From an uncultured Eubacteriales bacterium (GTDB taxonomy: Bacteria > Bacillota > Clostridia > Oscillospirales > Acutalibacteraceae), in assembly GCA_900315605.1 (NCBI GenBank), contig OMZU01000011.1, positions 1 through 48,657 of the forward strand: DNA of 48,657 bases, in the 5' to 3' direction. This document shows, one piece after another, positions 1-48,657 of the stretch. The position numbers and the translations under genes are program-made. The notes beneath the pieces are model-generated. The model made no database searches, was not told the origin of the DNA, and was given only the letters and a program-made list of their open reading frames with translations. Each line of letters starts with the position of its first letter. Position 1 is the first letter of the stretch.

Positions 1-148
1 GCGCAATCTTTTTGATCTTAAACGTTTGTCTGATTTCATCCGCAATTTCATCGCTGTAATTTCGATTACAGAATTATTGCAGAATTAGATTGACGTGTGC
101 GGAAGCTTTTTATTTTTGTATTTTTCTTGACGCACAAAATCAAAACAC
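1..148. other. Window edge, no supportable gene
   Basis: No reading frame here has both a credible start and a ribosome site. The only structure is a small hairpin at 54-71 with seven paired bases closed by a TTCG tetraloop. A short open stretch on the minus strand runs off the left edge but has no ATG, GTG or TTG start. Confidence 0.3.
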
Positions 149-184
149 AAAAAACTCCCGGTCAAACAAAGCCGGGAGTTTTTT
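149..184 (-). terminator. Rho-independent terminator after the repeat surface protein
   Basis: A GC-rich inverted repeat (ACTCCCGG with CCGGGAGT, 10-base loop) is flanked by A and T runs on both sides, so it could work in both directions. It lies 26 bases past the stop codon of the minus-strand surface protein gene. Confidence 0.85.
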
Positions 185-209
185 GAATGTTCAGTGTAAT
201 TGCGTGCGA

Positions 210-2267
210 CTATTCTATAGATCTTTTTACAACTAAGGCAATCACAGCCGCGTAAGCTGCTATCGCGATAATAAAGCACGGCAGCATTTGGATAGGTTCG
301 CCTGTTTTCGGAGAAGTTCCGCTTTTGTCGGTGATAACTCCGCTCTTGCCTGTCTGATCTGAGGTTGCGGCAGCTTTGCCGGACTGATCGGCGGTTGCGG
401 CAGCATTGCCGGATTGATCGGCGGTTGCCGTTGATTTAGCCTGATCGCTGCCTACAGACTCTTCGTTTTTGCCGAAGCCGGTCTGATCTTCATTTGTTGT
501 GACGTCCTCCGGAGATCCATCTTCACTGAATCGCGCGAAACCGGTAACTCCCATCCACATCCTCAAAACAACTTTTCTGTCGGATGAATAGCCGTTTTCG
601 TCCACAGTGCCCTCTACAACCTCATAATCGCTGCCTGTGAACTCCCAGCGAATGAAGCCGGGCAGATCGTCGGGGACTTCAAAAACAAAATCCTCGCCTA
701 CTCCGACCTCGGCGCACCAACATTCGGGCTCATATTCGCTGTTGTTAGTTTGGATATGCACAAGATGAAAGTCATCGTCATTGTCCCAATCAAAGCACAT
801 TACGGCGTTGATATCCGAAAACGCTCTTAGAACAACTTTACTGTCATTAGAAGTACCGTCATTATCAACGAATCCCTCGACTACTTCATAATCTCCCGAA
901 AACTGCCATTCGTAAAAGTACACGTCTCCAACATCATCGGGAGCGATGAACGTATAGGTCGAGCCTGCCTTTATTTCCGTAACAATAGGCTCAGGTGTAT
1001 AGTCCTTGTTATTGGAATCAACATAAACCTTTATGGTTTCGTCGGCGGAATACTCGGCAAAGCGCGCAAAGCCCGTAACTGCTGAGCGGGGCTTTAAAAT
1101 AACTGTTCTGTAGCGCGAAAAGCCTTCCTCAACGTCTCCGCCTACCACGTCATATTCGCCTTTAAATTCCCAGCCGATAAAGCCCGGAACTTCCTTGGGA
1201 ACAGAGAAAGTGAAGCTTTTTCCATAGCCGACCTCAGCCTGAGTACATTCGGGAACATAATCTTTGCTGTTGGTTTCTACATAAGCAAAATGGAAGCCGG
1301 TATTGTTTTCAAAGCAGGCGGTAACAAATACGTCTGAGTACGGCTTGATGACAAGGGTTCTGTCAAAGGACTCTCCGAATCTGTCAACGCTTCCCTGAAT
1401 CACCTTATATTTGCCTGAAAGTCTCCATGAGTAAAAATACTTATCGTCGCCGGAAAGCAGCCCTTCTTCGTGAAAAGACGGAATATTTTTCGGCATTGTC
1501 AGAGTAAATTCAGATGCGGGTTCGACTTTAGTTATCGGAGCCTCCGGGGTGTATATAGGATCGTTTGATCTGATTGAAACCCTGTAAGCTTCGCCCGAAC
1601 CGGTTTCATCAAACCAGGCAAAGCCAGTGAGTCTTGAGCGAGGCTTTAATACAACTGTTCTGTCGGAAGAAGAGTCTTGGTCAACATTTCCCTCGATCAC
1701 GTCATAATCGCCTGAAAATTCCCAGCCGATAAAGCCCGGAATATCCTCAGGAACAGAAAAAGTGTAGCTGTCTCCCAATCCGACCTCACCACCGGGGCTG
1801 TCCGGAACAAAAATACTGCTGTTTGTTTCAACATAAGTTAAATGGAAGCCGGTATTGTATTCAAACCAGGCGGTAACAGAGACGTCTGACAACGGCTTGA
1901 TAACGAGCGTTCTGTCAAAGGAATCTCCGAATTCGTCAACGCTTCCCTGAACCACATCATATTCGCCCGAAAGCCTCCAGGAGTAAAAATACACATCGTC
2001 GCCGGAAAGCAGCCCTTCTTCGTGATAAGACGGGATGCTTTTTGGCATGGTCAGCGTAAATTCAGAGCCGACTTCGACTTCCGTAACCGGATTTTCGGGA
2101 GAGTAGATCTCGTTGTTGGATTCGATCGAAACTGTATTTACAGTGTTTTTATTTTCGTTTTTAGCCGGAAGCTCCTCGGCAAAAGCCGCACCGGGAACTA
2201 TCACTGCCGCAAGCAGAAGCACAGCCGTGAGCAGCGCGGAAAGCTTGATTTGTTTTCTTTTTTTCAT
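210..2267 (-). CDS. Secreted, wall-anchored protein with six beta-rich repeats
   Basis: A 685-residue exported protein of unknown function. Residues 1-30 form a signal peptide with lysines, a hydrophobic core and an AFA cleavage site. Residues ~40-580 hold six units of about 85-100 residues, alternating between two subtypes (A-B three times). Each unit has a W-x-F/L-SG-x-Y core, a G-x-VD turn, a DR(T/K)-V-(V/I)-L/IKP strand, and a closing A-x-F. A low-complexity linker with ADQSG-type repeats follows. The C-terminus has SPKTG (652-656), a hydrophobic stretch and a short KR tail, a sortase sorting signal of the SPKTG type known from Clostridioides difficile SrtB substrates. The start ATG has AAAGGA 8 bases upstream. 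The gene follows another anchored protein gene by 63 bases and may share its transcript. An adhesin or Ig-like stalk role is inferred only. Confidence 0.85.
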   Translation of the reverse strand: MKKRKQIKLSALLTAVLLLAAVIVPGAAFAEELPAKNENKNTVNTVSIESNNEIYSPENPVTEVEVGSEFTLTMPKSIPSYHEEGLLSGDDVYFYSWRLSGEYDVVQGSVDEFGDSFDRTLVIKPLSDVSVTAWFEYNTGFHLTYVETNSSIFVPDSPGGEVGLGDSYTFSVPEDIPGFIGWEFSGDYDVIEGNVDQDSSSDRTVVLKPRSRLTGFAWFDETGSGEAYRVSIRSNDPIYTPEAPITKVEPASEFTLTMPKNIPSFHEEGLLSGDDKYFYSWRLSGKYKVIQGSVDRFGESFDRTLVIKPYSDVFVTACFENNTGFHFAYVETNSKDYVPECTQAEVGYGKSFTFSVPKEVPGFIGWEFKGEYDVVGGDVEEGFSRYRTVILKPRSAVTGFARFAEYSADETIKVYVDSNNKDYTPEPIVTEIKAGSTYTFIAPDDVGDVYFYEWQFSGDYEVVEGFVDNDGTSNDSKVVLRAFSDINAVMCFDWDNDDDFHLVHIQTNNSEYEPECWCAEVGVGEDFVFEVPDDLPGFIRWEFTGSDYEVVEGTVDENGYSSDRKVVLRMWMGVTGFARFSEDGSPEDVTTNEDQTGFGKNEESVGSDQAKSTATADQSGNAAATADQSGKAAATSDQTGKSGVITDKSGTSPKTGEPIQMLPCFIIAIAAYAAVIALVVKRSIE

Positions 2268-2330
2268 TTGTTTTTCCTTTCATGAAAAGTCATAACTGTG
2301 CGATCCGCACACCTAAAAAACGGTGTTGCC

Positions 2331-3476
2331 TCAATACTCTCTCTTTTTTCTTGAAAGGAATAAAGCTCCTGCTGCTGCGACCATCATGCCGCCTAAAACA
2401 AAGAGAACTGTTGTCTCCGGACCTGTTGTAACTGACCTTGCTCCGCCGGTCGTGGTTGAGCTGCCTGTGGAGCTGCCTGAGCTTACTGTTCGGGTTCCGC
2501 CTGTTCCGGTGTTGTTCGCTGCCGGAGTGCCGTTTCCGCCGCTGCCGGAGGAAGAATTGCTGCTTGAGCCGGGATCTGAGCTTGAGCCGCCGTCGCTGCT
2601 GCCGTCGCCGCTGCTTGTGCTGCCGCCGGGCAAGCTTGACTTATCTTCGCTCCAATCAACGCTGACGCCGGTCTCCTTGATAGCCTTTGTAACATCATCC
2701 TTGCCGAGTCCGAGAGCGGCTGCTGAGTCGTCAACCAAGCTTTGGTCGTCTTTTCCTGAATATTCTCTTGCATTGCTGAGCATATTAGTCAGGAACTGTA
2801 CGAGCAGCTCATATTTGGATCCTACCGCAACTTTGCCGACAATATTACCGATAGAAGTGACTTGAAGGCGCGGACCGTATTTATCTTGGTCAACTCCGTT
2901 ATCCCAAACCACTTCGTGGGCTTTTTTGTTTGAATCCTGAGGATTTTCTACCATATTGCCTGTCCAGCTTGCTGTGTGTCCAAGGCATGATTCGCCGAGC
3001 AAAAGGTCATAGGTTTGCAGCGACCAAGTCGATCCTGCCGCAAAGATAACGAAATAGTTATGATCCGAAGCAAGCTCGAAGCCCTTTTCTACAAGATCAA
3101 AGGAATACTTTCCGTCGCTTTCCTTTTTCATTTTACCTTTTTTAGCTCCCCAAGTTATCATTGCACCGTCCTTGAGGTCGTACAGATAAGTGAAAACGCC
3201 TTGATCGACAATATTTTGAGACCAATCGGACGGGACCTCAAAATAAATCGCGTTATTTGAGCCTGTTGATTCGCTGTCTGCTTCCGCGCCGACATTTGAA
3301 TCGGCTTCTTCCGCACCCACGTTTGAATCGGTTTCTTCCGCACCCACGGGTTCTGCCTCTGTTGCTGCAACCGCTTCTCCCTCTGCCTCAGCCGCAGAAA
3401 CGGAGAGCGGCAGAGCCGATAACAGCAGGGTTGCCGATATCAAAAATGCGATCGTTTTTTTCAGTGATTTCTTCAT
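2331..3476 (-). CDS. Secreted CBM26-like surface protein with C-terminal anchor
   Basis: A 381-residue exported protein. The start is the ATG at 3476, which has GGAGG 8 bases upstream; an in-frame GTG further out lies inside that site. Residues 1-28 are a signal peptide ending in SVSA. A short acidic repeat (GAEE-DSNV) follows. The next ~100 residues have the layout of a CBM26-type starch-binding module: an opening IYFEVPSDW, aromatic strands, and a late 'FVIFAAG...QTYDL' segment. A Ser/Gly/Asp-rich linker of about 90 residues leads to VTTG, a hydrophobic span and a KKREY tail, resembling a degenerate sorting signal. The wall protein at 44274-45602 shares the x-F-x-x-PSDW opening. Carbohydrate binding is inferred from pattern, not shown. 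Confidence 0.75.
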   Translation of the reverse strand: MKKSLKKTIAFLISATLLLSALPLSVSAAEAEGEAVAATEAEPVGAEETDSNVGAEEADSNVGAEADSESTGSNNAIYFEVPSDWSQNIVDQGVFTYLYDLKDGAMITWGAKKGKMKKESDGKYSFDLVEKGFELASDHNYFVIFAAGSTWSLQTYDLLLGESCLGHTASWTGNMVENPQDSNKKAHEVVWDNGVDQDKYGPRLQVTSIGNIVGKVAVGSKYELLVQFLTNMLSNAREYSGKDDQSLVDDSAAALGLGKDDVTKAIKETGVSVDWSEDKSSLPGGSTSSGDGSSDGGSSSDPGSSSNSSSGSGGNGTPAANNTGTGGTRTVSSGSSTGSSTTTGGARSVTTGPETTVLFVLGGMMVAAAGALFLSRKKREY

Positions 3477-3583
3477 AGTTTTTACCTCCACTTTTTTGTT
3501 TATCTCGCCGTTTGTAAAGCTTTACCGAAAAAGATACCTGTGGCGAGGATTTTTTGCAGCTTAATGCTGCTCTTCTGATTTTT

Positions 3584-3589
3584 ATTATA
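3584..3589 (-). promoter_or_regulatory. Candidate extended -10 promoter for the CBM26-like gene
   Basis: On the minus strand TATAAT is preceded by TG one base upstream (extended -10), with no good -35. A small palindrome, CTTCA-N3-TGAAG at 3593-3605, lies just upstream. The leader to the start codon is about 100 bases and includes the perfect palindrome GTAAAGCTTTAC near 3516-3527. Confidence 0.45.
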
Positions 3590-3650
3590 TCACTTCAATC
3601 TGAAGTTTATCTAAAGATTTTACAATTTTTATACTATTTTTCCATAATAA

Positions 3651-3792
3651 ATGAAAAATTTCGGTCGGACAAAAGCCTTTGATATAAAAAATACGTTTAT
3701 TCCCAAAGGTGATTTTAATGGACGATTTTGGTCGGGAAGAAAACATTTTTGCCTACGAAAACGTTTATCCCCGACCGATATTATTCATTTTT
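3651..3792. repeat. Imperfect inverted repeat with internal direct repeats
   Basis: The outer arms (3651-3668 and 3771-3792) both carry TCGGTCGG next to an AT-rich ATGAA-type stretch and pair imperfectly. Inside, two degenerate direct copies share GGTCGG followed about 40 bases later by ACGTTTAT-CCC. No reading frame or promoter stands out. It may be an old, decayed repeat element that served as a landing zone for the miniature element next to it. Confidence 0.4.
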
Positions 3793-3801
3793 CAGTCTTA
3801 A

Positions 3802-3962
3802 GGGCACCTCTAAAAATTCACTGTTGTTCAAAGGTGCGGATATTTTATAGTAGATTTTTGTCAAAACGGCGATGTCATACTGACGTATAACGAGGCGTTT
3901 TGGCAGAAATATGCTGTGAAAGATTTGTGACTATGGGCAGCTATGAATTTTTAGAGGTGCCC
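3802..3962 (+). mobile_element. MITE-like element, copy 1, flanked by TTAA
   Basis: A 161-base non-coding element with perfect 19-base terminal inverted repeats beginning GGGCACCTCTAAAAATTCA and a TTAA on each side (3798-3801 and 3963-3966). A second copy in opposite orientation at 41300-41443 is nearly identical, apart from a 17-base internal segment present only here and a few substitutions. The flanks outside TTAA repeat a 13-base motif, TTTTCAGTCTTAA, suggesting insertion into one unit of a short tandem repeat. It encodes no transposase, so it would have to be moved by an enzyme encoded elsewhere. Confidence 0.85.
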
Positions 3963-3991
3963 TTAAGTTTTCAGTCTTAAATATGATATCT

Positions 3992-6900
3992 TTAGTCCTC
4001 GGTCTGCTCCAGATCGCTTTCGCTGACTGTTTTTATTTCTTTCTTGTTCAGCAGGTCGTAAATGACCGGGATCACGTAGAGCGTCATAATCGTTGCGTAA
4101 ACAAGTCCGCCTATGCAGACAATAGCGAGCGGCTGCATCATCTCGGCTCCCGTGCCGATCCCCAGAGCCATTACCGAAAGTCCGAGCACGGTGGTCAGCG
4201 CGGTGATAAGGATCGGGCGCATACGGGTCTTGCCGGCTTCGACGATCGCCTCGCGGCGTTCCTTGCCCTCGATCCTGAGGTTGTTGATGTAATCGACCAG
4301 CACGATACCGTTGTTTACGATAATACCGCAAAGCATGATAAAGCCGAGCAGCGAGATAACGCTGACGTCAAAGCCCGTTATCAGCAGTGCAATAAAGCCG
4401 CCGGTGAACGCGAGCGGGATCGTGAACATGATTATGAACGGTGATTTCAGGCTCTGGAACTGAGCCGCCATGATCAGATAGATAAGGATAACGCCTATGA
4501 GCATCATCAGCATGAGCTGATACAAAGCGTCCATTGTCATTTTGTCCGAGCCCTCAAAGCTGTAGGTGCAGCCTGCCGGAAGCTCAAGCTCCTCAAACGC
4601 CGCCTTTGCGTTGTTCGTCGCGTGGGTCAGGCTGCTGTTTTCGGCAATCGTTCCGCTGAGCGTTACAAAACGCTTTTGGTTCTCGCGCTTGATGACCTCC
4701 ATGGTTTCTCCGCGCGAGATGTCGGCGATCGAAGAAAGCGAAGTATTTTTCTCCTTGCCCTCTTTGTCGGTGTATTTTATTGAAATGTCGCTCACGTCGT
4801 CGGAGTTGATCTTTTGCGCCTCGTCCTTGACAACAACGATGTCAATGTCCTTGCCGTCCGAGGTTTTGAGAGTGGTCGAGGTCTTTTCTCCCGAAACCGC
4901 AGCAGCGACCTGCTGGAACACCTGAGCCACGGTCAAGCCCTTTTCGGCTGCCTTTAGCTTGTCAACGCTTACCCTGATCTCGGGCGAGCTTTCGCTCAGT
5001 CCGTTGTCAACCTCGTCAATGCCCTCGACCTTTTCGAGCTTTTCCGCCGCAGTCTCCGCCGCTGCTCTAAGGTCGTCGAGCTCCTCTCCGTATATTTTGA
5101 CAGCAACGCTTCCGTCGCCGATAAGCGTTGACATCGAGCTCATGCTGCCCGAACCGATCTCTACATCGCCCTTGATATCGGCGAATTCGTCCTTTAGTTC
5201 TTCCGATATGCGCTTGCCCTGCTTTACGCAGTCGGACTTCAAAACGCCGTAGGCTGTGATCGAGCCTGCCTCGGAGGACGCACCGCCGGCTGAAATGCCC
5301 ATCAGCGAGGATTCACTGCCGGTGGTAACTCCGACCGTCTCGAACTCGTCGTATTTGACCATAGCCTCGCTGATCCTGTTCGCGACCTCAACGGTCTCGT
5401 CAAAGGTCGCGTTGCCGTCGAGAGTGACGCTGACCTGGACCTCGGTCGAGCTCATGTCGGGCATAAAGCTGAAGCCCCTTGCAAGGGCAGCAAAGCCGCT
5501 TGCAAAAAGCAGCGCGATCACCAGCAGGAGAGTTATCAGTCTGTGGCGAAGCGTGAATTTGAGCGTTTTTTCGTATACTTTTAAGATCTTGCTTTGTGAA
5601 GCTTCCTTTTGCGGCTTGATTTTGCGCAGCATTTTGCCGCTCATTGCCGGAACAAGTGTGAGCGCGACGATAAGGCTCGCGATAAGCGAATAGGCGATCG
5701 TGAGAGCCATGTCAACAAAGAGCTGACGGGTCACGCCCTCGACAAATACTATCGGCAAAAATACCGAGATCGTTGTGAGGGTCGAGGCGACGATCGCGCC
5801 CGAAACCTGCCTTGCGCCGTTCATCGCCGCCTTTATCGGCGGGTGTCCCAGTCCGCGCAGGCGGAAGATGTTTTCGATCACGACAACCGAGTTGTCAACC
5901 AACATTCCCACGCCGATCGCCAAGCCCGAAAGCGAGATCACGTTCAGCGATATCGAGCTGAAATACATCAAAACTATCGCGAAAATCAGGCTTATCGGGA
6001 TGGAAACCGCGATGATGATCGTCGGCTTTATGTCGCGCAGGAAGAAGAACAGAATTATTATCGCCAAAACCGCGCCCATGAGCAGGTTTTGGAGCACGCT
6101 TCCCACTCTTATATTAATGTAGTCGCCCTGGTTGTAAAGGGTGGTAAAGCTCAGACCCTCGTACTTTTCCTCAAGGGCTTTAAGCTCGTTTCTGATATTG
6201 TCGCTGACGGTCGAGGTCGCGATATTGCTCTGCTTTGAAAAGCTGAGGATAACGCCGTCGCGTCCGTTGATCTTTGCGTAAAGCTCGTCGGAGTTGTCGG
6301 CAACAAAGATATCGGCAACGTCGCCCAGCTCGACAACTCCGATACCGTCGATCGAGGTATCGAACAGCGCAAGGGTCTCAAGCGATTTTTCGTCGGGAAG
6401 CTTGTCGCCCACACGCACCATAAGCTTGTTGTTGTCGTCGTCGGTAACATAGCCGGCAGGCATCGAAAAGTTTTGCGCGGTCAAGATTCCGGCGATCGTT
6501 TCGAGCGTAACGGTGTTGTTCATATCCGCCTTGTCCTTTGCCTCGGACTTCTTCTCGCTGAGCTCCTCAAGCGAGGAATCAAGCTCCTTTTTTGCGCCCT
6601 CAAGCTGAGCCACCGCGCTTTGAAGCTCGCTCTGCTTGGTTGTCAGGGCAGAGAGAGCCGCGCCCATCTTGAAGTCCGCGCCGGACTGCTGCTCGGAAAT
6701 GGTAGCCAAAGCCTCGTTGACCGTCATCGACTTGTCGTCGAGCCCCTCAAGAGCCTTGTCGATCTGCTCTATTCCGGAATTGATCTGCGCGATCTGCGAA
6801 GTTATGCTTTCGAGCGTTTTGTCAAGCAGAGAGGTGTCGGTGCCGAAATCCTTTAGCGAGGCGTTCACGTTCTCTATTGACGAATCTATTTTATCTATCG

Positions 6901-8029
6901 CGTTTTCAGCCGCGGTTATGGTCTGAACCAGATCCTCTTTTTTGATGCCGTAGGGCTCAAGCTGCTCGTCAATCTCGGCAAGCCGACTGTTGAGCTCGGC
7001 AATGCCCTCCTCGGTCAGATCCGAAGAAGCGAGCTGACCCAAAAGCTCCTTGTATCTGTCGCTGATATCGTTGAGAAAATCGAGCCTTGAAACAGCCTTT
7101 TGCTTTTGCTCCAGCAAGTCGTTGTAGGTTTCCTTGAACTTGAGCAGAGCCTGATAAGAGGTCTCCAAAAGCTGCTTTGTCTGAGCGAGCGCGGACTTTT
7201 GGTCAAGCAGCTCCATTTTTGCCGAGAGCAGCTTTGTCGAGCCGTTTTCAGCCTCGTTCTGCGCCTGAGCAAGCTGCTTTGCAAGAGCCTCCTGCTGAGA
7301 GTTGATCTCGTCCATCGAATCCGAGATCGTCTGAGACCCGTCCTTTGCCTGCTCGATATTGTCGTTTATCTGCTCCTGCGCCTCGCTCAGCTTATCCTCG
7401 GCGTCGGCGAACTGGTCGTCGAGCGCGGCGGCGATTTTTTCGTTGAGCCTGTCGATCTTCTCCTGAGAGAGCACGATGTTTTCTTTTTCGATCACGATTC
7501 CCTTGTCGCTGACCGAAGCCACGCCGTCGATGCCCTCGATCTTGTTCATAAGCTCGCTGCTTACAAAATCCGAAATTTCCTGTCTGTCCTTGCCCTCAAA
7601 ATCGACCGCTGCCATAGCAACGGGAAGAATATTGGGGTTGACCTTGATAAGATAGGGCGCGCCGACCTCGTCGGGCCACAGATCGGACACCGCGTCAAGC
7701 CCCGACCTGACGTCAACGGTCGCCGAATCCATATTGGTGCCGTCCTCAAACTCGATCATAATGACCGAATAGTTCTCGGCAGACTGCGAGGTGACAGTCT
7801 TTACGCCGTCAACGACCGAAAGAGCCTGTTCAAGCGGCTTTGAGACCACGGTCTCCACCGTTTCGGGGGTCTGACCGCCATAGGTGGTCATAATGATGAC
7901 GTAAGGAAAATCCATGTTCGGCAGCAGATCGGGGGTCATTCTGGTAAAGGAAACGATTCCCAAAACAAGAACAACGACCACGCTGACAAATACAGTCATA
8001 GGCTTTCTGACGCTGAATTTTGATAACAT
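3992..8029 (-). CDS. RND-family exporter with large coiled-coil insertion
   Basis: A 1345-residue permease of the HAE1/SwrC-like RND superfamily, which exports hydrophobic or amphiphilic compounds using an ion gradient. TM1 is at ~12-30 and an extracellular porter region follows. From ~185 to ~505 the first large loop carries an Ala/Glu/Gln/Lys-rich heptad region of roughly 310 residues, which explains the length above the usual ~1030. The 'LMVRVGD' porter part, TM2-6, the second loop and TM7-12 follow. TM4 reads GMLVDNSVVVIEN and TM10 VNNGIVLVDY, so the AcrB relay residues Asp408 and Lys940 are both Asn here, as appears common in Firmicutes homologues, while Asp407 is kept. No membrane-fusion or outer-membrane partner is nearby. 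AGGAAGG lies 5-10 bases before the ATG. The start is 55 bases after the restriction gene. Confidence 0.93.
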   Translation of the reverse strand: MLSKFSVRKPMTVFVSVVVVLVLGIVSFTRMTPDLLPNMDFPYVIIMTTYGGQTPETVETVVSKPLEQALSVVDGVKTVTSQSAENYSVIMIEFEDGTNMDSATVDVRSGLDAVSDLWPDEVGAPYLIKVNPNILPVAMAAVDFEGKDRQEISDFVSSELMNKIEGIDGVASVSDKGIVIEKENIVLSQEKIDRLNEKIAAALDDQFADAEDKLSEAQEQINDNIEQAKDGSQTISDSMDEINSQQEALAKQLAQAQNEAENGSTKLLSAKMELLDQKSALAQTKQLLETSYQALLKFKETYNDLLEQKQKAVSRLDFLNDISDRYKELLGQLASSDLTEEGIAELNSRLAEIDEQLEPYGIKKEDLVQTITAAENAIDKIDSSIENVNASLKDFGTDTSLLDKTLESITSQIAQINSGIEQIDKALEGLDDKSMTVNEALATISEQQSGADFKMGAALSALTTKQSELQSAVAQLEGAKKELDSSLEELSEKKSEAKDKADMNNTVTLETIAGILTAQNFSMPAGYVTDDDNNKLMVRVGDKLPDEKSLETLALFDTSIDGIGVVELGDVADIFVADNSDELYAKINGRDGVILSFSKQSNIATSTVSDNIRNELKALEEKYEGLSFTTLYNQGDYINIRVGSVLQNLLMGAVLAIIILFFFLRDIKPTIIIAVSIPISLIFAIVLMYFSSISLNVISLSGLAIGVGMLVDNSVVVIENIFRLRGLGHPPIKAAMNGARQVSGAIVASTLTTISVFLPIVFVEGVTRQLFVDMALTIAYSLIASLIVALTLVPAMSGKMLRKIKPQKEASQSKILKVYEKTLKFTLRHRLITLLLVIALLFASGFAALARGFSFMPDMSSTEVQVSVTLDGNATFDETVEVANRISEAMVKYDEFETVGVTTGSESSLMGISAGGASSEAGSITAYGVLKSDCVKQGKRISEELKDEFADIKGDVEIGSGSMSSMSTLIGDGSVAVKIYGEELDDLRAAAETAAEKLEKVEGIDEVDNGLSESSPEIRVSVDKLKAAEKGLTVAQVFQQVAAAVSGEKTSTTLKTSDGKDIDIVVVKDEAQKINSDDVSDISIKYTDKEGKEKNTSLSSIADISRGETMEVIKRENQKRFVTLSGTIAENSSLTHATNNAKAAFEELELPAGCTYSFEGSDKMTMDALYQLMLMMLIGVILIYLIMAAQFQSLKSPFIIMFTIPLAFTGGFIALLITGFDVSVISLLGFIMLCGIIVNNGIVLVDYINNLRIEGKERREAIVEAGKTRMRPILITALTTVLGLSVMALGIGTGAEMMQPLAIVCIGGLVYATIMTLYVIPVIYDLLNKKEIKTVSESDLEQTED

Positions 8030-8084
8030 ACAATACCTTCCTGTTCACGCGGATCGTTCAGCCGCGTTTAGTTAGTAGAAAAAA

Positions 8085-8795
8085 TCAATTTAGATGTTCG
8101 TGAATTATCCGCTTTATAAGCTTTTGTGCGTTTTCCTCTCCCGAAAGCTCAATGAGTTTGCGGTAATCCTCAATCTCGTTTCCTGAAAAAACCAGAGATA
8201 TTATTTTCTCATATTTACCCGCAACATGCTCATAGCTTTCCGGATATGCCCAAAAACAGCGAAGGCAAAAATCGCTGTCCTTTCTTTCCCAGTTTTCGCA
8301 ATGCTGACAAGTCCATGATTTTGTGCGGTTTGCGGACGGGCTTAACAGCATAAAATAATCAGTATCTTCTTCGCTGTGCTCGCCGCCTATTTCATAAGGG
8401 ATACGGTGATCCACCTGCAAAACAGATTCGTCAACTGTATCAAGGTAAATGAAGCATTTTGATCCGTATTTGTCTATCAACGCTTGTTTAAGTGCTTTTG
8501 AAAGCACTGTGCGTCCGGTTGCTTTTGAGAGGATGTTCTTTGCCTGTGACGGGTCGCCGAATCTATACGCGGCAATGCTTCTTCCGTCTTTGCCGGTTAC
8601 ACGATAGGTCACAACAGGTATTCCGTATTCGCGAACATCTCTGACAGCTCTGGGCGGATGATTGTAACCATAGATATTTTTCAGTTCCTCGGATGTTATA
8701 AATCCGTGCTCAAGAATATGTTGGATGACGGTTCTCGGTCTCTTAGCAGTCACCGACTGCAACAGCTCAAGAAATTCTTTTGGATAATCGTTCAT
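8085..8795 (-). CDS. HNH restriction endonuclease (type II) with zinc ribbon
   Basis: A 236-residue protein, probably the nuclease of a type II restriction-modification pair that cuts unmethylated DNA. Residues ~20-62 look like a winged helix-turn-helix (ITSEELKNIYGYNHPPRAV). The HNH/beta-beta-alpha core includes VDHRIP (Asp129-His130), a GGEH turn, and NRTKSW with Asn156. A zinc-ribbon-like pair, C163-x2-C166 and C177-x2-C180, follows directly. Its ATG overlaps the stop of the adenine methylase gene by four bases (ATGA), so the two are translationally coupled with the methylase first, an order that protects the host. I do not recognise the recognition site. A different HNH function, such as a homing or phage-type nuclease, is less likely given the coupled methylase. 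Confidence 0.8.
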   Translation of the reverse strand: MNDYPKEFLELLQSVTAKRPRTVIQHILEHGFITSEELKNIYGYNHPPRAVRDVREYGIPVVTYRVTGKDGRSIAAYRFGDPSQAKNILSKATGRTVLSKALKQALIDKYGSKCFIYLDTVDESVLQVDHRIPYEIGGEHSEEDTDYFMLLSPSANRTKSWTCQHCENWERKDSDFCLRCFWAYPESYEHVAGKYEKIISLVFSGNEIEDYRKLIELSGEENAQKLIKRIIHEHLN

Positions 8796-9691
8796 GCCGT
8801 TATCTCCATTAATGACATTTGTTTTGGAAGCGAATAAAGCAACGAGTTACTTATGTACAAAGCTTCAAATGTGGTAGCCTTTCTGCCCAAAAGCACCGAC
8901 TGAGTTGATACGCCGGCATTGAGCATGATTTTTTTGCAGCCCAGACTTTCAGGCAAATCCTCGCCGTATTTCTTTTCGCCGCAGACGCCGTCATAGCTGA
9001 TAATATAATCAACATTTTTATCGTTCAATATCTTGATCGCCTGAGCAAACTCGCCGAACGGAACGCCTGAAAAATAGCGGCTGTCCCTGACGTTTGTAAC
9101 GCCCTGATACGGAGGATCCATATAAACCAAGTCTCCCGGACGCGCCGTTTCAAGAATCTCGTGATAATCAAGCGCGTAAAAGCTCGTCCTGCCTTTCAGC
9201 AAGTCTGAAACTGAATAAACGTTTTGTTTCATAGTTTCGGGATTTGTTCCGTGTCTGCGTTTATCGGGCGACTGATTAAAATTGCCTTTTCCTCCGTATC
9301 TGACCGCACCCTTTACGCATCTTGCGATCAAATATAACATATTTGCCGGACTTTCCTGCCCGTTGTTAAACCTGTCGCGCACCTCATAAAAATGCTCAAC
9401 ATGGTTTTCGCCGTATAAAAACTGCTCGTTCCAAACTCTTTTGTATTCCTCGGCAAGCCGGGAAGGATTTTCGACTGCCTCTTTCAGCAGTCCTACAAGC
9501 GGCTTGTTCAAATCGTTTATAATATACGAATCCGCCCTGTTTTCCGCTGCGGCAGCAATCGAAACGGCAGCCATGCCGGAAAACGGCTCAATAAGTCTGT
9601 TGAATTTTTCGGGCATATATTTTAATATCTGAGGCGCAAGCTTTCGCTTTGATCCCTGATACTGTACGATATGCGGAATTTTTCCGTTCAT
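8792..9691 (-). CDS. D12-class DNA adenine N6-methyltransferase (type II R-M)
   Basis: A 299-residue enzyme that would transfer a methyl group from S-adenosylmethionine to adenine N6 in the site cut by the adjacent nuclease. The Dam/D12 signs are in order: QYQGSKRKLAP (11-20) for the N-terminal cofactor loop, EPFSGMAAV (35-43) as motif I, an INDLNKPLV strand (58-66), a target-recognition region at ~80-180, and the catalytic DPPY at 192-195. The length is normal for the class. AAAGG lies 11 bases before the ATG. The stop overlaps the nuclease start by four bases. It is preceded, 53 bases away on the same strand, by the ybaK-like gene, and no separate promoter is evident. Confidence 0.92.
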   Translation of the reverse strand: MNGKIPHIVQYQGSKRKLAPQILKYMPEKFNRLIEPFSGMAAVSIAAAAENRADSYIINDLNKPLVGLLKEAVENPSRLAEEYKRVWNEQFLYGENHVEHFYEVRDRFNNGQESPANMLYLIARCVKGAVRYGGKGNFNQSPDKRRHGTNPETMKQNVYSVSDLLKGRTSFYALDYHEILETARPGDLVYMDPPYQGVTNVRDSRYFSGVPFGEFAQAIKILNDKNVDYIISYDGVCGEKKYGEDLPESLGCKKIMLNAGVSTQSVLLGRKATTFEALYISNSLLYSLPKQMSLMEITA

Positions 9692-9743
9692 TTATTATCA
9701 GCCTTTCTCTCAGTTTTCTGCACGACAACAGTAATGGAAAGCT

Positions 9744-10226
9744 TTATTTCACAATATCCGCGCACTGACCGTCTGTCAGTGCTATCAGCGCGCTTGGCTC
9801 AAGGTCGATCTGATATCCGATTTTGCCTGCGCTTACTATTATATTAGGTATATCGAGCGCGGTGATGTGGTAGGTGGTCTTGTATTTTTTCTTCATGCCA
9901 ACGGGTGAACAGCCTCCGCGCACGTAGCCGGTCACCTTGGTGATATCCTTTACGTGGATCATCTCTACCGACTTTTCGCCCACGCTTGCGGCGCATTTTT
10001 TGAGGTCAAGCTCCTTGTCCACAGGCACGACAAAAACATAGTAGTCCCTGCCGCTGCCCTTGGTCACAAGGGTCTTGAAAACGCAGGAGGGGTCTTGCCC
10101 CAACAGCCTTGCCACGCTCACGCCGTCAACGGCTTCCTTGCCGTGAGGGTATTCGTGAGCCTTGTAGGGGATCTTTTCTTTTTCGAGTATTCGCATTACA
10201 TTAGTCTTGAATTCTGCCACGATCAT
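9744..10226 (-). CDS. ybaK: YbaK/EbsC-type Cys-tRNA(Pro) deacylase
   Basis: A 160-residue cytoplasmic editing enzyme that, in this family, hydrolyses cysteine mis-attached to tRNA(Pro) by prolyl-tRNA synthetase. The family layout is clear: an N-terminal EKEKIPYKAHEYPH strand-helix, VFKTLVTKG in the core with the conserved lysine, an AASVGEKSVEM stretch, and the GYVRGGCSPVGMKK loop. The length equals that of E. coli YbaK (159) if translation starts at the ATG at 10226; an in-frame GTG two codons later is also possible and neither has a strong ribosome site. The longer frame extending to 10265 would add residues not seen in the family. It may head a minus-strand transcript running into the methylase. 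Confidence 0.9.
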   Translation of the reverse strand: MIVAEFKTNVMRILEKEKIPYKAHEYPHGKEAVDGVSVARLLGQDPSCVFKTLVTKGSGRDYYVFVVPVDKELDLKKCAASVGEKSVEMIHVKDITKVTGYVRGGCSPVGMKKKYKTTYHITALDIPNIIVSAGKIGYQIDLEPSALIALTDGQCADIVK

Positions 10227-10295
10227 CACCACTATGATTTTATAGCCGCGCAACCGCAATGTCAAGAAAAAAAAGAAGTTTTTAATAATAAAATT

Positions 10296-10327
10296 AGCCT
10301 CCTGCCTATTAGAAATGGCAGAAGGCT
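10296..10327 (-). terminator. Terminator of the beta-helix protein gene
   Basis: AGCCTCCTGCC and GGCAGAAGGCT form an 11-base stem with one mismatch and a 10-base loop, just past the minus-strand stop at 10336. A/T-rich runs lie on both sides, with AATTTTATTA downstream on the minus strand. Confidence 0.7.
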
Positions 10328-10335
10328 GTAAAAAA

Positions 10336-12327
10336 TCATTTTAAGGATAGATTGTTATAAGTTCTATTTGCATTAAACACGCATTTTTTTGTAACACTGT
10401 AATAGTTCTTGTATGTGCACTTATGCACACGCGTCACTTCATAGGTATAAGTTTCACCAAATTTCGCATCATTATCAGTGTAGCTTGTTTTATTTGCAGA
10501 AACCCATTTTTTTACTGTTGTTTTTTTGGAGTCTGTTCTTTCAATTAAATAATAGTCATTACCATATTTATTAAAATCGCAAGTTTTGCACTTATCCTTG
10601 TCCCATTTAATTGTAACACTTGTTTTTGTTCTGTTGGCAACAGCATTTGTTGGAGCAAATGGGATTTCTGAAACCGAAGCATCTTCACGTTCACATTTGT
10701 TGGAATCCGGAACAAATACACCTTTATCTAAAAGTTTAGTTACATTTTTATTCGCAAAAAGTCTGTATTTAGTTGCCCCTTCTACCGGAGTGAAAACACA
10801 TCTGTAAGTATCATTGCTGTTCTTAATCCATAAAACGTCACTTCTTGTGTAAGGATGCGCTTTACCGTCTATGTCGTAATAATAAAGATCATATGAGGTT
10901 GCTTCACCATATTTTTTAAACCACAATTGGTATTGCTTTGCGCTTATCTTTGTAAGAGAAGTAACATCAACATAATTCTGAATTTCTATATTTGAAACTT
11001 CATTGTGTTGATGGGAAGTACCTGCCTTTTTTAAATCTTCGTCTTTTATTAAAAAGAAATTATTATTGAAATTAAAATCAGAATACCCATTTATATTAAC
11101 AGCTTTATCATAGTAATCAATAAATGCATTATCTGTTACCGTAATATTTTTACCTGCTTCTCCGCTGTGGTTACCGATTCCACGTATTACGTTTTTAAAT
11201 ACACAGCCTTTTACCACTACGTTTTCTGACAGATTACTCTTATCTATACTATACTTTTCCGAAAAAAATCCGTATGGGAAATTCTTTAAATATGAACATT
11301 CAATTTGAACTGCTTCATAATTTGGACTGATTTTTTCATCTTCTTTATCACTTTCTATTCCAGCTTTAAATTCAGAAGGTGTCAAATTTCTTTGTATTTT
11401 TTTATCATCATTATAAAGAAGATCTCTGAAAATACAATTTTCAACCTTTGAATCTTTAACACAAGCTAACTCAAATACATGACAATTGTAAATTCCGTTA
11501 AAGAATTCGCAGTTAAGTATATTAATATTACTCGCTTGAATAAATTTACCGATTTCAGAATAACCGTTTGACAGATTAAACTTTATATTATTAAGAGTAA
11601 TATTTCCTGAACCTCCAAATTTTTGAGTTAGTTTTTTAGAAGCATTGTCATCTGTATTAATAAAGGTATAGGGAAGCTTATTTTCATTTTTTCTTTTCTC
11701 TTTTTTTATTATAATATTTTTATCGGGAGCACAAAGAGAGGTGTTTGAATAAACTCTGAATGTACCATAGATTTTATATTGATAATCACAGTTTTTATTC
11801 GGATTGTTTTCAGGCATATAATAAAAGTTAATAGTAAGTTTTGATCCTTCTACCTCATTGATACAATTATCGAGAACTCTCTGTAAATCAAATTCATTAC
11901 CGTACTCTGTAACTCCGTCACTATCATTAAGTTTAGCATTACTTCTTGTAAAAGTCTTTTTAAAAGGAGTTCCACCATTATTGTAGTAAAAAATCTTTTC
12001 GTATTTGTCCTCCTTACCGGGTTCTGAATATCTAAATGTAATAACAGCTCCCGGTTCACACTCTAAATAATTATCTTTTTGTCTACCGAAATAAACGATT
12101 GTTGGATTTTTTGTATCTTCATATAAATCATCGTCAATTTTTTTGAAACTTTCTTTATAACCTTTGTCATTTTTACGATAGGTTCTGCGAAAAGTACACG
12201 TTCTTTCGTTGCTATTTGAATTATTACCAGCAGCCATAACATTAGCTGTCAATAATTGAGAGCCTAATGCTGTTGTGAAACACAACAACAGGCTTATTGT
12301 AATTTTTTTAAATTTTGAAAAGTTCAT
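10336..12327 (-). CDS. Secreted parallel beta-helix protein with C-terminal Fn3-like domain
   Basis: A 663-residue exported protein of unknown substrate. The start is taken as the ATG at 12327, which has AAGGAG 7 bases upstream; an ATG two codons earlier sits too close to that site. Residues 1-33 form a signal peptide. Residues ~200-440 hold repeated short strands of the right-handed beta-helix type (N-I-x-I-L-N-C-E-F, VENCIFRD, VVVKGCVFKN, ITVTDNAF, FNFNNNFF), as in pectate-lyase-like and NosD-like folds. Residues ~555-645 look like a fibronectin type III domain (PTNAVANRTKTSVTIKWD, ending in TYTYEVT). There is no anchor, so it is probably released. Its base composition is far more AT-rich than its neighbours, and codons end mostly in A/T, suggesting acquisition. 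It may be a polysaccharide lyase or a glycan-binding protein; no catalytic residue can be assigned. Confidence 0.8.
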   Translation of the reverse strand: MNFSKFKKITISLLLCFTTALGSQLLTANVMAAGNNSNSNERTCTFRRTYRKNDKGYKESFKKIDDDLYEDTKNPTIVYFGRQKDNYLECEPGAVITFRYSEPGKEDKYEKIFYYNNGGTPFKKTFTRSNAKLNDSDGVTEYGNEFDLQRVLDNCINEVEGSKLTINFYYMPENNPNKNCDYQYKIYGTFRVYSNTSLCAPDKNIIIKKEKRKNENKLPYTFINTDDNASKKLTQKFGGSGNITLNNIKFNLSNGYSEIGKFIQASNINILNCEFFNGIYNCHVFELACVKDSKVENCIFRDLLYNDDKKIQRNLTPSEFKAGIESDKEDEKISPNYEAVQIECSYLKNFPYGFFSEKYSIDKSNLSENVVVKGCVFKNVIRGIGNHSGEAGKNITVTDNAFIDYYDKAVNINGYSDFNFNNNFFLIKDEDLKKAGTSHQHNEVSNIEIQNYVDVTSLTKISAKQYQLWFKKYGEATSYDLYYYDIDGKAHPYTRSDVLWIKNSNDTYRCVFTPVEGATKYRLFANKNVTKLLDKGVFVPDSNKCEREDASVSEIPFAPTNAVANRTKTSVTIKWDKDKCKTCDFNKYGNDYYLIERTDSKKTTVKKWVSANKTSYTDNDAKFGETYTYEVTRVHKCTYKNYYSVTKKCVFNANRTYNNLSLK

Positions 12328-12365
12328 TCCCATACTCCTTTAAAAATTTATTTTTTGTCTGAAAA

Positions 12366-12371
12366 AGTATA
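12366..12371 (-). promoter_or_regulatory. Candidate extended -10 promoter for the beta-helix gene
   Basis: On the minus strand TATACT is preceded by TGG, an extended -10 form, within very AT-rich DNA. No convincing -35 is seen. It is about 40 bases before the start codon. Confidence 0.45.
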
Positions 12372-12576
12372 CCATATATTTTAAAAAATTACTATTGAAA
12401 TTTGTAACAAACATGTTTATTCTTACTATAATCAAACTGTAGCTTTTATATCAAGTGAAAACAATTTATTCACATAGAATCTAAATAAAAAAGTATTTCG
12501 ACATAACATTAGTATTTGTTTTTCATTACTCAAGCCATATTATTGGAAAAATCGCTTAATTTCTTCACGTTTTTTC
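12372..12576. other. AT-rich spacer between divergent genes
   Basis: About 200 bases of strongly AT-rich DNA between the beta-helix gene and the ATPase promoter. I see no gene, terminator or clear operator in it. Confidence 0.4.
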
Positions 12577-12605
12577 TTGATTTTTTCGGCAATATGTGGT
12601 ATATT
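12577..12605 (+). promoter_or_regulatory. Sigma-A type promoter of the V-ATPase operon
   Basis: TTGATT (12577-12582), a 17-base spacer and TATATT (12600-12605) form a good housekeeping promoter. A weak hairpin (TCCCG with CGGGA, ~12627-12646) lies in the short leader, followed by AAAGGAGG before the first gene. Confidence 0.75.
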
Positions 12606-12661
12606 GTATTATGTATTTATATATCCCGTCTGATTTGCCGGGATTTTAAAGGAGGATTCAA

Positions 12662-12973
12662 ATGGCAAAATCCATGTTAGACGCGATCCGCGCCGCGGAG
12701 GAAGAAGCCTCTGCGCGCGAGGCTCAGGCAAAGCAAAGCGCGCTTGAAGCCGAGGAACAGGCAAAAAAAGACGCCGCCGCTCTTGTTAAGGAGCTTGAGG
12801 CAAATGCCGGGGCAAAGGCGGAAGCGATGTTTGAATCGGCTCGCGCCGAGGGCGAAAAGCTCTCGGAAAAGGCGGCAAAGGACGCAGAGGCTGAGTGCAG
12901 CAAGATCTCTGCGGTCGCCGAAAAAAACCGTAACAAAGTTATCAAAAGCGCGGCTGCGATCCTTGTTAGCTGA
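12662..12973 (+). CDS. ntpF: V-type ATPase peripheral stalk subunit G/H-like (NtpF position)
   Basis: A 103-residue, almost entirely alpha-helical protein rich in Ala, Glu and Lys (about 80% in these plus Gln, Arg and Ser), as expected of the stalk subunit that pairs with subunit E in a long coiled coil and holds the catalytic head against rotation. The C-terminal part (NKVIKSAAAILVS) resembles the end of archaeal AhaH/bacterial NtpF proteins. It is the first gene of the operon, the place of ntpF in Enterococcus hirae. The ribosome site AAAGGAGG is optimal. Its sequence is low in complexity, so the assignment rests on position, size and helix pattern together. Confidence 0.8.
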   Translation: MAKSMLDAIRAAEEEASAREAQAKQSALEAEEQAKKDAAALVKELEANAGAKAEAMFESARAEGEKLSEKAAKDAEAECSKISAVAEKNRNKVIKSAAAILVS

Positions 12974-13016
12974 CAGCTTTTTGGCATGATGAAAATAAAA
13001 GTGTGGTGATACCAAA

Positions 13017-15474
<2,458 letters not shown>

Positions 15475-15757
15475 TCACAAGCTTAAAAATGGTTTATCGG
15501 TTCTGAATAACAAGCTTTTGACCAACATTGCAAGCTTACCGAAAAACGTTGTAGGGGCGACCATTGGTCGCCTGTGAACCAAACGTTTCTTGATTTCACG
15601 GATAAAAACGAAAGCCCGGCTTTCTGAATTATCACTTTGTTTTTTAATCAAAGCTTGCTCTGAGGCGACCAATGGTCGCCCCTACAAAGGCTTTATTCAA
15701 ACGCCGAAGATAACCGATTATTTATACGAATAATAGATAAAGAAAGGTGGGGTCTGT
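15475..15757. other. Long gap inside the ATPase operon
   Basis: Between K and E lie 283 non-coding bases, while all other gaps in the operon are under 50. They hold three ACAAGCTT/GCAAGCTT repeats (~15479-15533), an inverted-repeat element (15549-15687) and an AT-rich stretch before the E ribosome site. No clear promoter is seen. Confidence 0.6.
15549..15687. mobile_element. Inverted-repeat element (MITE/REP-like) within the ntp operon
   Basis: Two perfect 24-base inverted arms (15549-15572 and 15664-15687), starting TTGTAGGGGCGACC, bracket about 90 bases without a gene. Each arm contains its own palindrome, GCGACCATTGGTCGC, so the RNA could fold as two small hairpins or one long one. No target duplication is obvious. 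The pattern suggests a dispersed repeat inserted into the operon, possibly acting as an RNA processing or stability site. Confidence 0.65.
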
Positions 15758-16339
15758 ATGAACGGCGGCGACAAGCTTTTGAGCCGCATTAAATCAGACT
15801 GCGACGAAAGCGTGAGGGCGATTGAGGCAAAGTCCGCGGAGGTTTGCTCCGGGATCATTGCAGAAGCGCAAAAGCAGGGCGACAAATCCGCCGGCGAGAT
15901 CTTGCGCAAGGCTCAGACAAAGGTCGAGCAAATCAACGCCTCCTCAAAAAGCCGCGCGGAGCTTGAGACCCGCAACGCTTTGCTCAAAAGGCGCAGAAGC
16001 GAAATCGACAAAACCCTTGACGGACTTCGCGATTATCTGGTTAATCTCAGCGACAACGAATATTTTGAATACATATACAAGCTGGCTGCAAAGCTTTCGG
16101 GCAAAAAGGGCATGGTCCACATGAACCAAAGGGATCTTGACAGGATGCCCCTGGACTTTATTTTGCAGCTTGCCAAAAACGGACTGATCGCGCTTGTCAG
16201 CAAAACTCCCGTTGACATTGCCGGAGGCTTTATACTCAAAAGCGGAGATATTGAAGAAAACATGGACTTTTCGGCTCTGATTGCCGCAAAGCGCGACGAG
16301 ATTGAAGACAAAATCAACCGTGAGCTTTTTGCGGAATAG
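15758..16339 (+). CDS. ntpE: V-type ATPase subunit E (peripheral stalk)
   Basis: A 193-residue stalk protein. The first ~95 residues are a long charged helix (Lys/Glu/Ala/Arg) that pairs with the G-like subunit. The C-terminal ~95 residues form the globular head that binds the catalytic ring (SDNEYFEYIYKLAAKL, then AGGFILKSGDIEENMDFSALI, the conserved end of the family). The length is usual. The ribosome site GAAAGGTGG precedes the ATG. It is the first gene after the repeat-containing gap, so its level relative to K may depend on that gap. The gene is 8 bases from ntpC. Confidence 0.93.
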   Translation: MNGGDKLLSRIKSDCDESVRAIEAKSAEVCSGIIAEAQKQGDKSAGEILRKAQTKVEQINASSKSRAELETRNALLKRRRSEIDKTLDGLRDYLVNLSDNEYFEYIYKLAAKLSGKKGMVHMNQRDLDRMPLDFILQLAKNGLIALVSKTPVDIAGGFILKSGDIEENMDFSALIAAKRDEIEDKINRELFAE

Positions 16340-16347
16340 GAGGATTT

Positions 16348-17319
16348 ATGGCTTTATCATATGAATTTTCCATAGGCTCCGTCCGCGCAAGAGAAAACGC
16401 CATGCTCTCATCCCAGGACATCGACCGTATGCTCGGCTGCAAATCCGAGGCGGAGCTTGCGGCGTATTTGTCCGACAAGGGCTATGGCGAGGGCAAAACT
16501 CTTGACGAGATAATTTCCTCTCACGAGGGCGCGGTCTGGGAATACCTGAGAACCACAGCCCCCGATTTTGAGCTTTTTTCTCCGTTTATTATCCAAAACG
16601 ACATTCACAACCTAAAGGTCGTGCTAAAGGGCACAATGGCTGACAGGCAGTATGAGCATCTGCTTGCGCAGCCCTGCCAAATCGATTCCAAGACTCTGAT
16701 AGAGGCTGTTGAAAAACGCAGGTTCAGCCTGCTTCCTGAATGGCTTTCAAAGCCGGCGGACGAGGCGTATGAGATCATCGCCCACACAGGCGACGCCCGG
16801 CTTTGCGACGCGATAATCGACCGCGCCGCAATGGAGCGGATATTGAGCCTTTCGGAAAAATCAGACTCTTGGTTTTTGAAGGAATATTTCAAAACAACTG
16901 TTTTTTATAACGATATCAAGATCGCGATAAGAAGCTCGCGCACCAACGCCGGCAAGGATTATCTTGTCAGGGCACTCTGCGAGGTCGAGGATTTTAGGAT
17001 GAACTCCGTTATCAACGCCTCGCTCAAGGGCGCGGATTACCTTATCGGCGAGCTTGAAAAATTCAGCGAATACGAATGTAACAAGGCGATAGCCGAGTAC
17101 AAAAAATCCCCTTCTGCCTTTGAGCGGTTTGTTGACGACAAGCTTATCGGGGCTGCAAAGGAGATTTGCAAGCGCGCCGGAGAGGGCGCGGAACCGATCG
17201 TGGGTTATTTTATCGGATGCGAAGCAGAAAAAAAGATAATCAATATTATTGCAAGCGGAATCCGAACCCAAACCCCGACAGAGCAAATCAGAGAAAGGCT
17301 GCGTGAGATCTATGGCTAA
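16348..17319 (+). CDS. ntpC: V-type ATPase subunit C (d)
   Basis: A 323-residue, all-helical subunit that sits on the K ring and links it to the central shaft. It opens with SYEFSIGSVRARENAMLSSQDIDRML, typical of the V-ATPase C/AC39 family, and contains the three related helical lobes expected for it (LKVVLKG, IAIRSSRTNAG, GCEAEKKIINIIASGIR). The length fits the family (about 330). GGAGG lies 6 bases before the ATG, and its end overlaps the F subunit start by 8 bases. Confidence 0.93.
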   Translation: MALSYEFSIGSVRARENAMLSSQDIDRMLGCKSEAELAAYLSDKGYGEGKTLDEIISSHEGAVWEYLRTTAPDFELFSPFIIQNDIHNLKVVLKGTMADRQYEHLLAQPCQIDSKTLIEAVEKRRFSLLPEWLSKPADEAYEIIAHTGDARLCDAIIDRAAMERILSLSEKSDSWFLKEYFKTTVFYNDIKIAIRSSRTNAGKDYLVRALCEVEDFRMNSVINASLKGADYLIGELEKFSEYECNKAIAEYKKSPSAFERFVDDKLIGAAKEICKRAGEGAEPIVGYFIGCEAEKKIINIIASGIRTQTPTEQIRERLREIYG

Positions 17320-17635
17320 AAATCTCGCCGTTATCGGCGACAGCGAAAGCATAAAGGGCTTTTCTGCGATCGGGCTCGACATTTTCCCCTGCGACGCCGC
17401 CGACAATGCGGCGCATCTGTTCAGAAGGATCGCGGACAGCGACAACTACGCCGTGATTTATCTTACGGAGGAAATTTTCAACTCTGTTGAAAAGGAACGT
17501 CTGCGCTATGAAGAAAGACTTACCCCGGCGGTCATCCCGATCCCGGGCGTAAAGGGCAGCCTTTCAACAGGCAGGGCAAGACTGTCGTCCTTTGTTGAAA
17601 AGGCGGTAGGCTCAGACATTATCTTCAATAATTGA
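17312..17635 (+). CDS. ntpG: V-type ATPase subunit F (central shaft; NtpG)
   Basis: A 107-residue shaft subunit with a Rossmann-like alpha/beta fold. The start ATG at 17312 gives [21 protein letters not shown], the canonical opening of the family; a longer in-frame reading from 17249 lies inside ntpC and is rejected. Further signs are [11 protein letters not shown] in the middle and VIPIPG near the end. It overlaps ntpC by 8 bases. Subunit F couples ATP hydrolysis in A/B to rotation together with D. Confidence 0.95.
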
Positions 17636-17646
17636 GGTGTACTAAA

Positions 17647-19401
17647 TTGAATTCAGGTATAATAACTAAGGTCGCGGGTCCTCTGGTCATTGCAGAGGGT
17701 ATGCGCGACGCCAATATGTTCGACGTTGTGCGCGTCAGCAGCCAAAGGCTGATCGGCGAGATCATCGAGATGCACGGCGACAAGGCGTCAATTCAGGTAT
17801 ATGAGGAAACCTCCGGTCTAGGCCCCGGAGAGGAGGTCGTTTCAACAGGCGCGCCCCTTTCGGTTGAGCTGGGTCCCGGACTTATCGGCTCGATCTACGA
17901 CGGTATTCAAAGACCGCTCAACGAGATCATGAAGGTCGCCGGAACAAACCTCAAGCGCGGAGTTGACGTTCCCTCGCTTAATCACACCAAAAAGTGGAAG
18001 TTCAAGCCGTCGGTAAAGAACGGCGATTCCGTAAAGTCCGGCGATATCCTGGGAACAGTTCAGGAAACCCCGGCGGTGCTCCACAAGATACTTGTTCCAA
18101 ACAAGGTCGAGGGCAAGGTAAGCAATATCAAGGAAGGCGAATTTACGCTTGACGAGGTTGTTGCCGTTGTTGGCGACGCCGAGGTCAAGATGTTCACGAC
18201 CTGGCCTGTCCGCGTGGGCAGACCCTACAAAAAGAAGCTTTCTCCCGATATTTTGCTCACAACAGGTCAGCGACCGATCGACACCCTCTTCCCCCTTGCC
18301 AAGGGCGGCGTAGCTGCGGTTCCGGGTCCGTTCGGTTCGGGCAAGACCGTTGTTCAGCACCAGCTTGCAAAATGGGCTGCGGCTGACATAATCGTATACA
18401 TCGGCTGCGGCGAGCGCGGCAACGAAATGACCGACGTTCTCAACGAGTTCCCGGAGCTTAAGGATCCGCGCACGGGCAACTCGCTTATGGAGCGTACCGT
18501 GCTTATTGCAAACACCTCCGACATGCCGGTTGCGGCGCGTGAGGCTTCGATCTACACGGGAATCACGATCGCCGAATATTTCCGCGACATGGGCTACACC
18601 GTTGCGCTTATGGCGGATTCAACCTCGCGCTGGGCAGAGGCTCTGCGTGAGATGTCGGGTCGTCTTGAAGAAATGCCCGGCGAAGAGGGCTACCCGGCTT
18701 ATCTGGGAAGCCGTCTGGCTCAGTTCTATGAGCGTGCCGGAAGAGTTATTGTAAACGGAACCAAGGATACCGAGGGCGCGCTCTCTGTTATCGGCGCGGT
18801 TTCGCCTCCGGGCGGCGATATCTCGGAGCCTGTTTCGCAGGCAACGCTGAGGATCGTCAAGGTGTTCTGGGGTCTTGACGCAAACCTGGCTTACAAGCGT
18901 CACTTCCCGGCAATCAACTGGCTGACCTCATATTCGCTCTACACCGACCAGCTTTCCGCCTGGTATTCCGAGAACGCGGCTCCCGACTTTATGGAGCTCA
19001 GAGGCAAGCTCATGGCTCTGCTTCAGGAAGAAAGCGAATTGCAGGAGATCGTAAACCTTGTTGGTATGGACGCGCTGTCCGCTCCCGACAGACTCAAGCT
19101 CGAGAGCGCGCGCTCTATCCGCGAGGACTATCTGCATCAAAACGCCTTTGACGCGACCGACACCTATACCTCGCTCAAAAAGCAGGTGCTGATGATGCGC
19201 GCCATCCTCAGCTACTACGACAAGGCTATGGACACGCTCAACAAGGGCGCGGATATTGAAATGCTTGTTAATATTCCGGTTCGCGAGAGGATCGGAAGAT
19301 TCAAATATACAGCGGAAAATCAGATCGAGGGCGAATTTGACTCGATCGAGGCTCAGCTTGACAGCGAGCTTGCAGACGTTTTGAAAAGGAGTGATGACTG
19401 A
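17647..19401 (+). CDS. ntpA: V-type ATPase catalytic subunit A
   Basis: A 584-residue catalytic subunit. It has the Walker A loop GPFGSGKT at 227-234, the [10 protein letters not shown] signature containing the catalytic glutamate, and an [27 protein letters not shown] stretch in two parts. The 'non-homologous' bulge of ~90 residues typical of A subunits lies before the Walker A motif. The start is taken as TTG at 17647, with GAGGTG 8 bases upstream, giving [15 protein letters not shown] as in homologues; an in-frame TTG at 17632 overlaps the previous stop and is too close to any ribosome site. The stop shares a base with the ntpB start. Confidence 0.97.
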
Positions 19402-20774
19402 TGCCTAAGGAATACCGTACCATTCGTGAGGTTGCGGGACCTCTGATGATGATAAGCGACGTTGACGACGTAAAGTACGACGAGCTGGGCGAGATCGAGC
19501 TTCCGAGCGGCGAGACCCGCCGCTGCAAGGTGCTTGAGGTTGACGGCACCAACGCGCTTGTTCAGTTGTTTGACTCCGCTGCCGGCATTAACCTTGCCGG
19601 TTCAAAGGTAAGATTTTTGGGCAGGTCAATGGAGCTGCCGGTTTCTCCGGATATGCTTTCGCGCGTATTCGACGGACTGGGCAACCCGATCGACGACGGC
19701 CCCGCGCTTATCCCCGAAAAACGCCTTGACATCAACGGAACCCCCATGAACCCGGCGGCGAGAAACTATCCGCAGGAGTTTATCCAGACCGGTATCTCGG
19801 CGATCGACGGACTTAACACCCTGGTAAGAGGTCAGAAGCTTCCTATCTTTTCGGCTTCGGGTCTCCCCCACGCTCAGCTTGCCGCTCAGATCGCGCGTCA
19901 GGCGACCGTAAGAGGCAAAAACGAGCAGTTCGCCGTTGTTTTTGCCGCAATGGGTATCACCTTTGAGGAATCCGACTACTTTGTTCAGTCCTTCCGCGAG
20001 ACCGGCGCGATCGACCGTACAGTTATGTTCGTAAACCTTGCGAACGACCCTGCGATCGAAAGGATCGCGACCCCGAGAATGGCACTTACAGCCGCTGAAT
20101 ACCTTGCCTTTGATCTTGGTATGCACGTGCTTGTAATCATGACAGATATCACAAACTATGCCGACGCACTGCGCGAGGTTTCCGCTGCGCGCAAGGAAGT
20201 CCCCGGACGACGCGGCTATCCCGGCTACATGTACACCGACCTTGCGACTCTTTATGAAAGAGCAGGCAGACTCAGAGGAAACGACGGCTCGATCACCCTG
20301 ATCCCGATTCTTACAATGCCCGAGGACGACAAGACCCACCCGATCCCCGACCTTACCGGCTACATCACCGAGGGTCAGATCATTCTCTCGCGTGAGCTCT
20401 ACCGCAAGGGCGTGACTCCGCCGATCGACGTTCTGCCCTCGCTTTCGCGTTTGAAGGACAAGGGTATCGGACCCGACAGAACACGTAAGGATCACGCGGC
20501 GACAATGAACCAGCTTTTTGCGGCATATGCGCGCGGCAAGGACGCCAGAGAGCTTATGGTCATCTTGGGCGAGGCGGCTCTTACCGAAATGGATAAAAAG
20601 TACGCCGAATTTGCCGAGGCGTTCGAGAGAGAATATGTTTCTCAGGGCTACGACGCAAACCGCTCGATCGAGGAGACCCTTGACATCGGCTGGAAGCTGC
20701 TTGCTATCCTTCCGCGAAGCGAGCTGAAACGAATCAAGGACGATATGCTTGACGAGTTCTATCCCGAAAACTAA
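19401..20774 (+). CDS. ntpB: V-type ATPase regulatory subunit B
   Basis: A 457-residue subunit that alternates with A in the head and completes the nucleotide sites. It begins with [15 protein letters not shown]. As expected for B, the Walker A position is replaced by [19 protein letters not shown], while the arginine-finger region [11 protein letters not shown] is present. The ATG overlaps the ntpA stop by one base, so equal translation of A and B is likely. The length matches the family (about 460). Confidence 0.97.
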
Positions 20775-20789
20775 ACGGGAGGTTCCAAA

Positions 20790-21443
20790 ATGGCAGTAAT
20801 GAATGTAAACCCCACGCGAATGCAGCTTTCAAAGCTCAAAAAGCAGCTTATAACAGCCGTGAGGGGTCACAAAATGTTAAAGGACAAGCGCGACGAGCTG
20901 ATGCGCCAGTTTTTGGATTTGATCCGCGAAACAAAGGACCTGCGCGAAAAGGTTGAGCGCGAGCTCAACGACTGCAACTCGCACTTTGTCAACGCGGCGG
21001 CGGTGATGTCAAAGGAATCGCTCGACGCGTCGCTGATGTCGCCAAAGCAGCAGGTGAATATTGAGGTGGGCTCAAAGAACGTTATGAGCGTTGAGATACC
21101 GGAGCTGAACCCCAGCAACCGCACCTCAAACAGCGGAGATATTTTTCCCTACGGCTTTGCCTTCACCTCGTTTGAGCTTGACGACGCGGTGATGTCGCTC
21201 AACGACCTTTTGCCCGACCTTATCAAGCTTGCGCAGTACGAAAAAAGCTGCGAGCTGATGTCGGCGGAGATCGAAAAAACGCGCCGCAGAGTAAATTCGC
21301 TTGAGCACGTTATGATCCCGCGCTATCAGGAGACGATAAAATACATCTCGATGAAGCTTGAGGAAAACGACCGCTCCAGCCGCACCAGGCTGATGAAGGT
21401 CAAGGATATGCTTCTTGACAAGGCGCACCATTACTCGGCTTAG
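20790..21443 (+). CDS. ntpD: V-type ATPase subunit D (central shaft)
   Basis: A 217-residue shaft protein, the last gene of the operon. It opens with NVNPTRMQLSKLKKQLITAV, the family signature, and ends with a second long helix (MKLEENDRSSRTRLMKVKDML). The two helices form the antiparallel coiled coil that turns inside the A3B3 ring. GGGAGG lies 9 bases before the start. A strong terminator follows. Confidence 0.97.
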   Translation: MAVMNVNPTRMQLSKLKKQLITAVRGHKMLKDKRDELMRQFLDLIRETKDLREKVERELNDCNSHFVNAAAVMSKESLDASLMSPKQQVNIEVGSKNVMSVEIPELNPSNRTSNSGDIFPYGFAFTSFELDDAVMSLNDLLPDLIKLAQYEKSCELMSAEIEKTRRRVNSLEHVMIPRYQETIKYISMKLEENDRSSRTRLMKVKDMLLDKAHHYSA

Positions 21444-21472
21444 TGAAAGCAGCATTTAAGGTTTTTAAAAAT

Positions 21473-21512
21473 TAACCGTCTTGTACTGGTACTACAGGGC
21501 GGTTATTTTTCT
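21473..21512 (+). terminator. Terminator of the V-ATPase operon
   Basis: TAACCGTCTTGTA pairs with TACAGGGCGGTTA (one G-U), with a 7-base loop, followed by TTTTTCTT. It lies 30 bases after the ntpD stop. Confidence 0.9.
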
Positions 21513-21551
21513 TAGAAAACGGAAAAAAACTAATCAATTTCAATGCCGGTC

Positions 21552-21580
21552 TTGCATTTTATCGGGTTGTATTATATAAT
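21552..21580 (+). promoter_or_regulatory. Promoter of the ABC exporter operon
   Basis: TTGCAT (21552-21557), a 17-base spacer and TATAAT (21575-21580), just before the ATP-binding protein gene. Confidence 0.75.
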
Positions 21581-21604
21581 ATGAATAATAATTTCTGACA
21601 GGAG

Positions 21605-22348
21605 ATGGTTGCACTGATACAGGTACAACATTTCACAAAAAAATACGGAGACAAGGCTGTGGTAAAGGATATTTCCTTCACGGCAAAGGACGGTGCGATA
21701 ACAGGCTTTATCGGTCACAACGGAGCCGGCAAGTCCACCACGATCAAGGCGATAACGGGTGTGATAAGTCCCACGGAAGGCACGATTTTGATAAACGGTA
21801 TCGACATTGCAAGGGACGCGCTGAACGCCAAGCGGCAGTTTGGCTATGTGTCCGACAGCCCCGACCATTTTTTGAGGCTGAGCGGTATGGAATATCTTGA
21901 TTTTATGGCGGATATCTATGACGCTCCCGCCGAGGGCAGGGCTCAGTTTATAGAGGACTATGCAAAACGCTTTGGGATATATGACGCGCTCAACAACAAG
22001 ATACTCTCGTATTCTCACGGAATGCGTCAAAAAATCATGATTATGGGCGCGCTGATACACGATCCGTCCGTTTGGATCTTGGACGAGCCGCTGACAGGGC
22101 TTGATCCGCAGTCGGCGTTTGAGCTCAAAAAGATGATGCGCGAGCATGTTGAAAAGGGCAACTCGGTGTTCTTTTCAACTCATGTGCTTGAGGTCGCCGA
22201 AAAGCTGTGCGACGAGATCTGCATAATCAAAAACGGCGAGCTGTTGTACAACGGCACCCTGGACGAGCTGAAGTCAACCTATAAGTCGCAGGCTTCACTG
22301 GAAAACATTTTCCTTGAATTAACAGAAACAAAAGAATCGGAGGCATAA
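21605..22348 (+). CDS. ABC exporter ATP-binding protein
   Basis: A 247-residue ATPase of the ABC-2 exporter type (CcmA/YhaQ-like). It has Walker A GHNGAGKST, a Q-loop region (GYVSDSPDHFLRL), a signature loop in the variant form YSHGMRQK, and Walker B VWILDEPLTGLDP with the H-loop in FFSTHVLE. The start is uncertain: the ATG at 21605 touches the AGGAG site with no spacing, whereas the in-frame CTG three codons later lies 9 bases from it and gives MIQVQHFTKKYG, the normal family opening. It is followed 2 bases later by a small membrane protein and then the large permease, so the three form one operon. The substrate is unknown. Confidence 0.92.
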   Translation: MVALIQVQHFTKKYGDKAVVKDISFTAKDGAITGFIGHNGAGKSTTIKAITGVISPTEGTILINGIDIARDALNAKRQFGYVSDSPDHFLRLSGMEYLDFMADIYDAPAEGRAQFIEDYAKRFGIYDALNNKILSYSHGMRQKIMIMGALIHDPSVWILDEPLTGLDPQSAFELKKMMREHVEKGNSVFFSTHVLEVAEKLCDEICIIKNGELLYNGTLDELKSTYKSQASLENIFLELTETKESEA

Positions 22349-22350
22349 AT

Positions 22351-22686
22351 ATGTTTTGGGCTATATTTTCGTTAGCGATCGGAGTTTATTGTATTTTCAG
22401 CGGCGTAAAAACCTTGCTCACCGGCAAGCTTTCCGCGTCGGAAGAAAAAAAGATCGCAGGTTATTCAAACAAAGGCGCGAGGAGCTTTAGGCTGATCTCC
22501 GCCGTTACATATCTGATCGGCGGAGTTTTGGTTATCGGCTTCGGTGTTTTGGAGTTGCTTGTGGCGCAAAAAATCCTTGCCGACGAAATAATTTTTAAAC
22601 TACTCTTCCTTGCGGTCGCGATCCTCATAGTCGTTGTGGTGCTTATCGCCAACGCAAGATGCAAAAAAATGACCGATGATGAATAA
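22351..22686 (+). CDS. Small membrane protein of the ABC operon
   Basis: A 111-residue protein with three predicted membrane spans (~4-22, 46-70 and 78-100) and a charged loop (SEEKKIAGYSNKGARS) between the first two. I do not recognise a named family. Its place between the ATP-binding protein and the permease, with overlap at its 3' end, suggests an accessory role in that exporter. Confidence 0.75.
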   Translation: MFWAIFSLAIGVYCIFSGVKTLLTGKLSASEEKKIAGYSNKGARSFRLISAVTYLIGGVLVIGFGVLELLVAQKILADEIIFKLLFLAVAILIVVVVLIANARCKKMTDDE

Positions 22687-24397
22687 TGCAAAAAGATCCG
22701 GCGCGATCTCAAAAACCCGCAGACTTATCTCAGTTTTGGAAAAGTGCAACGGCAAAACGAAGATAGGCAGCGACGACGCGCTGATATCGCCGACGGCTGC
22801 AAAAATCCTTGCTGTTATCTGTATTATCCTGCTGATCGGCGCGTTGGGCGCGATCGCCTTTTTTGCGGAGCCCTTTGTTGCTCCGCTGATTCCCCTGCAA
22901 AGCTTTGCGCAAACCTTGATGATGATTATGCTGCTTATGAGCTTTGTGCTGTCGGTCAAAAACATTGTGACAGTGCTCTATACCGCCGACGACATTTCAG
23001 TGCTGATGCCAATGCCGTTTTCGGTCGGACAGATCGTTGTTGCCAAGCTTGCGATCTCCGCAAAATTCCCCGTGGGGCTCAGCCTTGTTTTGATAAATTC
23101 GACCTGTTTCGGCATGGGGCTTCGCGCAGGAATGGGAGCCGCGTTTTATATCGGAACTCTGCTTTCGAGCGTGCTTGTTCCGATGACCGGACTTGCGGTC
23201 GCAACGCTGCTCATTGTTATCGTGTTCAGGGTGTTCGGCTTTATCAGGAACCGCGATATAACAATGGTGCTCGGCGGAATATTCACGCTTGCGCTGACGA
23301 TCGCCTATGTGTTTTTCAGCAACCGGTTAAGCAACGACGATTCGTCTCAGCTTACTGCAACGTTTTCCGCAATGTCGTCTGTTTCAAACGGATTCCCTAA
23401 CATTTCGTTTATGAGCCGCTTTATGTTCGAGGGATTTGTCCCCGGACTGTTTATCAGCCTTGCGATCTCGGCGGCTGTCGTTGCGGCGGCTCTGCTTGCG
23501 ATCAAGCTGTTTTATCTTTACACCGCGCTGTCGATGCAGACCACCGGGACCAACAGCAGAGCTGTTACAAAAAGCTCTGTTGACAAGCGCAAAAAGTCCG
23601 GCTTGCTCAGGGCTCTGACAACCTATGAGTCGAGAAACGCCAGAAGAAACCCGGCGTATTTGATCTATGGCTTTGCCATGAGCTTTATTTGGCCGCTGTT
23701 TTTTGTTCTTCCGTTTATTTTCGGCAATCAGTCGTTTTCTTCCGATATAAAGCAGGTGCATTTTGGCACGGGAGAAGCAATGCTCTGCGCCTTTTCGCTG
23801 GGGATCGCAGCGTCCTGCTTTGCCTGCGGCTTCAACATTTTGCCTGTCACCGCGTTCTCGCGCGAGGGCAGCAGCTTTAGCGCACTGAAATCGATGCCGA
23901 TCGGCTTTGATGATTATTACAAAAGCAAACGTAATTTTTCGATGCTGCTTTGTTCCCTGGGAAGCGTTTTGTATATACTCATTCTCGGAGCTATATGCGT
24001 TGCTCTCGGTATCATTGACGTTGCAAACCTTTGGATAGTACTTTTTGGCGCGGCTGTTTGCTTTATGTGCAACCTTATAATCATCAACTGTATGCTCCTC
24101 AAAAATTCCAAAAAGCCTTATCTTAACTGGGACAGCGAGACCGAAATTTCCAGAAAGATGACCTGGGTGAACATTGCGGCAATGATCGTGGGATTTATCC
24201 AGTTTATCGCTTTGATGGTTTTTATTATGATGTCGATTTTTTCCGGATCCGACGAAACGGCTTTTGATTTGGGAAGCTTTACGCCTGCAATCGTTACTGT
24301 TTGCGCAGTCCTGGCTGCAATAATTTTTGCTGCCGCTATTGTGCTGAACCGCTTTGCAGTTAAAAAAGCAGGAAAAAATTTGGAAGAATTTGAATAA
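22676..24397 (+). CDS. ABC exporter permease, ABC-2-like
   Basis: A 573-residue membrane protein with about 12-14 hydrophobic spans in two bundles split by a hydrophilic segment near ~300-330 (SRAVTKSSVDKRKKSG). This fits the large permeases paired with CcmA-like ATPases in Firmicutes. The early 'LMMIMLLMSFVLSVKNIVTVLYTADDISVLMPMP' region, seen here in two parts, is typical of that group. The ATG overlaps the preceding gene by 11 bases, so translation is coupled. The cargo cannot be inferred. Confidence 0.85.
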   Translation: MMNNAKRSGAISKTRRLISVLEKCNGKTKIGSDDALISPTAAKILAVICIILLIGALGAIAFFAEPFVAPLIPLQSFAQTLMMIMLLMSFVLSVKNIVTVLYTADDISVLMPMPFSVGQIVVAKLAISAKFPVGLSLVLINSTCFGMGLRAGMGAAFYIGTLLSSVLVPMTGLAVATLLIVIVFRVFGFIRNRDITMVLGGIFTLALTIAYVFFSNRLSNDDSSQLTATFSAMSSVSNGFPNISFMSRFMFEGFVPGLFISLAISAAVVAAALLAIKLFYLYTALSMQTTGTNSRAVTKSSVDKRKKSGLLRALTTYESRNARRNPAYLIYGFAMSFIWPLFFVLPFIFGNQSFSSDIKQVHFGTGEAMLCAFSLGIAASCFACGFNILPVTAFSREGSSFSALKSMPIGFDDYYKSKRNFSMLLCSLGSVLYILILGAICVALGIIDVANLWIVLFGAAVCFMCNLIIINCMLLKNSKKPYLNWDSETEISRKMTWVNIAAMIVGFIQFIALMVFIMMSIFSGSDETAFDLGSFTPAIVTVCAVLAAIIFAAAIVLNRFAVKKAGKNLEEFE

Positions 24398-24403
24398 TAA
24401 TCA

Positions 24404-24442
24404 AAAGGCAATACCGCACAGCCTGCGGCGTTGCCTTTATTG
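24404..24442 (+). terminator. Terminator after the ABC operon
   Basis: AAAGGCAA and TTGCCTTT frame an inner CCGCA/TGCGG stem, followed by ATTGTT. It lies right after the permease stop. Confidence 0.75.
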
Positions 24443-24464
24443 TTAGCGGATTTGGAGTAGTTTT

Positions 24465-25676
24465 ATGAGCTATATAACCACCGTGACCGGCAAGCATTTT
24501 TATCCAATGAAGCCCGAGGAGCAGGATATCGACCTTGTTGATATCGCCCATGCCCTGTCGCTGCTTTGCCGAGCCAACGGACATTTCAGGATTTTTTATT
24601 CCGTAGCGCAGCACAGCCTTGCCTGTGCGCACGAGGCACTTGCACGCGGCTGTTCCCCCGAGGTGATCCTCGGCTGTTTGCTGCACGACGCAAGCGAAGC
24701 GTATTTGTCAGACGTGACCCGACCGGTCAAAAGAAATCTGCCGCAGTATCTTGAAGCGGAAGAAAGACTGCAAAACGAGATTTGGAACCGCTTTATCGGC
24801 AGAGAGCTGACAAAGGACGAGCTTGAGCAGATATGTGAGATCGACGACCTTATGCTGTCGATGGAATTTCATCAGCTTATGCCGGAGGATTTGAACTACG
24901 ACTATCAAGGGCTAGTTGCCGACGTCGTTTGCGAGTACAAAAATCCGGAGGAGGTCAAAAAGCAGTTTATTCAGGCGGCTGTGCTTGATATTGAGGTCGA
25001 GCGGCTGCTTGAGGAAGAATATTGGCTGATCGACGTGCTGCCCTCGCAAATGCCCGAAAGCAAAGCCGAAGAATATTTTAGGCTCGAACAGGAATTTTTG
25101 AGCAGCGAACGGATCACCGGGCTGTATCAAAAATTCGCGGAAATCATGCTTCTTCTCGCCCAAGGCTTTGAAGCCGCCATGCACACCGCGCCCGAGGACG
25201 TGTGGACGGAGCGACCCGACGACGCTGCGATACAAAACGCCCTTGTCGCCCACGCCCAAGGCGGAAGCATGATTCTTTTGCTGCCCAAGGAGCACACGCT
25301 TGTTATGCTGAACGCCGGGGATCTGAATATGACAGTCTTTCACCCGACAGAGCAGATCCTTTCTCTGCTGCGAGGAGCGGCGGAGGAAAAAGGCTTGTAT
25401 CTTTGGCAGACGCCGCAAATTCAGAGAATCAAAAAATACGAGGAAAATTTTTGCAAAGCAAATTGCCTGCTCAAAAAAGAAGTTCGATCAAAAGAAGAAA
25501 TCACGGAGCTGCGCTCCCTTGTCGGAGAGCTGGAAAGCTATTACGGCAGCGCGGAGTGGAAAAAGGATTTTGCCGACGACGAAGCCGGACTGCTGCCGAA
25601 AAAGCTGAAACGCGGCGTGCTCTCGGAGGACGGGATATATGATCTTTTGGAGGAATACAAAGAGGTGTCGCCATGA
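24465..25676 (+). CDS. HD-domain phosphohydrolase (YfbR-like) with extra C-terminal region
   Basis: A 403-residue cytoplasmic protein. Residues ~1-190 form an HD domain of the YfbR type, a family that removes phosphate from deoxynucleoside monophosphates: DIAHALSLLCRANGH, YSVAQHS (His50), LLHDASEAYLSD (His74-Asp75), and a later IDDLML supplying the distal aspartate. The remaining ~210 residues are not recognised. They are charged and mostly helical, with one possible alpha/beta segment (GSMILLLPKEHTLVMLNAGDLNMTVF). The stop overlaps the next start by four bases (ATGA), pairing it with the reductase. A role in nucleotide pool or damage clearance is inferred from the HD domain alone. Confidence 0.82.
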   Translation: MSYITTVTGKHFYPMKPEEQDIDLVDIAHALSLLCRANGHFRIFYSVAQHSLACAHEALARGCSPEVILGCLLHDASEAYLSDVTRPVKRNLPQYLEAEERLQNEIWNRFIGRELTKDELEQICEIDDLMLSMEFHQLMPEDLNYDYQGLVADVVCEYKNPEEVKKQFIQAAVLDIEVERLLEEEYWLIDVLPSQMPESKAEEYFRLEQEFLSSERITGLYQKFAEIMLLLAQGFEAAMHTAPEDVWTERPDDAAIQNALVAHAQGGSMILLLPKEHTLVMLNAGDLNMTVFHPTEQILSLLRGAAEEKGLYLWQTPQIQRIKKYEENFCKANCLLKKEVRSKEEITELRSLVGELESYYGSAEWKKDFADDEAGLLPKKLKRGVLSEDGIYDLLEEYKEVSP

Positions 25677-26209
25677 CTTTATACATCAACTGCTGCGTTC
25701 GCGAGGAGTCCAGAACCAACAGGCTTGCAAACGCGGTTTTGAAAAAGCTGGGAAACGAATATACAGAGCTAAAGCTTTATGAAAAAAATCTTCAGCCGCT
25801 GAGCAAAGAGAGCCTTGAACGCCGAACCGCGCTGATCAGGCAGGGAGATTACAGCGACAGGATGTTTGACTTTGCAAAGCAATTTGCCGCCGCAGATATT
25901 ATTGTGATCGCCGCGCCGTACTGGGATTTGTCCTTTCCTGCACCGCTGAAAACCTACATTGAGAACATCTATATTACGGGGATCGTCTCTGAATATGACG
26001 AAAACGGTATGCCGAGGGGCATGTGCAAGGCACAAAAGCTGTATTATGTCACCACCGCAGGCGGTCCCTACGACCCGACCTACAGCTACGGGTATATTGA
26101 AAGCCTTGCAAAAGACTTTTTTGGGATCCCCGAGGTCAATTTGGTAAAAGCCGAAATGCTGGATATAGCCGGCAACAACGCGGAGGAAATATTATTGCAG
26201 GCATTTTAA
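25673..26209 (+). CDS. FMN-dependent NAD(P)H oxidoreductase, flavodoxin-like fold
   Basis: A 178-residue enzyme of the azoreductase/quinone reductase (AzoR/NQO-like) group. It opens with LYINCCVREESRTNRLANAVL, which supplies the FMN phosphate loop. It then has the ADIIVIAAPYWDLSFPAPLKTYIENI segment (in two parts) that contacts the flavin ring, and KLYYVTTAGGPYD. It is translationally coupled to the HD-domain gene. It probably reduces quinones or nitro/azo compounds in the cytosol; the true substrate is unknown. It is followed by a perfect bidirectional terminator. Confidence 0.88.
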   Translation: MTLYINCCVREESRTNRLANAVLKKLGNEYTELKLYEKNLQPLSKESLERRTALIRQGDYSDRMFDFAKQFAAADIIVIAAPYWDLSFPAPLKTYIENIYITGIVSEYDENGMPRGMCKAQKLYYVTTAGGPYDPTYSYGYIESLAKDFFGIPEVNLVKAEMLDIAGNNAEEILLQAF

Positions 26210-26212
26210 ATT

Positions 26213-26255
26213 AACATAAAAAACGCAGAGCATTCCGCCCTGCGTTTTTTATGTT
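26213..26255. terminator. Bidirectional terminator between convergent genes
   Basis: A perfect 16-base inverted repeat (AACATAAAAAACGCAG and its complement) with an 11-base loop lies between the plus-strand reductase and the minus-strand CBM21 protein. A and T runs on both sides let it end both transcripts. Confidence 0.95.
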
Positions 26256-26266
26256 CGCGCTATAGA

Positions 26267-27022
26267 TTAGCCGCGTGATACTGTATAGTTGTAGTTGTAG
26301 TACTGACCGAAGTTGTTGTCTTTGTATGTCTTGCCGTCAGCAACTGTCTTGTATGTGAGGTAGTACTTGAAGTTCTTTGTGTTCTTGATACCCTTGATTG
26401 TGCCCTTCCAACGCTCGCACTGGTCGCCGTAGGAACTGCGGTCGAGTATGTTGCTGAACTTGAGGTTTACTGTCTTCTTTGTCTTGAAGTTATCCTCAGA
26501 CCAAACAACCTTAACTTCCTTTGCATAGCTGATGTTTCTGATGATTGCTGATACGTCATATGTGCCGTTTGAGGGATAGTATGTTCTCTCTGCCTTTACG
26601 TTCTCGTTGTAGCCGAGAGTCTTGTCGTCAAAATTCTTTCCGTAGTTGTTGTCCCAGAGCTCTGAGCCGAAATCATAGCAGAGGCAGAAGTTGTTTGTGT
26701 AGCTGCTAAAGCTTGCCTTGTAGATTGAGTAGCCTTCCTTGCTCTTGAAAGAAGTCTTTGTAGCTGCAGCGTCCTGCCAATCCATACCGGGAGCATACTC
26801 ATAGTGTACGTATACCTTGCCGTATTTCTCAGTATCTCTTACCTTGATGTATACTGTTCTGATTGTGTTGCCGCGGCTGCCCTGATATGTAACCTCAGTT
26901 GAGTGAAGTCTGATATCCGGAGTTGTTGTTGCTGATACTGTGCCAACAGAAAGTGAGAAGAGTGATGTTGCAACAATGCTTGCTGCAGCGATTGTTGAGA
27001 TTAACTTCTTGAATAATTTCAT
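26267..27022 (-). CDS. Secreted protein with two CBM21-like starch/glycogen-binding modules
   Basis: A 251-residue exported protein. Residues 1-31 are a signal peptide. Two modules of about 100 residues follow. The first (~38-135) has the CBM21 end motif WDNNYGKNF (123-131) after a 'FCLCYDFGSELWDNN' run. The second (~148-248) has NISYAKEVKVVWSEDNF and the matching end YKDNNFGQYY (233-242). CBM21 modules bind starch or glycogen, and the W-D-N-N-G-N-Y/F motif is the same one found in glycogen-targeting subunits of protein phosphatase 1. There is no enzyme domain and no anchor, so it is a free or associated binding protein. It has its own promoter and a leader of about 220 bases. Codons are strongly biased in the way of a well-expressed gene. 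Confidence 0.85.
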   Translation of the reverse strand: MKLFKKLISTIAAASIVATSLFSLSVGTVSATTTPDIRLHSTEVTYQGSRGNTIRTVYIKVRDTEKYGKVYVHYEYAPGMDWQDAAATKTSFKSKEGYSIYKASFSSYTNNFCLCYDFGSELWDNNYGKNFDDKTLGYNENVKAERTYYPSNGTYDVSAIIRNISYAKEVKVVWSEDNFKTKKTVNLKFSNILDRSSYGDQCERWKGTIKGIKNTKNFKYYLTYKTVADGKTYKDNNFGQYYNYNYTVSRG

Positions 27023-27250
27023 GCCAAATGCTCCTTTTTCCTTTTCATATTAAAATGATTTTTTGATTGTGAAAGGCTTGTAAATTCTTGTTCTTCTTGC
27101 GATTCCGAACAAAAGCTTTTTCCGCAAGGTCTGACAAGCTGTACAAAATGCCTTTTTTGAAAAATGTGCTTGATTCACTCAAATACATTGGATTCGCATA
27201 TGATCTAAATGTATTTATTTGTTTTTTCCGAGTGAGCTCACTGTTTATGA
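27023..27250 (-). promoter_or_regulatory. Long 5' leader of the CBM21 gene
   Basis: About 220 bases separate the predicted transcription start from the ribosome site. The perfect palindrome AGTGAGCTCACT (27231-27242) sits at the start point, and AAATACATT (27181-27189) can pair with AATGTATTT (27207-27215). I see no known riboswitch pattern. Confidence 0.5.
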
Positions 27251-27279
27251 ATTATACACTATATGACAAAATAAATCAA
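27251..27279 (-). promoter_or_regulatory. Promoter of the CBM21 gene
   Basis: On the minus strand: TTGATT (27274-27279), a 17-base spacer and TATAAT (27251-27256). Confidence 0.75.
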
Positions 27280-27494
27280 GTATTTTGAGCAAGAAATTTG
27301 AAGTATAAGTGAAGTTCGTAAAATACTGAATACGAATAAAACGAAACGTCTTTTGTTTTTGTTGATTATTACTTTCAAGAATTTTTTATATATGATTCTT
27401 ACACAAATGAATGAGGAAAACAGGGGCAGCAGATATACACCTTGCTTTATGATGTTTTGGAGGTGTTTTTTCTGCTTATTACAAATCAATAAGA
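27280..27494. other. AT-rich spacer without a recognisable gene
   Basis: Between the CBM21 promoter and the amt terminator. Short open frames exist on both strands, but none has a ribosome site with coding-like composition, and the longest plus-strand one runs through the terminator. Confidence 0.5.
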
Positions 27495-27527
27495 CGTGCG
27501 CACCGAAAAGCAAAAACGGTGCGCACG
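27495..27527 (-). terminator. Terminator of the glnN-amt transcript
   Basis: A perfect 11-base inverted repeat, CGTGCGCACCG with CGGTGCGCACG, with an 11-base A-rich loop. It lies 73 bases past the minus-strand amt stop. A T-rich run also follows on the plus side. Confidence 0.8.
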
Positions 27528-27599
27528 CCTTTTATTTGACAGGAGGTTTGGATTTCTTACAATTATTTTTTTAAGGACAGAGAGAAAATTGACAGCATA

Positions 27600-29360
27600 T
27601 TAATCATAATCCTTCATTGCTTCCAAACCTGTTTGTCCTGTTCTTACCTTAACTACTTCCTCAACATCGTAGACGAAGATTTTGCCGTCGCCGATATGAC
27701 CTGTGTACAGCGTCTTTTTGGCGGCTTCGATGACCAGCGAGACCGGAACCGTGCATACTACTATATCCACCTGGATCTTAGGCAGCAGGTTTGCCTCGAT
27801 CTGAACTCCGCGGTAGTATTCGGGCTTGCCCTTTTGCGCGCCGCAGCCGAGAACGTGAGACACCGTCATGCCGGTGATGCCGATTTCCATCATCGCGTTT
27901 TTGAGGGATTCGAGCTTTGCTTCCTTGCAGATGATCTCGATCTTGCTGATCTTCGGTCTTCCGTCGTCAAAGGAAGGCATTTTTTTGACAGTTACTGCCT
28001 CGGCAACAGGAACGTCGCCGGTAACGAGCACCGGAGCAGCTTCGCCCTCTTCAAGGTATTCTGGTATCATGCTGAAGCCTGCATATGCGGAGGGGAGATT
28101 GTGCTCGGTTTCGTCAAGACCGGTGATCTCTTCCTCGCGTGTAACTCTGAGACCGACGGTCTTTTTTATCAGGAAAAACGCCGCCGTGATCGTTACTACC
28201 GTCCAGGCAACTACGCTTACAAAGCCAAGGAGCTGCAAGCCCAAAAGCTCAAAGCCGCCGCCGTAGAAAAGTCCGACAAGCTTGCTGCCCGAGGCGTTTG
28301 CCAGTGAATATCCGGGCGCGGAGTCGGTTGCGAACAAGCCGACCGCAAGGGTGCCCCAGATTCCGTTCATCATATGAACTGCGACCGCGCCCACAGGGTC
28401 GTCGATGTGCAGCTTGTAGTCGAGCAGCCACACGCCGAACACAACCAGTAAGCCGGCAACTATTCCGATCATCACTGCGCCAAAAGCGTCGGTCACGTCG
28501 CAGCCTGCGGTGATGGCTACCAAGCCTGCAAGCGAGGCGTTGAGGCACATGCTGACGTCGGGCTTGCCGTATTTGAGCCAGGTGAAAACCATGCAGGTAA
28601 CAGTCGCGAGAGCCGGAGCAACGGTCGTTGTGAGAAATACCGAGCCGAGCTGCTCAACGGAGGTTGTTGCCGCACCGTTGAAGCCGTACCAGCCAAACCA
28701 AAGAATGAACACGCCCAGCGCGCCCAGCGCGATATTGTGACCCGGGAACGCGCCGACCTTTGTTACCTTTCCGTTTTGATCTCTCTTGAACTTGCCGATA
28801 CGTGCTCCGAGCATCTTTGCGCCGATCAACGCCGACACGCCGCCAACCATATGGATAGCGCAGGAGCCGGCAAAATCGTGGAAGCCGAGCTGACTGAGCC
28901 AGCCGCCGCCCCAGATCCAGTGGGCTTCGATCGGATAGATGACCGCAGAGATTATGCCGGAATAGATGCAGTAGGAAAGAAATTTTGTTCTTTCTGCCAT
29001 TGCTCCCGAAACGATCGTCGCGGTCGTTGCGCAGAAAACAAGATTGAACACAAAGTTTGAAAAATCAAAGTCCTGATATGCAGAAAAAATATCAAAGCCC
29101 GGCTGACCGATAAAGCCCAGCAAATCCTCGCCCATCATCAAGCCAAAGCCGATAAGGATAAAGGTGACGGTTCCGATGCAGAAATCCATCAGGTTTTTCA
29201 TTATTATATTACCAGTGTTTTTGGCTCTGGTAAAGCCAGCCTCGACCATTGCAAAGCCTGCCTGCATCCAAAATACAAGAGCCGCGCCGATCAAAAACCA
29301 AACGGCAAAAAGCTGCTCGCTCGTTGCTTGCGTTACTAACTCTCTTATTGCTTCATTCAT
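27600..29360 (-). CDS. amt: Ammonium channel fused to a PII regulatory domain (Amt-GlnK)
   Basis: A 586-residue fusion. Residues 1-~415 are an Amt/Rh ammonium channel with 11 spans and the pore's twin histidines His170 (SCAIHMVGG) and His329 (VAVHMMNGIWG). A linker of ~50 residues leads to a PII domain (469-586) with ITGMTVSHVLGCG, the T-loop QKGKPEYYRGVQIE, and TGHIGDGKIFVYDVEEV. In E. coli the T-loop residue Tyr51 is uridylylated and, in the free state, GlnK plugs AmtB. Here that position is Ile while Tyr46 is kept, so control by uridylylation is unlikely; ATP/ADP and 2-oxoglutarate binding may act directly on the tethered domain. GGGGTGAT precedes the ATG. It starts 37 bases after glnN and is probably cotranscribed with it. 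Confidence 0.97.
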   Translation of the reverse strand: MNEAIRELVTQATSEQLFAVWFLIGAALVFWMQAGFAMVEAGFTRAKNTGNIIMKNLMDFCIGTVTFILIGFGLMMGEDLLGFIGQPGFDIFSAYQDFDFSNFVFNLVFCATTATIVSGAMAERTKFLSYCIYSGIISAVIYPIEAHWIWGGGWLSQLGFHDFAGSCAIHMVGGVSALIGAKMLGARIGKFKRDQNGKVTKVGAFPGHNIALGALGVFILWFGWYGFNGAATTSVEQLGSVFLTTTVAPALATVTCMVFTWLKYGKPDVSMCLNASLAGLVAITAGCDVTDAFGAVMIGIVAGLLVVFGVWLLDYKLHIDDPVGAVAVHMMNGIWGTLAVGLFATDSAPGYSLANASGSKLVGLFYGGGFELLGLQLLGFVSVVAWTVVTITAAFFLIKKTVGLRVTREEEITGLDETEHNLPSAYAGFSMIPEYLEEGEAAPVLVTGDVPVAEAVTVKKMPSFDDGRPKISKIEIICKEAKLESLKNAMMEIGITGMTVSHVLGCGAQKGKPEYYRGVQIEANLLPKIQVDIVVCTVPVSLVIEAAKKTLYTGHIGDGKIFVYDVEEVVKVRTGQTGLEAMKDYD

Positions 29361-29396
29361 AAAATCACCCCAATAAAATTGAATCTTATTTATATC

Positions 29397-31484
29397 TTAT
29401 ACTCCGAAAAGCATCTCGCCGTAGGACGGATAAGGCCAGTACTGCCTTGAGGTTTGCTTTTCCATGCTGTCGCCGATTTCGCGCAGCTCGTTCATCAGCG
29501 CAAAAACAGTGTTGCGGTAATACTTTGCCTGCGAGAGATTGTCGCTGTATTCAGCCGCATTTGAAACCGCCGCTTCAAGCTCGGAGGTTTTCTTTACAAA
29601 GGCTTCGAGCTGAGAGGAAAGGCTTTCGAGCAGGCTTTCCTCGGCATAGGCTGAGATTGAGGAAGAAACGCATTTTTTCATCGAGATGCCCTCAGCAAGC
29701 TCCTTTGCAAATTCCATGACCGCAGGCGCAATGCTCTTTTTTGCCATTTCAAGCATTGTCAGAGCCTCGATGTTCAGCAGCTTTGAATACTGCTCAAGCT
29801 CGATTTCATAGCGTGCGTGCATTTCGGTTTCGGTAACGATCCCGTTCTTGGCAAAAAGCTCGATGTTCTTTTGGTCGATGTAGTGCTCCATTGCCTCGGG
29901 CAGGCTCTTGTAGTTGCAAAGTCCGCGCTTTTCCGCCTCGGCGACCCACTCGTCGGAGTAGTTGTCGCCGTTGAAGATGATCCTGCGGTGCTCGGTCAGC
30001 ACCTTTTTGACAAGAGCCTTTGCGTCGGCTTCGATATCTGCGCTGTCGCCGAGAGCCTCGCAGAATTGGCTGAGCTCCTCGGCTACCATTGTGTTTAGGA
30101 TATAGTTCGGGCAGGCGATATTGAGCGACGAGCCAAGAGCCCTGAACTCAAATTTGTTGCCCGTAAAGGCAAAGGGCGAGGTGCGGTTTCGGTCGGAATT
30201 GTCCTTTTTAAAGTCCGGCAGAGCGTCAACGCCGGTCTCGATTTTTGCCGCCATGTGGCTCTTGTAGTCCTTGCCCTCGATGATGCTCTCGACCAGCGCG
30301 CCCAAATCGTCGCCCAGATACATTGAAATTATCGCCGGCGGAGCCTCGTTCGCGCCCAGTCTGTGGTCGTTTCCGGCGGAGGCTACGGTGATCCTGAGCA
30401 GATCCTGATACTCGTCAACCGCCTTGATGACCGCGGCAAGAAAGAGCTGGAACTGCAAATTATCCTCCGGGCATTTGGTTGGATTAAGCAGGTTTTCGCC
30501 GGTATCGGTCGAGATCGACCAGTTGTTGTGCTTGCCTGAGCCGTTCACTCCGGCAAAGGGCTTTTCGTGTAGCAGGCACACAAGTCCGTGCTTTTCGGCG
30601 GTCTTTTTCATTACCTCCATAGTAAGCTCGTTGTGGTCGGTCGCGATATTTGCCGTGGTGAACACCGGCGCAAGCTCGTGCTGTGAGGGCGCGACCTCGT
30701 TGTGCTTGGTCTTTGCAAAAATCCCGAGCTTCCAAAGCTCCTTGTCAAGGTCTCGCATATATTCCGCGACCCTGGTTTTGATCGAGCCGAAATAATGATC
30801 GTCAAGCTCCTGACCCTTGGGAGCCATCGCGCCAAAGAGCGTTCTGCCGGTGTAGATCAGATCAGGGCGTTTTTTGTAGGTTTCTCTGTCGATCAAAAAG
30901 TATTCCTGCTCGGGACCGACGGTGGTCGTTACGCGGTTGACGTCTGTTTTGCCCAGGAGGCGAAGCAGTCGGACCGCCTCGCGGCTGAGCTTATCCATTG
31001 AGCGAAGCAGAGGAGTTTTTTTGTCGAGCACCTCTCCTGTGTATGAGCAGAACGCAGTCGGGATATACAGAGTTCCGTCGCGAACAAACGCCGGCGAGGT
31101 GGGGTCCCAGGTGGTGTAGCCTCTCGCTTCAAAGGTCGCGCGGATGCCGCCCGAGGGGAACGACGACGCGTCGGGCTCGCCCTTGATGAGCTCCTTGCCC
31201 GAAAATTCCATAATAGCCTCGTCGCCCTTTGGGGTGATAAAGCTGTCGTGCTTTTCGGCGGTCACGCCTGTCATCGGCTGGAACCAGTGGGTAAAGTGGG
31301 TACAGCCCAGCTCGATCGCCCATTCCTTCATTGCATGGGCAACGGCGTTGGCTGTGCCGAGGTCAAGAGCCTCGCCGTTTTCAATGGTTTTTCTAAGAGC
31401 CTTGTAAACCGCCTTGGGCAGTCTTTCCTGCATTTTTCTGTCGTTGAACACATTGCATCCAAAGTATTCCGCTGCATTCTTCAT
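29397..31484 (-). CDS. glnN: Glutamine synthetase type III (GlnN)
   Basis: A 695-residue enzyme that makes glutamine from glutamate, ammonia and ATP. The length is that of the GSIII family (about 700), not GSI (about 470). Family marks include [13 protein letters not shown] (metal-binding glutamates), [30 protein letters not shown], and the nucleotide/substrate segment [21 protein letters not shown] in two parts. It is the first gene of a minus-strand unit with amt-PII, driven by a consensus promoter and a hairpin leader. GSIII enzymes are known from Bacteroides, Ruminococcus and cyanobacteria, and the latter two lineages use them under nitrogen control. Confidence 0.97.
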
Positions 31485-31560
31485 AATATCATCTCCGTTG
31501 ATTTTTTGGGGAAATATAAAATATAAAATATAAAATGTAAAATGTAAAGAAAATCCCCCT

Positions 31561-31614
31561 GACGCAGAAAAGGCACTGAGACCCTTTTACGGGCTTCAGC
31601 ACCTTTGCTGTGTC
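31561..31614 (-). promoter_or_regulatory. Long hairpin at the 5' end of the glnN leader
   Basis: On the minus strand, GACACAGCAAAGG pairs with CCTTTTCTGCGTC with two mismatches. It extends inward through GTGCTGA/TCAGTGC-type pairs to CCC-GTAAAA-GGG, a hexaloop. The predicted transcription start lies only a few bases upstream, so this hairpin would be the first thing in the RNA. It is not followed closely by a T run, so it is not a plain terminator. A role in RNA stability or nitrogen-responsive control is inferred. Confidence 0.6.
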
Positions 31615-31623
31615 GTTGACGTT

Positions 31624-31652
31624 AGTATACCTCATTCATTTTGATTTGTCAA
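31624..31652 (-). promoter_or_regulatory. Promoter of glnN-amt
   Basis: On the minus strand: a consensus TTGACA (31647-31652), a 17-base spacer and TATACT (31624-31629). Confidence 0.85.
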
Positions 31653-31765
31653 TAGGTTTTTGCAATATTTTTTATTTTTCCTGCAATATTTTTTGCTTTT
31701 ACTCAAAGCAAGCGCGATTAACCATGATTTTATGAATTTTAAATTTAGAAAACTGCATTTTTCTA

Positions 31766-31794
31766 TTGACAAACAGATTTTGCAGTTGTATAAT
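31766..31794 (+). promoter_or_regulatory. Perfect consensus promoter of gltB-gltD-pyrG
   Basis: TTGACA (31766-31771), a 17-base spacer and TATAAT (31789-31794). An inverted pair, AACTGCA (31751-31757) and TGCAGTT (31781-31787), straddles the -35 box and ends just before the -10, where a repressor could bind. A promoter this strong usually needs repression or attenuation. Confidence 0.88.
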
Positions 31795-31824
31795 AACGAC
31801 ATCAAACGAGAGGAAGGATAAGTT

Positions 31825-34800
31825 ATGACAGCAAACAGTCTTTACTCGCCGCGCTTTGAGCATGACAACTGCGGAATCGGAGCGGTTGTCAACATCAAGG
31901 GCGTCAAATCACACAAAACCGTAGAGAACGCTCTGACCATTGTTGAGACCCTGGAGCACCGCGCAGGCAAGGACGCCGAGGGCAAAACAGGCGACGGCGT
32001 TGGTATCCTGCTGCAAATCTCGCACAAATTCTTTAAGAAGGCAGCTTCCGAAATCAATATCGAGCTCAAAAACGAGCGCGACTACGCTGTGGGAATGTTT
32101 TTCTTTCCGCAGGCGGAGCTTATGCGCAATCAGGCAAAAAAAATGTTTGAGATCATCGCAGAAAAAGAGGGACTTAAGATCCTCGGCTGGAGAAAGGTTC
32201 CCTACAATGCCGCTGCGATCGGCAGCCGCGCGCTTGAATGTATGCCGAACATCCAGCAATGCTTTGTTGAACGCCCCGACGGAATAAAGAGGGGACTTGA
32301 GTTTGACCGCAAGCTGTATGTTGCAAGAAGGGTTTTTGAGCAGAGCAACGAGGACACCTATGTTGTTTCGCTTTCCTCGCGTACAATAGTATACAAGGGA
32401 ATGTTCTTGGTCGGCGATCTGAGGAACTTTTTCTCCGACCTGCGCGACGAGGATTTTGAAAGCGCGATCGCGCTGGTTCATTCGCGTTTTTCGACCAACA
32501 CCAATCCAAGCTGGGAGAGGGCGCACCCAAACAGAATGATCGTTCACAACGGCGAGATAAACACGATCCGCGGCAACGCCGACAAGATGCTCGCGCGTGA
32601 AGAAAACATGAGAAGCGAGCACCTAAAGGGCGATCTCGACAAGGTGATCCCGGTCGTCAACACCGAGGGCTCAGACTCCGCAATGCTTGACAACACGCTC
32701 GAATTTTTGGTTATGAGCGGAATGGATCTGCCGCTGGCGGTGATGATAACCATTCCCGAGCCGTGGGACAGAAACGGCACAATGAGCCTAAAGAAAAAGG
32801 ACTTTTATCAGTATTACGCAACCATGATGGAGCCGTGGGACGGCCCTGCCTCTATCCTTTTTTCGGACGGAGACATCATGGGAGCGGTGCTTGACCGCAA
32901 CGGACTGAGGCCTTCGAGATATTATATTACCAAGGACGATGATCTAATTCTTTCCTCCGAGGTAGGCGCGCTTGAGATCGAGCCCGAAAACGTTCTCAAA
33001 AAAGACAGACTGCGCCCCGGAAAAATGCTGCTGGTCGATACGGTAAAGGGCGAGCTGGTTGACGACGACGAGCTCAAGAGCCGCTACGCCTCAAGGCAGC
33101 CCTACGGCGAATGGCTTGACAGCAATTTGATAAGTCTGAGTGATTTGAAGATCCCCAACCTAAAGGTCAGCGAGCACCGCAGAGAAGAGAGACGCAAGCT
33201 GCAAAAGGCGTTCGGCTACACCTATGAGGACGTTATGACCTCGATCCTGCCGATGGCGCGCGACGGCGCGGAGCAGATCGCATCTATGGGCACAGACAGT
33301 CCGATACCTCCGCTTTCAAGAGAGAATCAGCCGCTTTTCAATTATTTTAAGCAGCTATTTGCTCAGGTAACAAATCCGCCGATCGACGCGATAAGAGAGG
33401 AGATCGTCACCTCGACCACGGTTTATCTTGGCGAATCGGGAAACATTCTTGAAGAAAAGCCCGAAAACTGCAAGGTCATAAAGATCCACAATCCGATTTT
33501 GTCCTCAACCGATATTCTAAAGCTAAAGGCTATGAGGAAAAGCGGCTTTAAGGCTGCCGTGATCCCCATGCTCTATTATAAAAACACCTCGCTCAAAAAG
33601 GCGATAAAGCGGCTGTTTATCGAGGCTGACAAGGCATACCGGGACGGCGCGAACATTTTGATCTTGTCCGACAAGGGCGTTGACGAAAACCACCTTGCCA
33701 TCCCGTCGCTGCTCGCGGTTTCCGCACTTCATCAGCACCTGGTAACAACAAAGCGCAGGACCTCGCTTTCGATCGTGCTTGAAAGCGCAGAGCCGCGCGA
33801 GGTCCACCATTTTGCAACGCTTTTGGGCTACGGCGCAACGGCGATCAACCCCTATTTGGCGCAGGAAACGATACACGAGCTTATCCACGACGACATGCTC
33901 GACAAGGACTACTACGCCGCAGTTGCGGATTACAACGATTCGGTGCTTCACGGTATTGTAAAAATCGCCTCAAAAATGGGCATCTCCACGATACAATCCT
34001 ACCTCGGCTCACAGATTTTTGAGGCTATCGGAATCAGCAGCGAGGTGATCGACGAATACTTTACCGGCACGGTCAGCAGGGTCGGCGGGATCACCCTAAA
34101 GGATATCGAAAAGGCGGTTGACGCACTTCACAACTCCGCCTTTGATCCTCTTGATCTGGAGACGGATCAAGAGCTTCCCTCGCGCGGAAGCCACAAGTTC
34201 CGCAGCGGCAAGGAGGAGCATCTCTACAATCCGCAGACGATCCACACATTGCAGGCGGCGACCCGAAACGGAGATTATGAGCTGTTCAAAAAATACACTC
34301 ACATGCTCAACGAAGAAATGAAAGCCGTGAATCTCAGGGGCTTGCTCGACTTTAACTACGCGGAAAATCCCGTTCCGCTCAGCGAGGTCGAGAGCGTTGA
34401 AGATATCGTTCGCCGCTTCAAGACCGGCGCGATGTCCTACGGCTCGATCTCTCAGGAGGCACACGAGGCGTTGGCTCTCGCAATGAATATGCTTCACGGC
34501 AAGTCAAATTCCGGCGAGGGCGGCGAAAGCCCCGAACGCCTTGCCACAAAGGGCACAAAGAACGACCGCTGCTCGGCGATCAAGCAGGTTGCCTCGGGTC
34601 GCTTTGGCGTGACCTGCGAATACCTTAGCTCAGCCGACGAGCTGCAAATCAAAATGGCTCAGGGCGCAAAGCCCGGCGAGGGCGGTCATCTTCCGGGCAA
34701 CAAGGTTTATCCGTGGATCGCAAAAACCAGACACTCCACCCCCGGAGTTTCGCTGATCTCGCCTCCTCCCCACCACGATATTTACTCTATCGAGGACTTG

Positions 34801-36345
34801 GCTCAGCTTATTTATGACCTGAAAAACGCCAACAAAAACGCGCGTATTTCCGTAAAGCTGGTCAGCGAATGCGGAGTTGGCACAGTCGCCGCAGGCGTTG
34901 CCAAGGCAGGCGCGGGAGTTATCTTGATTTCCGGCCACGACGGCGGCACCGGAGCCGCTCCGAGAAGCTCGATCTACAACGCCGGGCTTCCGTGGGAGCT
35001 GGGACTTGCCGAGGCGCACCGAACACTTATTATGAACAAGCTGCGCAACAAGGTCGTTATCGAAACCGACGGCAAACTGATGACAGGCCGCGACGTTGCG
35101 ATCGCCGCGATCTTGGGTGCAGAGGAATTTGGCTTTGCAACAGCTCCGCTGGTAACTTTGGGCTGCGCCATGATGAGGGTCTGCAACCTTGACACCTGTC
35201 CGTTCGGCGTGGCGACCCAGAACCCGGAGCTCAGAAAACGCTTTAGGGGCAAGCCCGAATATGTGGCAAACTTTATGCGCTTTATCGCGCAGGAGCTCAG
35301 AGAATACATGTCAAGGCTCGGCGTTCGCACGATCGACGAGCTTGTGGGCAGGACCGACCTTATAAGGGCAAAGGAAAATCTCTCGGAGCGCGAGAGCAGG
35401 ATCGATCTGTCGGCGATTTTGAGCAACAGCTTTGAGGGCGAAAGGGTCGAGTACAAAAACAAGAACCTGTATGACTTTAAGCTTGACAAAACGCTCGATC
35501 AGTGCGAGCTTATGAAAAAATTTGACCTGAGCAAAGCCGAGGGTCAGACAATCAATATAAACGTCAAAAACACCGACCGTTCGCTGGGAACGGCGTTCGG
35601 CTCGGAGCTGACCAAAAAATACGGAAGCACGCTCGGCGAGGACAGCTTTAGGGCGGTTTGCACCGGCTCGGGCGGTCAGAGCTTCGGCGCGTTCATTCCA
35701 AAGGGACTCACGCTTGAGCTCGCGGGCGACAGCAACGATTACTTTGGAAAGGGTCTTTCGGGCGGAAAGCTCGTTGTATATCCGCCCAAGGCTTCCGGCT
35801 TCAAGGCTGAGGAGAACATCATCATCGGCAACGTCGCGCTTTACGGCGCAACAAGCGGCAAGGCGTTCATCAACGGCGTTGCAGGCGAACGCTTTTGCGT
35901 GCGCAATTCCGGCGCAACGGCGGTAGTTGAGGGCGTAGGCGACCACGGCTGCGAGTATATGACAGGCGGCTGCGTTGCGGTGCTCGGACGAACGGGCAAG
36001 AACTTTGCCGCAGGAATGTCGGGCGGTATCGCCTATGTGCTCGACGAGCACCACCACCTCTACCGCAGGCTCAACAAGGAGCTTGTAGAATGCTCGGAGC
36101 TGAGCGAAAAGGCGGATATCGAGCGTCTAAAGGCTATGATCGCAGAGCACGTTGCCGAAACCGGTTCCGAAAAGGGCAAAAGGATATTGGCTGATTTTGC
36201 CGGCTATCTGCCGCTTTTCAAAAAGATAATCCCCCACGACTACAAGAGGATAACCGAAGAGATCGCAAAGGGCGAGGCAAAGGGTCTTGAGCCCGAGGAA
36301 GCGAAGATCGAGGCGTTTTACGCGCTGGTAAAGGAGGAGCAGTAA
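31825..36345 (+). CDS. gltB: Glutamate synthase large subunit
   Basis: A 1506-residue enzyme that converts glutamine and 2-oxoglutarate to two glutamates with the small subunit. The N-terminal class II amidotransferase begins at Cys16 (DNCGIG) after a 15-residue propeptide that must be removed. A central domain and the FMN-binding synthase domain follow (SGEGGESPERLA, ISGHDGGTGAAPRSS). The [3Fe-4S] cysteines are Cys1114, Cys1120 and Cys1125 (C-x5-C-x4-C). The C-terminal GXGXG beta-helix domain ends at ~1440. The length is normal (about 1500). AGAGGAAGG precedes the ATG. The stop overlaps the gltD start by one base, fitting a 1:1 complex. Confidence 0.98.
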   Translation: MTANSLYSPRFEHDNCGIGAVVNIKGVKSHKTVENALTIVETLEHRAGKDAEGKTGDGVGILLQISHKFFKKAASEINIELKNERDYAVGMFFFPQAELMRNQAKKMFEIIAEKEGLKILGWRKVPYNAAAIGSRALECMPNIQQCFVERPDGIKRGLEFDRKLYVARRVFEQSNEDTYVVSLSSRTIVYKGMFLVGDLRNFFSDLRDEDFESAIALVHSRFSTNTNPSWERAHPNRMIVHNGEINTIRGNADKMLAREENMRSEHLKGDLDKVIPVVNTEGSDSAMLDNTLEFLVMSGMDLPLAVMITIPEPWDRNGTMSLKKKDFYQYYATMMEPWDGPASILFSDGDIMGAVLDRNGLRPSRYYITKDDDLILSSEVGALEIEPENVLKKDRLRPGKMLLVDTVKGELVDDDELKSRYASRQPYGEWLDSNLISLSDLKIPNLKVSEHRREERRKLQKAFGYTYEDVMTSILPMARDGAEQIASMGTDSPIPPLSRENQPLFNYFKQLFAQVTNPPIDAIREEIVTSTTVYLGESGNILEEKPENCKVIKIHNPILSSTDILKLKAMRKSGFKAAVIPMLYYKNTSLKKAIKRLFIEADKAYRDGANILILSDKGVDENHLAIPSLLAVSALHQHLVTTKRRTSLSIVLESAEPREVHHFATLLGYGATAINPYLAQETIHELIHDDMLDKDYYAAVADYNDSVLHGIVKIASKMGISTIQSYLGSQIFEAIGISSEVIDEYFTGTVSRVGGITLKDIEKAVDALHNSAFDPLDLETDQELPSRGSHKFRSGKEEHLYNPQTIHTLQAATRNGDYELFKKYTHMLNEEMKAVNLRGLLDFNYAENPVPLSEVESVEDIVRRFKTGAMSYGSISQEAHEALALAMNMLHGKSNSGEGGESPERLATKGTKNDRCSAIKQVASGRFGVTCEYLSSADELQIKMAQGAKPGEGGHLPGNKVYPWIAKTRHSTPGVSLISPPPHHDIYSIEDLAQLIYDLKNANKNARISVKLVSECGVGTVAAGVAKAGAGVILISGHDGGTGAAPRSSIYNAGLPWELGLAEAHRTLIMNKLRNKVVIETDGKLMTGRDVAIAAILGAEEFGFATAPLVTLGCAMMRVCNLDTCPFGVATQNPELRKRFRGKPEYVANFMRFIAQELREYMSRLGVRTIDELVGRTDLIRAKENLSERESRIDLSAILSNSFEGERVEYKNKNLYDFKLDKTLDQCELMKKFDLSKAEGQTININVKNTDRSLGTAFGSELTKKYGSTLGEDSFRAVCTGSGGQSFGAFIPKGLTLELAGDSNDYFGKGLSGGKLVVYPPKASGFKAEENIIIGNVALYGATSGKAFINGVAGERFCVRNSGATAVVEGVGDHGCEYMTGGCVAVLGRTGKNFAAGMSGGIAYVLDEHHHLYRRLNKELVECSELSEKADIERLKAMIAEHVAETGSEKGKRILADFAGYLPLFKKIIPHDYKRITEEIAKGEAKGLEPEEAKIEAFYALVKEEQ

Positions 36346-37829
36346 TGGGAAAGCCCACAGGATTTTTGGAATTTGACCGTGAGGAAGCCCGCGCTTTCTC
36401 AGTCTGCGAGCGCATAAAGAATTATAATGAATTTCACGAGCCGCTGAGCCTGAGCGAGCAAAAAAAGCAGGCGGCGCGTTGCATGGAATGCGGAGTTCCG
36501 TTTTGTCAGTCCGGCATGAATATCGGCGGCATGATAAGCGGCTGTCCGCTGAACAACCTGATCCCCGAATGGAACGATCTTTTGTACCGGGGCAGCACGG
36601 AGCAGGCGTACAAAAGGCTGAGAAGCACCAACAGCTTTCCGGAATTTACCTCGCGCGTTTGTCCGGCTCTCTGCGAAAAAGCCTGCACCTGCTCGCAAAA
36701 CGGAGAAGCCGTTACCGTGCGCAACAACGAATACACCATAGTCGAAACTGCCTACAGGGAGGGTTGGGCAAAGCCCGAGCCGCCAAAGGTCAGAACAGGA
36801 AAGCGCGTTGCCGTTATCGGCTCGGGTCCCTCCGGACTTTCGGCTGCCGACAGGCTCAACCGCCGCGGCCACAGCGTCACGGTGTTTGAGCGCAGCGACA
36901 GGCTAGGCGGTCTGCTGATGTATGGTATCCCGAATATGAAGCTTGAAAAATCGGTGATCGAACGGCGTATCTCGATCATGAAGGCTGAGGGAATCGAATT
37001 TAGAACAGGGGTGAATGTCGGAAAAGATATTTCCGCAGAAGAACTAAAATCAAGCTTTGACAGAATAATCCTCGCCTGCGGAGCCTCAAATCCGCGCGAT
37101 ATCAAGGTAAGCGGCAGAGACGCCGAGGGAATATATTTTGCGGTGGATTTCCTAAAATCTACAACCAAGGCTCTGCTTGACAACGGGCTAACGGACGGGA
37201 CTTATATATCCGCAAAGGACAAAAACGTTATTGTCATCGGCGGCGGCGACACAGGCAACGACTGTGTCGGAACCTGCGTTCGCCACGGCGCAAAGAGCGT
37301 TTTGCAGCTTGAGATGATGCCCAAGCTCCCCGACGAAAGAGCCGAAAATAACCCCTGGCCGCAGTATCCGAGAGTTTGCAAAACCGATTACGGTCAGGAA
37401 GAAGCCGCCGAGGTCTACGGCAGCGATCCGCGAATTTATCAAACCACCGTCAAGGAGTTTTTAAAGGACAAAAACGGCAGTCTGCGCGGCGCGGTTTTGG
37501 TGAGCCTGAGCTTTGAGAAGGACGAAAAAACCGGACGAATGAATATGAAAGAGGTCGAGGACAGCGAACGCGAGGTCGAGGCTGAGCTGGTTTTGATCGC
37601 GGCAGGCTTTCTCGGCAGCGAGAGCTATGTCACCTCGGCGTTCGGCGCAGAGGTTGACGGACGAACAAACGTTGCCGGTCAAAACGGTACCCACAAAACA
37701 AACGTTGAGAATGTTTTCACCGCAGGCGATATGCACAGCGGACAGTCGCTGGTGGTCAGGGCGATCCGCGACGGAAGAGACTGCGCCGAAGAGGTTGACC
37801 TGAGCCTGATGGGTTACAGCAACCTATAA
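36345..37829 (+). CDS. gltD: Glutamate synthase small subunit
   Basis: A 494-residue flavoprotein that passes electrons from NAD(P)H to the large subunit. The N-terminal domain has the Fe-S cysteine clusters (CMECGVPFC, GCPLNN, CPALCEKACTC). It is followed by the FAD-binding loop GSGPSGLSAAD near residue 160 and the NAD(P)-binding loop GGGDTGNDC near residue 300. A late TAGDMHSGQSLVVRAIRDGR stretch completes the FAD site. The length is usual. It overlaps gltB by one base and is 18 bases from pyrG. Confidence 0.98.
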   Translation: MGKPTGFLEFDREEARAFSVCERIKNYNEFHEPLSLSEQKKQAARCMECGVPFCQSGMNIGGMISGCPLNNLIPEWNDLLYRGSTEQAYKRLRSTNSFPEFTSRVCPALCEKACTCSQNGEAVTVRNNEYTIVETAYREGWAKPEPPKVRTGKRVAVIGSGPSGLSAADRLNRRGHSVTVFERSDRLGGLLMYGIPNMKLEKSVIERRISIMKAEGIEFRTGVNVGKDISAEELKSSFDRIILACGASNPRDIKVSGRDAEGIYFAVDFLKSTTKALLDNGLTDGTYISAKDKNVIVIGGGDTGNDCVGTCVRHGAKSVLQLEMMPKLPDERAENNPWPQYPRVCKTDYGQEEAAEVYGSDPRIYQTTVKEFLKDKNGSLRGAVLVSLSFEKDEKTGRMNMKEVEDSEREVEAELVLIAAGFLGSESYVTSAFGAEVDGRTNVAGQNGTHKTNVENVFTAGDMHSGQSLVVRAIRDGRDCAEEVDLSLMGYSNL

Positions 37830-39440
<1,611 letters not shown>

Positions 39441-39460
39441 CTGTTTTTTCATAATAAACG

Positions 39461-39508
39461 ATATAGCGCGAAACACAGAACAAGCCTGCGATTCGCGCTA
39501 TATTTTTA
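39461..39508 (+). terminator. Terminator after pyrG
   Basis: A perfect 12-base inverted repeat, ATATAGCGCGAA with TTCGCGCTATAT, followed by TTTTTA. It is probably also used from the other side, since the flavodoxin gene converges on it. Confidence 0.85.
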
Positions 39509-39568
39509 TGCTGTTATAAATGCCGCGCATATGGCTGCGGCTCAACAAACATCACATAATTTTTTCGG

Positions 39569-40042
39569 TCAAAACCTTTCGGCAAACTCCCTCAGCTTTT
39601 GTTCGCCGGGGTTTCCGTTGAGTATCTCGCCGGTGATGATCTCGGCGTTCGGTGCGGAGGGCTGCAAGCTTTCAGCCGCCTTGCCAAAGCCCGAGCTTCC
39701 CGAGGTGGCAAAGAGCACCAACTTCTTTCCGCCAAAATCATAAGCCTCAAGAAAAGTGTTTATGATCGTCGGCGCGATATACCACCATATCGGAAAACCG
39801 ATAAAGATAACGTCGTATCCGGCAATTTTTGCGTCCGCGTCCGCTATCTCCGGGCGCGAGCCGGGGTCGCGCATTTCAACCGAGCTGCGGCTCTGCTTGT
39901 CCATCCAGTTCAAGTCCTCTTTGGTGTAGGGCACGGCTGGCTTTATTTCATAAAGATCTGCTCCTGCGGCTGCCGCAAGATTTTTTGCGACGTTCGCGGT
40001 CGTTCCGGTCGCAGAAAAATAAGCCACCAGTTTTTTGCTCAT
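39569..40042 (-). CDS. Flavodoxin
   Basis: A 157-residue electron-transfer flavoprotein of the type often annotated as flavodoxin with a possible NAD(P)H reductase role in Clostridia. The FMN phosphate loop is YFSATGTTANVAKNLA. The ring-stacking region is FIGFPIWWYIAPTIINTFLE, with adjacent tryptophans. TSGSSGFGKA contacts the flavin. The start is the ATG at 40042 with AAAGGAG 8 bases upstream; the TTG two codons earlier is too close. It is last in a short minus-strand unit after the GNAT gene. Confidence 0.93.
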   Translation of the reverse strand: MSKKLVAYFSATGTTANVAKNLAAAAGADLYEIKPAVPYTKEDLNWMDKQSRSSVEMRDPGSRPEIADADAKIAGYDVIFIGFPIWWYIAPTIINTFLEAYDFGGKKLVLFATSGSSGFGKAAESLQPSAPNAEIITGEILNGNPGEQKLREFAERF

Positions 40043-40090
40043 AATCAATTCTCCTTTACTATTTATTTATTTTTTATTTTTTTGCTGTTT

Positions 40091-40567
40091 TTATAACAGC
40101 ATTTCCATTCCGATTTTTTGCGGCTTCAAGCCCATTGCTTCATAGAATTTAATCGCAGAGGGGTTGCAGGTCCAAACGTTCAGAGTGACGTTATAAAAGC
40201 CGTTTTCTTTGGCGTAGGCTATAACATGCTCGCACAGTGCCTTGCCGACGTGCTGTCCCCTTGCGTTTTCATCAACGCAAATATCGTCGATATACAGGGT
40301 CTTTATGTCCGTCATCACCGAATCATCCGCGAATTGCTTGTGAACGCAAAAGGCGTGACCGAGCGGAACGTCGTTCTCGTCAACGCAGACAAACACAGGC
40401 GCAGCCTCATCCCTCAAAAGCTCCCTCAGCTCGCCTTCGCTGTATTTTGTGGCGGGTCCCTTAAAAATATCGGGTCTGCCGTTGTGGTGTACCATATCGA
40501 CCTGAACAAGCAGCTCAAGTATTTTCGGGATATCCTTTTCAGTTGCTCTTCTTATTGCCAAGTTCAT
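40091..40567 (-). CDS. GNAT-family N-acetyltransferase
   Basis: A 158-residue enzyme of the GCN5-related acetyltransferase fold. It opens with LAIRRATEKDIPKILELL, typical of the family. It carries the acetyl-CoA binding loop DENARGQHVGKALCEHVI and ends with NVWTCNPSAIKFYEAMGLKPQ, the common C-terminal motif. The substrate is unknown. The ATG lies 29 bases inside the 3' end of the transporter gene with AAGGAAG as its ribosome site, so it was translationally linked to that gene before the latter was broken. Confidence 0.92.
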   Translation of the reverse strand: MNLAIRRATEKDIPKILELLVQVDMVHHNGRPDIFKGPATKYSEGELRELLRDEAAPVFVCVDENDVPLGHAFCVHKQFADDSVMTDIKTLYIDDICVDENARGQHVGKALCEHVIAYAKENGFYNVTLNVWTCNPSAIKFYEAMGLKPQKIGMEMLL

Positions 40568-41592
40568 TGTTTTTGCTTCCTTTATAATTTATACTTTGCA
40601 GCAAAATTCCGCCCACAATAAGAATCAGGGCAAGAACCGCGCTGACTGTGATCTGCTCCTTCAAAACGATCGCCGACAAAATGATCGAAAGAAACGGCAC
40701 AAGATATGCCAGATTTGCGATTTTGGCAGAATCCTCGGAGTTTTTCAGGGCGATTGCCCACAGCAGATAGGCGACCGCGTTTACAACAACGCCGAGCCAC
40801 GCAAGACCTGTCCACGCCCAGCCCGAAATGGGCTGTGGGCTTTCAAAAATCAGGCTTGCGGCAAACGAACAAACCGCCGTTGTGAGCCAAAACCACATCA
40901 TTGCCACGCCTTGGCTCAGGCTGTGTTTTTTGTTGAGCACCGAGAACAAGCCGTAGCAAACCGCAGCCGCAACACAAGCGGCTATTCCCAAAAGCCTGTT
41001 GCCCGACGCGCCCTCGCCCTGTCCCAGAGTGAGCACGACTATTCCGGCAAAGGACATTATCATTGCAGCCACCTTGCGCACAGTCAGCCTTTCTTTTAGG
41101 ATAATGCACGCAAAAATGACTATCATCATCGGCCACAGATAGTTGAGGATACAAGCCTCCTGTGAGCCCAGCTCGTCGATACCAAAGTAATACAAAGCCG
41201 AATACATGAACAGCCCCCAAAAGCCCAGCCCCGTTATCATCAGGTGATCCTTTGGTCGGTACGCCTTCATTTCTTTTATCGAGCCGTTTATTATATTAAG
41301 GGCACCTCTAAAAATTCATAGCTGCCCATAGTCACAAATCTTTCACAGCATATTTCTGCCAAAACTCCTCGTTATACGTCAGTATGACTTCGTACTATAA
41401 AATATCCGCACCTCTGAACAACAGTGAATTTTTAGAGGTGCCCTTAAGGATCAGCAAAAACACAAACGCGAACGCGCTGCTCACCGCGAGTGCCTCAAAG
41501 CTTGGGATATCCTTTAGAACAAGCTTGACCGCCGTTGCCAAGGTTGCCCAAAGCACGACCGTGATCGCAGCGTAAAGATAATTTTTTTGCAT
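40539..41592 (-). pseudogene. EamA/DMT-family transporter interrupted by a MITE
   Basis: The first 49 codons run from the ATG at 41592 (AAGGAG 8 bases upstream) through two hydrophobic helices to FVFLLIL. The frame then enters the element at 41443 and stops inside it (41395). The rest resumes beyond 41296 and includes a 243-codon frame from MKAYRPKDHL at 41270 to 40539, covering about eight membrane spans of the drug/metabolite transporter superfamily. Deleting the 144-base element and one TTAA joins FLLIL to NIINGSIKE and MKAYRP in one frame of about 301 codons, the usual EamA length. A shortened product from the ATG at 41270 is possible but would lack the first two helices. Confidence 0.9.
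41300..41443 (-). mobile_element. MITE-like element, copy 2, inserted in the EamA gene
   Basis: A 144-base element with the same perfect 19-base terminal inverted repeats as copy 1 and TTAA on both sides (41296-41299 and 41444-41447). It is in the opposite orientation to copy 1 and lacks a 17-base internal segment. The element plus one TTAA is 148 bases, not a multiple of three, so it shifts the frame and also brings stop codons. Confidence 0.93.
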
Positions 41593-41733
41593 TTTCCATG
41601 CTCCTTGTTTCTTTTGCAGTAGAAGTCCACTTAAATAATACCAAAAAATCGCGCTGTTGTCCATACGCAAAACGCGGTTTTGGGGCGCAAAGCAGGTTGT
41701 AGGGTCAAAAATTGCGAAAAATGTAAAATCATA
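41593..41733. other. Divergent spacer, minus-strand gene side
   Basis: Between the broken transporter and the DHHW-like gene promoter. I see no clear minus-strand promoter or operator. Confidence 0.35.
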
Positions 41734-41762
41734 TTGTTTTTGGATCGATTATGTAGTATAAT
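41734..41762 (+). promoter_or_regulatory. Promoter of the DHHW-like gene
   Basis: TTGTTT (41734-41739), a 17-base spacer and TATAAT (41757-41762). The start codon is about 85 bases further on. Confidence 0.65.
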
Positions 41763-41848
41763 ATAAAATGCAGATTAATGTATTCGTATGCAAACGCTGA
41801 CAGTTCTTTTGGGAATTGGAGTTAAAATTGCTGGAAAGGAGAATGATT

Positions 41849-43243
41849 ATGATCCGCTTTGACGGTGACGATTATTTTGACCTTGACAATTTTGACGATA
41901 GTATTCAACGCCCTGCGCCGAGACAACGCTCGCGCAGGAGCAATAAGCAGCGTTCGGGTTCGGCAAAAAAGCGTTCTTCAAGCACCGCCGCACAAAGGCG
42001 TTCGCAGGCTCCGCGCAGCCGACAGACCTCGCGCCCCTTGAACACACGCAGCAGCCTCGGCGCACAAAGAAGCCGTTCGGCATACAACGCGCGCAGAAGA
42101 AAGGCTATCAAGCAAAGACGGACGCGCAACCGCGTGCTGATAATTGCCGCAGCACTGCTTATCTTCGCTGTTTTGGTGACGCTGATAAGCTTTATGTTCA
42201 AGGGCTGCGGTTCGGAAAAAGACGACATACCCAAAAACGTGTCCACCGAGATCAAGCAAAAGCAGGAATCGGCTTCTCAGGCAGAACAAGAGCCCGAGGA
42301 AGAATCGGCGCAGACCGCGTTTAAGGAGCCCGAAATTCAGGACGACAACACCGACGGAGAGCTTTTGGACAGGATATATGTTTGGCACAACGCCGGCTAT
42401 CCGATATATGATCCGTCAGAGGGTGCAGCCGAAGGCTACGCTCAGGCGGTAAATTCACTTGCCGACAAGCTGGAAGCGAAAAAAATTTATTCTATCGTTA
42501 TCCCAAACCGCACAGAAATGGGACTTCCAAAGCGCATCAAAGAAAGCGCGGAGATTTCGGCTTCTCAGGCTGAGGTGATTTCCGCGGTAAACGAAAAGCT
42601 CAGCGACAAGCTGACCCCGGTCAACGTTTATAACAGCCTTGCAGAGCACAACAGCGAGTATATATATCTTAACACCGAGGAATATTGGACATCCCTCGGC
42701 GCATACTACGGCTATTCCGCCTTTGCCGAGCAAGCAAAGCTCAAGGCTTTGTCGCTTGACGAATGCAGCGAAACTAAGCTTGAGGGCTACACCGGCTCCT
42801 ACACGCTGATTTCCGGCGACCTTACGCCCGACTCACTCAGCATCTACAGCATGCCCCACAGCGTTACAATGGATATAACCCGTTCCGACGGAACACAAGA
42901 GAGCTTTGACTCTCCGTATGACACCAACGCTCAGCCGGGCTCCAACGCCTTTGCCGCCTACCTTATGGGCGACAATCCGCTAAGCGTGCTCAGATCCGAA
43001 GCGGAAAACGCAAGTGGCAAGGTCTTGGTGGTCAAGGACAGCGGCGGAAACAGCTTTGTTCCGTTTTTGACCGCCGATTACTCCGAGGTTCACGCCGTTG
43101 ACTTGTATTCCTTTGCACAGCAAATGGGAAGTCTGGCTGATTATTGCAGCCAAAACAGCATTGACGACGTTATTATCCTCAGTGAAATGACCGACGTCGG
43201 CTCAGACAGGATCGCAGGTCTTTTGAGCGGACTTTGCCCGTGA
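41849..43243 (+). CDS. Membrane-anchored DHHW-like (SGNH/AlgX-type) protein
   Basis: A 464-residue protein. The start is the ATG at 41849 with AAGGAG 7 bases upstream; two earlier in-frame ATGs are badly spaced. Residues 1-20 are acidic, 21-94 are extremely rich in Arg, Ser and Gln, and 95-117 form one membrane span, so the basic part is cytoplasmic. After a Glu/Gln linker the outer ~290 residues resemble the DHHW family: SIVIPNRTEM, YLNTEEYWTSLGAYYGYSAF, and GKVLVVKDSGGNSFVPFL. The motif that names the family is EEYW here, with the metal/catalytic-type Asp-His-His lost, so activity on wall polymers is doubtful. Related AlgX/DltD-like proteins act in acetylation of surface polysaccharides. 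The basic tail could bind nucleic acid or lipid; this is speculation. Confidence 0.7.
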   Translation: MIRFDGDDYFDLDNFDDSIQRPAPRQRSRRSNKQRSGSAKKRSSSTAAQRRSQAPRSRQTSRPLNTRSSLGAQRSRSAYNARRRKAIKQRRTRNRVLIIAAALLIFAVLVTLISFMFKGCGSEKDDIPKNVSTEIKQKQESASQAEQEPEEESAQTAFKEPEIQDDNTDGELLDRIYVWHNAGYPIYDPSEGAAEGYAQAVNSLADKLEAKKIYSIVIPNRTEMGLPKRIKESAEISASQAEVISAVNEKLSDKLTPVNVYNSLAEHNSEYIYLNTEEYWTSLGAYYGYSAFAEQAKLKALSLDECSETKLEGYTGSYTLISGDLTPDSLSIYSMPHSVTMDITRSDGTQESFDSPYDTNAQPGSNAFAAYLMGDNPLSVLRSEAENASGKVLVVKDSGGNSFVPFLTADYSEVHAVDLYSFAQQMGSLADYCSQNSIDDVIILSEMTDVGSDRIAGLLSGLCP

Positions 43244-43275
43244 TAAAAGCAAAGCCGCGAATTTGCAGCATTGCC

Positions 43276-43330
43276 TGTAAAAAACTCTACACCCCTGAAC
43301 AACAGCAAATTGTCAGAGTGCGTCATTAAC
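43276..43330. mobile_element. Decayed end of a third MITE copy
   Basis: CTGAACAACAG with flanking CACC, AATT, AGAG-TGC and TTAA matches the right end of copy 2 over about 50 bases with scattered substitutions. The left end is missing. It sits after the DHHW-like stop and just before the Nudix ribosome site. Confidence 0.6.
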
Positions 43331-43354
43331 ACTAATACGAAAGGAGGCAACAGA

Positions 43355-44044
43355 ATGATTTCACAAAACGTGACCGCAACGATTTACGGCAACATAGGAA
43401 GCAAGCTTTATTCAGCTTATATCAGCGGCAGCGGCGGCAACAAGCGCGCCTATGTGGTTTCGCGCAAAAAGGTAGCCGAAGCCCTTGACGGAATAGTCAT
43501 AGCTGTTGCCGAATTTGAGGGAATGGAAGGAGAAAGAGCAATTGTTTCTCCCTACGGCGAGATTTTTTATGAGCCTGAGCTCAGAAGGATCCTCGGCGGA
43601 CTGAAAAACGTTAAGCTCAAATCCATAAGCTGCCTTTATGAAAAATCCTGCGGCGCGATCATCTATTATAAAACCAAGCAAAACACCAAGGTCTTGCTCG
43701 TAAAGAACAACAACGGCAGATACTGGAGCTTTCCCAAGGGACACATTGAGGAGGGCGAAACCGAGGAAGAAACGGCGATTCGCGAGATCAAGGAAGAAAC
43801 CGGGCTCGACGTTACCATTGCAAGGGATTTTCGCGAGATCAGCGAGTATTGTCCGTTCGGCAAGATCCGCAAAAGAGTTGTTTTCTTTTTGGCGCAGGCA
43901 TTCACCGATAACGTCAAAATCCAGGAAGAAGAAATCGACAGCTATATTTGGGTCGATTTGCAGCAGGCGCGAAAGCTCTGCACCTATGACAACGACCTGA
44001 GGATAATTGACAAGGCTGAAATAGCAATTCACCTGAACAAGTGA
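43355..44044 (+). CDS. Nudix hydrolase with an N-terminal extra domain
   Basis: A 229-residue protein. The C-terminal ~130 residues carry the full Nudix box, GHIEEGETEEETAIREIKEE followed by TG (G-x5-E-x7-REUxEExGU), so hydrolysis of a nucleoside diphosphate linked to another group is expected with Mg2+. The first ~95 residues form a separate domain (IYGNIGSKLYSAYI, YVVSRKKV, GIVIAVAEFEGMEGERAIV), which recalls the core strands of small bacterial inorganic pyrophosphatases but lacks their cluster of catalytic aspartates. The start is the ATG at 43355 with AAAGGAGG 7 bases upstream; the longer frame from 43271 lies in the repeat remnant. Confidence 0.88.
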   Translation: MISQNVTATIYGNIGSKLYSAYISGSGGNKRAYVVSRKKVAEALDGIVIAVAEFEGMEGERAIVSPYGEIFYEPELRRILGGLKNVKLKSISCLYEKSCGAIIYYKTKQNTKVLLVKNNNGRYWSFPKGHIEEGETEEETAIREIKEETGLDVTIARDFREISEYCPFGKIRKRVVFFLAQAFTDNVKIQEEEIDSYIWVDLQQARKLCTYDNDLRIIDKAEIAIHLNK

Positions 44045-44066
44045 TTTTATGAATTACAAAGCTATA

Positions 44067-44100
44067 AGCAGAGGATGACATGATCTCCTCTGCTTCTTTT
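44067..44100 (+). terminator. Terminator after the Nudix gene
   Basis: A perfect 9-base stem, AGCAGAGGA with TCCTCTGCT, with a 10-base loop followed by TCTTTT. Confidence 0.85.
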
Positions 44101-44202
44101 ATGCTTTACAGAAAATGCTCGACCCTGCCGTTTATCAATCTTATTTTTATCATGCAGTTTGGATAGCAGTTTGGACAGGCGGGAGAAAGTGCCCACCGGC
44201 AC

Positions 44203-44244
44203 AAAAAGCACTTATGACAATCATCTTGCCATAAGTGCTTTTTT
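44203..44244. terminator. Bidirectional terminator between Nudix and wall protein genes
   Basis: A perfect 14-base inverted repeat, AAAAAGCACTTATG with its complement, with a 13-base loop. It lies 30 bases beyond the minus-strand stop of the wall protein, where it gives a T run, and also downstream of the Nudix gene. Confidence 0.9.
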
Positions 44245-44273
44245 GATTTAGTTTACACAGCGTTAGCTGTTAA

Positions 44274-45602
44274 TTACTTGTTATACTTTCTGCGTGAATA
44301 GAACGCAAAGCCTACGAATGCAGCAAGTACGAGGAAGATAACAGCTGCCATTGAGTATGTGCCTGTCTGGATAGCAGAATTATCTGAGGTTGTACCACCG
44401 GTAGTTGTTGTGCCGGTCTTTGGAGCAGTATCGGAAGATGCGCTGCCCTTTGTTTCTGTAGCTGATGTAGCGTCAGCAGGAGGAGTAGGAATTGTGCCCT
44501 TAGATGTATCGTCAGCAGTAGGAGCAACTGTTGTTTCTACAGGCTTTGTAGTTGGCATAGGTGGATCTGTTGGTGGCTCAAAGTCAGCTTCCATAACACC
44601 CTCTGCATCAAAATGATAAACTTTTCCAACTTCAAGATTGGCAACCTTATTTCCATAGATATCCACAGCCTCTTCCTCTGTAAATGATCTATCAGCATTT
44701 CTTAAAAGATTACCATTTTCCTGAGCATAGTAAATCTTTGTGTCTGAACCAAAGAATCCATTCTTTGCACGCTGACCGTAAATTTTATCGCCTTCGCTTG
44801 TCATGTAGTAGTAATAGATCTCGCCGTCAACTTCTTTGAAGCCAGCTTCGTTGAGAGGAGTATGCATGTACTTAAGCTCACCGAATACGCCGTTGCCCTT
44901 TGCCATTTCTTCCTTTGATCTCTCGGGAGTCGGCCATGAGCCGTATGTGCCGTCACCAAAGTAGAAGTACCACTGACCGTTGTAACCGAGCTTACCTGAA
45001 AGCTCACTCGCGGAAACGTACTTGGTGTTGTCGTCAAGAACATAGATCATATTGTCAAGGTTGAGCATGAAACCATAATCACCGTCTTCAAATGAATCCT
45101 TGAAGTCGCCGAGAGCAGACTTGTCGTCCTCAAAGCTTTCTTTCATTTCTTCCCAGAAGCCATCCTGCTCAAGATAAACAGAGTCATCATCTTCACAAAT
45201 ACCCTCACTTGGGATATCAACAGTCTGGAAAGCTGCCTTATAGATAGGAGCCTCTGTGTCCATTTCGCCGTTTACATAGTTGTTCCAAATTACCATAGGA
45301 ACGTCTGCCGGGAGATCAACATAGAACATCTGAGATGCTGAGTCGGCATATGTCTTGTAGCCGCACCAGGGGTTGCCCGAGCCTGTGCCGCCCCACCAGT
45401 ACATACCTGCTGTGTCGCCGGTCTGCTTTGAAAAATCATTATACCAATCTGAGGGCATGTAGAACCAAACTCTGCGTGTATTTACCTTGGAATCTGTATG
45501 CTCATAGCGACCCTCGGCGTCCGTTGCTGCGGAAACGCCTACTGTAGCAACTGAAGCTACGAGTGCGCCCGCAAAAAGAAGACTTAATAATCTCTTTCTC
45601 AT
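44274..45602 (-). CDS. Secreted, wall-anchored CBM26-like protein
   Basis: A 442-residue exported protein. Residues 1-25 form a signal peptide ending in VSA. The next ~105 residues look like a CBM26-type starch-binding module: RVWFYMPSDW at the start, clustered aromatics (MYWWGGTGSGNPWCGY), and the end VPMVIWNN...AAFQTVDI. A middle region (~180-350) has paired aromatic strands (NGQWYFYFGDGTYGSWPTP, EIYYYYMTSEGDKIY) and may be a second binding module. A Pro/Thr/Ala linker leads to AIQTG (410-414), a hydrophobic span and SRRKYNK. That sorting motif lacks the proline of LPXTG but matches the AVQTG of the scaffoldin-like protein nearby. It has its own promoter. Confidence 0.8.
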   Translation of the reverse strand: MRKRLLSLLFAGALVASVATVGVSAATDAEGRYEHTDSKVNTRRVWFYMPSDWYNDFSKQTGDTAGMYWWGGTGSGNPWCGYKTYADSASQMFYVDLPADVPMVIWNNYVNGEMDTEAPIYKAAFQTVDIPSEGICEDDDSVYLEQDGFWEEMKESFEDDKSALGDFKDSFEDGDYGFMLNLDNMIYVLDDNTKYVSASELSGKLGYNGQWYFYFGDGTYGSWPTPERSKEEMAKGNGVFGELKYMHTPLNEAGFKEVDGEIYYYYMTSEGDKIYGQRAKNGFFGSDTKIYYAQENGNLLRNADRSFTEEEAVDIYGNKVANLEVGKVYHFDAEGVMEADFEPPTDPPMPTTKPVETTVAPTADDTSKGTIPTPPADATSATETKGSASSDTAPKTGTTTTGGTTSDNSAIQTGTYSMAAVIFLVLAAFVGFAFYSRRKYNK

Positions 45603-45644
45603 AAATTATTCCTCCAGTTTTTTTCCGATTTTTCGGTTAGTATC

Positions 45645-45673
45645 ATTATATAATAAATTGTTTTAAAAATCAA
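45645..45673 (-). promoter_or_regulatory. Promoter of the wall-anchored CBM26-like gene
   Basis: On the minus strand: TTGATT (45668-45673), a 17-base spacer and TATAAT (45645-45650). Confidence 0.75.
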
Positions 45674-45708
45674 GTGGGAATTTATTTCTTTTTTCAAAAA
45701 AATGTGAT

Positions 45709-46563
45709 TTATACGGATTCTTCATCCAAAACTTCAAAATTTTCCGTTTCGTTTTCGTTATCCTCGGAGTTTTTGTCTTTTCTTTTGATAATGACCACAC
45801 CCGAAACGATCAAAATGCCAAACAAAAAGAGCGCAGTAATAATCAGTATCCCCGTTGTGTTCATGCTTGAACCGTTGCCGGCTTTCACATATTTTGTGAC
45901 CTCAACGATCTCGGTGTAGTTTTCGGAAACCCTAAGTCCGCTTGCAGCCTCATGCTTGTCGCCGGCGTTCGGAGAATTTTCTTCTCCCATTCCGTCAAGG
46001 TAGTTTGTGTAGCTGCCCTCTTTCAAATCTTCAAGCTTTGTGTTGTCTGCAACGGGCGGGACCTTGTCGCTGACTAATTTTTCGTCACCGACTAAGATAT
46101 CATAGGTCCACGTGTACGACTTGATATAGGTCATGTCGCTGCCGTACATGTCGGTTATCCATTTTGAGATCTCGGTTTCGCCGCCCTTTAGCACCTTGAA
46201 CTTTGCCGAAAGAAATTCGTCCTTTTTTGAAAAATCAGACGGATTGTTTATGCTGGTCCAAACGATCGGAATGATATCTCCGTAGTTTGAATTGTAAAAA
46301 TAGCCGTCGAATTTTGGAAGATCAACGCCGTCCTCAACCAGTTCGAGATATTCTGTGTCGTAAACCAAGCTCATGTCAAAGCCGATTATCTGTTCCTTTA
46401 GATCGGCAAGATTGAGCCTAAAGGTAACAATATCGCCGGTTTTGACCTTGGCTTCCTTGTTGATAGTAAGCTCATCCTCAGCCGCATATGCAGTCAGGGG
46501 AACGGCAAAAAGCACGGACGATGATATTATTACGGAAATTAAGACGCTGATTACTTTTCTCAT
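45709..46563 (-). CDS. Membrane-anchored protein with one cohesin-like module
   Basis: A 284-residue exported protein. Residues 1-27 are a signal peptide. Residues ~32-155 fit the cohesin fold: VKTGDIVTFRLNLADL, then IGFDMSLVYDTEYLELV (the hallmark G-F-x-x-x-L-x-YD), NPSDFSKKDEFLSAKFKVLKGGETEI. A linker precedes a single membrane span (~236-258) and an acidic tail of about 25 residues (KRKDKNSEDNENET). Because the tail is long and acidic, it is probably a membrane protein and not a sortase substrate, though MNTTG sits before the span. Cohesins bind dockerin modules of enzymes; no dockerin occurs in this window, so the partner is unknown. Confidence 0.78.
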   Translation of the reverse strand: MRKVISVLISVIISSSVLFAVPLTAYAAEDELTINKEAKVKTGDIVTFRLNLADLKEQIIGFDMSLVYDTEYLELVEDGVDLPKFDGYFYNSNYGDIIPIVWTSINNPSDFSKKDEFLSAKFKVLKGGETEISKWITDMYGSDMTYIKSYTWTYDILVGDEKLVSDKVPPVADNTKLEDLKEGSYTNYLDGMGEENSPNAGDKHEAASGLRVSENYTEIVEVTKYVKAGNGSSMNTTGILIITALFLFGILIVSGVVIIKRKDKNSEDNENETENFEVLDEESV

Positions 46564-46605
46564 GGTTTCATTCCTTTGCCGGCTTGTTTGTGTGTTTTCT
46601 TATCT

Positions 46606-46634
46606 ATTATACTCTATTTTAAAATAAATTTCAA
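46606..46634 (-). promoter_or_regulatory. Promoter of the cohesin-like membrane protein gene
   Basis: On the minus strand: TTGAAA (46629-46634), a 17-base spacer and TATAAT (46606-46611). Confidence 0.75.
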
Positions 46635-46772
46635 TGTTTATTGTTTATTTCACAAACACTTTTATCAGATAATAGTTTGTTTTATACTAAATTTCCATGC
46701 CGCAAGACGGAGCCACGATGAATGATGGCTGCAATTATCGCTGTACGTATCATTTATCAAAATTATAAAGCT

Positions 46773-46808
46773 TCAAAAAAAACACCCTCCGACGAATCGG
46801 AGGGTGAA
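46773..46808 (-). terminator. Terminator of the scaffoldin-like gene
   Basis: A perfect 10-base stem, CACCCTCCGA with TCGGAGGGTG, closed by a CGAA tetraloop, followed on the minus strand by eight T. It is about 50 bases past the stop. Confidence 0.9.
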
Positions 46809-46859
46809 AAAACTGTTAATTTTTATTTATCGGCTTTGCAACCATTTGAGAAGAAATTA

Positions 46860-48657
46860 TTACTTTCTCTCTCTTTTGCGTGCGAAATAGATTGCAGCAG
46901 TTGCAGAAATCAGAACTAAGAGGATAATTACAGCCATAGAAGCATTACCTGTCTGAACTGCATTGCTTGAAGTTGTTGATGTTCCGCCCTTGTTGATCTG
47001 GTCGCTCGAAGCCTGATCTGCAGTAGACTTGCCGTCAACCGAAATAGTTGTAGGAACTGGTTCGATCTTGGAGCCTGCGTCAGTTGTAGGTTCTACAGAA
47101 GCCGGTGTTGTTGTTTCATCAGATGATGGAGCTGATGTAGGCTCAACAGGAGCTGTTGTTTCTTCTGCAACAGGTGCTGTTGTGTCTTCTGCAACAGGAG
47201 CTGTTGTCTCTTCCGCAACAGGTGCTGTTGTTTCTTCTGCAACAGGTGCTGTTGTCTCTTCTGCAACAGGTGCTGTTGTCTCTTCTGCAACAGGTGCTGT
47301 TGTTTCTTCTGCAACAGGTGCTGTTGTTTCTTCTGCAACAGGTGCTGTTGTCTCTTCTGCAACAGGAGCTGTTGTCTCTTCTGCAACAGGTGCTGTTGTT
47401 TCTTCTGCAACAGGTGCTGTTGTTTCTTCTGCAACAGGTGCTGTTGTTTCTTCTGCAACAGGTGCTGTTGTCTCTTCTGCAACAGGTGCTGTTGTTTCTT
47501 CAACTACAGGAGCTGTTGTTGTTTCCTCAGCTACAGGTGCTGTTGTTTCCTCAGCTACAGGTGCTGTTGGTTCATCAGAAGGAACGCCCTTGATGATCTC
47601 AGACTCATTGTCTGTGATATCGTCGAGAGTCTGAACTACGCCGTCTCTGATAACTGTTGTATCAACAGGCTCGCCGTCTCCGTTGAACTCAACAAGTGTG
47701 AGATCTTCTACAAAGAGGTCTACGTCTGCTACGCCTGCGCCTGTTGCGGAGAATGTAGCCTGAACGAATACGCCCTTAGTTGTGAAGTCATACGGATTTG
47801 TGATGCTTGCTGCCCAGCCGATTGCAGGATTCTTGCCGGAGTTGATTACAGCGTCAGAAACCTTTGGCATTGTGAGGCTCTGGAGTGTAAGGTGCTCAGC
47901 GTCATAGTTGAGCTTCCAAGCAGTGTTGCTGATCTTCTTGTCAGCAGCAAGATAGTAAAGAACTGTGATTGTCTGCGGATCAGCCTCGTCGAGATTTACG
48001 ATGTACTGGCTTGATGAGCAGAGGTTAGAAGTTGCGTTTACTGTGAGAGTGTTAGAAACTACAGGAATTGTTGTTTCCTCAGCTACAGGTGCTGTTGTTG
48101 TCTCTTCAACTACAGGTGCTGTTGTTGTCTCTTCAACTACAGGAGCTGTTGTTGTTTCTTCAACTACAGGAGCTGTTGTTGTTTCTTCAACTACAGGTGC
48201 TGTTGTTGTTTCTTCAACTACAGGTGCTGTTGTTGTTTCCTCAGCTACAGGAGCTGTTGTTGTTTCTTCAACTACAGGAGCTGTTGTTGTTTCTTCAACT
48301 ACAGGTGCTGTTGTTGTCTCTTCAACTACAGGTGCTGTTGTTGTTTCCTCAACTACAGGAGCTGTTGTTGTTTCTTCAACTACAGGTGCTGTTGTTGTCT
48401 CTTCAACAGGCTCTGTTGTTGTTTCCACTACAGGAACAGTTGTTTCTTCTGCTACTGTTGTAGGTTCATCAGAAGGAACATAGTCAGGATCGTAAGGACC
48501 TGCGTATACATAAGTATTGTTTGTTACAGCAGTCTCGATATCCTGTGGCTGGTTGCGAGTTACAACTCTTTCGCTGGTTGTTGGGTCAGCCTTGCCCTTG
48601 ATTCTTTCTACGATCGTGAGTTCCTTAACGTTGAGGTCAACTGTTGTGTCGCCCTCG
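46860..48657 (-). CDS. Scaffoldin-like surface protein with cohesin-like modules and repeat linkers (partial)
   Basis: The C-terminal 598 residues of a gene that runs off the window; the in-frame GTG at 48428 is internal and not the start. The order is: the end of one cohesin-like module (TVDLNVKELTIVERIKGK, ending near VPSDEP), a linker of about 13 copies of the 9-residue unit APVVEETTT, and a complete cohesin-like module (about 150 residues) with LTVNATSNL, NTAWKLNYDAEHLTLQ and ADVDLFVEDLTLVEF. A second linker of about 18 copies of the 8-residue unit APVAEETT follows, then a Ser/Thr-rich piece, NAVQTG, a hydrophobic span and ARKRERK. The two module ends align with each other. Such layouts occur in Ruminococcus scaffoldins, which hold dockerin-bearing enzymes at the cell surface. 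Whether these modules bind dockerins is unproven. Confidence 0.8.
   Translation of the reverse strand, partial: EGDTTVDLNVKELTIVERIKGKADPTTSERVVTRNQPQDIETAVTNNTYVYAGPYDPDYVPSDEPTTVAEETTVPVVETTTEPVEETTTAPVVEETTTAPVVEETTTAPVVEETTTAPVVEETTTAPVVEETTTAPVAEETTTAPVVEETTTAPVVEETTTAPVVEETTTAPVVEETTTAPVVEETTTAPVAEETTIPVVSNTLTVNATSNLCSSSQYIVNLDEADPQTITVLYYLAADKKISNTAWKLNYDAEHLTLQSLTMPKVSDAVINSGKNPAIGWAASITNPYDFTTKGVFVQATFSATGAGVADVDLFVEDLTLVEFNGDGEPVDTTVIRDGVVQTLDDITDNESEIIKGVPSDEPTAPVAEETTAPVAEETTTAPVVEETTAPVAEETTAPVAEETTAPVAEETTAPVAEETTAPVAEETTAPVAEETTAPVAEETTAPVAEETTAPVAEETTAPVAEETTAPVAEETTAPVAEETTAPVAEDTTAPVAEETTAPVEPTSAPSSDETTTPASVEPTTDAGSKIEPVPTTISVDGKSTADQASSDQINKGGTSTTSSNAVQTGNASMAVIILLVLISATAAIYFARKRERK
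47130..47575 (-). repeat. Tandem 24-base coding repeat
   Basis: About 16 nearly identical 24-base units encode APVAEETT, followed toward 47575 by a few mixed 24/27-base units. Silent T/C and T/A changes separate some units. The copy number is likely to vary by slippage or recombination, in steps that keep the frame. Confidence 0.9.
48070..48425 (-). repeat. Tandem 27-base coding repeat
   Basis: About 13 units of 27 bases encode APVVEETTT, with one APVAEETTT-type unit. They form the linker between two cohesin-like modules. The unit length differs from the 24-base array in the same gene by one threonine codon. Confidence 0.9.

Follow-up and report, generated by a model that had tools for sequence, protein, structure and literature searches.

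A probable IS5-type MITE within an EamA/YddG-like transporter gene of an uncultured Ruminococcus relative

A 144-bp MITE at positions 41300..41443 of the window (the whole 48,657-nucleotide stretch of DNA analysed here, which is contig C43 of a 2.42 Mb draft genome in 93 contigs) interrupts an EamA/YddG-like transporter gene on the minus strand, whose start codon lies at 41592 and whose stop lies at 40539. It is very probable (about 0.9) that a non-autonomous MITE of the IS5 type hit a TTAA in this gene, probably moved in trans by an IS5-family transposase, and that the gene was inactivated by the event. The insertion of a MITE in a transporter gene is a well-known kind of event; the present case is of value because the insertion is natural and clean, its empty site has been identified and a driving IS can plausibly be named, and because it corrects a tempting inference, in that the TTAA flanks of one element do not make it piggyBac-like.

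The interrupted gene and its intact relatives

The first-pass annotation of this DNA had described a 144-base MITE splitting a transporter gene, and this description is confirmed. Both ends of the element read GGGCACCTCTAAAAATTCA over 19 bp, the terminal inverted repeat at 41300..41318 (plus strand) being the reverse of that at 41425..41443 (minus strand) with 0 mismatches, and a TTAA target-site duplication flanks the element on either side (41296..41299 and 41444..41447) within the split EamA frame. The element starts with GGG, has terminal inverted repeats, no transposase gene and no internal frame of 100 aa or longer, and is shorter by 17 internal bases than the 161-bp form described below. 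It is placed on the minus strand because that strand has the strong RNA fold; this is also the transporter sense strand. An Rfam search of positions 40500-42000 gave no match up to an E value of 1.

The 5' part of the gene (41444..41592, minus strand) retains 49 codons, while the 3' part (40539..41299, minus strand) holds a 243-codon open frame from an ATG at 41270. Reading from the start at 41592, 49 codons lead to FLLIL and are followed by 16 further codons and then by a stop within the element. The Pfam EamA model matches the larger half at 5e-28 and the 49-residue half at 5e-6 (27.4 bits, below the 28.2-bit cut-off). The best NCBIfam match of the larger half is the aromatic amino-acid exporter YddG with 111 of 300 bits, and, because this score is well under the cut-off of the YddG model, 'YddG-like' denotes a resemblance and not an assignment. 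A search of the same genome with the larger half at E 0.001 reported no second match, and a PADLOC run with the transporter half returned none. The insertion would inactivate the gene in that translation from the true start would stop 16 codons beyond the junction, and the larger half would be a membrane protein deprived of its first 58 residues; the split gene thus probably yields no working protein.

Most of the relatives nearest to the transporter are MAGs of uncultured Ruminococcus, and Sheep_1_mag_57 is the best of them. A set of 23 homologues was assembled from 21 loci obtained by scanning named genomes with the larger half and from two more. The frame is open across the insertion site in all 23, and the residues at the site are L-N-I-x-N-G-S-like in most of them, three Selenomonas loci and locus L134 being more divergent. 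A TTAA stands exactly at the insertion point in two of the 23, loci L114 and L121. Locus L114 is the closest relative found, with 85% identity in protein and 84% in DNA of the larger half. The two halves in the window, when aligned separately to it, cover 2827-2975 (89.9% identity) and 2972-3727 (83.8%), and the 4-base overlap consists of the TTAA target bases, which are present once, as expected of an empty site. The alignments to locus L136 (genome G072) are identical, and it was counted as the same allele. Neither of the two observations that, according to the first-pass annotation, would refute it was made: a relative with an intact allele and a single TTAA exists (L114), and the likeness to EamA proteins extends across the junction. 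That a MITE entered with a 4-bp TTAA duplication and without further lesions is likewise supported, and the gene is colinear with its intact relatives.

A DNA search of 161 genomes of the genus found matches in 37, many of them through the element alone. Besides the genome studied here, 16 have a listed match to the larger half that is long, and none of these 16 matches continues into the element; in G145 it ends short of the insertion site. Both halves are listed in nine genomes (G072, G148, G165, G067, G099, G048, G110, G144 and G007), where the two pieces overlap by 5-6 bases or sit 3-4 bases apart and the element is absent. This count and that of the 23 homologues are not independent because some of the genomes are probably identical.

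Neither half of the split gene carries a second lesion. The dN/dS values relative to L114 are 0.089 for the small half (48 codons) and 0.095 for the large one (230 codons), which, being taken across the whole divergence, are a weak clock for a recent loss of function. Amino-acid changes are not in excess on the lineage of the window (1 vs 1 in the small half, 6 vs 13 in the large one) when counted against an outgroup majority of 12 rows, at least two of which are probably out of register; the rows of L118 and L126 were kept in this majority, but their dN near 0.8 in the larger half, probably a product of the gap-less comparison of rows, was not used as an estimate. Decay of the split gene was considered and rejected on the low dN/dS and the lack of an excess of changes. 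The low dN/dS and the absence of a second lesion would fit a recent insertion and give no date for it.

Inactivation by MITEs is reviewed in PMC10969869 for mcy of Anabaena, hns of Acinetobacter and pyrE of S. solfataricus. As in those reported cases, a MITE has here entered a coding sequence with intact counterparts elsewhere; they differ in that the present target is an EamA/YddG-like transporter of a gut Ruminococcus relative, and in that its inactivation is predicted.

The element family, its targets and a candidate transposase

A second copy, of 161 bp and with a TTAA duplication, is found in the window at 3802..3962 (plus strand) between two long frames. When the 18-base end pattern was sought in the 2.4-Mb genome with at most 3 mismatches, 79 matches were obtained vs 3 for the reversed control; with these counts, and with 43 end pairs found, the pattern is not due to chance. 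The stretches fetched from this genome contain 14 end pairs, 13 with an exact 4-bp duplication, all made of A and T only (TTAA 6, TAAA 2, TATA 2, TTTA 1, TTAT 1 and AATA 1), so that 7 of the 13 are other than TTAA. In the first sample, which covers this and related genomes, 28 of the 43 end pairs have an exact 4-bp duplication, with TTAA in 11 of the 28. The 15 pairs devoid of one (1 of 14 in the genome under study) are explained by age or false pairing. A looser set of 77 pairs, which admits up to 5 end mismatches and with them some false pairs, and which overlaps the first 43, gives 44 exact duplications with TTAA in 12. As TTAA accounts for 2.6% of the 4-mers made of A and T only within the window, it is preferred, yet not required.

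The commonest length, 161 bp, is presumably the full one. Other copies in the same genome are internally shortened to 148, 138, 128, 127 and 127 bp; loci L039, L044, L047, L049 and L051, as well as the window copy at 41300-41443, have different internal deletions with both ends intact. At locus L046 (G000:C81:10280-10605) one MITE, of 161 bp, has entered a second one and is flanked by a TATA duplication of its own. Once the insert is removed, the outer element measures 161 bp and is 98% identical to the window copy at 3802-3962; this interrupted element counts among the 13 copies with an exact duplication. A literature search for MITEs of this bacterial group and for this element found no description.

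The first-pass annotation had also suggested a search of the genome for a transposase gene with matching ends. Such a search does lead to an IS5-family transposase, the ends being nearly, not exactly, alike. The IS in question, of which one complete copy is present (G000:C73:22476-23706, 1231 bp, ATAA on both sides), encodes a 341-aa transposase that belongs to the IS5 family (NF033581, 282 bits with a cut-off of 140; Pfam DDE_Tnp_1 and DUF772), and its ends show 1 and 3 mismatches of 18 relative to the MITE-type end GGGCACCTCTAAAAATTC. The sequence common to MITE and IS is confined to the ends. By eye the likeness is limited to the ends, so the idea that the MITE arose from this IS by simple internal deletion was rejected, and a transposase other than that of this IS could move it.

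IS ends are also found at 17 contig edges, GGTCACCTCTAAAAATTC at 8 and GGTAACCTCTAAAAATTG at 9, and the 8 edges of the former kind are followed by what appears by eye to be the start of the transposase; at all 17, the assembly appears to have been broken by an IS of this kind. The 4-mers outside these edges, each visible from one side and hence not as a duplication, are TTAA in 6 of 17 cases and A/T-only in 15 of 17. The target spectrum of the IS is much like that of the MITE, namely A/T-rich and 4 bp. In G124 the IS lacks an exact duplication.

Among 14 MITE-bearing genomes, the IS5_4 transposase scores above the cut-off in 3, the present one included, with four matches, of which two are in this genome (C73 and, on C1, a decayed copy) and one each in G092 and G124. 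The ends beside these transposases are GGTCACC, GGTAACC, GGCAACC, GGTTACC or GGGAACC, and in G138 a GGGAATC end adjoins a transposase fragment below the cut-off. An autonomous element with GGGCACC ends was sought near the transposase matches of the 14 genomes and none was found; draft assemblies are prone to losing IS. The GGGCACC and GGACACC ends near those transposases are MITE ends by sequence, one of them directly beside the G092 fragment. At locus L149, the start of contig G092:C6, a MITE end adjoins an IS5 transposase fragment as if the MITE had inserted in an IS. Locus L091 (G000:C1, 3785 bp) contains a MITE and a decayed IS5-type copy with GGGAACC/GGTTACC ends; a 418-aa frame on the opposite strand weakly matches the IS5 transposase model used above.

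Because ends and targets are alike, an IS5-type transposase is the probable mover of the MITE: the enzyme of the IS with near-matching ends would act on it in trans, and its insertion into a TTAA within the transporter gene would have duplicated the 4-bp target. A comparable element is MITEPsy1, which PMC3189936 lists as an 'IS5?' MITE and which is similarly short and transposase-less, with terminal inverted repeats like those of IS5-type IS. The present element differs in host and sequence; its body folds on one strand as an RNA hairpin of almost full length, which may be a further difference.

The RNA hairpin of the element

The whole element, as RNA, folds into one hairpin on one strand. 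For the 161-bp window copy the two strands give −90.0 and −55.3 kcal/mol (z −13.9 vs −9.4), and for the transporter copy the sense strand gives −66.8 vs −47.1 for the other. One strand is the stronger in each of 42 paired copies, by a small margin in one doubtful pairing. The strong strands of these copies contain 452 G-U pairs vs 75 in-register A:C mismatches, a contrast inflated by the choice of the strand on its energy and by the bias of folding towards G-U. There are about 11 G-U pairs per copy (window 41300-41443 and 3802-3962; copies in L039-L113 and L158-L177).

An alignment of 36 of the 42 copies (four short ones from the same genome, the doubtful pair and L171 were omitted) has 96% of its cells paired. 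Changes on both sides occur in 20 of 47 pairs, a number reached by none of 500 shuffles and to be compared with 6 to 9 in slid versions, over which the structure is favoured, having been derived from the same alignment. Further pair types stand out less (55 counted vs 50.3, with 18 of 500 shuffles reaching 55). As covariation was counted with no tree of the copies, these are not counts of independent events, and relatedness of the copies together with correction of the palindrome in DNA could yield part of the signal. Such correction would not be expected to give conserved G-U pairs.

Placement with respect to neighbouring genes was read from loci L178-L217 and L248-L287. The 32 paired copies in a first set of 40 fetched loci have the strong strand antisense to both neighbours in 16 cases and sense to both in 4, of which the transporter copy is one; the remaining 12 have divergent, convergent or single neighbours, as called from greedy ORFs. 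Among the 77 pairs of the looser set, which overlaps this one, the figures are 34 antisense vs 16 sense (two-sided P 0.015). A covariance model matched 80 of the 161 genomes of the genus at E 0.001, and in a sample of the order 22 of 147 genomes, with the present one among them and the others weaker (best 5e-17).

Because of the conserved G-U pairs, the compensatory changes and the mostly antisense placement among co-directional neighbours, it may be asked whether selection for an RNA hairpin on one particular strand maintains the family, the transporter copy then breaking the gene and marking its mRNA for processing until it is lost at the TTAA. We regard this as unlikely. If true, it would make the family an RNA-bearing mobile element, beyond a DNA parasite, and the wide distribution of the family in the genus provides material for testing RNA selection on bacterial MITE hairpins. 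For other bacterial MITEs, PMC10969869 reports stable stem-loop transcripts as well as cleavage by RNase III, and, unless RNA selection is demonstrated, the hairpin described here is a variation on a known theme.

Fate of the interrupted gene

As DNA, the element ends and the TTAA can form a 23-pair terminal hairpin (z −7.0). For the IS5-type MITE proposed here, precise loss from the transporter gene could take place, by analogy with known elements. One likeliest route of any excision would be slippage between the TTAA copies across the terminal hairpin, plausible because the hairpin includes the TTAA, and the other a rare precise excision linked to the transposase; either would give occasional reversion, not a regulated switch.

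A reversible on/off switch, with precise exit frequent enough to maintain mixed populations in which the transporter is restored, had been considered conceivable in the first-pass annotation, and appears to us quite improbable. The single TTAA at the same place in a relative shows the uninterrupted frame to be the natural one, neither half has acquired a second lesion, and the terminal hairpin could favour slippage. However, a clean site in another species looks the same if it was never hit, the empty sites were all seen in other species, with one assembly representing this one, and the target is not restricted to TTAA. Furthermore, the transposase is not of a type for which traceless exit is known to be the rule. 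PMC5493358 describes phase variation caused by IS492 and IS1301 and, citing Zhang et al. 2010, the precise loss of IS5 from fuc in E. coli under selection. The fuc case resembles the present one in that the element is of the IS5 family and its precise loss restores the site, but it concerns an autonomous IS and a laboratory-selected excision, whereas here a non-autonomous MITE is known from one assembly.

It is similarly doubtful, to much the same degree, that the split gene is partly functional, the insertion being tolerated or even useful as a result of translation from the ATG at 41270 or of an element hairpin that tunes expression. The 243-codon half is intact with a low dN/dS, it might be translated, and the strong RNA hairpin does lie in the transporter sense strand. 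Against this, a start at 41270 would cost the 58 N-terminal residues, by eye no convincing ribosome-binding site precedes it, and the frame extends upstream of the site by some 40 residues or more in 22 of the 23 homologues, the lone exception being L124, where it opens about 17 residues ahead.

Finally, a piggyBac/IS1380-like TTAA element with seamless excision, the analogy drawn in the first-pass annotation, is hardly credible: the 4-bp TTAA duplication at the transporter site, TTAA flanks of five other exact copies in the same genome and the GGG start, as in some piggyBac ends (CCC/GGG, PMC10140906), speak for it, but the family is not TTAA-specific (6 of 13 duplications in this genome, with 17 of 28 in the first sample other than TTAA), the IS with near-matching ends is of the IS5 family, and the single IS1380 model used, NF033539, has no match in this draft genome. 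This identity was rejected on target spectrum and transposase family. With an IS5-type MITE, and not a piggyBac/IS1380 element, enzyme-coded traceless excision is therefore not implied.

Elsewhere in the window, at 46860-48428 (minus strand), a long frame with near-identical TTTAPVVEE/TTAPVAEE repeats probably encodes, as judged by eye, a surface or scaffold-like protein.
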